This document shows, piece by piece, positions 1 through 64,000 of a DNA stretch of 64,000 nucleotides. Positions within the stretch are counted from its first letter, which is position 1. Every line of letters starts with the position of its first letter. The notes beneath the pieces are model-generated. The model saw only the letters and a program-made list of their open reading frames with translations. It did not search any database and was not told the DNA's origin. Source of the stretch: Roseiflexus sp. (GTDB taxonomy: Bacteria > Chloroflexota > Chloroflexia > Chloroflexales > Roseiflexaceae); assembly GCA_017743475.1 (NCBI GenBank), contig JAGHYV010000009.1, forward strand, positions 1 to 64,000, written 5' to 3'. Both the position numbers and the translations under genes were made by a program.

Positions 1-286
1 TATCCGCGCCGATCCGTGTTCTATTCCAGCTTCCAGGGCAAAGCCCGCCTGCGCGGGCTCATGGAGATTGAGAATTTAATCCGTGTGCGCCTCTTGCCGT
101 GGGGCTAATGAAAATTAAGAATATAAACCGGTATTCGCCCCTTGCCGTGGGGCTGAAGCCCTCGGCTATCCAGGGCGAAGCCCGCCTGCGCGGGCTATTC
201 CGGACAAAACTGCATCCGTGCTGATCCGTCGTATCCGCGCCGATCCGTGTTCTATTCCAGCTTCCAGGGCAAAGCCCGCCTGCGCG
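1..286. repeat. Direct repeat of about 55 bp (1-55 and 232-286) containing the palindromic core AGCCCGCCTGCGCGGGCT
   Basis: tatccgcgccgatccgtgttctattccagcttccagggcaaagcccgcctgcgcg occurs at 1 and again at 232; the core also occurs near 178-196 and inverted near 56799-56816. Confidence 0.85.
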
Positions 287-309
287 TCACGCAAACTCCA
301 ACGGTGACC

Positions 310-358
310 CTATCAGCTATCGGCTATTGGCTATCAACTATTGGCTGTCGACTATCGG
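310..358. repeat. 7-bp tandem array (CTATYGG-like, about 7 units)
   Basis: ctatcag ctatcgg ctattgg ctatcaa ctattgg ctgtcga ctatcgg read directly. Confidence 0.85.
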
Positions 359-446
359 CGACGATAAAACCTCTCATGATACCTTGACAACCTGGAACAG
401 GTGTGCTGCTATTGACACGCTACCGGATACCCGTTGGAGCGCACCT

Positions 447-1271
447 ATGCCCACCGCCATCGACCATGATGCGCTGCTCAAACTGGTGCTCACCGCCTTC
501 TTCCGCGAGTTCATCGACCTGGTCGCGCCCGACCTGACCGCCGCCCTCGATCCCGTACCGCCGGTCTTCCTCGACAAAGAAAGTTTCGCCGACCTCTTCG
601 ACCCCGACCGGCGCGAAGCCGACCTGGTAGCGCAGGTGCGCCTGCGTCAGCACCCCGCCACGCTGCTGATCTACCTCGAGCATCAGGCGCAGGCCGATGC
701 TGCGCTGGATCGGCGGATGTTTCGCTACTTTGCGCGGCTCTACGACCGCTACGATCAGCCGATCTACCCGATAGCGCTCTGTTCCTATCCGCGCCCGCGG
801 CGTCCCGTCGCCGACCGGCACGAGGTGCGCGCGGCGCAGCGCACGGTGCTGACGTTCCAGTACCAGGTGGTACAATTAAACCGGATGGACTGGCGGGCGT
901 ATCTGACGACGAGCAATCCGGCGGCGATTGCGCTGATGGCGCAGGTGCGGATGGCGCCGGAGGATCGGTGGAGGGTGAAGGCGGCGTGTCTGCGGCTGCT
1001 AGCGGGTGTGCCGCTGAGCGGGGCGCAACAGCGGCTGATCGGGCAGTTTGTGGACATCTATCTGCCGTTGAACGCGCGCGAGGAGCAGGCGCTGGCGGCG
1101 GAAGTGGCGCGCCTGCCGCGTACGGCAAAGGAGGTTGTGATGGAGTTGATCACCAGCTGGGAGCGCAAAGGACGGGCGGAGGGATCGCGCGAGGGGCAGC
1201 GTCTGGTGGTGGAATGGATGCTGACGCGCAGGTTCAGGGCGCTGCCGCTGCTTAGGGGGGTAGGTTTTTGA
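447..1271 (+). CDS. Rpn-family/PD-(D/E)XK nuclease-like transposase-associated protein, C-terminus apparently shortened
   Basis: MPTAIDHDALLKLVLTAFFREFIDLVAPDL...LLIYLEHQAQAD...MFRYFARLYDRY pattern of Rpn-like proteins; internal ATG at 447 is the more likely start than 327. Confidence 0.65.
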   Translation: MPTAIDHDALLKLVLTAFFREFIDLVAPDLTAALDPVPPVFLDKESFADLFDPDRREADLVAQVRLRQHPATLLIYLEHQAQADAALDRRMFRYFARLYDRYDQPIYPIALCSYPRPRRPVADRHEVRAAQRTVLTFQYQVVQLNRMDWRAYLTTSNPAAIALMAQVRMAPEDRWRVKAACLRLLAGVPLSGAQQRLIGQFVDIYLPLNAREEQALAAEVARLPRTAKEVVMELITSWERKGRAEGSREGQRLVVEWMLTRRFRALPLLRGVGF

Positions 1272-1310
1272 GAAGTCCTTTTGTTCCCTCTCTCGTTTCG
1301 GGCTTCAGGA

Positions 1311-1369
1311 CGCCCAAACTCCCCCTTCTCCCTTTGTGGGAGAAAAGGATCGGGGGGATGAGGGGCAAA
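1311..1369 (-). repeat. Dispersed hairpin repeat family A, inverted copy
   Basis: gcccaaactcccccttctccctttgtgggagaaaaggatcggggggatgagggg is the reverse complement of the copies at 54766 and 56856. Confidence 0.8.
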
Positions 1370-1408
1370 CGTGCACGGGTATGCCAAAAGGAACATTCTC
1401 CCCTGCGG

Positions 1409-2389
1409 TCAGAGATCGATAGTGATGCCGAGATTGAGACGCTCCGCTTCGCGCAGCGCCAGTTGCGCCACAGCAATGTCCTGAACAGCATTGCCGACCG
1501 ATTTGAAGAAGGTGATCTGATCATCGCTCGTGCGCGCGGGAACAATTCCGGCAATGACTGCACCCAACTCGACCGTCTGCGACTCGTCGAGTAACCCCAG
1601 ACCTCTGGCGTGCTGCAGATCGCCTGCCTCTGCCCATGCTGCTGTTTGCTGATCAACGACGACATACGCCCGCCCAATGGTCTCCGGTGGCACTTCGACC
1701 ATCTGCGGCGTGAACGAGCCGATACCGTTAATGTGGACGCCTGGACGCAGGCTGGCATCGTCAAAGACCGGTGTCGGCGAAGATGTTGCGCAGCAGATGA
1801 CGTCCGCCTGTAGGAGCGCTTCGGCAGATGATGCTGCAATGTCGATATGTGGCGCAATTGCATGCTCGCGCAGCATTGCCGCCAGGCGTTCAGCGCGCTC
1901 GCGGCTGCGGTTAACGATAATCACGCGCTTGATCGGGCGCACAGCGCACACCGCTTCGACCTGATGATACGCCTGCGCACCAGCGCCAATGATCGCCAGC
2001 ACCTGCGCATCGTGGCGGGCGAGTACGCGGGTTGCCGCACCCGACGCCGCACCGGTGCGAAGCGCCGTCAGGTACGATCCGTCGAGCACCGCTGCGGGTT
2101 GGCCAGTTGCAGCATCGAGGACCACGACGAGCGCATGAATGACTGGCAGATTGTGGCGCGCAGCATTGTGCGGAAAGACCGACACGACCTTCAACCCCAA
2201 ACCGCTGCTCTCTTCCAGCAGCGCTGGCATCACGAATGTGTGCGACTCGTGACTCTGTTGCTGAAGGTGTGCGCGCAGCGGCACGGTGGCGCGCCCGGTT
2301 GAGAGTTGCACAAAAGCGGAGGAAACTGCATCAATAGCGGCAGGCATCGTCACTGCGCGTCGCACATCGTTAGCAGTCAGGATTCGCAT
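1409..2389 (-). CDS. Ornithine cyclodeaminase/alanine dehydrogenase family protein
   Basis: MRILTANDVRRAVTMPAAIDAVSSAF...LAIIGAGAQAYHQVEAVCAVRPIKRVIIVNRS; Rossmann motif typical of the OCD/mu-crystallin family. Confidence 0.9.
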   Translation of the reverse strand: MRILTANDVRRAVTMPAAIDAVSSAFVQLSTGRATVPLRAHLQQQSHESHTFVMPALLEESSGLGLKVVSVFPHNAARHNLPVIHALVVVLDAATGQPAAVLDGSYLTALRTGAASGAATRVLARHDAQVLAIIGAGAQAYHQVEAVCAVRPIKRVIIVNRSRERAERLAAMLREHAIAPHIDIAASSAEALLQADVICCATSSPTPVFDDASLRPGVHINGIGSFTPQMVEVPPETIGRAYVVVDQQTAAWAEAGDLQHARGLGLLDESQTVELGAVIAGIVPARTSDDQITFFKSVGNAVQDIAVAQLALREAERLNLGITIDL

Positions 2390-3188
2390 ACGTCACACCT
2401 TTCCCTTCAGAGCCTTCCCAGACGAAAAGACGTGCTAGCAACCGGTCAGCCAATCCAGGAAGCAGCAGCGCCATCCAGACCGTCAGGCGGTCGCTCCACG
2501 AAACATACGCGACACGCGGTTCATGTCGAATGGCGCGCACAATGGTGTCTGCTACCCGTTCAGGTGCAACGGCAGGTGGATTGAAGCGTCGGCGGTCGCG
2601 GTGACTGCCAAGGCGATGGTCATTGAATGCCGTGCGGGTTGTTCCCGGTCGCACCAGGGTGACCGAAATGCCGCTACCGCGCAGTTCCACTCGCAACGCC
2701 TCGGTCAACCGGTCGAGCGCCGCTTTGGTTGCGGCGTAGCCGCCAGCATAAGGGAGCGCGCGCAACCCCACCACGGACGAGATGAAGATAATCTGCCCGC
2801 GCCCGGCGTGCTGCATATGTGGAAGAACCGCCTGGGTCAGAGTGAGCGAACCGAACAGATTGACATCCAGCGCTGCGCGCAGATCGGCGGGTTGCAGACA
2901 TGCCACCGGTGATGCCAGACCGACGCCAGCGTTGTTGATCACAACGTCGATACGGTTGTATACTGCCAGGGTTTGATCAACCAGGCGTTGCACGTCGGTC
3001 GGGTCGGCGACATTCACAGGGATGGCGCGCGCGCGCCCTCGCAACCGGTCGGCGAGTTCTGTCAGGCGGGTCGAATCACGAGCGGCGAGCACAACATTCG
3101 CACCAGCATCGGCGAGGGCGCGCGCAGTGGCTGCACCAATCCCACTCGATGCGCCGGTGATAATGATCGTCTTTCCTACAGGGTCCAT
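2370..3188 (-). CDS. SDR family oxidoreductase
   Basis: TGASSGIGAATA, NNAGVG, and S-x-YAGGYAATKAA catalytic motif. Confidence 0.95.
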   Translation of the reverse strand: MDPVGKTIIITGASSGIGAATARALADAGANVVLAARDSTRLTELADRLRGRARAIPVNVADPTDVQRLVDQTLAVYNRIDVVINNAGVGLASPVACLQPADLRAALDVNLFGSLTLTQAVLPHMQHAGRGQIIFISSVVGLRALPYAGGYAATKAALDRLTEALRVELRGSGISVTLVRPGTTRTAFNDHRLGSHRDRRRFNPPAVAPERVADTIVRAIRHEPRVAYVSWSDRLTVWMALLLPGLADRLLARLFVWEGSEGKGVTYANPDC

Positions 3189-3193
3189 TGCAA

Positions 3194-3625
3194 TTACTGC
3201 GTAGTTTCCGTCGGCACGCTCTCTTCGGGGGCATTCAGCGCTGCGGCAAGCCGATCTTCCACCACAATCGCTATAACTGGCAGGATTGGCACAATTGCAA
3301 GGTTGTAGCGCTCGGCGATAGCGCCTTTTAGTCGTAATCCGCTCCGCCCCAGCCAGATCAACCCTGGGAGCAGCGCTGGAACGACGCCGAGGGTCAGGGC
3401 GCGCGGCAACCAGTGTGTGCGCGGCAGACGCCCGATCAACGCCTGTCCTGCGGTAACAACTGCTAGCGTATTGAACAGAAGCCGTGTATGCTCGCCGACA
3501 CTTTCGTCGCGCAGGCTGAGATAGGGAATCTTAGGCCACCATTGCCGCGAATTGCCGTGGAGAATGATCATTACCAGCACATTGGCAACGATGAACGCTA
3601 GCCGGTTCAGCACAGCTCCTATCAT
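3194..3625 (-). CDS. Hypothetical membrane protein
   Basis: 143-aa ORF with hydrophobic segments, adjacent to and co-directional with the SDR gene. Confidence 0.55.
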   Translation of the reverse strand: MIGAVLNRLAFIVANVLVMIILHGNSRQWWPKIPYLSLRDESVGEHTRLLFNTLAVVTAGQALIGRLPRTHWLPRALTLGVVPALLPGLIWLGRSGLRLKGAIAERYNLAIVPILPVIAIVVEDRLAAALNAPEESVPTETTQ

Positions 3626-3677
3626 GTTTGTTCCTGTGTTCTTGTAGTGAAATGTGGTTAGTATACAGTAGAACGAA

Positions 3678-6206
3678 ATGCGCTATGTGTCAACCATTGC
3701 ATCATCGTATTTCTCATTGGGCAATCTCTTCAAAGCTGTTCGACACATGTGCTATAGTTACCCCGGTGCACAAAAGGCCATTGCTCTCCAGTTTCAAATG
3801 AGGAGGTCTAGTTTGGAGTCAGATCGCAAGATCGCGCGCATCGATCTGCGGATATTTCCTCGCACCGAACAAGTGGTATCGATTGTCGCGCTCATCATCT
3901 TCTTCGCGTCCGGCTTTTCAGCGCTGCTCTACCAGGTGATCTGGCAGCGAATGCTCGGTTTCTTTTCCGGTGCCGATGTGTATTCGGTCACGATCATCGT
4001 CGCAGCATACATGGCCGGCATGGGAGTTGGCAGTCTCACCGGGGGGTATCTGGCAGATCGCCTCTCGCGCTGGGGGAACCTGGCATTGTTCGCTAGCGTC
4101 GAGCTGGGCATCGCCCTGTTTGCGCTTGGGAGCAAGGGATTATACTACGACTGGCTCTACCAGCGGCTTGCGTTTCTGGCTTCGTCACCGCCACTGATGG
4201 CAGCCGTGCTGTTCTTCAGTCTATTAATTCCCACCTTCTGCATGGGTGTTTCGCTGCCAGCGCTCGCGCGTGCACTCACCCGTTCGATTGAAATGGCAGC
4301 AGGCACAATAGGTGCGCTCTACGGCGTCAACACGCTCGGTGCAGCAGTCGGTGCTGGTGTAACGACCTGGATTCTTCTGCGGCAGTACAGTTTTGAGACC
4401 ATCCTGCTCATCGGTGCGGGGATCAACGCACTGGTCGCATTCACCGCATTCCCACTGGCGCGGTTCCTGATGCGACCAGGAGGTGTGCAGCCATCCGGAG
4501 TCGCCTCGCGCACGGCGCATGACGGATCAGCGGGTGCCGATCAGACGCCCGGCAGACAGTTGCCCGTACCAGTCTGGATCGCACTCTACGGTCTTTCCGG
4601 GTTCATTGCGCTATCGCTGGAGATTCTTTGGTTTCGCATCCTGGGGGTCATGCTCAAGTCCACAGCGTTCACGTTTGGTACGCTGTTAACCATTTTTCTG
4701 AGCGGTCTGGCGCTTGGCACATTCCTGGGCATCAGACTGGCGCCGCGCGATCGTCATCCAATGCGATCCTTTTTGCTGTTGCAAACCGGCGTAATCGTGT
4801 TTGCACTGGTTACCACGACTGCGTTTGTTGCGCAGGTTGGTCACACGGCGTGGCTGGCGCCGTTCTGGGGGTATTTTGGTAGTTATGAGCCGCTGAACGT
4901 AGGAAGCGCCACTGCTGCGCTGGCGGGTTTGCTGTTCAATCCGGCTGCGTTGGATGCTGAGGCGCAGAGCCTTGCCCAATTCTTCTTCTTGCTCTATGTG
5001 ATGCTCCCAATTGTTCTCATTGGCTTACCGACAATCTGCATGGGGATGAGCTTCCCGCTGCTCCAGAAAATCGTGCAGCGCGATCCGGAAACGCTGGGGA
5101 GACGCGTCGGCTGGTTACAGACCTCAAACATCATCGGCAGCATGCTTGGCACCCTGCTGACCGGTCTGGTTGCACTTTCGTGGCTGGGAACGCCAGGCAG
5201 CCTGCGCGTCATTGGGGTGCTGTCGGGTCTCTTTCTGGCATTGTTTGCATGGGGATGCCTGATGCGGGCATGGGTCCGCCGCGCCGTGTATATCGGCAGT
5301 GTTGCGCTCGCGTCTGGTCTGGCGCTCATCGTGCCGGACGCGCAAACCTTCTGGGCGACATTGCATGGCGCTCTGCCCACAAATGTCATCGTTGCCGAAG
5401 ACAATACCGGGCTGGCGCTGATCAAGAGCAGTAGAAGCGACTTTTCTCGTCGGGCGCTGGTGATGTCCAATGGGTTGGGGCAAAGCTCCATTCCCTATGG
5501 CTGGACGCACAGTGTGCTTGGCTTTCTGCCGGTACTGATCCATCCCAACCCGCAAACCATCGCTATTATTGGGCTTGGCTCAGGCGACACATTGTTTCAT
5601 TCAGGGGGACGTGCAGTAACGAAGGAAATCATCTGCATCGAAATCGTTGGTTCGCAGATGGACATGTTACGAGGAATGGCGCAGCGGCGCGAATATCCTG
5701 CGCTGCTCTCGATCCTGAACGACCCGCGTATTACTTACGTTATCACTGATGGACGTTCGTACATCATGCAAAGCGGACGCAAATATGACATTATCGAAGC
5801 TGATGCGCTGCGTCCAAACAGTGCCTACGCTGGCAATCTCTACTCAGAAGAGTACTTCCGCCTGCTCCTTGACCACCTGAACCCCGGCGGTCTGGCAGTG
5901 ACCTGGGTTCCGACCGAGCGCGTGCGCACGACATTTATCCAGGTCTTTCCGCATTACGTCGATTTCGGCGACATTTTGATCGGCAGCAACGCCCCAATTG
6001 AATTAGACCTTCAGGCGATCTACCACCGACTTGAAGATCCCTTCACCCGTGAGTACTACCAACAGTCTGGAGTGAACATCGTACAGTGGCTCGACGAGTA
6101 CTTCGTCAAGCGTCAGCCAGTGGTTTCCGATCCATCGGCGCCGCGACCGTTCTCGTCCGACACGAACCGTGATCTGTTCCCGAGGGATGAGTTTCTTGTG
6201 CGATAG
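3678..6206 (+). CDS. Fused multi-TM/spermidine synthase-like protein
   Basis: Multiple TM segments (FSALLYQVIWQRMLGFFSGA) followed by a SpeE-like domain (IAIIGLGSGDTLFHSGG...YDIIEADALRPNSAYAGNLYSEEYFRLLLDHLNPGG). Confidence 0.85.
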   Translation: MRYVSTIASSYFSLGNLFKAVRHMCYSYPGAQKAIALQFQMRRSSLESDRKIARIDLRIFPRTEQVVSIVALIIFFASGFSALLYQVIWQRMLGFFSGADVYSVTIIVAAYMAGMGVGSLTGGYLADRLSRWGNLALFASVELGIALFALGSKGLYYDWLYQRLAFLASSPPLMAAVLFFSLLIPTFCMGVSLPALARALTRSIEMAAGTIGALYGVNTLGAAVGAGVTTWILLRQYSFETILLIGAGINALVAFTAFPLARFLMRPGGVQPSGVASRTAHDGSAGADQTPGRQLPVPVWIALYGLSGFIALSLEILWFRILGVMLKSTAFTFGTLLTIFLSGLALGTFLGIRLAPRDRHPMRSFLLLQTGVIVFALVTTTAFVAQVGHTAWLAPFWGYFGSYEPLNVGSATAALAGLLFNPAALDAEAQSLAQFFFLLYVMLPIVLIGLPTICMGMSFPLLQKIVQRDPETLGRRVGWLQTSNIIGSMLGTLLTGLVALSWLGTPGSLRVIGVLSGLFLALFAWGCLMRAWVRRAVYIGSVALASGLALIVPDAQTFWATLHGALPTNVIVAEDNTGLALIKSSRSDFSRRALVMSNGLGQSSIPYGWTHSVLGFLPVLIHPNPQTIAIIGLGSGDTLFHSGGRAVTKEIICIEIVGSQMDMLRGMAQRREYPALLSILNDPRITYVITDGRSYIMQSGRKYDIIEADALRPNSAYAGNLYSEEYFRLLLDHLNPGGLAVTWVPTERVRTTFIQVFPHYVDFGDILIGSNAPIELDLQAIYHRLEDPFTREYYQQSGVNIVQWLDEYFVKRQPVVSDPSAPRPFSSDTNRDLFPRDEFLVR

Positions 6207-6223
6207 GGGGCGGCAATAGAAGG

Positions 6224-7066
6224 GTGCATTTCTTTGATCTGCTGGCGCTGCCGGAGATCGATGCGGTGATCGTTGATGCGCCAACCTCGATGCACCGCGA
6301 TGTCATGGTAGCGGCAGCGCGTGCCGGCAAACATATCTTTACCGAAAAGGTGCTCACGCCAACCCTTGCTGAAGCCCATCAGATACCCGCTGCCGTCGAA
6401 CAGGCATAGGTCGTACTGACCGTCTCACTGCCACGACTCATCGAAGGGTATACGCAGGCGATCACCTCGCTGATCACTGATGGCGTCTGCGGTGATCCAA
6501 CGCTGGTGCGCATGCGGATGGCGCGCAACGGCGCACTGCGCACAGAACGAAACCTTGATGTCTGGCTGCCTGCTCATTTCTATGATCCAGACCAGTGTCA
6601 TGGTGGGGCAATGATCGATCTGGGATGCCGTCCAATGTACCTGGCGCGTCATATCCTGGGATTGCCCGAAACGGTCAATTCGCACTACAGGTACGTGACG
6701 GGGCGCGCGGTCGAAGATAATGTGGTTGTGACGCTTGGCTACGCCAGCGGCGCACCGGCGGTCGTCGAAGCCGGCTTTGTAACGCCAGCATTACCATTTA
6801 CAATTGAGGTTCACAGCACGTGCACCAGCCTGATCTATAGCGCACCGCCGCCGGTATTGCGTATGCGCGGTCTCGATGACTGGATCGAGCAAGCGATCCC
6901 CAAGTCATCACCGCTGCCGTTCGTCCAATGGGTCGATCATATCCAGCGTGGCACGCGCAATGTCGCCAATATCGACGCCGCACTCGACCTGACGAAACCG
7001 ATGGAAGCGGCGAACCGCTCGGCGGCGGAACGGCGACAGGTGCGCCTCGACTCACTGCAACCTTGA
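6224..7066 (+). pseudogene. Gfo/Idh/MocA family oxidoreductase remnant: N-terminally truncated, with in-frame TAG at 6407-6409
   Basis: ORFs 6224-6409 and 6506-7066 are in the same frame; the stretch between them also reads as protein (VVLTVSLPRLIEGYTQAITSLITDGVCGDPTLVRMRM). Confidence 0.85.
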
Positions 7067-7100
7067 TACTACCATATCGTTCCAGGAGCAACTGTTCATT

Positions 7101-8166
7101 ATGACCATCTCAACGATCATCAACGTCGGAATCGTCGGCGACGGCAACATTGCCCGCGGGCGTCACCTTCCCTGCTTCAAGAAGCATCCCAACGTTCGAC
7201 TCGCCGCCATCTCCGATGTGGTCGTCGATCTGGCAGAATCGGCGGCGAAGGAGTATGAAATTCCCGCAGTGTATACCGACTACCGCGACATGTTCGGTCA
7301 CGAAAAACTTGATGCGGTCGTCATCTGTACGCCGAACAAGTTCCACGCACCGGCATCGATCGCTGCTCTGGACGCCGGATTGCACGTCCTGTGCGAGAAG
7401 CCGATGGCGCTCGATCCGGTCGAAGCGCGCGCGATGGTCGCTGCTGCCGAACGCAACGGCAAGATCCTGAGCATCGCATTCCACTACCGTCATATGGCAC
7501 AGGTGCGCGCCGCCCGTCGCGTCGTCGACGCTGGCGAACTGGGTCATGTGTACATGGCGCGGGTCTATGCCATCCGTCGGCGTAGCGTTCCCTCGTGGGG
7601 CACATTCGTGCAGAAACATATCAGGGCGGTGGCGCCATGATCGATTTCGGCATCCACCTGCTCGACACTGCACTCTGGTTGACGGGGAACCCACAGCCAA
7701 TTGAAGTCTGCGCCAGCATATTGCAGCACCTCGGCGAAGCGCCGAATGTCAACCCCTGGGGACAGTAGAACTACCGCGAGTTTACCGTCGAGGATCAGGC
7801 GGCAGCATTCATCCGGTTCGCCAATGGCGCCAGTATGCTGCTCGAGTGTTCCTAGGTGCTGAACATCCCCGAAAACTACGAGAACGTCTCGCTTTCGGGA
7901 ACCGCCGCCAGTCTGGAGGTCTTTCCGCTGCGGGTCAACAAAGCGCACCTCGATATGCTGGTCAGCTGGAAGCCGGACTGGATGCCGGTGAGCGTGACAA
8001 TCCCGGTGATGTACAGACCGCTGATTTCATTGGAGCGATCCTCGAAGGTCGGCAGCCGGTCTCACAGGCATATCAGGCGCTCCAGGTCACCGAGATTGTG
8101 GATGTGATCCATCGCAGTGCTGCGGCAGGCGCTGCCGTGCGCCTGAATGGTGCAGCGAAGGGGTGA
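7101..8166 (+). pseudogene. Gfo/Idh/MocA family oxidoreductase with two frameshifts and two in-frame TAG stops
   Basis: 7101-7640 gives the N-terminal Rossmann half (INVGIVGDGNIARGRHLP...VLCEKPMAL); it continues in frame 2 from 7637 with TAG at 7766 and 7853, then in another frame to 8166. Confidence 0.9.
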
Positions 8167-8340
8167 TCGTCTAGCGAATGACTGTCTGCTTTTGCGTCCT
8201 TTCAGACCCCATCCTTTCAAGACCCGTTTTCGTATGAGAATGGGAATACAGTGCGCCACGGTCGCTGCACTGTCTGGATGGAACTGGACATAATCATGTC
8301 ATGTCACAAACGCAATCAATGCAAGGAGAACCAGCAACCC

Positions 8341-8961
8341 ATGACCGTCACACGCGAACGTTTTGAACAGGGCATGACCTACGCTGAATACAAAGCCCAG
8401 ATGACCCGCAACCGTGAACGATTAGAAGAGAACGAGCGCACCATTGAACTCTCGCCCGACGACATTGCGTTCTTCGCCAACCTTCCCGAAACGCTAAACG
8501 TGCTGGTAATCACAGAAGACTGGTGTGGCGACGCGATTGCGAATGTCCCGATCCTGGGGCGACTTGCAGCCGAGAGCGGCAAACTCAATCTGCGCTTCTT
8601 TTTGCGCGACCAGAACCCCGACCTCATGGATCAGTACCTGAACCAGGGCATCCACCGGTCGATTCCGGTCTTTGCCTTCTTCGATGCGCAGTTTCATCCC
8701 ATCGGGCACTGGATCGAACGTCCTGCAGCGATCACCACGATGCAGGAAAAGATGCTGGCGAGTCTCTACGCAACCGATCCAGCGTTTGCGGGGATTGCGC
8801 CGGGAACGTCACTGGCGGTGCTGCCCGATGCAGCGCGCACACGGTTGATGCAGGCATTCGCCGATTTTCGCGCCGAGACCCGTGCACTCGCCGACCGCGA
8901 GGTGGTGCGTGAACTTCGGGAACTGATCACGCAGTGGTTGTCGAACCGTCAGGAGGGGTAG
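8341..8961 (+). CDS. Thioredoxin-fold family protein with WCGD active-site region
   Basis: LNVLVITEDWCGDAIANVPILGRLAAESGKLNLRFFLRDQNPDLMDQYL; likely ATG at 8341. Confidence 0.8.
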   Translation: MTVTRERFEQGMTYAEYKAQMTRNRERLEENERTIELSPDDIAFFANLPETLNVLVITEDWCGDAIANVPILGRLAAESGKLNLRFFLRDQNPDLMDQYLNQGIHRSIPVFAFFDAQFHPIGHWIERPAAITTMQEKMLASLYATDPAFAGIAPGTSLAVLPDAARTRLMQAFADFRAETRALADREVVRELRELITQWLSNRQEG

Positions 8962-8963
8962 AG

Positions 8964-9230
8964 ATGGACATCGACAGTGGACGGCATCTGCCCAAGATCA
9001 GGATCGTCTACTGTGCGTCGTGCGGCTACGAACCGCAGACGCTGGAACTGGTTTCGGCGCTGATGCACGCCTTTCACTACGATATTGCCGGGATTGAGAT
9101 CATTCCCTGGCAGGATGGTGCCTTCGATGTTGCCGTCGATGGCGAGTTGATCCATTCGATGTACCGCGACGGTGGTTTTCCCGCACCCGAGACCATCATC
9201 AGAGCGGTACGGGAACGGCTGGCAGGTTGA
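8964..9230 (+). CDS. SelT/SelW/SelH (Rdx-type) selenoprotein-like family protein, Cys form
   Basis: KIRIVYCASCGYEPQTLELVSALMHAF...GAFDVAVDGELIHS: CxxC near the N-terminus, Rdx pattern. Confidence 0.8.
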   Translation: MDIDSGRHLPKIRIVYCASCGYEPQTLELVSALMHAFHYDIAGIEIIPWQDGAFDVAVDGELIHSMYRDGGFPAPETIIRAVRERLAG

Positions 9231-9750
9231 ATCCGCGCCGGAGCGCCGCGTGGTTCAGCGTCAACAATGTGCGTTGGCGCTTTCCCAGGTGGCGCTCCAG
9301 CGACTGACAAACCGCTTCGAGCGGCAAAAATGGCTTCAACCGGAGAAAAATCCCCAGCATCACCATGTTGAGCACGCGCTCATCGCCGATCTCACGCGCC
9401 AGATCGCTTCCGGGCACTCCGACAATGACAATGTCAGGGCGTGTCGGCTCACGTCCTGCAAGCGAACGGTTGTAGATCAACAGCCCGCTGGACGCGGTCA
9501 ACGGCTCGTATTTATCCAGCGACGGACGGTTCAGTGCAATGACCGTTTGCGGATTGCGCACCAGTGGCGCACCAATCGGCGTATCAGACACAATGACCGT
9601 GCAGTGCGCCGTCCCGCCGCGCATTTCAGGTCCATACGACGGCATCCAGGTTACCTGTAAACCGGCGTCCATCGCAGCATACGCCAACGCCTGCCCGGCA
9701 AACAATGCACCCTGCCCGCCTGATCCACTGATAATGAGATCATGGTACAT
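9199..9750 (-). CDS. 2-oxoacid:acceptor oxidoreductase, gamma subunit
   Basis: [56 protein letters not shown]. Confidence 0.9.
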
Positions 9751-9786
9751 ATGTCGCCTCTGACAGGAACTGAGAGTCCTCTCGAC

Positions 9787-9856
9787 GTTGAACGTTGAAC
9801 GTTCAATCCCCAACCTTCAACCTTCAACCCCCAACCTTCAACCTTCAACCTTCAAC
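9787..9856. repeat. 7-bp tandem array (GTTGAAC/CTTCAAC, 10 units) overlapping the korB-like stop codon
   Basis: gttgaac gttgaac gttcaat ccccaac cttcaac cttcaac ccccaac cttcaac cttcaac cttcaac. Confidence 0.9.
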
Positions 9857-10609
9857 CTTTCCATCCCCAACGTTCTTAAGCTCCCCCAGCGGGAAGGCCG
9901 GGATCATGCGCTCTTCAATCCAGCGCAGCGATTCGATTGGTGTCAACCCCCAGTTGGTCGGACAATTCGAGAGCAGTTCGACCATGGTAAACCCATGCCC
10001 GGCGATCTGATGCTCAAATGCAAGGCGTAGCGCCTTCTTCGCCTTTCGGATTTCTGCAGGGTTATGGAGACTACGTCGGGCAACATAGACTGAGCCTTCT
10101 ATCTGCGCCACCAGTTCGCTCACCCGTATCGGGTATCCCATCTGCTGCGGATTGCGCCCGCCCGGCGACGATGAGGTGACCATGCCCGGCGGTGATGTCG
10201 GCGCCATCTGTCCGCCGGTCATGCCATAGATCGCGTTGTTGATGAAAATGACCGTAATCTTCTCGCCGCGCGCTGCAGCATGCAGCACCTCAGCCAGCCC
10301 GATCGACGCCAGATCGCCGTCCCCCTGATACGTAAAAATGACTCGGTCGGGCAACACGCGCTTCAAACCGGTCGCTACTGCCGGAGCGCGTCCATGCGCC
10401 GCGCCGACGAAGTCACAGGCGATGTAATGGTAGGCAAACACCGAACACCCCACCGACGCAACGCCAATGGTGCGTCCCAGGATGCCGAGTTCCTTCAGAA
10501 CCTCGGCGGTCAACCGGTGCGCGATACCGTGCGTGCAACCGGGGCAATAATGGGTGTATGTGGCGGTCAGTCCAACCGGGCGCTCATAGACACACTGTTC
10601 GGCGATCAT
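9845..10609 (-). CDS. 2-oxoacid:ferredoxin oxidoreductase, beta (TPP-binding) subunit
   Basis: [14 protein letters not shown]...[45 protein letters not shown]. Confidence 0.93.
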
Positions 10610-11709
10610 AGGCGCACCTCCGCATCGAGTCTGCGTGCGCCGTTCTTCGTGACATGCGTATCGTGCATCGTCTGTTCAATAGCCTGCACTACCTCATCCG
10701 GCAGCATCTCGACACCGCCCATTCGACCGTAGAAGCGCACCGGAGCGCATTCCCCAACCACCAGCCGCACATCTTCGATCATCTGACCGGCATTCATCTC
10801 GACGACCAGGAACGCGCGCGCGCGCGGCGCCAGGCGCGCAAGGTGTTGGGACGGGAAGGGGGAGAGGGTGATCGGGCGGAACAATCCGACCGCCATGCCG
10901 CGCGCGCGCGCCGCTTCAACGGCATTCTGCGCCACCCGCGCCGCGCTGCCAAAAGCGATAACGATCAGATCGGCATCCTCGAGATACATGCCGCTTGATC
11001 GCTGTTCGCGCTCTGCGATGGCGGCCAGTTTTGCCTGAAGCGCCAGGTTGTGTCGTTCGAGCGCCTCCGGTTGGAGATAGATCGAGGTGATGATCCGCGG
11101 AGGGCGTCCCTCTGCACCGCCCAATGCCCATTCCGGCAGCGACGGTTCGCGCTGACAAAACGGCGGCAATTCAGCCGGCTCCATCATCTGTCCCAGATTC
11201 CCATCTACCAGCAGGATCACCAGCATCCGGTACCGTTCCGCCAGATCGAACGCCAGCCCCGTCAGGTCGATTGCTTCCTGGATCGTTGCAGGAGCAAGCG
11301 TCAACGGACGAAAATCGCCATGCCCGGCTGAACGAGTCACCTGAAAATAGTCGGATTGAGAGGCGGCGATGTTGCCCAATCCCGGACCGCCACGCATCAC
11401 ATCAACAACGACGGCGGGCAGTTCTGCGCCAGCGATGTAACTTAACCCTTCCTGCATGAGACTGATGCCAGGACCGGATGAGGACGTCATGACACGCCTA
11501 CCAGTGCAGGCTGCTCCGTACACCATGTTGATCGCCGCCACTTCACTCTCAGCCTGTACGAATGCGCGCCCAAGTTCGGGCATGCGGCGTGCCAGATACT
11601 CCAGCAGTTCTGTTTGCGGTGTAATCGGATACCCGAAGTAGGCATCGAGTCCTGCGCGGACTGCTGCCTCTGCAATCGCTTCATTGCCCTTCAGAAGTTC
11701 TCGCGCCAT
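10606..11709 (-). CDS. 2-oxoacid:ferredoxin oxidoreductase, alpha subunit
   Basis: [85 protein letters not shown]; internal ATG at 11709. Confidence 0.93.
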
Positions 11710-11743
11710 TGCGATCTCCTCGTGCTCATAATGGGTGTAGTTG

Positions 11744-12010
11744 TTATGATACTGATCCCACGCATACACCGTCTGCGACTGCGGTTTTGATCGAAAATGT
11801 GCGATAGACAGTGATAGCTGCTTCGGGGCATACCAGGGCGCAAATCGTGCATCCGGTGCATATGCCCTGTGGGTCGCGCAATTGCGCAGGATGATAACCG
11901 GCAGCGTTGAACGTATCCGCCAGTTGCACAACGCCTTTTGGACAGAATGCGACACACAGGCCGCATCCTTTGCAGCGCTCCGTATCCACGATAATGCGTC
12001 CCCGAACCAT
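11744..12010 (-). CDS. 4Fe-4S ferredoxin (delta-like subunit)
   Basis: [12 protein letters not shown] and [16 protein letters not shown] motifs; GGAGG ribosome-binding site just upstream of ATG at 12010. Confidence 0.92.
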
Positions 12011-12022
12011 CTCAACCTCCAA

Positions 12023-13225
12023 TCAGTAAATGAACTCGTGAATATCGTAGGTAGCGATTTGTGGACCGGGCGAGCCGAAGTTCAAACGCTCCACAATTGC
12101 CTGACGTTGTGTGCGCAGTTCTGCATCGTTGAGCGGACGTATGCCAGCAGCGCGTATTTGGGCGGCATACGGTGCGTTGGTGCGCTCAGACAGCGTGCTA
12201 AAGTAGACGATGTCGCCTGATCCGAGCGGCAGGCGATTGAGCAACGCAACCGTATCGGCGACATGCCCGGCTGCAAAGCGGTCGCCTCCCAGCCCGACAA
12301 GTACAATCACGCTGACTGCGATGCCAGCCTGCTTGAGTTCCGTTACCGTCGCCACAATATCGGCAGCGCTGGACGGTTTCTCCACAAATGCCAGCAGCGG
12401 ATCGTGTCCACTCTCCATACCGATACTGACCCGCTTCAATCCGAGCATTCCCAGACGCGCATATTCGGATGCCGTTTTCTTGCTGCCGGTGAATCCGTCG
12501 AGAAAAGCATGGATCGGCAGATCGCCGATCTCTTCGCGCGCGATCTGCATGAATGCCTCCAGCCGTCGAGTTGGCGCTGCCAGAGCATTGGCCTCACCGA
12601 GGAAGATCGAGCGCCGAAGCAGGATCGAGTCGCCGAGAAATGCGCGCACCGCGCGGGTATGCACGCGAAACTCGTCGGGTGACTTGATACGAAAACGACG
12701 ACCGCGATAAAAATCGCAGAAGGTGCAGGTGTTGAACGAACACCCCTCGGTTGCCTGCACGACCACCGCCATGTACTGATCCGGCGGTAAAATACCGACC
12801 GGATCGTACACCTGCTCGAATGCCTTGCGATCAGCACCGTGCTCTGCAGCATCGAAATATGACGCGCGCTCGATGATAGTCAGGAGTTCTTCCAGTACGC
12901 CATCGCCATTAGCTGCCGCACGTGTCGCCGCCTCCTTTGTCAGCGCATCGCGCAGACTCGCCATGCGCGCCGCCGCCGAGTCGATCAGTTCGGCGGCTTC
13001 AGCATCGCTCACCCGACGACGGATCAGCCCATCACCCGTGCGATGCTTCTCAAGCAGATGTCCGTTCAGTCCACGCCTGTACGTGCGCCCGTCGCGGGTC
13101 AGCACCCATAACCGACCGCCACGATCATAAGTGAGCACCTCGTGCGTACCAAACATGACGCTGAGCGCGCCGGGTCTGATACTGATCGTGACCTGTTCGC
13201 CATGGATTGTGAAACGAAAGACCAT
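12023..13225 (-). CDS. Radical SAM protein
   Basis: [15 protein letters not shown] (CxxxxCxxC context) followed by [18 protein letters not shown]. Confidence 0.88.
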
Positions 13226-13285
13226 ATCAGATAACGTTGAGCGGATGCGCCAGGGCATCCGCTCGTTGCTCCTCAACTTTATTTA

Positions 13286-14560
13286 TCATCCTGCCGGTGC
13301 AACCACCGGGGTAGTCTGTCGCACAAGGCTCTTGCGTCCAAGCATCCAGAGCGCCCCCAGACCAAACAGGATGACGGCGATGCTCACCATCTGTCCAATA
13401 GCAGGTGCGGCAGTAATCACGACCAGCAAAAGCAACCCAAGCGCCAGTGGTGCGAATGGGCGCTCAATCCATGCTGGTCGGAGACGCAACAGGATCTGTC
13501 GCCCCACCTCAAACCCTACGACAATTTGTGCCACATATGCAATGGCAAGAATGGTCAGCAGGATCAGCGCCATTCCGACAAGGAAGCCCGCCGCAACGAC
13601 GATACCCATCAGGCCATTCAGTTGTACACTTCCCAGCACGATGGACGCTGCAATGGTGAGGAGTATCACCGCCAGGAATACCAGCACAATTGCCAGAATG
13701 CTGACGATACCCCAACCAAGACCGGCGACCGGTCTGGTTTCCAGTTCATCGGTTGTTCCACGCAGGAGGTGTGGCGTCAGCCACACAAGAATCAGACCGA
13801 GCAGGAACAATCCTGCAGAGCGCCGTATCAGATCAAGAATGCGGTCGGTCAGGGTTGGCTGTGGCGGTGGCGTCCGCGTCTCTTCAGTAAAACGCACCTG
13901 CCCGGCAACAGTTCCAGGTGGGAGGGTTACAGGTGTCTGGCTGGTATACACCAGATCGCCGCCGATCCATGCCTCGCGATCTACCGTTAACCCGGCAGGC
14001 ACGGCTGGTGGTGATGCAATGCCTTCGACCCGCAGTTGCGAAATCCAGGCTAGTTCGGTTTCGGCATCGACTCCTGCCTCGACGTTCCTGCCGATAGCGC
14101 CACGGAGGAGCAGGCTGTTTCCGCCAAACACGGCATCTCGCTCGACCGTACCTGCCAGCAACGCCTGCCCGCCAACAAAGAATAGCGAGCCATCTATTTG
14201 ACTGCCAGGCAGCGTTTCGATGCTCGCGCCGCTTCCCCACAGGTTATTGCCGATGCGCGCCTGCGGATCGAGACGTATGATCGCCGCTCCTACGAGCACA
14301 TCATCGGCAACTGTGCCGTTCACGACGACTCCTCCGCCCAGCGCGAGGAGATCCCCTTCGATAACACCGTTTATTTCAACGGTTTGCGCCATGGTCACAA
14401 CATCGCCGATCACACGACCATTGACCGTTACGGTTGTGGCGGTGACGATCAGATCGTCGGTGATCGTCTCGCTTGCGTCAATCACAACCCGCTCACCCGT
14501 GCGGCGATCAATCGCCGCGACGGTCGAAGGCGTCAGGATGAGCAGAAGCACAACCGCCAT
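13286..14560 (-). CDS. Polymer-forming (bactofilin-like) membrane protein
   Basis: VNGRVIGDVVTMAQTVEINGVIEGDLLALGGGVVVNGTVADDVLV repeats followed by several TM segments. Confidence 0.75.
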   Translation of the reverse strand: MAVVLLLILTPSTVAAIDRRTGERVVIDASETITDDLIVTATTVTVNGRVIGDVVTMAQTVEINGVIEGDLLALGGGVVVNGTVADDVLVGAAIIRLDPQARIGNNLWGSGASIETLPGSQIDGSLFFVGGQALLAGTVERDAVFGGNSLLLRGAIGRNVEAGVDAETELAWISQLRVEGIASPPAVPAGLTVDREAWIGGDLVYTSQTPVTLPPGTVAGQVRFTEETRTPPPQPTLTDRILDLIRRSAGLFLLGLILVWLTPHLLRGTTDELETRPVAGLGWGIVSILAIVLVFLAVILLTIAASIVLGSVQLNGLMGIVVAAGFLVGMALILLTILAIAYVAQIVVGFEVGRQILLRLRPAWIERPFAPLALGLLLLVVITAAPAIGQMVSIAVILFGLGALWMLGRKSLVRQTTPVVAPAG

Positions 14561-14777
14561 CGCCAGCAGCAGCGCCGGGTGAACGGTTCTGCTCCGCTTC
14601 CTTGTTCATACATCTCCTCCTCTCCAGATGAATATCGTTATGATGAGGTGCGCAACTTATCATAAGACAGATGTGACATCCTTGCGGAAAAGAAGCGTGT
14701 GCGGCAGAGTTAAGGATGCACTACCTTTGTAAAACGTGCTATACTGCGCGGCGCGTGTGTTGATACAGGAGCGTTCC

Positions 14778-15791
14778 ATGCGGATCTATAAAGCTAAAGC
14801 GCCGATGCGGATCGGCTTTTTCGGCGGCGGCACCGATGTCAGCCCCTATGCTGAAGAGCATGGTGGCAAGGTGCTCAACTGCACGATCGACAAATATGTG
14901 CGTTGTATGTTGCGCCCAAGCAGTGAACCGGGGATCATCATCCGCTCGCTTGACCTGGAGGAAGTCAGTCGCAAGACGACCGGTCACTGGGATGGGCGCC
15001 TCGATCTGCCGCAGGCAGTGCTTGATGCGGCAATGCCCCCTTCCGAAGGAGTCGAAGTGATCATGTTCTCTGACGTGCCGCCCGGCTCCGGGCTTGGTTC
15101 GTCGTCAGCGCTGGTCGTCAGTATGCTGAAGTTGATCGGCGCTGCCTACCAGATCAATCTCGATCCTCATACGCTGGCAGAACTTGCCTACCGGATCGAA
15201 CGGGTCGATCTGGGCATTCCTGGAGGAAGGCAGGATCAGTACGCAGCAGTGTTCGGCGGTATGTGCGTGTACCATTTTGGCAGAGAACGGGTGATCGTCG
15301 AGCCGGTGTTGAACGATCCAACCGCGCTGCTCGAACTAGAGAGTTGCCTGCTGCTAGGATATATCGGCAGTCGCAAACTGCTCACCCAACACCTGGTAGA
15401 CGACCAGGTGCGGCGCTTGAAGGAAGGCGACACGCTGCGCTATCACGATGAGACTAAAGCTTTTGTAGATGAAGCGGTTCGACTGCTGCGCAGTCTGCGG
15501 ATTGCCGATTTCGGCAGATTGTTGCACGATGCATGGGAGGTGAAGAAAGCTTTTTCACCCTACATTGCACCGCCGGAAGTCGAAGAGATCTATGCGCTGG
15601 CACGTCGTCATGGCGCGTGGGGCGGCAAAATCACCGGCGCTGGCGGGGGTGGTTTTATGGTCTTCGCCTGCCCGTTCGACCGCCGGCTCGAACTTGAGCG
15701 GGTGCTGATCGAGGCAGGGGTGCAGATCCGACATTTCTCATTCACAACCCAGGGGGTGCATGCCTGGAGTGTGGATGTTGAGGGAAAATAA
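14778..15791 (+). CDS. GHMP kinase (heptose/galactokinase-like)
   Basis: MRIYKAKAPMRIGFFGGGTDVSPYAEEHGGKVLNCTI; PPGSGLGSSSALVVSML; ITGAGGGGFMVFAC. Confidence 0.9.
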   Translation: MRIYKAKAPMRIGFFGGGTDVSPYAEEHGGKVLNCTIDKYVRCMLRPSSEPGIIIRSLDLEEVSRKTTGHWDGRLDLPQAVLDAAMPPSEGVEVIMFSDVPPGSGLGSSSALVVSMLKLIGAAYQINLDPHTLAELAYRIERVDLGIPGGRQDQYAAVFGGMCVYHFGRERVIVEPVLNDPTALLELESCLLLGYIGSRKLLTQHLVDDQVRRLKEGDTLRYHDETKAFVDEAVRLLRSLRIADFGRLLHDAWEVKKAFSPYIAPPEVEEIYALARRHGAWGGKITGAGGGGFMVFACPFDRRLELERVLIEAGVQIRHFSFTTQGVHAWSVDVEGK

Positions 15792-15845
15792 CTGGCATTT
15801 CCGGTTTCGGCGGGGTGGTGGTATCATAGTGTATCAGGCGCTGGC

Positions 15846-16784
15846 ATGACTTCCGAACACGACCGTAAAGGCGTTTCAATCGCGGTTTCTGCCGAAGTGC
15901 AGGCAGCGCTTGCAGCCGGGCAGCCAGTGGTTGCGCTGGAGAGTACGGTTATTACTTACGGATTGCCCTATCCGCACAATCTTGAACTGGCACTTGCGAT
16001 GGAGCAGGAGGTGCGCGATCAGGGCGCAGTTCCGGCGACAGTTGGGATAGTTGCGGGCGTGCCGACCGTCGGCATGGATGCAGCGGCAATCCAGCGTTTT
16101 GCGCAATTCGATCCGCACCATCCTCCATTGAAAGTGTCGCGCCGCGACATCGGATACGTGATCGCGGCAGGCAGCGATGGAGCGACAACTGTTGCGGCAA
16201 CGATGGTGCTTGCGCATCTGGTGGGTGTGCAAGTGTTTGCAACTGGCGGGATCGGCGGCGTTCATCATGGTGCGCGCGAGACATGGGATGTTTCTGCCGA
16301 TCTGACGGAACTGGGGCGTACACCAGTGCTGGTGGTGTGTGCCGGCGCCAAAGCGATTCTCGATCTGCCAGCGACGTTGGAGTACCTGGAGACTGGCGGC
16401 GTGCCAGTGCTGGGTTGGCACACTGCCGAATTCCCGGCATTCTACAGCGTATCGAGCGGTCTGCCAGTTGCATATGCGCCAGACGCACCGTTCGTCGCGC
16501 GTGCATGGAAGGCGCACCGCGCGCTTGGCGGCGCCGGTATGGTGCTGGCAGTACCGCCACCTGTGGAGTATGCAATCGATCGTACAAAGGTAGAGGCTGC
16601 GATTGAGCGTGCCCTCAACCGCGCAGCAGAAGAAGGCATTCACGGTCCAGCAGTGACGCCATTTCTCCTCGCGGCGCTGGCGCGGGAGACAGAAGGCGAG
16701 AGTGTGCGCACCAACGTTGCGCTGTTGCGCCAGAATGCGCGGATCGCCGCGCAGGTGGCGGCAGCGATTGCAGGCATACGATGA
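15846..16784 (+). CDS. psuG: Pseudouridine-5'-phosphate glycosidase
   Basis: [42 protein letters not shown]...[27 protein letters not shown]. Confidence 0.95.
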
Positions 16785-17971
16785 GTCGGGATACCTTGCC
16801 AAACCTGTACGATCTGTCACTGGCGGAAATGGAACGCCTGATGATAGCGTGGGGACAGCCAGCCTACCGCGCGCGGCAGATATTCCATCAACTGTATGTC
16901 AACCTGGTCGACTCGCCGCTGGCAATGACCGACCTTCCCCTGGCGCTGCGGGAACGCCTGGTTGCCGAAACGCGCCTGGCGCCGCTGGTGCCGGAACAGG
17001 TGCGTGTGGCAGATCAGGGGTTGACACGCAAGGCGCTCTTCCGCCTGGAGAACGGCGTACTGATCGAGAGCGTGCTGATGATTTACCCTGACCGTGCAAC
17101 CGTGTGCGTTTCGACGCAGGCAGGGTGCGGGATGGGGTGCATCTTCTGCGCTACCGGAACACTCGGACTGCTGCGCAATCTGTCACCGGGCGACATGGTG
17201 GCACAAGTCGTCTGGGCGGCGCGCGAAATGCGTCGCTTTGCCGCAGAACGCCATATCTCGCCCTCCGTCACCCCTCCCGACGATGATTCCTGGTGGACGC
17301 CAGACGATCTGGAGGATCATAGATCTTCCGATGTGCGGGGTATTTCCGTCTCACGACTGTCGAACATTGTCTTTATGGGCATGGGTGAGCCATTTGCGAA
17401 CTATGATCGCTGGTGGCGCGCAGTGGAGATTCTCCACGATCCGCGTGGGTTGAACATGGGCGCGCGCAGCATGACCGTCTCGACAGTTGGGTTGGTTCCG
17501 GGTATTCGCCGCCTGGCGACAGAGACGCTACCGATCAACCTGGCGATCTCGTTGCACGCTCCCGATGATGCCCTGCGCAGCGCGTTAATGCCGGTCAACC
17601 GACGGTACTCGCTTGCCGCGCTTCTTGAGGCGACCCGCGACTATCTGGCAGCAACCGGTCGGCGGGTCTCATTCGAGTATGTGCTGTTGCAGGGGAAGAA
17701 CGACGAACCGGAGCATGCAGTGAAACTGGCGGCGCTGCTCCGTGGTGAAGCGGGGACAGTGACATTGCCCCCTCACCTAGTGCACGTCAATCTCATCCCG
17801 TGGAATCCGGTGCCGGGCATGCCGCTGGGACGGTCGGAGCGCCGACGTGTGCTGACCTTTCAACGTATCCTGCGCGAGCGCGGCATCGCCTGCACCGTGC
17901 GCGTCGAGCGCGGCGTTTCTATTGCAGCAGCATGCGGACAACTGGCGGGAGGCAGGGGTGTTGAAGGTTGA
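16781..17971 (+). CDS. rlmN: 23S rRNA (adenine(2503)-C(2))-methyltransferase
   Basis: [54 protein letters not shown]. Confidence 0.95.
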
Positions 17972-18016
17972 AGGTTGAAGGGTTGAAGGTTGAAGGTTGA
18001 AGGTTGAGGGTTGAAC
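17960..18016. repeat. 7-bp tandem array (GTTGAAG, 8 units) containing the rlmN stop codon
   Basis: gttgaag x3, one extra g, gttgaag x2, gttgaag, gttgagg, gttgaac; rlmN TGA at 17969-17971 lies inside. Confidence 0.9.
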
Positions 18017-18033
18017 GTAATACAGCGAGATCG

Positions 18034-18117
18034 GTCCTCAGTTCTCAGCTCTCAGTTCTCGGTTCTTGGTTCTCAGTTCTTGGTTCTTGGTTCTCAGTTC
18101 TCAGTTCTCGGTTCTCC
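18034..18117. repeat. 7-bp tandem array (GTTCTCA/GTTCTTG, 12 units) ending 3 nt before the ATG of the next gene
   Basis: gtcctca gttctca gctctca gttctcg gttcttg gttctca gttcttg gttcttg gttctca gttctca gttctcg gttctcc. Confidence 0.92.
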
Positions 18118-18120
18118 CAC

Positions 18121-19293
18121 ATGCATCTCTCCGAACAGTTTCTCCTGCGACGAGATGTGACATTTCTCAACCACGGCAGTTTTGGCGCCTGCCCGCGACC
18201 AGTATTCGAGGTGTACCAGCAGTGGCAGCGCACGCTGGAGATGCAACCAGTTGAGTTTTTAGGTCGGCGGCTCAACGGGTTACTGGCGGAAGCGCGGGCG
18301 CGTCTCGCGACGTTCGTCGGCGCTGCACCCGATGATGTCGTGTTTGTGCCCAACGTCACTTATGCGATGAATATTGTTGCCCGATCAATCGATCTCCGAC
18401 CGGGCGATGAGGTTTTGGGCAGCAATCACGAATACGGCGCGGTCGAACGCACCTGGCGCTACGTCTGCGAACAGCGCGGCGCCATTTACATTCCGCAACC
18501 GGTTTCTCTGCCGGTCGATGATGGTGACGCGATGGTCGAACAGATATGGAGTGGCGTTACTGAGCGCACAAAAGTAATCACTCTGAGTCATATTACTTCA
18601 CCAACCGCACTGATCATGCCGATTGCGACTATCTGCCAGCGCGCGCGGGATGCTGGCATTATCACCGTCATCGATGGTGCGCATGCGCCAGGGCAGATCG
18701 ATCTGAATATGCAGGCGATTGGGGCGGATTTTTACAGCGGCAACTGTCACAAATGGCTCTGCGCACCCAAAGGCGCCGGATTTCTCTACGCCCGTCCAGA
18801 GCGTCAGGCGCTGCTCCAGCCACTGGTTGTCAGTTGGGGGTGGCAACCGCGCCAGCCAATGCGTTCAAGCTTTCTCACCTATCCGGAAGGCGCCTCCTTT
18901 CGCGACTACTACGAGTGGATGGGGACCGATGATCCCTCGGCGTTTCTCAGTGTTCCGGCGGCAATCGATTTCCAGACTGCCAACGACTGGTCTACCGTGC
19001 GCCGCACCTGTCACGCGCTTCTGGCAGACGCCTCCCGGCGCATTGCCAGATTGACCGGATGTGCGCCACTCACCCCCGATGGCGAAGCGTGGTGGATGCA
19101 GATGCGCGCCCTGCCACTCCCGCCGTGCAACCCGAAAGAAGTCCAGGCGCGCCTATGGAATGAATTCCGTATCGAAGTTCCGTGCTACGATTGGGAAGGC
19201 ACCCCGCTGATCCGGATCTCCATCCAGGCATACAATACACCAGCAGATATCGACCGATTGCTGGAGGGGTTGCAAGCAGTCTTACGTGTGTAG
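18121..19293 (+). CDS. Aminotransferase class V (isopenicillin-N epimerase-like)
   Basis: LNHGSFGACPRPVFEVYQQWQ...VIDGAHAPGQIDLNMQAIGADFYSGNCHKWLCAPKGAGFLY (PLP Lys). Confidence 0.92.
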   Translation: MHLSEQFLLRRDVTFLNHGSFGACPRPVFEVYQQWQRTLEMQPVEFLGRRLNGLLAEARARLATFVGAAPDDVVFVPNVTYAMNIVARSIDLRPGDEVLGSNHEYGAVERTWRYVCEQRGAIYIPQPVSLPVDDGDAMVEQIWSGVTERTKVITLSHITSPTALIMPIATICQRARDAGIITVIDGAHAPGQIDLNMQAIGADFYSGNCHKWLCAPKGAGFLYARPERQALLQPLVVSWGWQPRQPMRSSFLTYPEGASFRDYYEWMGTDDPSAFLSVPAAIDFQTANDWSTVRRTCHALLADASRRIARLTGCAPLTPDGEAWWMQMRALPLPPCNPKEVQARLWNEFRIEVPCYDWEGTPLIRISIQAYNTPADIDRLLEGLQAVLRV

Positions 19294-19458
19294 GTTGGAA
19301 CACTCGCCGGGAAGCCGGAGTCCTGTCGCCAGAATGCGATCAATGCCTTCTCGTGTTCCTGGACTCTGGTTACGGCAAGGGTTTCGCGCGCCACCTTCGG
19401 CATCTCTGCCAGAAAACCCGCTGCGCGCAGTATAACTGTTCACGCTTGGAGGCAACAC

Positions 19459-19537
19459 ACGCGCCTGGAAGTGAGGGCGTCCCACTCTCGTCACGTTTCC
19501 GAAGGCAAGATACTCTCGCTTTCAGGAGAAATGTGAA
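19459..19537 (+). repeat. Dispersed repeat family B, diverged copy
   Basis: acgcgcctggaagtgagggcgtcccactctcg...gaaggcaagatactctcgctttcaggagaaatgtgaac resembles 43866-43943. Confidence 0.55.
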
Positions 19538-19742
19538 CACTTGTAGTTGTTAGGCAATTCCTCACAATATGCACAGTCCACCGGCATTCGTTCCCATCCA
19601 TGCTGGTTGCCACGGAGCCAGGGCGTCCTGATAGGGCAATCGAGAGCGAGATACCCTCACTCTGGGGTGCATTGCTGTATACTGTTCCGGCGCGTCAGGA
19701 ATATTTCAGAACGACCCATTGTGGCGCAACACTGCTGCGTCT

Positions 19743-21545
19743 CTACGACATCCGCTCCAATTCATCGAGCAATGCGCTGAAGTGATCCATCGCTGCCTGG
19801 ATCGGCGCTGGCGAGAGCATGTCAACCCCGGCATCGCGCAACAGTTCAATCGAGGGGCGCGACGATCCGCTACGCAGGAAGCGCAGATACCGCTCGATCG
19901 CTGGACTTCCCTCCTGAACAATCTGTTTGTGAAGCGCCAGCGCCGCCGAAAACCCGGTTGCATACTGGTAGACATAAAAATTGTAGTAGAAATGCGGGAT
20001 ACGCGCCCATTCCAGCGCAATCTGCTCGTCGAGCGCCACTTCCGACCCGTGGTAACGCGCCACCAGATCGCGATAAATCGTACTGAACAGTTCGGTTGTC
20101 AGCGGCTCGCCCGCCTCCGCCCGACGATGGATTTCCAGTTCAAACTCAGCAAACATGGTCTGCCGGAAGAGGGTGGTGCGAATATCTTCCAATTGCTCGA
20201 CAATCAGATAGCGGCGCAGGATCGGGTCATCGCGCGTTCGCAACAGGTGATCGGTCAATAGCGCCTCGTTCAGCGTTGAAGCGACCTCAGCGACAAAGAT
20301 CGTGTAGTCGCCATAAATGTAGGGCTGCGTCTTGCGCGTGAAGTACGAGTGCATCGCATGACCGAGTTCGTGCGCCAGCGTAAACACGTCGTTCAGGCGT
20401 TCCTGGTAATTCAGCAGCATGAACGGCGCAGTGGTGTACGAACCGTCGCTGTACGCGCCGCTACGCTTGCCGATATTCTCGTAGACATCGATCCAGCGAC
20501 TACGGAACGCCTGTGCAACGGCAGCGCCATATTCATCGCCAAGCGGCTCGAATGCCGCACGCACCATGCGCTCCGCTTCCTCATACGGAATAGCGATGTC
20601 TGCTTCTGGAACGAGCGGGGCATACAGATCGTAGAAGTGCAGTTCATCCAGCCCCATGATCTGCCGACGCACCTGGAAATATCGGTGGAGACGGGGCAGA
20701 CTGGCGTTGACCGTCGCAATCAGGTTATGGTAAACCTCCACTGGAATGTCGTTCGGCGTCAGCGCTGCCTCCAGAGATGACGCATAATTGCGAACCCTTG
20801 CATTCAGCACATGAGTGCGCACTTGGGCGGCAAGCGACGCCCCCAATGTATTGCGTATCCCCTGGAAGGCGCTATAGTACCCGACGAACGCATCGCGACG
20901 CACCCTGCGATCAGGACTGCGCAGGAAGCGCAGGAAACGCCCGTGCGACAGTTGCACTGGCTGCCCCTGCTCATCCTCAATCGAGGGAAAATGCAGGTCA
21001 GCATTGGTCAGGACTTCAAAAATCTCGCCTGGCGCGCGTGTAATATCGCTGAACTGCGCCAGGATCGCTTCGACCTCGGCAGAGCGCACGTGAGCGCGCT
21101 GGCGCAACAACTGATCCAGTGCATACTCATACACTGCCAGATCGGGATGCTCCCGGATCCAGGCGCGGATCTGATCCTCTGGTGCCGCCAGGATCTCCGG
21201 TTCGATGAACGCCAGCGCCGCGCTGACCTTCGCCGCTAGCGTTCCGGCGCGTTCGGCGAGCGCCTGCCCGACCGGGTCGGTTGTGTCGCTGTCAAAGCGA
21301 CGGTTGGCGTAAACGTAGATCTGCCAGAGACGCATCGATACCTGATCGCGTAGTCGCAATGCCGTCAGCAGGTCGTCGGCGCTGCCAGCAACGCGTCCTT
21401 GCAATGCTGCAACATCACTCAGCATCTGCTCGATCGTGGCAACGTCCTGTTCCCAGGCAGCGTCATCGACGTATATTGTCGTCAGATCCCAACGATAACG
21501 CTCAGGAATCTCATCACGGCGCGGCACTTTCTGAATTTCGGTCAC
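19743..21545 (-). CDS. pepF: Oligoendopeptidase F (M3 family)
   Basis: HELGHAMHSYFTRKTQPYIYGDYTIFVAEVASTLNE zinc motif; ORF extended upstream, likely GTG start near 21545. Confidence 0.93.
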   Translation of the reverse strand: MTEIQKVPRRDEIPERYRWDLTTIYVDDAAWEQDVATIEQMLSDVAALQGRVAGSADDLLTALRLRDQVSMRLWQIYVYANRRFDSDTTDPVGQALAERAGTLAAKVSAALAFIEPEILAAPEDQIRAWIREHPDLAVYEYALDQLLRQRAHVRSAEVEAILAQFSDITRAPGEIFEVLTNADLHFPSIEDEQGQPVQLSHGRFLRFLRSPDRRVRRDAFVGYYSAFQGIRNTLGASLAAQVRTHVLNARVRNYASSLEAALTPNDIPVEVYHNLIATVNASLPRLHRYFQVRRQIMGLDELHFYDLYAPLVPEADIAIPYEEAERMVRAAFEPLGDEYGAAVAQAFRSRWIDVYENIGKRSGAYSDGSYTTAPFMLLNYQERLNDVFTLAHELGHAMHSYFTRKTQPYIYGDYTIFVAEVASTLNEALLTDHLLRTRDDPILRRYLIVEQLEDIRTTLFRQTMFAEFELEIHRRAEAGEPLTTELFSTIYRDLVARYHGSEVALDEQIALEWARIPHFYYNFYVYQYATGFSAALALHKQIVQEGSPAIERYLRFLRSGSSRPSIELLRDAGVDMLSPAPIQAAMDHFSALLDELERMS

Positions 21546-21760
21546 GGACGACTCCCTCCTTAACCATTCCCGAGTGCAATTTGTCCAATGTATGAAGCGC
21601 CAGGAATGGCGTCTTATGCATATCGTGCTCCCTGGATCGGCGTCCTCCCGGACGGACCCCCCACGGTGTCGGGAGCGCCAGATCACGCCCGTCTCTAGCA
21701 GGCTGCACCTGTATCGTCGTGATACGACAGGCAGGGGTGGGGACAATATTGTACCATGCC

Positions 21761-22603
21761 CTACTCACGTCGCCAGACAACGCCGCGCTCCGGCGCGAAC
21801 AGGAAGACAATCGTAAACAGCGCGGTTGCTACCAGCACAACTGCCGCACCGGAAGCGATATTGACGTAGTAACTCAGATACAACCCGCTGATACTGGCAA
21901 CTGCACCGATCAGCGCAGCAACCATCATCATCGTGGGCAGACGCCGGGTGAGCAGGTATGCCGTGGTGCCAGGCGTGACCAGCATCGCCGCAACCAGTCC
22001 GACGCCAACCGTCTGCAACGATACAACAATGGTCAGTGCAATCAAAAGCAGCAGCAGTATACGCAGGCGCTCGACTGGCAAGCGTTGGGTGGCTGCCAGC
22101 ACCGGATCAAAAGCGATAACCAGAAACTGACGGTAGAACGCCAGGATGGTCAGCAGCACCGCTGCGCCGATCCCTGCGATCAGCCACAGGTCTGTCGGGC
22201 TGACCCCCAGCACATTGCCGAACATGATGTGCGTCAGATCGACGGCATACGTGCGCACACTGCTGATCAACGCTACTCCAAGCGCCAGTGCTGCGGCGAA
22301 CACGATGCCAATGGCAGTATCCTCTTTGATCGTCCCCTTGCGTGAGAAGAGACTGATCAGCAACGCGACGACGACGGCTGCGACAAGCGCGCCCATCAGC
22401 AGGTTTGCTCCCATCAGATAAGCAATTGCAACTCCCGGTAGCACGGCGTGCGCCAGCGCATCGCCGAGAAACGCCATCGAGCGCAGCACAACATAACATC
22501 CAACAATCGCACACAGGATGCCAACCAGGACCGCCGCAAGCATACCGCGCTGCATGAAACCGTACGCAAGCGGCGCAACAATCCAGGACCATAGGGTATT
22601 CAT
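21761..22603 (-). CDS. Metal ABC transporter permease (ZnuB/MntB family)
   Basis: MQRGMLAAVLVGILCAIVGCYVVLRSMAFLGDALAHAVLPGVAIAYLMG. Confidence 0.93.
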   Translation of the reverse strand: MNTLWSWIVAPLAYGFMQRGMLAAVLVGILCAIVGCYVVLRSMAFLGDALAHAVLPGVAIAYLMGANLLMGALVAAVVVALLISLFSRKGTIKEDTAIGIVFAAALALGVALISSVRTYAVDLTHIMFGNVLGVSPTDLWLIAGIGAAVLLTILAFYRQFLVIAFDPVLAATQRLPVERLRILLLLLIALTIVVSLQTVGVGLVAAMLVTPGTTAYLLTRRLPTMMMVAALIGAVASISGLYLSYYVNIASGAAVVLVATALFTIVFLFAPERGVVWRRE

Positions 22604-23415
22604 TTCACTGCAATGCTTTCTGGTTCAGATTGATGACAGGCGCACTGATCGACCAGCACCGAGCCATCAGGCAGTGTCAACACCTGTCCGCCAAACGCCT
22701 CAGTCAGCAGACCGCGACTCAAGACCTGAGCTGGAGATCCATCACCGATCAGACGCCGATTGATTAGCAACACGCGCTCAAAGCGCACTGCTGCAAGGCT
22801 AAGGTCGTGTGTGGAGAGAATAATCGTCACCTTTTGATCACTAAGTGTGTCGAGCACACTGAGGGTCGCTTCCTGGGTCGCCGCATCGACGCCGGTGAAT
22901 GGTTCGTCGAGCAGGAGAATGTGCGGCTCTTGTGCCAGCGCGCGCGCTAGAAAGACGCGCTGCTGCTGACCGCCGGACAATTCTCCGATAGGACGATGCG
23001 CTAGGTGAGCCACACCCATCAACTCCATCCCACGTTCAACAGCCGCGTGGTCGGTGCGCGTCGGGCGTCTCAGCCAGCCGAGCCGTCCAAACCGTCCCAT
23101 CATCACCACATCGGCGACGGTCACCGGGAAGCGCCAGTCAACATCTTCACGCTGCGGCACATACGCAACACAGTCGGTATGTGCACCGGGCGGCAATCCA
23201 TGGATTCGGATCGTGCCACTCTGCGGCTTCACCAGACCGACCAGCGCCTTGAAGAGGGTCGACTTGCCAGCGCCGTTTGGTCCCACCAGCACCACCCGTT
23301 CGCCATATTCCACACGAAACGAAATATCATCGAGCACCCGCCGCCGCCCATAGGCAACGGTCAGGCGCTCGATCTCAAGATGGGCTGGTTCCTGTTCGAT
23401 GTGCAGCGTGTTCAT
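22600..23415 (-). CDS. Metal ABC transporter ATP-binding protein
   Basis: Walker A GPNGAGKSTLFKAL, signature LSGGQQQRVFLARAL, Walker B ILLLDEPF. Confidence 0.95.
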   Translation of the reverse strand: MNTLHIEQEPAHLEIERLTVAYGRRRVLDDISFRVEYGERVVLVGPNGAGKSTLFKALVGLVKPQSGTIRIHGLPPGAHTDCVAYVPQREDVDWRFPVTVADVVMMGRFGRLGWLRRPTRTDHAAVERGMELMGVAHLAHRPIGELSGGQQQRVFLARALAQEPHILLLDEPFTGVDAATQEATLSVLDTLSDQKVTIILSTHDLSLAAVRFERVLLINRRLIGDGSPAQVLSRGLLTEAFGGQVLTLPDGSVLVDQCACHQSEPESIAVK

Positions 23416-24896
23416 CCCTGTTTCAGCGCCTCAACGATCCGCTTAACATTGTACCGCATCATATCGATATAGGTTGGCGCCGGTCCATCGGCTTCCGACA
23501 ACGAATGCGTGTAGAGATCAGAAACGATTGTGATCCCCGTCTCACGCGCCAGTTGTTCGGCAAGTTGCGGGTTGGCGCCGGTTTCCAGAAAGATAACCCT
23601 GGCGCCTGCATTGCGCACTCGCTCGGTTAACCGCGCCAGTTGCTGCGCCGAAGGAGAGACGCCAGAGCTAACGCCAGGCACAATCGTGCCAATAATACGG
23701 AAGCCGTAGCGGTCGGCAAAATACCCAAAACTCTCGTGGTTCGTCACCAGTTTACGGTTAGCTTCAGGAATTGCAGCAACTTCGCTGGCGATAAAGCGAT
23801 CAAGTTCGTTCAATTGCGCGATATAGCGCTCAGCATTTGCGCGGTAGATCTCCGCACCAGCGGGATCGACGCTGATCAATCCGTCGCGGATGTTGGCAAC
23901 ATACGTGATGACGTTCGTCGGATCAAGCCAGAAGTGCGGGTCGACCTCATCATGGTGATGATGCCCGCCAGGCGTACTGATCATCAGTGCTGCCTGCGGC
24001 GCACGAAAACCGGTCAGCGCCAGCAGATACTCGCCCTTCTCCACGTCCATGATCATCGCCTGCGTCAAACCGGAGCAGTTGAGCGTCAGCGTCTCTTCGG
24101 CGTCAAGTGTCGCCCCTGTGTCGATGCTGGTCATAACCAGGGCGCCATCACCTGTTGCAATCGCGATCTCACCGCCTTCAGCGTCCCATTTCAAGAACCC
24201 GGCATATGTGCCATCCGTCTGTCGATTCAGCGTCACCTGCCAGAACATCCCACCATGATCGTGAGCATGCTCGTGATCGTGATCGTGTCCGTGATCGGCT
24301 TCTTTTTTCGCATGAGCGCCAACTTCGACGGCAGATGCTCGATCGGTGCCGGCAGCAATCTCTTCCGCCGCCAGGAAAAGATCGGCTGCCTCAACGCACA
24401 GCGCATCGGTCAGTTCTTCCAGACTCATGACTGCCACTTCACCTTCACGCGCTGTGCGACTACTCAGCCCTTTCGACGCTTCGATAACCAGGCGCTCGCC
24501 GCCAGCATTTTCCAGCAGACGGTTGAGAAACTCTTCAAAACCTGCGCCATTGACGATCAGAACATCGCTGTCAGCGACTTTGCGCACATCTGCGGGTGTT
24601 GGTTCAAAGATATGTGGATCGACGCCAAGCGGAATCAATGCTTCGATCTTCAAACGGTCACCGGCGACATTCTGCGCGATGTCAGCCAGAAATGATTGCG
24701 CCGCTAGAACTTTGAGCGCTGGCGCTGCTGCCAAGGGAGGCCTGGTCGGCGCAACCGTGGGCGCGGCAGACGCAGCTGTGGGCGTGGTAGGCGCAGCTGT
24801 CGGCGACACTCCGCCTGAGGGCGCCGGTTGCGTCCCGCCGCACGCGCTGAGCGCCAGCACGACGATGATCGTCAGAGCGAATAACCGTGTGAGCAT
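23412..24896 (-). CDS. Metal ABC transporter substrate-binding lipoprotein (ZnuA/TroA family) with His-rich segments and an inserted domain
   Basis: Lipobox LALSACGG; DPHIFEPTPADV; HGHDHDHEHAHDHGG; EVDPHFWLDPTNV; upstream AAAGGAG. Confidence 0.92.
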   Translation of the reverse strand: MLTRLFALTIIVVLALSACGGTQPAPSGGVSPTAAPTTPTAASAAPTVAPTRPPLAAAPALKVLAAQSFLADIAQNVAGDRLKIEALIPLGVDPHIFEPTPADVRKVADSDVLIVNGAGFEEFLNRLLENAGGERLVIEASKGLSSRTAREGEVAVMSLEELTDALCVEAADLFLAAEEIAAGTDRASAVEVGAHAKKEADHGHDHDHEHAHDHGGMFWQVTLNRQTDGTYAGFLKWDAEGGEIAIATGDGALVMTSIDTGATLDAEETLTLNCSGLTQAMIMDVEKGEYLLALTGFRAPQAALMISTPGGHHHHDEVDPHFWLDPTNVITYVANIRDGLISVDPAGAEIYRANAERYIAQLNELDRFIASEVAAIPEANRKLVTNHESFGYFADRYGFRIIGTIVPGVSSGVSPSAQQLARLTERVRNAGARVIFLETGANPQLAEQLARETGITIVSDLYTHSLSEADGPAPTYIDMMRYNVKRIVEALKQG

Positions 24897-25189
24897 CTGT
24901 CCCTCTCCTTTTATATACATAGTATCAAAAATAGCATGGGGAACTTATGCGTTCCATTATAGCAGAACGGTGCAGGCATAACAAGAACTCAAAAACATTA
25001 TTGATACTTTGTTTTTTTAACTGATCCGTGCTCGGTGCCATCGTTGGCAAGGAAGTCGTCTGTGTGTCCGGTTCGGCAGCAGAGCGTGGTACGGGGAGGA
25101 TGCCGACCGTAATCACAGGCTTCATCGTTGCGACAGCGCGCACCGGATGCTATAATCACCCGTAGAAAGAACCCGCCGATGACACTGGT

Positions 25190-26581
25190 ATGGCTCAGTC
25201 TCCCACGCCCACTGCGCTGGTCTTGCACAATCGCTACCGCATCGACGAGCGACTCGGCGCGACACGTCTCGCAGTCGTCTATCGGGCATACGATGAGCGG
25301 TTGCAACGTCGCGTGCTGGTCGCAATGCTGCGCAAAGAACTCATCGACCAGGAAATGCTGCGTCGTCGCTTTGTGACAGAAGCGCAATTCGGTGCGCGTC
25401 ATCTGCATCCGTCGCTGCTGCACGTCTACGACAGCGGCGAGGTTGCCGGACGCCCATTTATGGTGACGGAGTATGTATCGGGCAGGACGTTGCGTGAATT
25501 CGGACCGTTGACGGTCGAAGTGGCGTTGCTCTATTTCCGCCAGATTGTTGGCGCTGTTGCTGCGTGCCAGGCGGCTGGCGCACCGCACCCGCCGATCAGT
25601 AGCGCGAATGTGATGCTTGTCAACGAAGGGCATGTTGAGTTGATCGAAAACTGGAGTATGACACCGGCGGAATTTGGTCTCGATGTGGCTGCGTATCGTG
25701 CACCGGAATGTACGTCCGGTCAGCCTCCCAGTTCTGCCAGCGTTGTCTACTCTCTCGGATTGCTGCTGATCGAAATGCTAACGGGGCGCAGGGTTGTTGA
25801 GGGCGCCGATCTTGATGGGATTCTTCAGGCGCAACGGAACCTGGCGCTTCCGACATTGAGTGCCATGCGTTCCCACATCTATCTACCGTCGCTAGCGCGT
25901 CTGCTAGTGCGCGCAACTGCGCCTGACCCGTCGCAGCGTTTTCCCGATGCCCTTGCCTTGAGCCAGGCGCTCGATGAGGTGTGGCGCAGCACCAGCCGCG
26001 ATACTGATCGTCTGGCACTGCCGAGGCATCCTGATCTAACTGGCAGGCAGGCATCAGCGGCAGCACCGCCTCTGAACGTTCGTCCAGCGCCTTTCGCTTC
26101 CGTTCCATCTCCATCTCCTACCGCACCGGTCACGACAATCGATACACACCAGTTGATGCTGCAAAGCGCACGGCAGCGTTCGCTGGCAGCGTTGATCGCC
26201 ATGGTTGCACTCTTCGTGCTGGTTGGTTCAGGAGCATATGTGCTGACAAGCCTGGCGCTCGAGGGGTTGACCAGCATTCGCCTGCCGCGCCTGCAGGTGT
26301 TGTTGCCGGAAGGCATAACGCTCCCCGACTGGCTTACCGGCGTTGCGGACGGCTCCGGTGAGGTGCTGATAGTCACGATTGGCGATGTGGAAGGATTGAA
26401 TCTGCGCGCTGAGCCGGGGCTGAACACGCGCATCATCGGTCTGTTGCCGAACGGAACCCGTGTGCGTAAACTGGAAGGACCGCGGATTGTCGATAACGTT
26501 CCATGGGTGCGGGTGCGCGGTGAGATCAACGGTCAACCGGTTGAGGGGTGGGTTTCGCAGTTGTTCGTGCGCACCGAGTAG
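25190..26581 (+). CDS. Ser/Thr protein kinase-like protein, predicted pseudokinase, with TM segment and C-terminal SH3b-like domain
   Basis: YRIDERLGATRLAVVYRAYDERLQRRVLVAMLR...FVTEAQ...APHPPISSANVMLVNEGHVELIENWSM...YRAPE; TM AALIAMVALFVLVGSGAYVL; SH3b-like GLNLRAEPGLNTRIIGLLPNGTRV. Confidence 0.85.
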   Translation: MAQSPTPTALVLHNRYRIDERLGATRLAVVYRAYDERLQRRVLVAMLRKELIDQEMLRRRFVTEAQFGARHLHPSLLHVYDSGEVAGRPFMVTEYVSGRTLREFGPLTVEVALLYFRQIVGAVAACQAAGAPHPPISSANVMLVNEGHVELIENWSMTPAEFGLDVAAYRAPECTSGQPPSSASVVYSLGLLLIEMLTGRRVVEGADLDGILQAQRNLALPTLSAMRSHIYLPSLARLLVRATAPDPSQRFPDALALSQALDEVWRSTSRDTDRLALPRHPDLTGRQASAAAPPLNVRPAPFASVPSPSPTAPVTTIDTHQLMLQSARQRSLAALIAMVALFVLVGSGAYVLTSLALEGLTSIRLPRLQVLLPEGITLPDWLTGVADGSGEVLIVTIGDVEGLNLRAEPGLNTRIIGLLPNGTRVRKLEGPRIVDNVPWVRVRGEINGQPVEGWVSQLFVRTE

Positions 26582-26644
26582 GGTGCGCAGCGGTGCTGCG
26601 CCCGTTCGTGGTCATTCACATGCACATATGAGATATACAGGCGT

Positions 26645-27388
26645 ATGGAAATCCCTGACATGCTGATCGAACGCCTGCGCAAAGCGCGTTGTGTGGTTGT
26701 CCTAACTGGCGCTGGCGTTTCAGCCGAGAGCGGTGTGCCAACGTTTCGTGATGCGCAAACGGGCTTATGGGCGCGCTACGATCCGAGTGAACTGGCGTCG
26801 CCTGCCGCGTTTCGCGCCAATCCTGCGCTAGTATGGCAGTGGTATGCTTATCGGCGTAGTCTTGTAGCAGCGGCTGAACCCAATCCGGGGCACATTGCGC
26901 TTGCTGAGCTGGAACGTCGGATAGCTGATTTTACACTGATCACCCAGAACGTCGACGGTCTTCATCATCGCGCTGGAAGTCAAAACGTGGTAGAATTGCA
27001 TGGGAATCTGAACCGGTACCGTTGCTTTGTAGATGACGAGCCGGTTGAGTTGACGACAGTTCCGCAGGACGCGCCGCCTCCTTGCCCGCGCTGCGGCGGT
27101 CTGGTGCGTCCTGATGTTGTCTGGTTTGGCGAATTGCTGCCTCCCCGCGCCTGGCATGTCGCCGTGGCGGCGGCAAAGCGCTGTGAATTGTTCCTCTGTG
27201 TAGGCACTTCAGGAGTCGTCCATCCGGCAGCCGATCTGCCTTTGATCGCGCGATCTGCCGGTGCATATACTGTTGAGATCAATATCGCTCCGGGTGCACT
27301 CGATGGATTGCTGGATCTGCACCTGTACGCCCCTTCCGGGCACATGCTTCCTGCACTGGTGGCTGCCGCCTTTGGCAACGCCCCATAA
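26645..27388 (+). CDS. Sir2 family NAD-dependent protein deacylase
   Basis: VVVLTGAGVSAESGVPTFRD, TQNVDGLH, ELHGN, CPRCGG, GTSGVVHPA; YAYR matches the YxxR class III (desuccinylase-type) motif. Confidence 0.95.
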   Translation: MEIPDMLIERLRKARCVVVLTGAGVSAESGVPTFRDAQTGLWARYDPSELASPAAFRANPALVWQWYAYRRSLVAAAEPNPGHIALAELERRIADFTLITQNVDGLHHRAGSQNVVELHGNLNRYRCFVDDEPVELTTVPQDAPPPCPRCGGLVRPDVVWFGELLPPRAWHVAVAAAKRCELFLCVGTSGVVHPAADLPLIARSAGAYTVEINIAPGALDGLLDLHLYAPSGHMLPALVAAAFGNAP

Positions 27389-27434
27389 TTCGCTATACCG
27401 CAACATTGCTGCGCCTCACTGAAGGAGATGCGCC

Positions 27435-28214
27435 ATGACCCTCACATTGCCCGATGATGTTCTTTGTCGATTGATCGATGCCCGGCGCGTCGTGGCACTG
27501 ACTGGCGGCGGCGTAGCAGCGGAGAGCGGTATACCATCGTTTCGCGAAGCGCATACTGGCCACTGGGCGCAATACGACGTTAGCGAACTGGCGACGCCAC
27601 AAGCATTTGTCCGCAATCCGCGCCTTGTCTGGGAATGGTATGCATACCGCCGCATGCTGGCGGAACGTGCCCAACCAAGCGCGACACACTACGCGCTCGT
27701 TGATCTGGAGCAGCATTACCCGGAGTTTACACTGATTACGCAGTCGATCGATGGGTTGCATTGGCGAGCGGGGTCGCGCGATCTGATTGAACTGAACGGC
27801 AGCCTCCGACGTTGTCGCTGCTTTGAGTCGGGTCATATTGCGTTCGCTTGGGACGATGACGGCGAAATCCCGCCGCGTTGCGTACAGTGCGGTAGCCTGC
27901 TCCGCCCTGATGTGGTAATGTTTGGCGAAGGATTGCCACACCACGAGTTACGTCGCGCACGGCGGGCGGTTGAGCAGTGTGATGTTTTTCTTTGCATCGG
28001 AACGGTCGGCGCTATCGAGCCGGTCGCTTCCTTCCCATTTGTGGCGCGGCGCCACGGCGCTTTTGTTCTGACCATCGCACCTGAAGAGTCGATCTACACC
28101 CTGATGGCGGATTATGTAATTGCTGCACGACCCGGCACCGTTGCACCCGAACTCGTGCGCCTGATCGTCGGCGATGTCGGCGGTCTGGAAGAGTTGCAAG
28201 TCGATGCTCTCTAA
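27435..28214 (+). CDS. Sir2 paralogue lacking catalytic His (predicted pseudo-sirtuin)
   Basis: ALTGGGVAAESGIPSFRE, TQSIDGLH, ELNGS (H to N at residue 121), GTVGAIEPVAS; colinear with the upstream Sir2. Confidence 0.9.
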   Translation: MTLTLPDDVLCRLIDARRVVALTGGGVAAESGIPSFREAHTGHWAQYDVSELATPQAFVRNPRLVWEWYAYRRMLAERAQPSATHYALVDLEQHYPEFTLITQSIDGLHWRAGSRDLIELNGSLRRCRCFESGHIAFAWDDDGEIPPRCVQCGSLLRPDVVMFGEGLPHHELRRARRAVEQCDVFLCIGTVGAIEPVASFPFVARRHGAFVLTIAPEESIYTLMADYVIAARPGTVAPELVRLIVGDVGGLEELQVDAL

Positions 28215-28229
28215 TCCTGCTGGCTGGAG

Positions 28230-28853
28230 ATGATCATGAAGCTGCATGGTCCACGAGTGGTCATTCGTCCCTGGGAGAGTCACGATGATGATGTGGCGGA
28301 TACATGGCCCCCCTACAATGATCCCTTCGATCCTTTATGGAACCTGCCTCGTCCGTCGTCATTCGGCAGCGGTGTATGGCATACATTTCTCGAAAATGGC
28401 GCCCGACGCCAGAGTTGGGCAGTTGAGGACGCAAGCGGCGCTCTGATCGGACGCATCTCGCTCCGCGAAATCGACCGGCAACGCAGGCAGGCGCGGCTTG
28501 GCGTGACGTTTGCAGCGCCGTATGTTGGCCGTGGATTGGGCACAGAAGCGCTCACGCTATTCCTCGACTACTACTTTGGCACGCTCAACTATCGCCTGCT
28601 GATGCTCGATGTCGCTGCGCCGAATGTCCGTGCAGTGCGCTGCTATACCCGCCTGGGGTTTCAGTATGTCGAAAGCGACTGGCGCAATGCAGGCTCTCTC
28701 TTCGACCGACGAGTGCTCGATCAGCCAATGTATGCGCCGCTCCGCCGCTATTTCCGCGATGACATGCGCGGTCTGAAAGTCGAGTTCTTCGAAATGCGCC
28801 TCTACCGTGAGGAGTGGATCCGGCGCCGTGCGCCAGTTGAGCTGCATGGGTGA
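28230..28853 (+). CDS. GNAT family N-acetyltransferase
   Basis: VIRPWESHDD...ALIGRISLREIDR...ARLGVTFAAPYVGRGLGTEALTLFLDYYF...VRAVRCYTRLGFQYVE. Confidence 0.9.
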   Translation: MIMKLHGPRVVIRPWESHDDDVADTWPPYNDPFDPLWNLPRPSSFGSGVWHTFLENGARRQSWAVEDASGALIGRISLREIDRQRRQARLGVTFAAPYVGRGLGTEALTLFLDYYFGTLNYRLLMLDVAAPNVRAVRCYTRLGFQYVESDWRNAGSLFDRRVLDQPMYAPLRRYFRDDMRGLKVEFFEMRLYREEWIRRRAPVELHG

Positions 28854-28954
28854 TAGGCAAATAGGACTATCAGGTCTCTTCAACATGCGCGGTTTTTTCG
28901 CTATCATAAGTTTGCATGGGTGCAATCGTATGACAGGTGTAACAGGCGGTTTTC

Positions 28955-29512
28955 ATGTCACTTATCGCTGGCAACCTTGGAGTCGTTCAGCGGACCCTTG
29001 ATGCGCATCACTTCGCATGGGCAGTGTGCGCTGGTGCAGCAGCACATCTCTACGGCAACCGACGCCCGATCCAGGATATCGATATTCTCATTGAGCCAGG
29101 AAAGTTGTCTGAGGTTGTTCGGTTGCTGGATCGGCAGCAGAAGGTTGTACAGTTCGACGGTCAACGCATTCTCTGGCGCAGTATCAAGATTTTCGATGAT
29201 TTGACCATCCGGCGCGGGCGAGATGTCTATCCATTTGTACTCGATGCCGATATGCGCGGTCGGGTGCGCCGCCTGCCGTTGCTTGGCTCACTGGTGCCGG
29301 TGCTGTCGCCAGAGGATGTCCTGGTGCACAAAGCGTTGCTGGCGCGCGGTTCGGAGGAGGGGAAGCACGATATTGCTGATGCCACCGCTATTGCGCGCCG
29401 CCAGATGCTCGATCTGGACTATATCCGGCGGCGGCTGGCGCTCATGCGGGTTGATGGCGCAGCGGCGAACCTGCTTGCGCGAGTAGGCGTCGATCTGAGT
29501 ACTGGCGGGTAA
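28955..29512 (+). CDS. Nucleotidyltransferase-fold protein
   Basis: WAVCAGAAAHLYGNRRPIQDIDILIE: G-x-A and DxD-like pattern. Confidence 0.7.
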   Translation: MSLIAGNLGVVQRTLDAHHFAWAVCAGAAAHLYGNRRPIQDIDILIEPGKLSEVVRLLDRQQKVVQFDGQRILWRSIKIFDDLTIRRGRDVYPFVLDADMRGRVRRLPLLGSLVPVLSPEDVLVHKALLARGSEEGKHDIADATAIARRQMLDLDYIRRRLALMRVDGAAANLLARVGVDLSTGG

Positions 29513-29580
29513 CGGTCTGACTGCGCACGAGAGGCCCTGTTCGGGTTGCCTGAGTTGAAACAATGACCAGATATGACATG

Positions 29581-29609
29581 CAAACAGGAGGGGTGCACCC
29601 TCCTGTTTG
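29581..29609. terminator. Bidirectional terminator-like hairpin between convergent genes
   Basis: CAAACAGGAGGG-gtgca-CCCTCCTGTTTG, 12-bp perfect stem with 5-nt loop, between the 29512 (+) and 29637 (-) gene ends. Confidence 0.75.
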
Positions 29610-29636
29610 TCTTCACCTTGCCGATTAGCGACAGTG

Positions 29637-32600
29637 TCACTTTTCCTGATCGCCACCGTCAGGTGAGATCACTGCATCCCTATTGACCTGATTGTCGGAG
29701 TCGCCATCGTTCTCTTCACCATCTTCGCCATTGCTGCCGATCAGAGCCCGCAACCGGCGCCGCAACGCCTCATCGGCTTCACGGTCCGGTCGTCCCTGCT
29801 CGACAACCGCTGTACTGGTCGCAGGCGCAACATTCGCCAGTTCGCCAATGATCTCCTCAGCTAGCTGGCGTCGCTTCTCGATCCCTGTGCCTGCCGGAAT
29901 GAGTTTACCGATGACGACATTCTCCTTCAGCCCTCGCAGGTAATCCACCTTGCCGCTGATCGCTGCTTCGGTCAGCACGCGAGTCGTCTCCTGGAATGAC
30001 GCCGCAGCCAGGAAACTATCGGTCGTTAGCGACGCCTTAGTAATGCCCAACAGCATGGTTGACGCTGTCGCCGGATCACCGCCCTGACTGATGATTTCAG
30101 CATTCTTCCGTACGAACTCCGTCGAGTCGATCAGTTCACCTGGCAGGTAATCGGTGTCGCCCGGCTCTTCGATCCGCACACGGCGCAGCATCTGGCGCAC
30201 AATGACTTCGATATGCTTGTCGTTAATATCAACGCCCTGCGAGCGATACACCTTCTGCGCCTCATTGACCAGATAGCGCTGCACTGCTTCGCGCCCCTGG
30301 AGTGCAAGAAGTTCCTGCGGATCGGCAGAACCCTCAGTCAGGTGCTGCCCGGCAACGACGCGTACGCCGTTCTCGATGCCTGGCGCCAGGCGCGCCGTGT
30401 GCGGCGCCACCACCTCGCGCACCTCACGCTCTTCGTTGATGACGCTGATCTGTCCGGCGCCAATGCGCACAACACCGGCAATGCGTGCGACGATCGGTTC
30501 GCCATTGAGGTCTGCCCGATTGCTCTGCGCCAGCACATCACCCTCGTTCACCTGCGCCCCATCTGCCACTACTGGCACATAGTGTGGCGGCAGTTCATAA
30601 TCGTCGGTGTAGAATTCGGTTGAGACGACGCGGATCTTCCGCACCTCGTCTTCGCGCACCAATTCGACGATGCCATCAATCTCCGCCAGGATTGCCTTGC
30701 CCTTCGGCGTGCGCGCCTCGAAGATCTCCTGAACACGCGGCAAACCCTGGGTAATGTCGTCTGCCGACGCTACACCGCCCGTATGGAAGGTGCGCAGCGT
30801 CAGCTGAGTGCCTGGTTCACCAATCGACTGTGCAGCAATAATGCCGACCGCTTCGCCGATATCGACCAGTTTGCCGGTTGCCAGATTACGCCCGTAGCAC
30901 ATACGGCAGATGCCATAATCGGCCTTGCATGCCAGCGGTGAGCGGACGTAAACCGTATCGATGGCAAGTTCCTTGCACTTCTGCACCAGCGCCTCATCGA
31001 TCTCATCATTACGATTGGCAAGGATCTCACCTGTTCGTGGATCGACCAGCGGCGCTGCCAGCAGACGACCCAGGATACGCTGCTCGAAGTCCTGCAGGAC
31101 TTCGCGGTCATCGGCGCGGTAGATCCACAATCCCTCATCAGTCCCACAGTCGTCAATCGTCACGATGTTGTCCTGTGCCACATCGATCAGGCGGCGGGTC
31201 AGATACCCGGCATCCGCCGTGCGCAGCGCGGTATCCGCCAGACCTTTTCGTCCACCGTGGGTCGACACAAAGTATTCGAGCACTGAAAGACCTTCACGGA
31301 AGTTGCTCTTGATCGGCAGTTCGATGATCCGACCGGTCGGGTCGGACATCAAGCCGCGCATGCCAGCCATCTGGCTCAACTGATTAATATTCCCACGAGC
31401 TGCAGAGTTGACCATCATCGCCACCGGACCGAACGGATTCAGATGCTGCTTGACCGCTTCGGTGGTCTGTTTGGTGGCATTTTGCCAGATTTCCACGATT
31501 TCGCGATAGCGTTCTTCTTCAGTAATCAATCCTCGACGGAACTGTCGTTCCACTTCGGCGACACGCTTCTCGGCTTCAGCGAGGATCTCCTGTTTCTTCG
31601 GCGGAATTTCGATGTCATCGACGCCAATTGTCATACCGCCGCGCGTTGCATACTTGAATCCCAGCGTCTTGATCCGGTCGGCTTGGCTGGCAGTCATTTC
31701 TGAACCGAAGTATCGCGCCAGATCGTCGCGCGGGCGGTCGCCATACATCGCGCGAATCGTGTCGAGATCAGCTTCTGTCAGATTGTTGAGATTCGTGTAG
31801 TATTTGTAGCAATCGGCGATGATCTCGCGTAACCCTTTTTTGGCGATCAGGCGGTTGCGGAAGCGTAATGGTTCAAGCAGTTCGTTGTTGAAGATGATCC
31901 GTCCGACTGTTGTCTCCAGCAACATCCAGGGCGTGCCATTCTCGTCAGGGCTGAGCATGCGCACCGGTCGATCACTTTCACCGTGCAGTGTTCCTGCCAT
32001 ACGGACAAGGATTGGCGCCTGGATGTCGATCAGTCCTTTGTCATACGCTAGCAACGCCTCATCGGTTGAAGCAAACATCTTGCCGCTTCCCTTCGCCCCA
32101 TCCTTCACCATCGTCAGGTAGTAACATCCGAGTACAATATCCTGCGATGGTGTGATGATCGGATCACCAGTAGCTGGCGACAACAGGTTGTACTTCGACA
32201 GCATGCGCAAGCGCGCTTCTTCCTGCGCCTTGCGTGAGAGCGGCACATGAACCGCCATCTGGTCGCCATCGAAGTCGGCATTGAATGCCGCGCAGACAAG
32301 CGGATGCAACTGGATCGCCGAACCCTCAATCAGTTTGGCCTCAAACGCCTGAATCGAGAGTCGGTGCAGTGATGGAGCGCGATTCAGCAGCACCAGGTAG
32401 TCTTTGATTACCTCTTCGAGCACGTCCCACACCTCAGGGCGAACACGCTCGACGATACGTTTGGCGCTCTTGATGTTATGGGCGAACCCCTTCTCCACCA
32501 GGCGACGCATTACAAACGGCTTGAACAATTCAAGCGCCATTTTCTTAGGTAGACCGCACTGGTGCAGTTTCAGGTCTGGTCCGACGACAATCACCGAGCG

Positions 32601-34151
32601 TCCTGAGTAGTCGACGCGCTTACCGAGCAGGTTCTGGCGGAAGCGACCCTGCTTACCTTTGAGCATATCGCTCAGGCTCTTCAGGCGATGCTTTCCCTTG
32701 CCCGACACAGCGCGCCCGCGGCGCCCATTGTCGATCAGTGCATCAACCGCTTCCTGGAGCATGCGCTTCTCATTGCGCACGATGATCTCAGGCGCGTTGA
32801 GTTCCATCAGGCGCTTCAGGCGATTATTGCGGTTGATGACGCGACGGTACAGGTCGTTGAGATCGCTGGTAGCGAAACGACCGCCATCGAGTTGCACCAT
32901 CGGGCGCAGGTCAGGCGGAATGACTGGCAGTACCGTCAGGATCATCCACTCGGGACGATTGCCACTCTTGCGGAACGCTTCGACCACGCGCAGGCGTTTG
33001 GTCGCCTTCTTGCGCCGCTGTCCCTGCGTGGTATACACCTCGTTCTGCAATTCTTCTGCCAGTTTATCGAGGTCAATTGTGCGCACGATCAGGTCGCGCA
33101 CTGCTCCTGCGCCCATATCGGCTCGAAACACACCCGGCGCGATCTCACGCAGCGCACGGTACTCCTGTTCATTCAGAATGCGCTTCAGTTTGATCGAGTC
33201 GATCTGTTCGAGGCGCTCTTTTTCCTCGCGCACCAGGCGATCAAGTTCGCTCTGCAAGCGTTCCTGCAGGCGCTCCCGTTCCTGGCTGGCTTCATACTCC
33301 TTGCGCTCGCGTTCGGCGCCAGTCAACTGCTCGGCATCCTCAAGATCACGCTGCTTGCGCTGTTCAAGCGTCTCAAGTTCCTGATCGAGCAATTCATCGA
33401 GCGCATCGAGAGTCTTTTCAGTGATAATTTCACCCTCTTCGATCAGCACTGTTCCGCGGAAGAGAATGTCTTCCTCTGCTGCCTCCCCCTGCTTCTCTTC
33501 GAGATCGCTTCGCAAGCGTTCCGCTTCGGCGCTGATCTCATCGCGCAGGCGGCGATATTCCTCCTCAATCCGCCGCTGCGTTGTGATCTGGGCGCTCTCC
33601 ATGCCGCCGAGATCCTGGGTCAGCTGGGTCGAGAGCTCGATCTGCTTGCTCTCGGCTTCCTTCTGGATGCGCTCGCGCTTTTCGCGGTACTCTGCCTGCA
33701 ACGCCTCACGCACTTGCGCCTTCAACTCCTCATCGACGTGCACAATCATGTATGAGGCGAAGTACAGCACACGCTCCAGGTTACGCGGCGAAATGTCGAG
33801 CAGCAGACCAAGGCGGCTTGGTGTGCCCTTCACAAACCAGATATGCGATACCGGCGACGCCAGCGAAATATGTCCCATGCGCTCACGTCGCACCTTCGAG
33901 CGGGTCACTTCAACACCGCACTTGTCGCAGACGACGCCCTTATAGCGCACACGCTTATACTTGCCACAGTAGCATTCCCAGTCCTTAGTTGGACCAAAGA
34001 TGCGCTCACAGAACAGACCGTCGCGTTCAGGTTTCAGCGTGCGGTAGTTGATCGTCTCCGGCTTGGTCACCTCGCCGTGCGACCAGCTCAGGATATCTTC
34101 AGGCGATGCGAGACTGATGCGGATGGCGCTAAAATCATTGATTTCAAGCAT
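29637..34151 (-). CDS. rpoC: DNA-directed RNA polymerase subunit beta'
   Basis: [16 protein letters not shown]; zinc-ribbon [41 protein letters not shown]. Confidence 0.98.
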
Positions 34152-34237
34152 TGTTCTCTCCCAATGGCATGCGCCCGTTCAGATAAACACGCACCCTCCC
34201 ACCAGCTGACGCGCCAGCGGGAGGGGCAGAATGGCGC

Positions 34238-37200
34238 TTAGAATTCCCCACGCTCCATGCCCGACAGATTGATCCCATCGAGCGCTGCCAGATCACTATC
34301 CCCATCGTCGGTCAGCTCCACCGGCGTCTCGTCGGCGCTCAGCACTTCGACCGACAGACCGAGCGACTGCAACTCCTTGATCAGCACCTTGAAGCTTTCT
34401 GGCACGCCAGCTTCCTGGATCGGCTCACCCTTCACGATCGCCTCATATGTCTTCACGCGACCCACCACGTCGTCCGACTTCACGGTAAGCATTTCCTGGA
34501 GAGTGTAGGCTGCGCCGTATGCTTCCAGCGCCCAGACTTCCATTTCGCCGAAGCGCTGACCACCAAACTGCGCCTTGCCGCCCAGCGGTTGTTGCGTGAC
34601 CAGACTGTATGGACCGGTCGAGCGTGCGTGGATCTTGTCTTCCACCAGGTGTGCCAGTTTCATCATATAGATATACCCGACGGTCACTGGCTGATCGAAT
34701 GGCTCACCGGTACGCCCGTCATAGAGAGTAATCTTGCCATCAGGCGGCAGATCGGCGCGTTTGAGCCATTCCTTGATCTCTGCCTCACTCGCGCCATCGA
34801 ACACCGGTGTGGCGACGCGATAGCCAAGGCGAGCAGCAGCCCACCCTAGATGCGTCTCCAGAATCTGACCGATGTTCATACGGCTCGGTACTCCGATCGG
34901 GTTCAAGATGATATCGACTGGCGTCCCGTCGGGCAGAAACGGCATATCCTCGATGGGCAGGATGCGACTGACGACGCCCTTGTTCCCATGGCGACCGGCC
35001 ATCTTATCACCTGCCGAGATCTTACGCTTCTGACACAGCAACACATCGACGCGCTGATTGACGCCGACCGGCAGTTCAACATCGTCATCGCGGGTAAAGA
35101 CTTTAACATCGATAACCTTGCCGCGCACGCCGTTCGGCACTCGCAGCGACGAGTCCTTCACCTCGCGCGCCTTTTCGCCAAAAATGGCACGCAACAGACG
35201 CTCCTCAGCTGTGAGATCAGTTTCACCTTTCGGTGTAATCTTGCCGACGAGAATATCGTTCGGTTGAACCTCGGCACCAATATAGATGATGCCGCGATCA
35301 TCCAGATTACGCAGGCTATCCTGCCCGACATTCGGAATATCGCGGGTGATCTCTTCCGGTCCCAGTTTGGTATCGCGCGCTTCGACCTCATACTTTTCGA
35401 TATGGATCGAAGTGAAAATATCTTCGCGCACCAGGCGTTCCGACACCAGAATGGCGTCCTCGAAGTTGCCGCCCTCCCACGGCATGAATGCAACCAGTAC
35501 ATTCTGCCCGAGTGCCAGTTCACCGTTATCGGTGCTAGAACTGTCAGCAATGATGTCGCCCTTACGCACACGCTGACCACGCGACACAATCGGGCGCTGA
35601 TTGATACAGGTGTCCTGGTTCGAGCGCATAAACTTACGCAGGCGGTACGACCGCTCATTGCCGTCGTCCTCCAGGATCACGATCTCATCAGCAGTCGCCG
35701 AAAGAACGACACCATCGGCCTTGGCAATTACCACCTGCCCGCTATCGCGTGCTGCCACATACTCCATGCCGGTGCCGACGATCGGCGCATCAGGGCGCAG
35801 GAGCGGAACCGCCTGTCGCTGCATATTCGACCCCATCAGCGCGCGGTTAGCGTCATCGTGCTCCAAAAAGGGGATCAGCGCCGTTGACACGCTGACCACC
35901 TGTTTGGGTGACACATCCATATAATCGACGCGCTCAATCGGCACATCATCAAAATCACCAGCGTGGCGCACCGACACGGTTCCTTCGAGGAAGCGATTGT
36001 GCTCGTCAAGCGGCGCGTTCGCCTGAACGATGACAAACTTGTCTTCCTCGTCGGCGGAGAGATAATCCACTTCCTGCGAGACAACGGGGCGGATCTTGAT
36101 CGTCTTCAACGGTGTTTCGACGATCCGCTCTGCCAGAGCGCGGTTCACTTCTTGCCCGGCGCGGGCAATCACTTCACCAGTATTTGGATCAACTACATCC
36201 TCACGCAGAATCTGCCCGCGCAGCAGCGCAACCGCTATCCGGCGCGCAACCGCGGCATCGACACGCGTGCCGCGCATGGCGATCAACTCGCCGGTGCGCA
36301 GGTCGCGCACGTCACGCAACAGCAGTCCCTGGCGCTCCCACTCGCTAGCGTTTGGCACCTCGCGGTACACCTTGCGATACGGCGTCTCCAGGAAGCCCAT
36401 TTCATTGACCCGCGCATAGGTGGACATGGTGCCGATCAGACCAATGTTTGGTCCTTCCGGCGTTTCCACCGGGCAGATGCGCCCGTAGTGCGAGTGGTGC
36501 ACGTCGCGCACCTCAAACCCGGCGCGATCGCGACTGAGACCACCCGGACCGAGGGCGGAGAGGCGGCGCTTGTGGGTCAATTCCGCCAATGGGTTTGTCT
36601 GATCCATGAACTGCGAGAGTTGCGCCCCGCCGAAGAACTCGCGCATTGCTGCGACAACTGGGCGGATATTGATCAGTGCATTCGGTGTTGCCGTCTCTGG
36701 GTCCTGCAGCGACATGCGCTCTTTGATCACGCGCTCCATCCGCAGCAGACCGACACGGAACTGTTGCTGGATCAATTCGCCGACGGTGCGCACGCGGCGG
36801 TTGCCGAGGTGATCGATATCATCAGCGCGCAGTCCTGGCGTACCGTTGTTCAGTTGAATCATGCGCTCAACAATCTTAAAAATATCGTCGGGCAGCAACA
36901 CGCGCACCTTCAGGTCGGGCGCCTGACGACGCACTTCAGGGCGAGTATCCTTCTCCCAAAGGTTCTTATTCAATTTGTAGCGCCCGACTCGCGACAGGTC
37001 GTAACGGCGTGGATTGAAGAGCAACGCCTCAATCAAATTGCGCGCGTTATCGAGGGTTGGCGGATCGCCCGGTCGCAGACGCTTGTACAACTCCAGCAAT
37101 GCCTCCTTCGCATGGCGTGCCGGGTCTTTATCGAGAGTCGCCTTGATATACTGATGGTCGCCCGTCTCCACATGCGCGAACAGTTCTAGTATCTCCTCAT

Positions 37201-37927
37201 CACGCCCGCGCTGGTCGAGTTCGTGATCTGGCGCCCACTGGCCACTGCCGTCAGGATTCGCCCGCCATCCAAGAACGGCGCGCAGGAGGATCGTGACCGG
37301 AATTTTGCGCTTGCGATCAACTTTGACGGAAATGACATCACGCTTGTTGGTCTCAAACTCGAGCCATGCGCCACGACTGGGGATCAGTTTTGCTGAATGT
37401 AGACTGCGCCCGGATGTTGGATCCTTCTCCTCTTTGAAGTAGACGCCCGGCGAACGGATCAACTGGGAAACCACTACACGCTCGGCGCCGTTGATAACAA
37501 AGGTGCCGTTCTCTGTCATCAACGGGAAATCGCCCAGGAAGATTTCGCTCTCCTTCAGCTCGCCAGTGCTTAGGATACGCAACTGCACGTTGACCCGGAT
37601 CGGTGCAGAATAGGTAATCCCCCGTTCGCGGCACTCATGCTCGTTGTAGCGCGGTTCCCCGAAGTGATAATCGAGGAAGCGCAGTTCCATATTTTTGCCG
37701 GTGAAATCGGTGATCGGCGAGATTTCCTCAAATAGTTCGCGCAGCCCTTCTTTGCGGAACCACTCGAAACTGCTCAGTTGCGTTTCAATCAGTCTGGGCA
37801 ATTCGATGGCGTTTGGAATGCGCGCGAATGAATAGCGCTCAATCTTGCCGCGATGCAGCGTATCAATGCCGGTATCGTTCGGCACAATCAGCGGCTGGAG
37901 CACAACACTTTGAGTCAACGGGGGCAT
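34238..37927 (-). CDS. rpoB: DNA-directed RNA polymerase subunit beta
   Basis: [53 protein letters not shown]; likely ATG at 37927. Confidence 0.98.
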
Positions 37928-38227
37928 TGGCACCTCGCTCTTGCTTGTCAGTCGCCATAGAACCCGCCAGAGTTCAGACCCTTGACACAGGACAACCCTG
38001 GCGCTCTCTGCGTTCACTGGCGCCTGATTGCCGGATACTGGGTTTTTTGACCGTAGAAAACCGAAAACACAAACACAAACTCACGGTGCTATTTCCCTTT
38101 GATGGTAGAGACCGTGGGTTGTGTTCGTGCGTCTGATGGGCTTATCTGGAGATGCGTTTAAATAACGCATTGAGTGCCGGTGAGTTCCTCCTTTGTCCAC
38201 TCCGGCTTTTGCAAATTGCGAAACACA

Positions 38228-38256
38228 ATGATACCACGGTCGTCGAAGGGTGTCAA
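38228..38256 (-). promoter_or_regulatory. Sigma-70-type promoter for rpoBC
   Basis: On the minus strand: TTGACA-N17-TATCAT. Confidence 0.75.
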
Positions 38257-38419
38257 GGAAGATTTGTAACTGTTTACACCTACTGGGGAGCGAGAGCAGA
38301 TTATCAGTCACCTGACAGTGGACGACATTATGTTCGAGATCGAGCGCAAACGTTCGCCCTAGACAGAATGATTTGCAACCTGTGTGCCCTTGCGCTTTGT
38401 GTAATCTGAGCAGTGATGG

Positions 38420-38779
38420 CTAGCGCTCATTCTGCACAGCACGCAGTTCCTGCCAGAGGTAACTGCCTGCCGCCGTGATCGCCGCTACCACGAATGCCAG
38501 CATCAGACCAATGCGTGTATGCGATTCTGTGCTCTGTTCAGCGCGCAACCGCGCTGTGCGCAGGTCAGCGGCAGGCAATCCTTCGATGCCATTGCGCAGG
38601 GCCGTAGCTGCCGAACGCACCAGTTCCTGATGTTCGATAAACAGTAGTGCGCCAGAAATGCCGCGTGCTACGATGAATACCAGCAACCCGGCTATAACGG
38701 CGAATGCCAGGCTTAATGCCACTCGGCGCAGCCATGCGTACCGGGACGCAAATATCAACTTACAATACTGCTTCATCAT
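38420..38779 (-). CDS. Small two-TM membrane protein
   Basis: VALSLAFAVIAGLLVFIVARGISGALLF and IGLMLAFVVAAITAAGSYLW; overlaps the Nudix gene end. Confidence 0.55.
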   Translation of the reverse strand: MMKQYCKLIFASRYAWLRRVALSLAFAVIAGLLVFIVARGISGALLFIEHQELVRSAATALRNGIEGLPAADLRTARLRAEQSTESHTRIGLMLAFVVAAITAAGSYLWQELRAVQNER

Positions 38780-39374
38780 CGCTCAATGTCTGATAGACCA
38801 CACGATGCACAACAGCGCGAAAGCGCCCCCATTCGCGCCAGTTGCCGCCAATCGCTGCATCGAAGCAGTCTGGCGCCGCTTCGAGGGTTGCTGCAAGGAT
38901 TGGCAGTTCCGCCACATTGATTTCACGAAACGCCGCAATGCGCTCATGCGGATCGCGCAATCCGAGTTCGCCGCTGCGCTCGTCGAGCAGAAAGGCAAAG
39001 GTTGCAAACCGTTGCGGCGGGTACACGATGACTGCCAGAAAGCGTCGGATGACGGTCTGCAATCCGGTTTCTTCCTCGACTTCGCGCTGCAATGCAGCCT
39101 CTATCGTTTCACCATGCGTAACCCCGCCGGTCAACAGGCGAAAGCATCCCATTGGATAAAACGTCTTGATTGCCGTAATCAACCGTCCGTTGCGGCGTCG
39201 TACCACCATGCAGACTTCGCCGTAACGGTCAGATCGCGCAATCGGATCGAAGGAAGTGCCGTCGAGCGGTGCAACGATCCGGCGTGGCACTCCGTAACGC
39301 ATTGCCAAAGTATGAATGTCGGCTTCGATAGTAGGGTCGAGCATATCACGACGTCGTTCCAACCGGTCGTCCAA
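38760..39374 (-). CDS. NUDIX hydrolase
   Basis: GGVTHGETIEAALQREVEEETGLQT Nudix box. Confidence 0.92.
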   Translation of the reverse strand: MDDRLERRRDMLDPTIEADIHTLAMRYGVPRRIVAPLDGTSFDPIARSDRYGEVCMVVRRRNGRLITAIKTFYPMGCFRLLTGGVTHGETIEAALQREVEEETGLQTVIRRFLAVIVYPPQRFATFAFLLDERSGELGLRDPHERIAAFREINVAELPILAATLEAAPDCFDAAIGGNWREWGRFRAVVHRVVYQTLSDDEAVL

Positions 39375-41403
39375 TCTGGCGTCGGCGTTCCTTTGCCAAG
39401 CGTCGCTTTTCTGCGATCATCTCGTCGGTTACATACTCGTCGAACGAACGGAGTCCGGCGAGCTGGAGACCATGCTTCTTCATCAGGCGATACATTTCCT
39501 TGACCTTTTCGATTTCAATGTTCCGACCAAGAGTGTAATCGCCGTACATATGTTCCATGGTCAACAACGCCGTCTCAGCAAGACAGGCATACGCTGTACC
39601 GGGCGGCAGTCCAATATCGAATCCGAAGTCGGGCTCGCCGGGCAGCAGGATTTCGCCCGACTCGATCACCAGCACATCAGGACGGCGGGCTGCATCTTCT
39701 TTTCTCACATCCGGTGGGCGGGCCACATCGCACACGACGGCGCCGGGCTTGAGTTTATCGACATTGATCACCCTGCCGCTCAACGCCGACGTCGTGGTGA
39801 CGATCAGATCACATTCCGCAAGATACGCATCAGCGCTGGTCGTCGCTGTGACTCGCGCGCCGGGCGTTTCAGCTTCGATCTGCTTCTTGAGCGCTAGCAG
39901 TCGTTCCACGCGCGGTGCAACCAGCACCACGTCACCGATCGCCTGCGCCAGCAGTCGTGCACAGACCGAACCGATCGAGCCGGTAGCACCGACGACCATC
40001 GCTTTGCCGCGTGTTAGATCGGTAGCGCCCATTTTGATGACTGCCTGCTTGGCAGCTTCGAGTGTGGCTGCCACAGTCAGTGAGTTGCCTGATGTGATCC
40101 CGATATCGCTCTTCTGCGCCACGGTGATGCCTGCATCGCCCACCACCGACGTAAATGCACCAAGTCCCATGATCTTTGCACCCATACGTTCCGCCATGCG
40201 AGCGCACCTGATCAGGCGACGGTAGGTGAATGATGTGTCGCGGCGCATCAGTTCGCGTGGGGTCGCTCCGAGAGTGAACAACAATCCCTCGATCTCCTCA
40301 CCGGTCGCCTGTGAACGGATGCCGCGAATCTTCGAGATGTACATCGGCGGGAAGTGCGCTGCTACCCGTTCGACCAGGCGCTCTGGAAGGTAACGGGTGA
40401 AGCGGAAGCGCGGGTGGTTGGCGATATGCTTCGGCGAGAGCGGATGAATCACAAATGCAAACCGCGGTTTCTCCGCTGTATTGCTCAGGGTGATAACCTC
40501 TGGTCCCCAATCTGCCTCATCAATGAAGTTGATAATGTCTCCTTCGGTTGGTGTCGGTCCCGACTCCAGGATCGCCACGACAATCGCTTCCAGCACATCG
40601 GCGGAGACGAATGAGCGCTGCGCCGGTTCGAGGCTTTCCAGGCGGGGCGAAAGGGTAACCAGCGTTCGAACGCCGCGTGCACGCAGGTCTTCGATCTCTT
40701 CTGGCGACGGGTCATCAGTGACGATGACCTTGTTCTTCAGATCGTGCGGTGCGAAACGTCGAATGTAGGCAAAATCGCCAGCAATCACGTCCGCCCAGGC
40801 AAAGTGCTTTTCAGCGCGCGCATCATGCCCTTCGCTTCCCAGCGCCACCGGATGCAGCACTCGGTATGGCAGCAACGCCGCAATCGGCAGCGTCGTCGCC
40901 GCATACATATCGAGTTGGGCAATGGTACGCGGCAATGGCAGGAACGGCAACCCACTGTGAACGACCGGATCAGCGAAACGTAGCTCAACGTCGTACTGCA
41001 CCAGCGCCTGCGCCAGCGCATAGCGGTCGATCCCGCTGGTAACGAGAATCCGGCGGTAGTTGAATATGCCGCGCTGCGCCTGATTCGCCTGTTGTATACA
41101 CCAGCGGTCGAGGGTCTGTTTAATCAGGCTGCCAGCGACCACCGGCGTGCGGCGCGCCTGGCGTGCAATCGCGATGGCTTCGTGGTGTGGGTAACGCGCT
41201 GCGCCAACATGGAAGACCGGTGTCAATCCACCAAGACCGATGGCATCCACTTTGCCGTCAAAGTCGCGCACAAGCGACGCAGCCAGGGCAGTGTCGCCGT
41301 TTGTGCCGATGCGGCGTACTTCAATCGGTTGCCCCAGAACAGTCGTAACAAACTGGTAATCGCGTCGTGCAGAACCAAGGCTGATACTCACAATCCGTTT
41401 CAT
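39346..41403 (-). CDS. Two-domain protein: uncharacterised N-terminal domain plus AAR-like (long-chain acyl-ACP reductase/COG5322-like) C-terminal domain
   Basis: AKIMGLGAFTSVVGDAGITV...GITSGNSLTVAATLEAAKQ...MVVGATGSIGSVCARLLAQ...AYACLAETALLTMEHMYGDYTLGRNIEIEKVKEMYRLMKKHGLQLAGL. Confidence 0.8.
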   Translation of the reverse strand: MKRIVSISLGSARRDYQFVTTVLGQPIEVRRIGTNGDTALAASLVRDFDGKVDAIGLGGLTPVFHVGAARYPHHEAIAIARQARRTPVVAGSLIKQTLDRWCIQQANQAQRGIFNYRRILVTSGIDRYALAQALVQYDVELRFADPVVHSGLPFLPLPRTIAQLDMYAATTLPIAALLPYRVLHPVALGSEGHDARAEKHFAWADVIAGDFAYIRRFAPHDLKNKVIVTDDPSPEEIEDLRARGVRTLVTLSPRLESLEPAQRSFVSADVLEAIVVAILESGPTPTEGDIINFIDEADWGPEVITLSNTAEKPRFAFVIHPLSPKHIANHPRFRFTRYLPERLVERVAAHFPPMYISKIRGIRSQATGEEIEGLLFTLGATPRELMRRDTSFTYRRLIRCARMAERMGAKIMGLGAFTSVVGDAGITVAQKSDIGITSGNSLTVAATLEAAKQAVIKMGATDLTRGKAMVVGATGSIGSVCARLLAQAIGDVVLVAPRVERLLALKKQIEAETPGARVTATTSADAYLAECDLIVTTTSALSGRVINVDKLKPGAVVCDVARPPDVRKEDAARRPDVLVIESGEILLPGEPDFGFDIGLPPGTAYACLAETALLTMEHMYGDYTLGRNIEIEKVKEMYRLMKKHGLQLAGLRSFDEYVTDEMIAEKRRLAKERRRQIGRPVGTTS

Positions 41404-41495
41404 GCGCGTCCCCTTTGTCGCTACTAGTCGCTCCGGTGTTCAGAAGAGCGGGGTGGAGATTGCGTAGCCAGTATACCACTACTCACACGCATGCG

Positions 41496-43754
41496 CTAAA
41501 ACGGTTCGGGCGGGCGAACGCGCCACAGCAGCGCGGCAAGCCAGGTGCTGACGGTTACCCAGAGAACGTATCCGCCAGCCGCGAGCGTCACTGCGCGCCC
41601 CGCCCATCCACAGCGCCAGAGCACCGCCGCGCCCACCGCTGCGCTCAGCGCCACGAGCCAGGCGGAGAACATTAGCCAGCGCGTTGAGAGGGTGGAGCCG
41701 CTGAGAAATGGCAGCGCCGCAAAACCTCCAGCGATGAGGATTGTCCCGATCGCCAGGATCGTTGCAGGCCATCGATGTTCGTTTTCTGCACCAGACGACC
41801 GCTCTATCAACCACAGAATACCTGCAGGCAGCAGTGCCAGCAGAAAAAAACCGTAGTGCTGCCGGAAACCTGCGTCCCATAGCGTGTTCCACAGCGTTTC
41901 AAACGATGCTGGCGCCCGTCCTGCCAGACCGGTCAACCCTCCGGTGGCGGTTGCCGCGAGTTGTTGTGCAAACATGCCGGTGTAGGCGCTATAGAAGAAC
42001 ACCACAGCGATAACCTGTGCAACCACGAAGGCAATGCCGTAGATGGCGGCTGTCCGAATCGGCACAGCGCGCCGACGAAGCAGCGCTGCAAGCAGGATGG
42101 CAAGCCCGAAGCCGCCCAGCAGTGACATATTTATCCAGAACCCAAAGTGTCCCAGGTAGACAAGGAGCTGCGCCATCACCAGCATCGCGCACAGTAGAGC
42201 TGCAGAATGCGCTGCGTCCGGTGGTGAGTGACGCGCCAACGCAGACCTGCCAACTGGTCTCCAGAGCATGACCAGCAGAGTGATTAGGAGCAGATGCGCA
42301 CACTGGGTGAAAATATGGGTGCTGAAGTTCCACCATATCGTCAGGTACCCGGCAGGTGCAAACCCATACAGTGCGGCCGTGACCAGCGGTATGGGAAAAG
42401 GGTCGCCAGAGTGGCGGCATAGTTGCTCATCACGTGGCTTCTGGATCAGCGCCATCATCAGCGTATACGCCAGCAACGGACTGAAGGCATCGAGGAGCGC
42501 TGCGCCAAGGTGCAGCAGCGCACGTTGGTCGATGTCAAGCAGCGTGAAAGGCGCCAGGATCAGGTAGAATGCTGGCGGATAGGGGAAATCGACGCCACGG
42601 TTCCGCGACACCAGCATCACCCTGCCTCTCGTCGTTTCAGCGAAGCGATTGGCATGAAATCCAATATCGCCGGGCATCGAGTCGGGGTAGATTTTGCCGC
42701 CGTAGCGCGTGGCGAAGACAATCACAATGATCAGCAGCAGCCAGCGCCGGTGTGTTACCGGGATTGTGATTCCCAGACGCGCCAGTGCACCTATCAGCGC
42801 TGGACGAATTGCAGCCGCGCTCAGGAATGCCAGCGCCGCTAGTCCCGTCGCTGCGCGCACGCTGGCAGTCGCTCGTCCCAGATCGATGATTGGACCCTGC
42901 CAGTCGATCAGCCACATCACTGTCGTCACTACACCCAGCGCCAGCCCTGCGCGCTGCAACATGTGCGGCGCAGCGCGCAGCGCGATAACCAGCATCCACC
43001 CGGCGACCAGAGCAATTAGCGCAGGAGTAGCGCCGAATGCAAAGCGTGGCGGATCAAGCCATGCGCCGCAGACAGCTAGCCCAAGGAGCGGCGCCATGAT
43101 CGTCAGGGCGCCTGTACTTGCAAACCCTGCCTGCCGCAGTGTGATCCACAGGATCAGTCCCGCGACCGACCAGCCGAGGATCGAACGCCAGGGTGGGAAT
43201 GTTGGTCCGGCTTCGACTGCGACAATCACGGTCGTCAGCGGCGTTCCGATGGCACGGCGGTCGCCGGTTGGCGTGACTGTCGCACTACGGATATCGATCT
43301 GATGATCGCCGAACATATCGGCGGGAGGCGGGATCAGGACGCGGTATACTGCTCCGGATTGGCGCACTGGCAGCGACGCAAGATGCTGACTGGATGACCA
43401 GAGTTCGAGTTCGCGTGCACCACGGGTTGCCACCTCATCATTCACCGGCAGTGTGCGAAGCATCAGCACCAGCGAGCGTTGACCGAAGCCCGGAAGTCGT
43501 ATACTGGCCCGTCCGGTTGTCCAGCGGAATACGCCGAAAGGCGACTCCTCGACAGAAAACATGCCACGCACGAGCGGCAGATCGCTGCCCGGACCGTCCT
43601 CACGCCCAATGTCGATGACATATCGTTGCGGCAGTTGAGTGACCAGCGTCAGCAGCAAAACGAAGAGCGCCAGCAACCCGTACAGTGTGCGGTCGCGCAA
43701 CAGCCGGGTTGTTTCGCTGCCAAGGGACGTTCTGATCATCCTATCCATTGGCAC
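41496..43754 (-). CDS. Large multi-TM membrane protein, possibly glycosyltransferase-like
   Basis: 752 aa with many TM segments; no diagnostic catalytic motif recognised with certainty. Confidence 0.7.
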   Translation of the reverse strand: MPMDRMIRTSLGSETTRLLRDRTLYGLLALFVLLLTLVTQLPQRYVIDIGREDGPGSDLPLVRGMFSVEESPFGVFRWTTGRASIRLPGFGQRSLVLMLRTLPVNDEVATRGARELELWSSSQHLASLPVRQSGAVYRVLIPPPADMFGDHQIDIRSATVTPTGDRRAIGTPLTTVIVAVEAGPTFPPWRSILGWSVAGLILWITLRQAGFASTGALTIMAPLLGLAVCGAWLDPPRFAFGATPALIALVAGWMLVIALRAAPHMLQRAGLALGVVTTVMWLIDWQGPIIDLGRATASVRAATGLAALAFLSAAAIRPALIGALARLGITIPVTHRRWLLLIIVIVFATRYGGKIYPDSMPGDIGFHANRFAETTRGRVMLVSRNRGVDFPYPPAFYLILAPFTLLDIDQRALLHLGAALLDAFSPLLAYTLMMALIQKPRDEQLCRHSGDPFPIPLVTAALYGFAPAGYLTIWWNFSTHIFTQCAHLLLITLLVMLWRPVGRSALARHSPPDAAHSAALLCAMLVMAQLLVYLGHFGFWINMSLLGGFGLAILLAALLRRRAVPIRTAAIYGIAFVVAQVIAVVFFYSAYTGMFAQQLAATATGGLTGLAGRAPASFETLWNTLWDAGFRQHYGFFLLALLPAGILWLIERSSGAENEHRWPATILAIGTILIAGGFAALPFLSGSTLSTRWLMFSAWLVALSAAVGAAVLWRCGWAGRAVTLAAGGYVLWVTVSTWLAALLWRVRPPEPF

Positions 43755-43865
43755 CGATTATCCCGATGAGTGTGATGTCCGTCAACTGGTCGCTGATTCA
43801 TGGATTTTCGCAGCGTTGCGCCGTTGTGTATTGGTCTTGTCGCTGTCACACCTGGGGGGACATGC

Positions 43866-43943
43866 ACGCCTGGGAGCAAGGGTGCCCCGCCATCGTTGCG
43901 TCTACAAGGGCAAGATGCCTTCGCTTCCGGGAGAAATGCGAAC
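43866..43943 (+). repeat. Dispersed repeat family B copy
   Basis: acgcctgggagcaagggtgccccgcc...aagggcaagatgccttcgcttccgggagaaatgcgaac. Confidence 0.55.
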
Positions 43944-44032
43944 CTTCGTCCTGTATCGTTGCGGGGCATCACGGCATCTGCTATACTTCCAACCTGTTGG
44001 AGTGAGCCTGCAGCATTTCTGGAACTATCAGC

Positions 44033-45838
44033 ATGGCGGATCAGCGGTACATCCGAAATTTTTCGATCATCGCGCACATCGACCATGGCAAAACCACTCT
44101 GTCGGATCGTTTGCTCGAAATGACCGGGACGATCAGTGAGCGCGAGCGTCGTGAGCAGGTGCTCGATGCGATGGACCTGGAGCGTGAACGCGGCATCACC
44201 ATCAAAAGCAAAGCCGTGCGCATGTACTACACGGCGCGCGATGGTCAGATATATCAGTTCAACCTGGTTGATACGCCCGGTCACGTCGATTTCGGCTTCG
44301 AGGTTGGGCGCGCGCTGGCTGCTGGCGAAGGTGCCATCCTGGTGGTTGATGCCTCTCAGGGTATCGAGGCGCAAACACTGGCGAACGTCTACCTGGCGCT
44401 AGAAAACGACCTGACGATCATCCCAGTGCTCAACAAAATCGACCTGCCTGGCGCCGACCCAGATCACGTCGCAATGGAGATCGAACGGGTATTGGGGTTG
44501 CCCGCCGAAGAGGTGCTGCGCGTCTCCGCCAAGCAGGGCATTGGCATTGATGAGTTGCTCGAAGCGATTGTCGAGCGCATTCCGCCGCCGCATGGTCAGC
44601 ATGACCGACCGCTACGCGCGCTGATCTTCGATAGCCACTACGATCCGTACAAGGGTGTTATCGCCTACGTGCGAGTCGTGGACGGCACACTTCCCGTCGG
44701 TGCGCGTTTGCGTATGCTTGGGACTAACGCCGAAGCGGAAGCCCTGGAGGTAGGTACGTTTCGTCCGCAGATGACGCCACTCGATAGGCTCGACACCGGT
44801 GAGGTGGGGTATGTCGCTACCGGTCTCAAGCAGATTGGTGAATGTCAGGTAGGGGACACAATCACCCTTGCCGATGCGCCAGCTGAAATTGCGCTTCCCG
44901 GTTACCGTCCTGCCAAACCGATGGTCTTCGCAGGTCTCTATCCGGTGGACACGAATGCCTATGCTGACCTGCGTGATGCACTTGAGAAACTGAAACTCAA
45001 CGATGCGGCGCTCTCGTTCGTGCCTGAAAAGTCGGTGGCGCTTGGATCTGGCTTCCGTTGCGGCTTTCTGGGTCTGCTGCACATGGAAATCGTGCGCGAA
45101 CGGCTGGAACGCGAATATGGGCTTGACCTGCTGATCACCGCGCCGAGTGTCGAGTACCAGGTGCTCCTCTCCAACGGGGATGTCATCACCGTCGATAATC
45201 CTTCCGATATGCCGGATCCAGGGCGGATCGAGTCGATCGAAGAGCCGATCATGCTGATCACGATCATCACACCGACGCGCTATATTGGCTCGATCATGGA
45301 ACTGGTGACCAGCAAGCGCGGCGTTTTCGAGACGATGGAGCACCTTGATCCGCAGCGTGTTGCCCTTAAGTACAAGATCCCGCTCTCGGAAATTGTGGTT
45401 GATTTTTATGATCAGTTGAAGTCGCGCACCCAGGGGTATGCATCGCTCGATTACACCCTTGCCGGGTATCAACCCGCCGATCTGGTGAAACTCGATATCC
45501 TGGTGAACGGTCAACCAGTCGATGCGCTGTCCCTGATCGTTCATCGCGACTCTGCCTATGCCCAGGGACGTGCGCTGGTCGAGCGGTTGCGCAAACTGAT
45601 CCCGCGGCAGCTATTCGAGGTGCCGATTCAGGCAGCGATTGGCAGTAAGGTGATTGCGCGCGAAACGATCCGGGCAATGCGCAAAGATGTGCTTGCCAAA
45701 TGCTACGGCGGTGATGTCACACGCAAACGGAAACTGCTCGAAAAGCAAAAAGAGGGCAAAAAGCGCATGAAAATGGTCGGCAACGTTGAGATACCGCAGG
45801 AAGCGTTTATGGCAGTGCTCTCGCTGAACGCCGAATAG
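44033..45838 (+). CDS. lepA: Elongation factor 4
   Basis: [32 protein letters not shown]...[17 protein letters not shown]-terminal [28 protein letters not shown]. Confidence 0.98.
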
Positions 45839-46011
45839 CGCCCGTTTGCATAACAGTGCAGACGGTGAGTCTCGTGCAAAAAGGTCATGTCACCGCAGCG
45901 AACGCAGCCAGCAATGGAATGGATGGACATCTCTGTGCACCCAGCGTCTCGGCGGTGAGTTTTTCGGTGGAATCATAACGGTTTATTTCGTCTGTGGTGA
46001 AAGGACCTTCC

Positions 46012-47025
46012 GTGAATCTCAAACATGCCATCGCTGTATTTCTGATCGCTCTGGCACTGGCTGCGTGCGGTGCGGGCGCTCAGACCGTTGCCAGGGTCGA
46101 TAATGTCACACTGACGCGCCAGGAACTCGATCAGCGTATTGATCGCATTGAGAAAGGATTTGCGCAACAGGTGGGGACGGGGGTTCCAATACCGTCGCGC
46201 CTCGATATCGAACGTGAACTGGTATCACAGTTTATCGATCAGCAATTGACCCTCGGTCTTGCCCGTCAGCGCGGTATTACGGTCAGCGATAGCGAGGTAA
46301 ACAATCAGATCGAGCAGTTCCGCCAGCGGATCCAGATGGGGGGCGGGATGTCGCTCGAACAGGCGATCCAGGATCAACTCGGCTTGCCAGGGGAGTCATC
46401 GCCGGAGTTCCGTTTGTTCGTGACCTACTTTCTGGCGCGCCAGAAACTCAGTGAAACGCTGGTCTCCGAGGCCGATATTCGCCAGCGGATCACCGATGAG
46501 GTGATGGCAGACACAAAGCGGATGGTTGATGTGGCAACTGTGGCGCACATTCTGGTAACAACCGAAGATGAGGCGAAACAGGTGATTGAGCGTCTCGACA
46601 AGGGCGAGTCGTTCGCTGACCTGGCAAAAGAGTTGTCGCAGGACCCCGGCTCAGCGAACAACGGCGGCGTGTATGAGAACATCCAGCGAGGTCAGTTTGT
46701 TCCTGAGTTCGACAAAGCAATGTTCGAAGACCTGCAACCGGGTGAAACGACGAAGACCCCGGTGCAGACTCAGTTTGGCTGGCATGTGATCCGACTTGTT
46801 TCGCGTGGACAGGCGCCAGCGCTCGATCCGACGAACGCTCAGGCAGTCATTGAGCAGCGCATCGCGCAGGAACTGCCGTTCGAGCAACAAACTGCGTTCG
46901 AACGTCTGTTACGGAGCGAACGTGAGAAGGCAATTCAGGAGCAACGTTTGGTTGAACCGGTCTTCCCGACGCCAACGCCCGAACCACTGCCAACGATTGC
47001 TCCGCTACCGACACCAGTGCCATGA
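46012..47025 (+). CDS. Lipoprotein peptidyl-prolyl isomerase (parvulin/SurA-PrsA type)
   Basis: Lipobox LALAACGAG; AHILVTTEDEAKQVIERLDKGESFADLAKELSQDPGSANNGG...FGWHVIRL. Confidence 0.92.
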   Translation: MNLKHAIAVFLIALALAACGAGAQTVARVDNVTLTRQELDQRIDRIEKGFAQQVGTGVPIPSRLDIERELVSQFIDQQLTLGLARQRGITVSDSEVNNQIEQFRQRIQMGGGMSLEQAIQDQLGLPGESSPEFRLFVTYFLARQKLSETLVSEADIRQRITDEVMADTKRMVDVATVAHILVTTEDEAKQVIERLDKGESFADLAKELSQDPGSANNGGVYENIQRGQFVPEFDKAMFEDLQPGETTKTPVQTQFGWHVIRLVSRGQAPALDPTNAQAVIEQRIAQELPFEQQTAFERLLRSEREKAIQEQRLVEPVFPTPTPEPLPTIAPLPTPVP

Positions 47026-48569
47026 TCACGATTGTTGGACTTGGTCCCGGCGATCCAGGCATGATCACGCGCGCAGCGTGGGAGGTGATTTCCACGACGC
47101 GCGTGCTCTATCTGCGCACTGCGGTGCACCCGACAGTTACCGCGCTGCCGTCGGGCATTGTCGTTCATACGTTCGACGGTCTGTACGAGCGAGCGGAGCG
47201 TTTCGATGAGGTGTACGAGCAGATCGCCGATGACCTGATCGCGCGCGCGCGCGGCGGGGAGCCAGTGGTGTATGCAGTTCCGGGAGATCCACTGTTGGCG
47301 GAAGCCACCTCCCGCCATCTGTTGCGCCGCGCGCGCGCGCAGGGCATCCCTGTACGCGTTCTGTCTGGGGTGAGTTTCATTGAGCCAACATGCGCGCTGC
47401 TGGGGGTTGATCCGCTCGAACATGGGTTGCAGTTGATCGATGCACTCGATCTGGTGATCGTTGATGCGCCAGAGCACAACCAGGCGCCCTCGTGGGCGAC
47501 GCTCCATGGATATGCGTATGCGCCGCCGCTGTTGCCGTTTCCACTGACTCCCACGCGCCCGGCGCTGATCTGTCAGGTCTACAGCCGGTCGGTAGCGTCG
47601 CATGTCAAACTGTCGCTGATGGAACGCTACCCGGCTGATCATCCGGTGACGCTGGTTCGCGCTGCGGGGGTGGCAGATCAGGAGTCTGCCACTGAACTTC
47701 TGCTACATATGCTTGATCATCGCAGCGATTTCGACCACCTGACCAGTCTGTTTGTGCCGCCGCTGACGCCTCTTGCCGACCTGCGCGGAGCGGAAGGGGT
47801 GGCGTCTATCGTCGCGCGTCTGCTTGGACCGAATGGGTGCCCGTGGGATCGCGAGCAGACGCCGCAGTCATTGCGCCTGGCGTTGCTCGAAGAGGTGCAT
47901 GAGGCGTTGGAGGCGCTCGATGCCAACGATGATGTGGCGCTAGTCGAAGAACTGGGCGATCTGCTGCTCAACGTGCTGATGCAGAGCGAAATGGCTCGTC
48001 AGGCGGGGCGCTTCGATGCTGGCGATGTGTTCAGCACCGCGGCGGAGAAATTGATCCGCCGTCATCCCCACGTGTTTGGCACGCTCGATGTGGCAGCGAG
48101 CAATGAGGTGCTGCGCAATTGGGAGGCGATCAAACGCACCGAACGTGCTGCGAAAGGTGCGCAGCGTCACGGTGCGCTCGATGGCATTCCGTCGTCGTTG
48201 CCTGCTCTGGCAATGGCGCAGAAGGTGATTGACAAGGCTGCCAGATCTGGGTTCGATGCGCCGGAGATCGATCACGCCTGGGAGTCGCTGGCGGAAGAAC
48301 TCGACGAACTGCGCACCAGTGCAACAGATCCGGCACAGGCAGAAGCTGAATTGGGCGATGCGCTGCTAGCGCTTGCCCGGTTGGGTTGGCGGCTCAACGT
48401 CGATGCCGAAAGCGCGTTGCGCTCCGCTGTTGCCCGTTTTCGTCGTCGGTTTGCCCGCCTCGAAGAGCTGATCGAGGGTCGCGACCTGCATACGTTGAGC
48501 GTTGCTGAGAAACTGGCGCTGTGGGATCGTGCTCGTGAAGCATCCGATGATGTCGATGTCGCACAGTGA
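47022..48569 (+). CDS. mazG: Tetrapyrrole methylase-like domain fused to MazG nucleotide pyrophosphohydrolase
   Basis: [50 protein letters not shown]...[12 protein letters not shown]. Confidence 0.93.
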
Positions 48570-48802
48570 ATAGTATGCCCAGACCGCCGCTTGACATTCG
48601 CGTTGGCGATATTGTGCAGATGCGCAAGCCGCATCCGTGCGGCGGCGATACCTGGGAGGTTGTGCGGATCGGCGCCGAGATCGGAATCCGCTGCCGGACC
48701 TGCAAGCGTAAGATTTTGTTGCCGCGATCCGATTTTGAGCGTCGGGTCAAACGGGTTGTGGAACATACGCTATCGAGCGGCGATTACCCTTCCGGCAGCT
48801 AA
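48566..48802 (+). CDS. DUF951-type protein
   Basis: [56 protein letters not shown]. Confidence 0.88.
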
Positions 48803-48914
48803 CGAAGGTCAAGAAGGCGACCGAATCGTACTGGCACAGGTTGGCATCTCGCTGTATCATGTGGAAGAAGTGTTCTGTGTGTCAAACGTCAGCCTGGAAA
48901 CGAGGCGCACCGCG

Positions 48915-50309
48915 ATGCCTGCACACTGCTCCCCTTATCAGCGTAGCGGCATGCTCGTTGTGGCGCTTGCGACTGCGCTGCTCCTCCTCACTCTGCCGGA
49001 CAAGAGCGTAACAGCCCAACAGAGTGGCGGTCCACTGTATGCTGTTGAGGTCAACGGGATTGTAACGGCGCCAACAATCGATTATTTGCGACGGGCAGTG
49101 CAGATCGCCGAAGCTTCAAGCGCCGATGCGCTGATCATTTCGTATAGCAGCACTGGTGGCGTGCTACGCGAGGTGCGCGTCTTTGCGGCTGAGATTGTGC
49201 AGGCGCGTGTGCCGATTGTTGTGTTTATCACCCCACGCGGCACGCAGGCGGGTCCTGCTGGCGCAATATTCGTGACTGCAGCGCATGTGAGTGCGCTTGC
49301 CCCTGATACCAGTTTTGGCAGTCCTTTTCCCCTTGCGCAGGTGGATGAAACCCTCAGTCAGCAGACCCGCGATCTCCTGCTCGATAATGTCAGTGCTCAA
49401 ATGAAGAAGTGGAATGAGACTCGTGGACGGAATGCCGACTGGATCGACCGCGCAGTTCGGGAAGGGGTCATTCTCAACAATCAGCAGGCGATCAGTCTTG
49501 ATCCGCCTGCCGTCGATCTGGTGGCAGCCGATCAGCGTGAACTGTTGACCCTGCTCGAAGGACGCACGGTGACGCTTGATGATGGTCGAACAGTTCGCAT
49601 TTCGGCGCTTGGACGAACGCCAACGCTTATCGAGCCAACATTGTTCGAGAGTCTTCGCCTGGCGCTCGCTGATCCAACGGTTGCGTTTGCGCTCCTGGTG
49701 CTTGGATCAATGGCGATCTATCTCGAATTGAACACACCCGGCGTCGGATTGTTTGCTGGCGCAGGGTTAGTACTGTTGCTGGGCGCTGCTGCCGGATTTC
49801 TGGTTCTTCCAATCGTATGGTGGGGTATGACGCTGGTGATCCTCGGTCTGGTATTGATCGGCGCGGAGTTTGTCGCGCCAACCCATGGCGGTTTGATGAT
49901 TACTGGTCTGGCGATGCTCGGTGTTGGCGGCGGGAATCTGATCGATGCCACGCAGGCACCCGGTGCGGGTGTAGCCTGGTGGGCGCTCCTGATCGTGGTC
50001 GGCGGGATTGCGGCAACTGCAGCAGCGGGTCTGGCGCTGGCGCTGCGTAGTCGCAAGCGTCCGGCAGCTACCGGAACTGAGGCGCTCATTGGGCGTCTGG
50101 CGCAGGTGCGGCGGCGGTTGGACCCGCGTGGCATGGTGTTTGTCGAGGGTGCGCTGTGGCAGGCGATCAGTGAATCCGAACCGGTGGAAGTCGGCGATTG
50201 GGTACGGGTGGTTGCAGTGCATAATCTGCAACTGATTGTGCGTCCGCTCGAAAGCGAGGAGCCAGCTCCGCAGGAAGCGCAACCGCCTTCCGGGGGACGC
50301 GTCGTGTAG
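48915..50309 (+). CDS. NfeD family (ClpP-like, membrane-bound) protein
   Basis: [40 protein letters not shown] block; C-terminal OB-like domain. Confidence 0.88.
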
Positions 50310-50325
50310 ATACAAGGAGCTTGTC

Positions 50326-51171
50326 ATGGGTTCTGGAGCCGTTTTGTTGTGTCTTGGAGTTCTTCTCTTCGCGATCCTCATGATCGGGTTTTCCGCCATC
50401 AAGATTGTGCCGGAGTATGAACGGGGGGTTGTCTTCCGACTCGGTCGGTTGGTTGGTGCGCGCGGACCTGGTTTGTTCTTCCTCATCCCGTTTATCGAAC
50501 GCATGGTGCGGGTTGATCAACGCGTCATCACCATGGACGTGCCGCCGCAGGAGGTCATTACCCTCGACAATGTGACCATCAAGGTCAACGCGGTGCTCTA
50601 CTTCATGGTTGTAGACCCGGAAAAGGCGATCGTGAAAGTGATGGACTACATCCGGGCGACGATGCAGATTGCCCAGACGACGCTGCGCAGTGTGGTCGGT
50701 CAGGTCGAACTTGATGAACTGCTGGCGCGTCGTGAGGCGATCAATGAGCGTCTGCAACGGATCATCGACGAGCAGACCGAACCGTGGGGCGTCAAAGTGA
50801 CGATTGTCGAAGTGAAGGATGTCGAACTGCCGCAGGGTATGCAGCGCGCGATGGCGAAGCAGGCGGAAGCTGAGCGTGAGAAGCGCGCCAAGATCATCCA
50901 CGCCGACGGTGAACTGGCAGCATCACGTATGCTGGCTGAGGCAGCCACGATCATCGCCAGTGAGCCGGTGACGCTGCAACTGCGCTATCTACAGACATTG
51001 ACCGAAATCGCGGTCGAAAAGAACAGCACTATCATCTTCCCGCTGCCGGTCGATACGATCAAAATCTTCATGGATGGATTGGAACGCGCTCAGCGCAACG
51101 GTGTCGCGCCGATTACCCGTCGCGAAGAGTTGAGCGAGCAGCCTAGCGAGCAGGATGGTCAGGCTGCATGA
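50326..51171 (+). CDS. Slipin/SPFH (stomatin-like) protein
   Basis: [69 protein letters not shown]. Confidence 0.95.
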
Positions 51172-51941
51172 TCTTCGCGTTGTGGGCGCACTAATGCTTC
51201 GATTTCGGCAATGTGACGATCCACAGCACTGCGGTGCGCTCTACTGCATCGGGGCAGCACGACGCGCGCAGCGCTGAGCGCCAGCGCCGCTTCTGCCAGG
51301 CGTCCTTCACGCGCCAGATGTTGCGCAAGCGCACAGCGCAGCGATACTTCTGCATCCGGCGCCGGGTGGTGCGCCAACCCTTTGCGCAGATATGCCTCAA
51401 TGGTTTCAGGTGAAGCGCCAGCGGCATCTAGCGCCTGCGCCAGGCAGAGATACCCGGCGGCATTTGCCGGTTCCAGTTCCAGCGCTCGACGCGCAGCGCG
51501 TTCTGCGGCGCTGACCTCTCCCTGTTCGAGCAGGGCGCTGCTCAACGCGAGGGCGAACGCGGCGCGATCTGGCGCCAGGTCCAGGGCGCGCCGGATCAGG
51601 GCGACCGCGCTACCGACATCATCGCGGGTGAGCGCCACAATGCCCCGCAGCGCCAGCGCATCCGGCGACCGGGGATGAAGAGCGTATGCCACGGTCGCCA
51701 GTGCGTCCGCTGCGTTCCAGCGTGCGTGCCAGATCGCCAGGCTGGCAAGGTGCAGTGCGGCGAAGCGCGTCAGAAAAATAAGGATCAGCAGGGTCATTCC
51801 TGCCCCGATCCAGATAGATGGAGTGAAGAGGTTGATGATCAGCAGCGCTGCGATAAGCGCGGATTCAGGTGCGATCAGCAGCGCTCGCGCCAGTCGATGC
51901 GATAGCGGCGCAGGACGACCAACGGTGGTACATGGCGCCAT
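51159..51941 (-). CDS. TPR-containing membrane protein
   Basis: Two hydrophobic segments followed by TPR-like repeats ([39 protein letters not shown]). Confidence 0.75.
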
Positions 51942-52019
51942 CGGTACATGCTCCTTATACGATGGTGCAGATCTCTATCCCCATCATATCAGGAGCGTGT
52001 GACATCTACTGTCACTTCT

Positions 52020-53330
52020 TCAGCGCGACATCAGTAAGGTCGAAGTCCTGGAGATGCCGTTGAGGAAGGCGCGCGTGCGCACCGACCCGTTTGTTGCAGC
52101 TATCGCCGCACTGTAGACGCGCTCCAGTCGTTCGGCTGCGGCGTCCCATGTGTGGTAGCGCTCGACATACCGCCTGCCTGCGGCGCCGATGGTCGCAGCG
52201 CGCTGCGGGTCGTCGATCAGGTTGAGGATGGCGTCTGCATACTCATGCGATTGTTCCGCCAGCAGCAGATCACGCCCTTCCACGGCATGCAGCGCGCGCG
52301 CCGCCTGCCGTGCCGCAACGACCGGAGTCGCCAGCGCCATCGCTTCAAGCACTTTGTTCTGAATGCCAACCCCGTAACGCAGCGGCGCGACTGCCACCGT
52401 TGCCCCGGCAATCGCCGGGCGCAGGTCTTCTAGGTAACCGGTCACCGTGACACGCCGATCAGTTGCCAGCGACCGTACCGATGGCGGTGGCGCACTTCCG
52501 GCAATCACCACGCGCGTCTCCGGTCGAGACACCCAGACCAAGGGCATGATCTCGCGCACCAGGTAGAGTGCAGCCGCTTCGTTCGCGTGGTAACTCATCT
52601 TGCCGCTGAACACGATTGTCGCTCGCTCACGGGCGATGGGCTGAGGCGCAAAGTATTCCAGATCGACGCCGTTCGGGACAACGCTGATCGATTCGGCAGC
52701 CTGATCGGATGGGTTCGTGAACCATTCCGGTCGATCCGGTGCGTGGTGGGGACACAGGTGACGATGGAGCGTTCGTAGCGCCCAGGCATCTTCGGGTGAT
52801 GAGACGATCACCTGCTCGAAATGGTGCGTATAGCGCGCTTCGTAGGCGCGTGTGCGCGCAAGATCGAGCAGCGCGAGCGCGCGACTTTTGAGCGAGGGAC
52901 CGCTGCGAAAGGTGCGCTCGAACAGCAGGCTGATGCTGTCCACCGAGTCGAGGACGGCAGGCGTGCGCATAAGGGCGTAGCCGAGCGCCGATGCACGCAG
53001 ATGTTCAATATGCGCAACGTCATATCGTCCGCTCCGATCTTCGGCGCGCACCGCCTCACGCAGGCGCTGATCGAAACTGAGCGCTGCCTGGAGCGGCAGG
53101 TCGCCGGGAAGCGCCCGGAGTGCGTTCCAGGTCATACGGGCTTTGCTCACGTGAACCGTGACAATCCGGGTGCACACCTTGCGCAGGGCGCTGAGCGCCG
53201 GTCCGTCCTCCGCGCCAGCGCCGCAGACCAGCGTGACACAATGCCCGCGGCGCGCCAGCGCACGAATGAACCCGTATGGTCGCACCCGGATGGGTGAGGG
53301 AACGTAGGAAGAAATAAAGAGAATATGCAT
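52020..53330 (-). CDS. Glycosyltransferase, group 1 family
   Basis: IVFSGKMSYHANEAAALYLVREIMPLVW...GVGIQNKVLEAMALATPVVA. Confidence 0.88.
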   Translation of the reverse strand: MHILFISSYVPSPIRVRPYGFIRALARRGHCVTLVCGAGAEDGPALSALRKVCTRIVTVHVSKARMTWNALRALPGDLPLQAALSFDQRLREAVRAEDRSGRYDVAHIEHLRASALGYALMRTPAVLDSVDSISLLFERTFRSGPSLKSRALALLDLARTRAYEARYTHHFEQVIVSSPEDAWALRTLHRHLCPHHAPDRPEWFTNPSDQAAESISVVPNGVDLEYFAPQPIARERATIVFSGKMSYHANEAAALYLVREIMPLVWVSRPETRVVIAGSAPPPSVRSLATDRRVTVTGYLEDLRPAIAGATVAVAPLRYGVGIQNKVLEAMALATPVVAARQAARALHAVEGRDLLLAEQSHEYADAILNLIDDPQRAATIGAAGRRYVERYHTWDAAAERLERVYSAAIAATNGSVRTRAFLNGISRTSTLLMSR

Positions 53331-53390
53331 CAGTCGTCCCCCCTTTGCGCACTGGCAAAACAAGTTCTGACGTAAACGTTCGCTCTTCTG

Positions 53391-53418
53391 GTTCTCAGTT
53401 CTCGATTCTCACTTCTCA
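53391..53418. repeat. 7-bp tandem array (GTTCTCA-like, 4 units) containing a stop codon
   Basis: gttctca gttctcg attctca cttctca; the minus-strand gene stop is 53418-53416. Confidence 0.75.
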
Positions 53419-54648
53419 CTTCCCCACCCCCACATACTCCCGACGTCCAACAACGCGCTCATACACCTCATCCATCGCCGGGCAGACTGCGCGCCAGTCG
53501 TAGCGTTCAAGCAGGCGCCGTCGTCCTGCGGCAGCGATACGTTCGCCAAGATGCGGGTCGCGCAACAGGCGCACCACTGCGTCAGCGAATGCGTCCGGCG
53601 TATCGCCGACCAGCAGATGCTCGCCGGGAACCAGGTCGATCCCTTCGTAGCCGATCGTGGTGGAAACGACCGGGATACCGCGCGCCAGCGCTTCGAGAAT
53701 CTTGACCCGCATGCCGCCGCCACTGCGCAGCGGGACGATCAGGCAAGCGGAGGCGGCAATATACGGCGTTGGATCGGGCACATACCCGGTCACTTCAATG
53801 GAAGGGTCCTGTTCGGGTAATGCGCGCACTTCCGCCACCGGGCGCTGCCCAACGACGAAGAAGCGCGTTCCTTCAACCTGTTGCTTGATGAGTGGGTAGA
53901 TGCTGCGAGCGAACCAGAGAACGCCATCCACGTTCGGCGGCCACATCATCGTCGCCAGGCTGAGGATGCCACGCGCGTTCGGTTGGCGCGCAATCGGTTG
54001 TTCGCGTTCGGCATCGACGGCTATCGGGATGACCGGGATATCACGCCTGCTTCCCATTGCTTCCAGCAACGCCTGGCGATCCTCCTGGCTGACCGCAGTG
54101 ACCGCTTCGAATTCGCGGCAGACACGCCCTTCATAGGTGCGCAACATACGCCATTCACGCTCCCACAGAAGGCGTTTGAGACCACGTTCCTGCGCTGCAA
54201 CCCGGCGAAAGACCGTCCATACGGCATTATGCTCATCGAGGAGTCGTGGTAGGGGCAAGGGTTCGGCGAACTGCGCCATATTGAGTTGATCGGCATGCAC
54301 CAGGTCATACGGTCGCCCGGCGATCTCTGCTTCGCGCACCAGACGCGCCAGCAAACGATGCATGGCGGCGCTATCGTCGCGCTCGATAATCCACGAGCGT
54401 CTGCGGATCAGGCTGCGCGCCATCGTCAGTGCGTTGCGCACGGTTGACCGTGTAAGCGGCACGGTGTGCACTTCGGCAACCAGGTCGCGCAGTGCTGCCG
54501 CATCCGCTTCTTCCTGCGCGTTGCGCGTGAAGCAAACAAGCGTCACCCGGTGGCGTGACGCTAGGTATCGCAGCAGGTAGTAGGTTTTGACCTTGGGACC
54601 GCTATCTGGCGGATAGGGCACGATCTGTGTCAGCAGGAGGATGTTCAT
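53416..54648 (-). CDS. Glycosyltransferase, group 1 family
   Basis: MNILLLTQIVPYPPDSGPKVKTYYLLRYLASRHRVTLVCFTRN...GGGMRVKILEALARGIPVVSTTIGYEGI; internal ATG at 54648. Confidence 0.9.
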   Translation of the reverse strand: MNILLLTQIVPYPPDSGPKVKTYYLLRYLASRHRVTLVCFTRNAQEEADAAALRDLVAEVHTVPLTRSTVRNALTMARSLIRRRSWIIERDDSAAMHRLLARLVREAEIAGRPYDLVHADQLNMAQFAEPLPLPRLLDEHNAVWTVFRRVAAQERGLKRLLWEREWRMLRTYEGRVCREFEAVTAVSQEDRQALLEAMGSRRDIPVIPIAVDAEREQPIARQPNARGILSLATMMWPPNVDGVLWFARSIYPLIKQQVEGTRFFVVGQRPVAEVRALPEQDPSIEVTGYVPDPTPYIAASACLIVPLRSGGGMRVKILEALARGIPVVSTTIGYEGIDLVPGEHLLVGDTPDAFADAVVRLLRDPHLGERIAAAGRRRLLERYDWRAVCPAMDEVYERVVGRREYVGVGK

Positions 54649-54765
54649 GGCCTTGCCTCGATTGCTGTTTCTACTGTGCAGAGTAGCGCCAGGGTATGAA
54701 AAGGCGCTAAACACAGGCATCGAGGCAGGTAACAGTGCGTTCATCAGGCATTCGCGCGCGTTTTT

Positions 54766-54820
54766 CCCCCTCATCCCCCCGACCCCCTTCTCCCACAAGG
54801 GGAGAAGGGGGAGTTTGGGC
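54766..54820 (+). repeat. Dispersed hairpin repeat family A
   Basis: cccctcatccccccgacccccttctcccacaaggggagaagggggagtttgggc; CCCCCTTCTCCC/GGGAGAAGGGGG stem. Confidence 0.85.
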
Positions 54821-54978
54821 ATTCTGATATCCCAATGGGAGTACCGGACCAGGAGGTGCCAGAGAACTCTCTATCTGTGCGCAGAGAGATGAGGGGCAAC
54901 TCTCGTTCCTTAAGAGGAGCGCCGGAAGCGGAGCGCATCCTGTGCTATACTGGCAGAAACACACTTCAGGAAATATGT

Positions 54979-55725
54979 ATGACCTCCGCACGCGAGTATC
55001 TCGATCAATTCGCCAATCTTGACCTGGGGCGCGCCGCGCGCAGCGGTGTGCCGGAAGTTGTGCTCGCCGAAGGCAAAACGGCAAAGCAGACGGTTGCCAT
55101 TGCTCAGCGTCTGCTCGAACGGATCGGGCGTGTGCTGATCAGTCGCGTGCCGCCGGACACGCTGACCGCGTTGCAGCGGGCGTTTGCCGACACGGTCGAG
55201 TGGACAGTGTACAGCGAAGGACGAACGCTGGTGCTGAGCCGACCCGGTTGCGCTCCGCGCCAGACGGGCGGACGCGTCGGGGTGCTGACCGCGGGCACGA
55301 GCGATCTGCCCGTCGCCGAGGAAGCCATCGCGCTCTGCATTGAAATGGGGTGCGAGGTTCAGCGTGCCAGTGATGTCGGCGTCGCCGGGTTGCATCGGCT
55401 GTTTGAGCCGCTGCGCGCCATGCTCGACGCTTCGGTTGATGTGATCATCGTCGTCGCTGGCATGGATGGTGCGCTCCCTTCAGTTGTGGCGGGTCTGGTG
55501 GATGTGCCGGTGATTGGCCTGCCGACATCGGTGGGATACGGCTTCGGCGGGGGCGGCGTGGGGGCGTTGACCAGCATGTTGCAAACCTGCGCGCCGGGGC
55601 TGGCGGTCGTTAATATCGATAATGGCATTGGCGCAGGGGCGATTGCCGGGCGCATCGCCAATCGGGCGGCGGCAGCCCGGCGCGCGTATGACAGACAGGC
55701 GAAGGACAGGGATCATGAGCGATAG
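54979..55725 (+). CDS. larB: Nickel-pincer cofactor biosynthesis protein LarB
   Basis: DLGRAARSGVPEVVLAEGKTAKQTVAIAQRLLERIG...GTSDLPVAEEAIALCIEMGCEVQRASDVGVAGLHRLFE. Confidence 0.93.
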   Translation: MTSAREYLDQFANLDLGRAARSGVPEVVLAEGKTAKQTVAIAQRLLERIGRVLISRVPPDTLTALQRAFADTVEWTVYSEGRTLVLSRPGCAPRQTGGRVGVLTAGTSDLPVAEEAIALCIEMGCEVQRASDVGVAGLHRLFEPLRAMLDASVDVIIVVAGMDGALPSVVAGLVDVPVIGLPTSVGYGFGGGGVGALTSMLQTCAPGLAVVNIDNGIGAGAIAGRIANRAAAARRAYDRQAKDRDHER

Positions 55726-56572
55726 GGACACTGCACCGGCGATACCGCTGGAACGCAAGTATGAACATTTGCAGGCGATCCTTCGCACAATTGGTTCGGC
55801 GCTGATCGCGTTTTCCGGCGGCGTTGATAGTACCCTGCTGCTCAAAGTCGCGCACGATACGCTGGGTGACCGCGCAATCGCAGCAACCGCCGACTCGGAA
55901 ACTTACCCTCGCGAAGAACTCGAACAGGCGCGCGCGCTGGCAGCGTTGATCGGCTGTCGCCATATCGTCGTCCGCACCGATGAGTTGTCCGATGAACGCT
56001 ACGCGCGGAACCATCCGGATCGCTGCTACTATTGCAAGCGCACCCTCTTCACACATCTTCAACCGCTGGCTGCTGAACTTGGTGTGGCAGCCATTCTGTA
56101 CGGCGCAATGGCAGACGATACCGGCGACCATCGTCCCGGTCATCGCGCGGCGATTGAGTTTGCCGTGCGCAGCCCGCTGATCGAGGCGGGTCTGGGAAAG
56201 CGCGAGATCCGCGAACTGGCGCGTCGGCTCGGCTTGCCGAACTGGAACAAGCCATCGTATGCCTGTCTCTCGTCAAGGATCGCCTACGGAGAACGGGTGA
56301 CTGCCGAGACGTTGCGCACGCTCGATGAGGCGGAACGTTTCATGCGTCGGCTGGGATTTTCGCAGTTTCGCGTTCGTCATCACGATGTGATTGCGCGTAT
56401 CGAGGTTACGCCCGACGAATTGCCGCTGGCGATCGCGCAGCGTGACGCGATTGTGGCGCATCTGAAAGCGCTGGGGTATGTGTACGTCACACTCGACTTG
56501 CAGGGGTTCCGCAGCGGCAGCATGAACGAGGGGCGTCGGTCGGCGCTCACGGAGATTGCGCTGGTTGAATGA
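55715..56572 (+). CDS. larE: ATP-dependent sacrificial sulfur transferase LarE
   Basis: SALIAFSGGVDSTLLLKVAHD...RCYYCKRTLF...NKPSYACLSSRIAYGERVT. Confidence 0.93.
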   Translation: MSDRDTAPAIPLERKYEHLQAILRTIGSALIAFSGGVDSTLLLKVAHDTLGDRAIAATADSETYPREELEQARALAALIGCRHIVVRTDELSDERYARNHPDRCYYCKRTLFTHLQPLAAELGVAAILYGAMADDTGDHRPGHRAAIEFAVRSPLIEAGLGKREIRELARRLGLPNWNKPSYACLSSRIAYGERVTAETLRTLDEAERFMRRLGFSQFRVRHHDVIARIEVTPDELPLAIAQRDAIVAHLKALGYVYVTLDLQGFRSGSMNEGRRSALTEIALVE

Positions 56573-56798
56573 TCGGGCGATTCAGAGAATAAGACGTTCA
56601 TCGAAAGGTGCGGCTCGAGACAATCCGGCATCTACACATTTCGGTATTCGTAACGCCTACTGTCTGCGCCTGACGGTGTGCGCTTCAGCAGCGCGAGCGT
56701 AGCGAGCGCCTGCTGGAGGCGCTTGTTAGCCTGCTTCAAAGAAAACCCTGCTCACCTATACTATTCAACAGGTATTCTTGAATAAATAATCCGGTATA

Positions 56799-56816
56799 GC
56801 CCGCGCAGGCGGGCTT
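56799..56816 (-). repeat. Palindromic repeat core, inverted copy of the element at window start
   Basis: agcccgcgcaggcgggct is the exact reverse complement of agcccgcctgcgcgggct. Confidence 0.7.
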
Positions 56817-56855
56817 CGCACCACAATGACGACCACTTCGTTCCGACGCACTTCT

Positions 56856-56903
56856 GCCCCTCATCCCCCCCGCCCCCTTCTCCCACAAGGGGAGAAGGGG
56901 GAG
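56856..56903 (+). repeat. Dispersed hairpin repeat family A
   Basis: cccctcatcccccccgcccccttctcccacaaggggagaagggggag. Confidence 0.85.
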
Positions 56904-57124
56904 ATGTGGCATCCGACAGCTTCATCCATCCCCCTCAGTGGTTATTTCAACCTGCCCGTCGCCGGAGAAACTCTGGATCGCTACGCGGTTTCGATCCACC
57001 CGTTTTCTCGCCGACCCGATTACAAGCAGGGAGTGCGCACGACCACAATGCGCAACAACCGCTGTAACCCCGCGCCGGAATCTGCATCTATACGGATGAA
57101 AGACACTATGGAAAGGTTTCGAAT

Positions 57125-57379
57125 ATGAGCGAGACGAAGGCACAGCCACGAGTCATCATGTTCACCACGCCGACCTGCTCGTTTTGCAACGCGGCGAAAA
57201 ACTATTTCCGCCAGAAAGGAATCAAGTTCAAAGACGTCGATGTGAGCAAAGACCCCGCTGCCGCGCGCGACATGGTGCGTCGCTCAGGGCAGCAGGGCGT
57301 ACCGGTCATCGACATTGGCGGCAAGATCGTCGTTGGCTTCGACCGCCCCACCATTGATCGTCTGCTGGGCATCAAATAG
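57125..57379 (+). CDS. Glutaredoxin family protein
   Basis: VIMFTTPTCSFCNAAKNYFRQKGIKFKDVDVSKDPAAARDMVRRSGQQGVPVIDIGGKIVVGFDRPTIDRLL. Confidence 0.93.
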   Translation: MSETKAQPRVIMFTTPTCSFCNAAKNYFRQKGIKFKDVDVSKDPAAARDMVRRSGQQGVPVIDIGGKIVVGFDRPTIDRLLGIK

Positions 57380-57424
57380 CGACGTCAGATCAGACAGGAG
57401 TTTCGGATAAGGAGAAGACCAGCC

Positions 57425-57712
57425 ATGAGCGCAAATGGAAACGAACCCGGCATCCAGCCACTGGGCGCACGTGTCCTGTTGAAACCTATTGAACAGGACG
57501 ACCGCACGAGCAGCGGCATCTACCTGCCGGACACTGCTAAAGAAAAGCCACAACTCGGCGTTGTCATCGCGGTTGGCGACGCCGATGATATCAAGGTGCA
57601 GGTCAACGACAGGGTATTCTTCGCAAAGTATTCGGGCACGGAGATTACCTACAAAGGCGACACCTTTTTGCTGATGGACGTCGGCGACCTGCTGGCGCGT
57701 GTGACGAACTGA
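57425..57712 (+). CDS. groES: Co-chaperonin GroES
   Basis: IQPLGARVLLKPIEQDDRTSSGIYLPDTAKEKPQLGVVIAVGD...VFFAKYSGTEITYKGDTFLLMDVGDLLA. Confidence 0.92.
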   Translation: MSANGNEPGIQPLGARVLLKPIEQDDRTSSGIYLPDTAKEKPQLGVVIAVGDADDIKVQVNDRVFFAKYSGTEITYKGDTFLLMDVGDLLARVTN

Positions 57713-57750
57713 TTCCTGGAATCAACCACAATGTTGCGGTGATGGATGGC

Positions 57751-57809
57751 ACGGAGCGCGGGTGTCCCGCCCTCGTGAGACAGCCAAAGGCACAATGCCC
57801 GCGCTCCGT
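57751..57809. repeat. 59-bp element with perfect 12-bp terminal inverted repeats, family B-like
   Basis: ACGGAGCGCGGG ... CCCGCGCTCCGT between convergent groES and the WD40 gene. Confidence 0.8.
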
Positions 57810-57891
57810 AACCAATCGTATCGTTGCACCGCGCACCCTGCGCTACGGCTTGCCGGTAGTTATCGCCTCTCGCCTCTCGCCCCACACCGCC

Positions 57892-58926
57892 CTACGGCTT
57901 GCCGGGGCAGGTGGCATGGTACGGCACCTCAGGACCCACATACCGCTGCCATTCATCCCACATCAGGTTACGCGGCAGGCGGCGACAGGCTTCAGCGATC
58001 AGATCTTCCGGGCGCCACCACCAGACCCGCGCCGTGTCATCCGAACTCCCGCTGACCACGGAGCGCCCGTCGGGGCTGAACGCGACGGCAGTTACCCAGC
58101 GATCGTGGGTCATACGGGCGACTTCGCGCCCGCTTGCCGCTTCCCACACCCGCGCCGTGCCATCCCCACTCCCACTGACCACATATTGCCCGTCGGGGCT
58201 GAACGCAACGGCGGTCACCTCGCTATCGTGGGTCAGGCGGGCGACTTCGTGTCCGGTCGCCGCCTCCCAGACCTGCGCCGTGAGCCCACCTACACTGACC
58301 GCGAAGCGCCCGTCGGGGCTGAATGCGATGGCGGTCACCTCGCTATCGTGGGTCAGGCGGGCGACTTCGTGTCCGGTCGCCGCCTCCCAGACCTGCGCCG
58401 TGAGCCCACCTACACTGACCGCGAAGCGCCCGTCGGGGCTGAACGCGACGGCGGTCACAGGGCCGTTGTGGGTCATGCGGGTCACTTCGGTGGGCAACAG
58501 GGCTAACCCGCGACGGACCAACTGGTCGGCTTCGAGCAATGGACCGCCGCGCTGCAAGGCTTCCACCCCTAGCAGCGTGCCGATGAGTGGACCCTGCGGG
58601 ATGCGATCAGACACCAGTTGTCCAGTTGCCACCATCTGCAGCGCCTGCGCCAGGGTGCGCTGCGCTTCTGCCTCGGCTTGCGCCGTGGCACGCATACCGG
58701 CTTCCCGTACTGCTGCGTTGCGCTGCGCTTCCGCTTCCGCTTGCGCCGTAGCACGTGCATTCGCTTCGCTCACCGCTGTGGCCTGCGCTGCCTCACGTTG
58801 CCGCGGAGCATCGTTGCGCTGGCTCCAGGCGGCAACAGCCAGCAACGAGGTGATCAGCAAGCCAGCCGCCAAACCAAGAATGATCTGCCGTTGTGTTCGT
58901 TCCTGTCGCTCGGGTTTCTCGTTCAT
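57892..58926 (-). CDS. WD40-repeat protein with N-terminal TM and coiled-coil region
   Basis: MNEKPERQERTQRQIILGLAAGLLITSLLAVAAW...ARLTHDSEVTAIAFSPDGRFAVSVGGLTAQVWEAATGHEV repeats. Confidence 0.85.
   Translation of the reverse strand: MNEKPERQERTQRQIILGLAAGLLITSLLAVAAWSQRNDAPRQREAAQATAVSEANARATAQAEAEAQRNAAVREAGMRATAQAEAEAQRTLAQALQMVATGQLVSDRIPQGPLIGTLLGVEALQRGGPLLEADQLVRRGLALLPTEVTRMTHNGPVTAVAFSPDGRFAVSVGGLTAQVWEAATGHEVARLTHDSEVTAIAFSPDGRFAVSVGGLTAQVWEAATGHEVARLTHDSEVTAVAFSPDGQYVVSGSGDGTARVWEAASGREVARMTHDRWVTAVAFSPDGRSVVSGSSDDTARVWWWRPEDLIAEACRRLPRNLMWDEWQRYVGPEVPYHATCPGKP
58201..58440 (-). repeat. 120-bp tandem duplication (two copies, 3 visible mismatches) within the WD40 gene
   Basis: 58201-58320 and 58321-58440 are identical except three positions in the first 10 nt (gaacgcaacg versus gaatgcgatg). 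Confidence 0.95.
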
Positions 58927-59572
58927 CGCAATCACCTCTGTCGAGCAATCTCGTGGCCGTTCCTGGCGTTCCGGTTTCGCCTGCTGGATTCGTGAACGAT
59001 GCCTTCGCGTCGTTGCGAGCATTCGGGTGGCGTGTCTGATGATTGCATGCCGCCGACACTGCCGCCTACCATACATCCTTTCCTTACTACACAACGGTGT
59101 TCGCGCTCAATTTTGGCGCTGTGCGGAATGTCGCACGCCAGGATCGTGTGAACATGCGGACGAGATACCCGCATATCCGGTCCGCACGTGGTTCAATGAT
59201 GCTCCACTTCGTTATGGAAATACCAGGATGGCAGGAATGGTATGCGAACCGCTAGATGGTGGCCTGCGCTTCCGAGCAGACTTTCCCCAGTGTGGCACTG
59301 AAGGTCTGTGCAGCACGGGCGCCGAAAAGCGATCACTGGGGCGAAGCCACGCGGCTATGCCTGCTGCCACAGTATCCCTATCGGCAGCGGGCTGAGGTAG
59401 CTGCTGCAACACCTTACGCCTGGACCTTCATTCCGCACTCTAGTCAATGCATGCATCCGTTCGCGCCGGATATCGGCTATAATGCATAAGCTGCCCGTAA
59501 TTCCGCTGGCAGGTCCTGATCTTGAAGCTAGTCACTGGCGTAGCATACATACAAGAGGATGCAGAACGCACG

Positions 59573-60841
59573 ATGATTGAAACTCTCTCGCATACGCTCC
59601 GTAATGGCATGCTGGTCTTGCTGCGCGAAGTACACAATGCCCCCCTCGCGACAAACTGGATCTGGTATCGTGTTGGTGCTCGCTACGAGTCGCCGGGAAT
59701 AACTGGCATCTCGCATTGGATCGAGCATATGCTATTTAGGGGTACACCGCAGATTCCCGGACACGACCTTGACCGTCTGATTGCAAGGAATGGCGGGACG
59801 TTCAACGGTTTCACCGCGCATGACTTTACTGCATATTTCGAGACGCTCCCTGCGGATCGGATTGATCTTGCGCTACGTATCGAGTCAGACCGGATGGTGA
59901 ATGCGCTCTTCAACGAGGAAGAGGTTGAGCATGAACGCACGGTTATTCTGGCGGAACGCGAGGGGCACGAGAATGATCCAGAATGGTGGCTTAACACAGC
60001 AGTCATGACAACTGCTTTTCAGGTTCATCCATACCGCCACGAGGTGATCGGTTCGCGGGATGACCTGCTGGCATTGACACGCGACCATCTCATAACGTAT
60101 TACAAGACCTTTTATCGCCCCAACAATGCAGTACTGGTGCTGGTGGGCGATTTCGATGCGCATCGATTGATGAGCCGGGTCGAGCACTACTTTGGTGATC
60201 TTCCGGCAGGACCGCCCCTGCCGCCAATCCATTGGAGTGAACCAGAGCAACAGGAAGAACGTCGTGTTGTGGTGCGTCGACCGGGACCGGCGCAGTATGT
60301 GCAGATTGTGTATCACACCGCCGATTGTCGCAGCCCCGATTTTGCGCCGCTTTTGGTACTCGATGCGATCCTCTCCGGCGCAAAGTCACCTGCATTTAGC
60401 GGCGGTGCACAAACGAACCGAAGCGCCCGTCTGTATCGCGCACTAGTGGAGACCCGCCTCGCAGCGTATGCTTCCAGCACGTTTCGACCCACCCGTGATC
60501 CGCATCTGTTCGAGTTTCATGCAATGGTGCAGGAAGGGCATACCGCTGAAGAGGTTGAGCAGGCGCTGCTAACTGAGGTGGCTGCTCTCCAGGAGAGCGG
60601 ACCGCGTCCTGATGAGATGGCAAAAGTTATTAAACAGATGCGGGCACAGATCGCGTATGCGCGAGAGAGTGTAACCAACCAGGCATTGATGATTGGAATG
60701 TGGGAAGTGCTTGACCGATATGATCGTGCCGATACGTTGCTCGATGAGATTGCGGCTGTTCAGGTCGAAGATGTTCGACGTGTAGCGCAAATGTATCTGA
60801 CAGAACGGCGGCGAACGGTTGGATACTTTCTTCCACTGTGA
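59573..60841 (+). CDS. M16 family zinc metallopeptidase, catalytic-type subunit
   Basis: GISHWIEHMLFRGT (HxxEH)...EEVEHERTVILAERE. Confidence 0.93.
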   Translation: MIETLSHTLRNGMLVLLREVHNAPLATNWIWYRVGARYESPGITGISHWIEHMLFRGTPQIPGHDLDRLIARNGGTFNGFTAHDFTAYFETLPADRIDLALRIESDRMVNALFNEEEVEHERTVILAEREGHENDPEWWLNTAVMTTAFQVHPYRHEVIGSRDDLLALTRDHLITYYKTFYRPNNAVLVLVGDFDAHRLMSRVEHYFGDLPAGPPLPPIHWSEPEQQEERRVVVRRPGPAQYVQIVYHTADCRSPDFAPLLVLDAILSGAKSPAFSGGAQTNRSARLYRALVETRLAAYASSTFRPTRDPHLFEFHAMVQEGHTAEEVEQALLTEVAALQESGPRPDEMAKVIKQMRAQIAYARESVTNQALMIGMWEVLDRYDRADTLLDEIAAVQVEDVRRVAQMYLTERRRTVGYFLPL

Positions 60842-62160
60842 CACGGATGAACGCTCGTGGTGATCCTATGAATTCGTTTCCCCCTAACCGCGCCAGTACT
60901 ATTGCCACTTCACTGCGCTGTGAGCTACCCAATGGCGTAGTAGCATTGGTACAGCGCAACGCAATAGCGCCAACGGTCAGTGTGTATGGCGAGATACGCG
61001 TCGGTGCTGCCAATGAACCGCCTGAAAAGAATGGCTTATCTGCATTCACCAGCGCAGCGCTCATCCGTGGCGCGGGTCATCGCACATTTCAGGAGATTGT
61101 TGCAATAACTGAGGCAGTTGGGGCAAGCGTCAATGCTGGCGGAGGAATGCATTCCACTGGCTTTGCTGGTCGATCGCTGAGCGAAGATGTTGCCCTGATT
61201 CTCGAAATCCTAAGCGATATGGTACGTGCGCCGGCGTTTCCCGATGAGGAGATCGAGCAGTTACGCGGTCAATTTTTAATGGCGCTGCGTGAAGATGAGC
61301 AGGATACGTCCGTCCGAGCTTCACGTGCGTTGCGGTCGATCATGTTCCCGCCAGCGCATCCCTATAGTCGTCTCAGCAGAGGTACAATTGAGACGATCTC
61401 AACTCTCACCCGCGATGATCTGATCCAATTTCATAGGTTGTACCACCCGGCAGCAACGACCATCGCCGTGGTTGGTGATATTGACCCCGCAGCGGTGATT
61501 GCACTTATCGAGCGATTCTTTGGCGACTGGCAGGTGCCTGGCACACCACCACAGGTGACGCTACCCGATCCGCTTCCCATGCCGGACCAACGGCGGATTC
61601 ATATCGCTCTCGACGGCAAAAGCCAGACCGACATCATCTGGGCAGTGCATGGGCTTGATCGCAGGTCGCCGGATTATTATGCTGCCAGTGTGGCAAATAT
61701 GATCCTTGGACAAATCGGTATTGGCGGACGCCTGGGTGAACGAGTGCGTGAAAAACAGGGGCTTGCATACTACTGCGGTAGCAGCCTCGACGCAGATCTC
61801 GGCGCAGGTCCGTGGACAGCGATGGCTGGCGTAAACCCTGCCCATGTCGAGCGCGCGATTGATGCGATCGTTCATGAGATCAGACAGTTTGCTGCAGAAG
61901 GACCGACCGAACAGGAACTCGCCGATGCCCGTGATTTTATGACTGGCAGATTGGCAATTGGTCTGGAGACCAACGACAGTATTGCAAGCACTCTGCTTGG
62001 TATCGAACGGTATCAGCTCGGTCTTGACTACATCGAACGCTACCCGACCATCATTTACAGTATTGATCGGGATCAGGTCGTTGAGGTTACACGCCGGTAT
62101 CTCGATACTGATGACTACGTAATTGCTACAGCGGGGCCGCCAGAACCGTCGGTGTCATGA
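60838..62160 (+). CDS. M16 family peptidase-like protein lacking the HxxEH zinc motif
   Basis: NGLSAFTSAALIRGAGHRTFQEI in place of HxxEH; conserved M16 fold downstream (GGRLGERVREKQGLAYYCGS). Confidence 0.92.
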   Translation: MTRMNARGDPMNSFPPNRASTIATSLRCELPNGVVALVQRNAIAPTVSVYGEIRVGAANEPPEKNGLSAFTSAALIRGAGHRTFQEIVAITEAVGASVNAGGGMHSTGFAGRSLSEDVALILEILSDMVRAPAFPDEEIEQLRGQFLMALREDEQDTSVRASRALRSIMFPPAHPYSRLSRGTIETISTLTRDDLIQFHRLYHPAATTIAVVGDIDPAAVIALIERFFGDWQVPGTPPQVTLPDPLPMPDQRRIHIALDGKSQTDIIWAVHGLDRRSPDYYAASVANMILGQIGIGGRLGERVREKQGLAYYCGSSLDADLGAGPWTAMAGVNPAHVERAIDAIVHEIRQFAAEGPTEQELADARDFMTGRLAIGLETNDSIASTLLGIERYQLGLDYIERYPTIIYSIDRDQVVEVTRRYLDTDDYVIATAGPPEPSVS

Positions 62161-62375
62161 CGCAATCTGGTGGAACTGAGCTATATCCGCATCCATCGTA
62201 CTGCGGCTTCTTTTCGTTGTTTCATTCGACTAACGATGCACCACGAAGGTGCGCGCAAGAAGACACTGCTTGTCTGGGAAAGAATTTACGGTTGTCTGCG
62301 CTTACCGGAGCATAGTACTGGTTACCCTGACCATACCGTTCCCATCGCACGCCGCGACAGGTGTTGGGAGGAGAT

Positions 62376-63107
62376 ATGACGCTAGATCAACGACATATTC
62401 CGCTGGAGGGTGCGCACAATGTGCGCGATGTCGGCGGCTATATGACCGTGGACGGACGCATTACACGCTGGCGGCGATTGTTGCGCGCCGATAGTCTGCA
62501 TCATCTAACGATTGAGGATCAGCAGCGGTTGCGCGCCTACGGTGTGCGAACGATTATTGACTTGCGATTACCCTTCGAGGTAGCGCACAATCCGAATGTA
62601 TTCGCTAAGGCGCACGACGTTCACTATACCAATCTTCCGCTGATTACCGAACGCAGTGAGACCAGCATCGAATCGCGCGCAAGTTCAGTCAGCGAGTTGT
62701 ACTGCTTGATGCTGGATGAGTGCCAGGAACCGATCCGTCAGATACTGGCAACCATTGCAGAGGCGGATGCGCCGGTGCTGGTTCATTGCTTTGTCGGCAA
62801 AGACCGCACCGGACTGATCACCGCGCTGGCGTTGAGAGCGACTGGCGTGCCGGTAGAGACGATTGCTGACGATTATGCTCTGAGTGAGGCGCTTACCGTT
62901 GCGCTGCTGGCTGAAATCCGCGCAATGTTGATCCGTCTGGGATACGATGTCACACGTTTTGATCGCCTCTCGCCAGCGCCACGCGAGGCGATGATTGCAA
63001 CTATGGCGTATCTGGACGAGCGCTACGGCGGCATCGAAACGTATCTCACGTCAATTGGGTTGACGGATGCGCAGCTCGCCGGATTGCGCCGACTGCTGCT
63101 GGAATGA
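62376..63107 (+). CDS. Tyrosine-protein phosphatase (Y_phosphatase3-like)
   Basis: LEGAHNVRDVGGYMTVDGRITRWRRLLRADSLHHLT; CX5R motif HCFVGKDRTGL. Confidence 0.92.
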   Translation: MTLDQRHIPLEGAHNVRDVGGYMTVDGRITRWRRLLRADSLHHLTIEDQQRLRAYGVRTIIDLRLPFEVAHNPNVFAKAHDVHYTNLPLITERSETSIESRASSVSELYCLMLDECQEPIRQILATIAEADAPVLVHCFVGKDRTGLITALALRATGVPVETIADDYALSEALTVALLAEIRAMLIRLGYDVTRFDRLSPAPREAMIATMAYLDERYGGIETYLTSIGLTDAQLAGLRRLLLE

Positions 63108-63516
63108 TGGCGATTTGCCGGACAGGGCAGGTAGACACGTACCTTTGAAGGCGAGGGTAACAATCACATGACACCACCAGAAGGCGGAGTGCCTCTAATG
63201 AACCTGCGACGTCAGTATCGCCAGGGTGCCAGGGAATGTGACCGTCACCGATGCGCGCTGGCATCGAACTGGCCCCCGGTTCTCATTTCCTTATGCTCAG
63301 TTTCTGAAGAAATCGATAGGTTTCATAGCGGACGACCTGGTAGCCGAGGCGTATGATCGTAACCTGCAGTGATCACGACCTAATCCAACGCATTTGGCAC
63401 TACTTTCGACCTCATACGTAGCGACCAGTGCTGCCACGCCGCGATTTCAGCAGTATACGATGCCATAGAGCATCACCGAGTGCGGGCAGAAATGACATTA
63501 TCGAAGGAGCAGTGAC

Positions 63517-63852
63517 ATGAGGAGATTGAACGAAACAGGGTGGTTTGATGTTGCCCCTGGTATTCGCCGCCGCACCGTCGCCGTAACGGAACGCATGCAG
63601 CAGATTGTAGTCGAACTGGATCGGGGCGCGCGTCTGCCAGAGCATCGTCATCCCCACGAGCAGATCACCTATCTCATCTCCGGCAGACTCCGCTTCGTTA
63701 TCGACGGTGTAGCACGGGAGGTTGCGCCAGGTGAGACTGTTGCACTAGCAGGGAACATGCCGCATGCGGTCGAAGCGATTGAAACGTCGCAGGCGATCGA
63801 CACGTTTAGCCCGCCACGCGAAGATTTCCTTGCGCAGGATGCAGGCGGATAA
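63517..63852 (+). CDS. Cupin domain protein
   Basis: VELDRGARLPEHRHPHEQITYLISGRLRFVIDGVAREVAPGETVALAGNMPHAVEAIE. Confidence 0.93.
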   Translation: MRRLNETGWFDVAPGIRRRTVAVTERMQQIVVELDRGARLPEHRHPHEQITYLISGRLRFVIDGVAREVAPGETVALAGNMPHAVEAIETSQAIDTFSPPREDFLAQDAGG

Positions 63853-63897
63853 GCGTGGTGAATGTAACGGACGGGAATGTGGTCGGCATACAATCCT

Positions 63898-64000
63898 TTA
63901 CCCTGAGTCTGTGAGGGGATGATGCTCATCATCGACATCCTCACGGTTCAACCAGCGAAGAAACACTGCGGTCAGCACTGCGAAGTAGACCAGGCTGCCG
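63898..64000 (-). CDS. C-terminal fragment of a membrane protein, runs off the window edge
   Basis: Minus-strand reading GSLVYFAVLTAVFLRWLNREDVDDEHHPLTDSG-stop. Confidence 0.4.
   Translation of the reverse strand, partial: GSLVYFAVLTAVFLRWLNREDVDDEHHPLTDSG

Follow-up and report, generated by a model that had tools for sequence, protein, structure and literature searches.

A gene neighbourhood combining a membrane pseudokinase, a degenerate sirtuin, a GNAT acetyltransferase and a nucleotidyltransferase (NTase) is conserved across the Chloroflexales, an order of filamentous green bacteria, and it points to a so far uncharacterised signalling system in which inactive enzyme folds are in charge. 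In the window (the whole stretch of 64,000 nucleotides analysed here, from a Roseiflexus-like genome), five plus-strand genes span positions 25190-29512 with intergenic gaps of 63, 46, 15 and 101 bp, the same co-directional layout as given in the initial annotation. Its domain calls were likewise recovered with Pfam (Pkinase, two SIR2 domains, GNAT and NTP_transf_5).

25128..25156, plus strand: predicted promoter (-35 TTGCGA, 17-nt spacer, extended -10 TGCTATAAT; pattern scan)
25190..26581, plus strand: pseudokinase-TM-SH3b protein, 463 aa (Pfam PF00069 and PF08239)
26645..27388, plus strand: Sir2A, canonical class-III-like sirtuin, 247 aa (GAGVS, YAYRR, TQNVD and ELHGN present)
27435..28214, plus strand: Sir2B, pseudo-sirtuin, 259 aa (catalytic residues replaced; motif comparison)
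28230..28853, plus strand: GNAT, PF13302, RimL/SpeG-like, 207 aa (intact GLGTEA acetyl-CoA loop)
28955..29512, plus strand: nucleotidyltransferase, PF14907, MenT1-like fold, 185 aa (Pfam; predicted structure)

Conservation of the Neighbourhood

The core order is pseudokinase, Sir2B, GNAT and NTase. Sir2B is the gene directly downstream of the pseudokinase in 41 genomes from four families, and the GNAT follows Sir2B in all 25 Roseiflexaceae and in 10 of 10 Sir2B-bearing genomes of the Chloroflexaceae-type family f4. Linkage of the pseudokinase to the GNAT extends to 54 genomes and that of the GNAT to the NTase to 42, including nine of nine genomes of family f3, where the pair lies away from the pseudokinase. 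Most f4 genomes combine the pseudokinase and the GNAT, often with the NTase, in a locus without a sirtuin (31 of the 41 genomes are without Sir2B or without the pseudokinase), and Sir2B is therefore not essential to the core. The pseudokinase does not adjoin the Sir2B-GNAT pair in the Roseiflexaceae genera g2 and g7, and in family f2 the NTase was not found while the GNAT was absent, or weakly matched and unlinked. Only Roseiflexus, genus g5 and f3 carry Sir2A at this site, f3 downstream of Sir2B.

The initial annotation had named, as the main finding that would count against a module, a neighbourhood not conserved in related genomes; with the order kept across the Chloroflexales, this test did not refute the module. 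The arrangement is far beyond chance, because dozens of genomes show the same order and the promoter is kept amid diverging DNA: the TTGCG and GCTATAATC blocks are unchanged in five of five loci from Roseiflexus and genus g5, while the remaining upstream DNA has diverged. The predicted promoter ends 33 nt upstream of the first start codon. Together with the gene spacing and the 4-nt overlaps of stop and start codons (kinase/Sir2B or Sir2B/GNAT) in several relatives, this single conserved promoter indicates that the operon is probably co-transcribed. In the literature covered, which was largely openly accessible, we found no earlier report of the operon. An anti-phage defence system was considered and rejected, as PADLOC returned no match for Sir2A, Sir2B, the GNAT or the NTase, and only generic models (such as PD-T4-6) for the kinase.

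A Uniform Family of Membrane Pseudokinases

The first gene product matches Pkinase (62.7 bits) plus SH3_3, and Pfam detected no other domain in it.

25235..25942, plus strand: pseudokinase domain, residues 16-251 (Pfam and motif comparison)
25586-25594, plus strand: HPP in place of HRD (motif comparison)
25646-25654, plus strand: ENW in place of DFG (motif comparison)
26186..26260, plus strand: single transmembrane helix, about residues 333-357 (sequence; AF2 helix 320-361)
26393..26563, plus strand: SH3b domain PF08239, predicted extracytoplasmic (Pfam; beta-rich C-terminus in the AF2 model)

The AF2 model adopts a kinase fold, with PknB as its nearest structure (TMt about 0.8), and arginines flank the N-terminal side of the helix, which we take as cytoplasmic; this topology, like any ligand of the SH3b domain, is putative. 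The catalytic motifs are replaced throughout (VAVK by VLVA, HRDIKP by HPPISS, DFG by ENW), so that the beta3 Lys, the HRD Asp and the DFG Asp are all lost, in agreement with the degenerate kinase-like receptor first proposed. Across 48 homologues the beta3 Lys and the HRD Asp are each found in none, the DFG Gly is Trp in 45, and the activation segment measures 21 residues in every one. The DFG Asp position is occupied by Glu in 41, Asp in six and Ala in one; as an acid is kept there, binding of Mg2+ or nucleotide is still possible. The family is uniform and restricted to the order: full-length members score at least 419 bits, and matches outside the Chloroflexales at most 220 bits, the best of them being an ordinary HRD/DFG kinase.

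The closest parallels are the MviN (Rv3910)/ActPs3 pseudokinases and PknB-type receptor kinases. Features in common are a PknB-like fold in the cytoplasm whose catalytic motifs are degraded, a short activation segment, a large Trp close to the active site and a C-terminal TM region; MviN itself acts as a regulatory scaffold (PMC12599244). Unlike these, the Chloroflexales-only family displays an HPPISS...ExW signature and an outside SH3b domain, lacks a MurJ domain, and resides in an operon with a sirtuin and a GNAT. Neither the MviN-type fusion nor the LSIDHPSR / Y-- signature of ActPs3 was found, and the protein does not fit the families ActPs1-3, GLW, CP1, DYD or DLHK of a 2025 review (PMC12599244).

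Two Sirtuins with Different Histories

Both sirtuins match the SIR2 domain well (182.6 bits for Sir2A, 153.2 bits for Sir2B), and each carries the YxxR deacylase-specificity motif. Sir2A has the motifs of an active deacylase, with GAGxS, TQNxD, HG and the Zn cysteines present in seven of seven sequences, the first Cys pair usually being CxxD rather than CxxC. Sir2B instead reads ELNGS for ELHGN, TQS for TQN and GGGVA for GAGVS, which bears out its description as catalytically degenerate, while retaining Asp106 and the acyl-pocket residues Tyr69/Arg72.

27744-27746, plus strand: Sir2B Ser104 in place of the TQN Asn (motif comparison)
27795-27797, plus strand: Sir2B Asn121 in place of the catalytic His (motif comparison)

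The Sir2B orthologues form one clade (98*), within which the tree and the motifs indicate that the Asn was lost first and then the His. Both residues are present in every f2 and f4 orthologue checked, the Asn is gone in seven of seven f3 sequences, and both are absent from all 25 Roseiflexaceae sequences, which nevertheless keep the TQNxD Asp and the fold without exception. Of the NAD contacts, no scored row keeps the GTS Ser and most have lost the adenine-ribose Asn; with these and the TQN Asn lost, the NAD sensing envisaged in the initial annotation is unlikely. Purifying selection on the operon is strong, with dN/dS values of 0.056 for Sir2B, the lowest of the five genes, 0.078 for the NTase, 0.086 for Sir2A, 0.115 for the GNAT and 0.17 for the pseudokinase. 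The low Sir2B value and the intact frames throughout the genus rule out a decaying pseudogene, and a recent Sir2 duplication is ruled out by the placement of Sir2A and Sir2B in distinct, well supported clades. The tree suggests that a canonical Sir2 may have been recruited twice, independently, beside the degenerate one, although the AU test did not reject a single origin (p = 0.07). Phrase searches of the openly accessible literature turned up no account of a pseudo-sirtuin.

The Acetyltransferase and the Nucleotidyltransferase

By their intact catalytic motifs, the two downstream enzymes both look active. The GNAT (Acetyltransf_3, 65.7 bits) carries a conserved C-terminal extension, and its closest solved structures are spermidine/RimL-like acetyltransferases. 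The NTase matches NTP_transf_5 barely above the cut-off (33.5 bits); its predicted fold agrees with 8an4/8an5 at probability 1.00, the MenT1 tRNA nucleotidyltransferase being the top match, followed by LnuA and ANT(2'')-Ia. Residues D41, D43, K126, D139 and D142 are invariant, so that the fold and the DxD, Lys and Asp set of MenT1/AbiEii-type enzymes are both present. Unlike these, it is inherited vertically, has no recognised MenA partner or other cognate antitoxin family, the constant neighbour being the GNAT, and by motif alignment has Ile/Leu, not Thr/Ser, at the position of the MenT1 phosphoacceptor Thr39 (PMC11375011). Outside the Chloroflexales the NTase occurs in two sampled genomes of the phylum, with none of the other operon genes nearby.

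A Possible Mechanism and its Alternatives

We tentatively favour, at somewhat short of an even chance, a scenario in which the membrane pseudokinase forms a hub, has a sirtuin without catalysis as its subunit, and controls the GNAT and perhaps the MenT1-fold NTase. The single-pass receptor, with SH3b outside and the pseudokinase inside, would not be expected to transfer phosphate; it would bind Sir2B, whose role in the Roseiflexaceae could be that of a non-catalytic partner for binding or allostery, with the conserved Tyr/Arg pocket perhaps still able to dock acyl-lysine. This complex would then control the neighbouring, apparently active GNAT in response to an envelope signal, and the NTase might be controlled via the GNAT or alongside it. 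Sir2A would be a lineage-specific addition that may reverse the system, or be modulated by it, where present. The sequences establish the linkage across the order, the motif losses, the selection and the intact residues of the GNAT and NTase; from these we infer physical contact, the direction of control, envelope sensing and the substrate of either transferase, and a deeply kept gene order may also mean co-expression without contact. A bolder form, which we consider unlikely, has the dead kinase and dead sirtuin together acting as a membrane acyl-lysine reader; it would respond to the state of the envelope or of acylation, and would switch the GNAT and a tRNA-type nucleotidyltransferase.

If true, this would be a two-pseudoenzyme receptor whose sirtuin fold changed step by step from an enzyme into a reader inside a single bacterial order, a conversion thus open to study on living orthologues. 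Sir2B looks active in f2 and f4, is half-degenerate in f3, and in the Roseiflexaceae is fully degenerate yet strongly conserved; with this natural series, how a regulator arises from an enzyme fold can be tested directly. Moreover, the cataloguing of bacterial pseudokinases has relied mainly on sequence, and partners are known for few of them; the constant gene neighbourhood of this order-specific family points to candidates.

Alternatively, though at fairly low probability, the GNAT and NTase could be a working pair acting on a shared small molecule or tRNA, MenT/TacT-like or antibiotic-modifying-like, with the pseudokinase and Sir2B as their dedicated inhibitors or antitoxin-like partners. 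The structural matches of the NTase point this way, as do the resemblance of the GNAT to the SpeG/RimL/AAC(6') families, the persistence of the pair when detached from the pseudokinase, and the precedent of the GNAT toxin TacT, with an acetylation of TacA that CobB reverses (PMC5449658). However, vertical, order-wide and chromosomal inheritance contrasts with the patchy spread of toxin-antitoxin systems, the NTase is missing from many genomes that retain the GNAT, and the Ile/Leu at the Thr39 position and the lack of a recognisable antitoxin also argue against it.

The writer/eraser switch of the initial annotation, a reversible protein acylation that the GNAT would write and Sir2A erase, with Sir2A regulated by Sir2B, now appears improbable. 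It would resemble AcuA/SrtN and Pat/CobB in pairing a GNAT with a Sir2-type deacylase, all genes are adjacent and co-directional in Roseiflexus and genus g5, both sirtuins keep YxxR, and f3 too has a canonical Sir2 adjoining the degenerate one. Unlike in those systems, however, many members here have a dead sirtuin or none: Sir2B is the sole PF02146 protein in 15 of the 25 Roseiflexaceae genomes having any Sir2, most f4 loci hold the GNAT without a sirtuin, and Sir2A is no constant part of the locus, its two groups having a common origin that is neither shown nor rejected. Homologues of Zn-type deacetylases (PF00850) are present and could be the eraser instead. What stands of the earlier model is thus the conserved, uncharacterised module with two non-catalytic proteins, and not this specific switch.

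Equally doubtful is a neighbourhood without a common pathway, held together by a shared promoter and a lack of rearrangement. Its blocks can indeed split without gene loss, as in two Roseiflexaceae genera and f3, but the same neighbours recur from family to family, whereas the genes that flank the operon in the window were not found beside it outside Roseiflexus and genus g5, losses and insertions at the Sir2 position recur with the remaining genes still adjacent, and stop and start codons overlap.

That Sir2B retains other NAD-dependent chemistry, such as the ADP-ribosyl transfer of class M sirtuins (SirTM), is very unlikely: the TQNxD Asp and fold are kept, and SirTM enzymes are likewise operon-encoded and function with Gln replacing the catalytic His, but these QG enzymes need Asn118 (N118A is inactive; PMC4518038), whereas Sir2B has NG, the equivalent Asn is gone in all Roseiflexaceae and f3 sequences, the NAD-ribose contacts are mostly lost, and no macrodomain, GcvH-L or LplA2 gene lies next to it.

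Other DNA Elements

Scans with Rfam and for tRNA genes detected no RNA at this locus. One further element lies at the GNAT/NTase junction.

28851..28872, no strand assigned: inverted repeat TGATAG-N10-CTATCA, spanning the GNAT stop

Because it occurs as a single copy genome-wide, its reading as a regulon operator was dropped; the perfect palindrome is not kept, but the block itself is retained within the genus.

Organization and setting of the operon

Re-examination of the window bore out the five ORFs of the initial annotation, with their gaps (63, 46, 15 and 101 bp) and domain calls:

25190-26581 (+), pseudokinase
26645-27388 (+), Sir2A, a canonical sirtuin
27435-28214 (+), Sir2B, a second, degenerate sirtuin
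28230-28853 (+), GNAT
28955-29512 (+), nucleotidyltransferase (NTase; PF14907)

The window's Sir2B shares 95% identity with the copy in the single-contig genome G002 and closely resembles those of named Roseiflexus MAGs, and by sequence the source genome is a Roseiflexus-like member of the Chloroflexales. The operon is flanked by a divergent metal ABC transporter operon on one side and a convergent rpoC on the other. A single promoter-like site (TTGCGA-17-TATAAT), ending 33 nt ahead of the operon's first start, is retained in five genus-level loci where the adjoining DNA is divergent. Past the GNAT stop, a genus-conserved block (28846-28907) holds the inverted repeat TGATAG-N10-CTATCA (28851-28872), present as a single copy genome-wide, and a weak TATCAT -10-like site (28880-28907); the block may serve the NTase gene as a second promoter or as an operator. 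Encoded at 23412-24920 (-) is a 502-aa Zn/Mn ABC substrate-binding protein, in which a His/Asp-rich insertion divides the family match in two, the second stretch beginning near residue 315.

Conservation of the neighborhood

The survey covered 82 Chloroflexales genomes in four families, coded f1 (Roseiflexaceae, including Roseiflexus) to f4; f3 is presumably Herpetosiphonaceae and f4 Chloroflexaceae. The gene neighborhood, whose conservation had been proposed as the check on the module, is conserved. The pseudokinase was found in 75 genomes, with Sir2B immediately 3' in 41 (f1 19, f2 6, f3 7, f4 9), and among Sir2B-bearing genomes GNAT follows Sir2B in 25/25 of f1 and 10/10 of f4. Pseudokinase then GNAT, with or without intervening sirtuins, occurs in 54 genomes, and GNAT then NTase in 42, including 9/9 of f3, where these two genes sit apart from the pseudokinase. 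Some cases assigned to another contig are contig breaks within the locus. The partners that recur are the pseudokinase, GNAT, NTase and Sir2B, the last of these alive, dead or lost.

The canonical Sir2 eraser, initially counted as part of the module, is not constant. Sir2A is a separate paralog, present at the locus only in Roseiflexus, genus g5 and, downstream of Sir2B, f3; a single origin of these groups (Roseiflexus/g5 vs. f3) was not rejected (p = 0.07). The dead Sir2B is the sole PF02146 (SIR2 family) protein in 15 f1 genomes, 9 of them at least 90% complete, and all 15 carry homologs of Zn-dependent deacetylases. At its first zinc Cys pair, Sir2A reads CxxD in most members of the genus and CxxC in locus L058; zinc may be ligated by three Cys plus Asp.

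Two degenerate enzymes

Among 48 distinct pseudokinase homologs, the beta3 Lys position holds His, Asn, Ala or Tyr and never Lys (0/48), HRD has become xPP (Asp replaced by Pro in 47, Met in one), and DFG is mostly ExW, with Trp in 45 and the acid retained as Glu (41) or Asp (6). Because this acid persists, nucleotide or metal binding may do so too. All 48 share a segment of 21 residues spanning the DFG position to the APE Glu; the aligned segment of M. tuberculosis PknB is longer. In the AF2 model, low-confidence linkers join a PknB-like kinase domain (pLDDT about 90), a single long TM helix and an SH3b domain rich in beta structure. Full-length members score at least 419 bits within the order; the best outside match (220 bits) is an ordinary kinase. 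The G010 copy (L063, 1284-2887 (-)) is broken into two overlapping frames, through either a frameshift or an assembly error.

Sir2B forms a single clade (support 98*) that includes catalytically canonical f2 and f4 copies, and in the careful tree a single branch sets each family group apart. The TQN Asn is gone in f3 and f1, the HG His in f1 only. The catalytic degeneracy first noted in the window holds in all 25 f1 copies (His to Asn; TQN Asn to Ala, Ser or Thr), which retain the Asp and the acyl-pocket Tyr and Arg (25/25 each); the GTS Ser is absent in every scored row and the adenine-ribose Asn in most. The SirTM class of sirtuins lacks the catalytic His, and mutating the corresponding Asn there abolishes activity (PMC4518038); deacylation and ADP-ribosylation by Sir2B are therefore both unlikely. 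Despite these losses, dN/dS within Roseiflexus plus g5 is lower for Sir2B (0.056) than for any of the other four genes (canonical Sir2A 0.086), the mark of a conserved function other than catalysis.

The transferases and a proposed reading

The GNAT has an intact acetyl-CoA loop and a conserved C-terminal extension; it is RimL/SpeG-like by sequence, so its acceptor could be a protein, a polyamine or other. The NTase model (pLDDT 92) best matches MenT1, then LnuA and ANT(2'')-Ia, and D41, D43, K126, D139 and D142 are invariant; motif alignment places Ile or Leu at the position of the MenT1 phosphoacceptor Thr39 (PMC11375011).

Given the recurring partners and the inconstant eraser, we favor a membrane hub centered on the pseudokinase, in which Sir2B would control the GNAT as a binding subunit, its role in Roseiflexaceae having become solely structural or allosteric. 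This reading starts from observed linkage, motif loss, selection and intact transferase residues; its contacts, signal, direction and substrates we infer. In the strongest competing view, GNAT and NTase work on tRNA or a small molecule, restrained by the dead enzymes.

Every fold in the operon is already known, as is regulation by pseudoenzymes. In the literature searched, no earlier description was found of the combination, the pseudokinase family or the conserved dead sirtuin; a 2025 review of bacterial pseudokinases covers the families ActPs1-3, GLW, CP1, DYD and DLHK and makes no mention of Chloroflexi (PMC12599244).

Other features of the window

Rfam CRISPR-DR28 matches lie at 1-290 and 56797-56820; a CRISPR array at 1-290 was rejected, the repeats being GC-rich and palindromic, in three copies with irregular spacing. 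An 842-aa protein (3678-6206 (+)) combines a weak MFS match with a spermidine-synthase domain.
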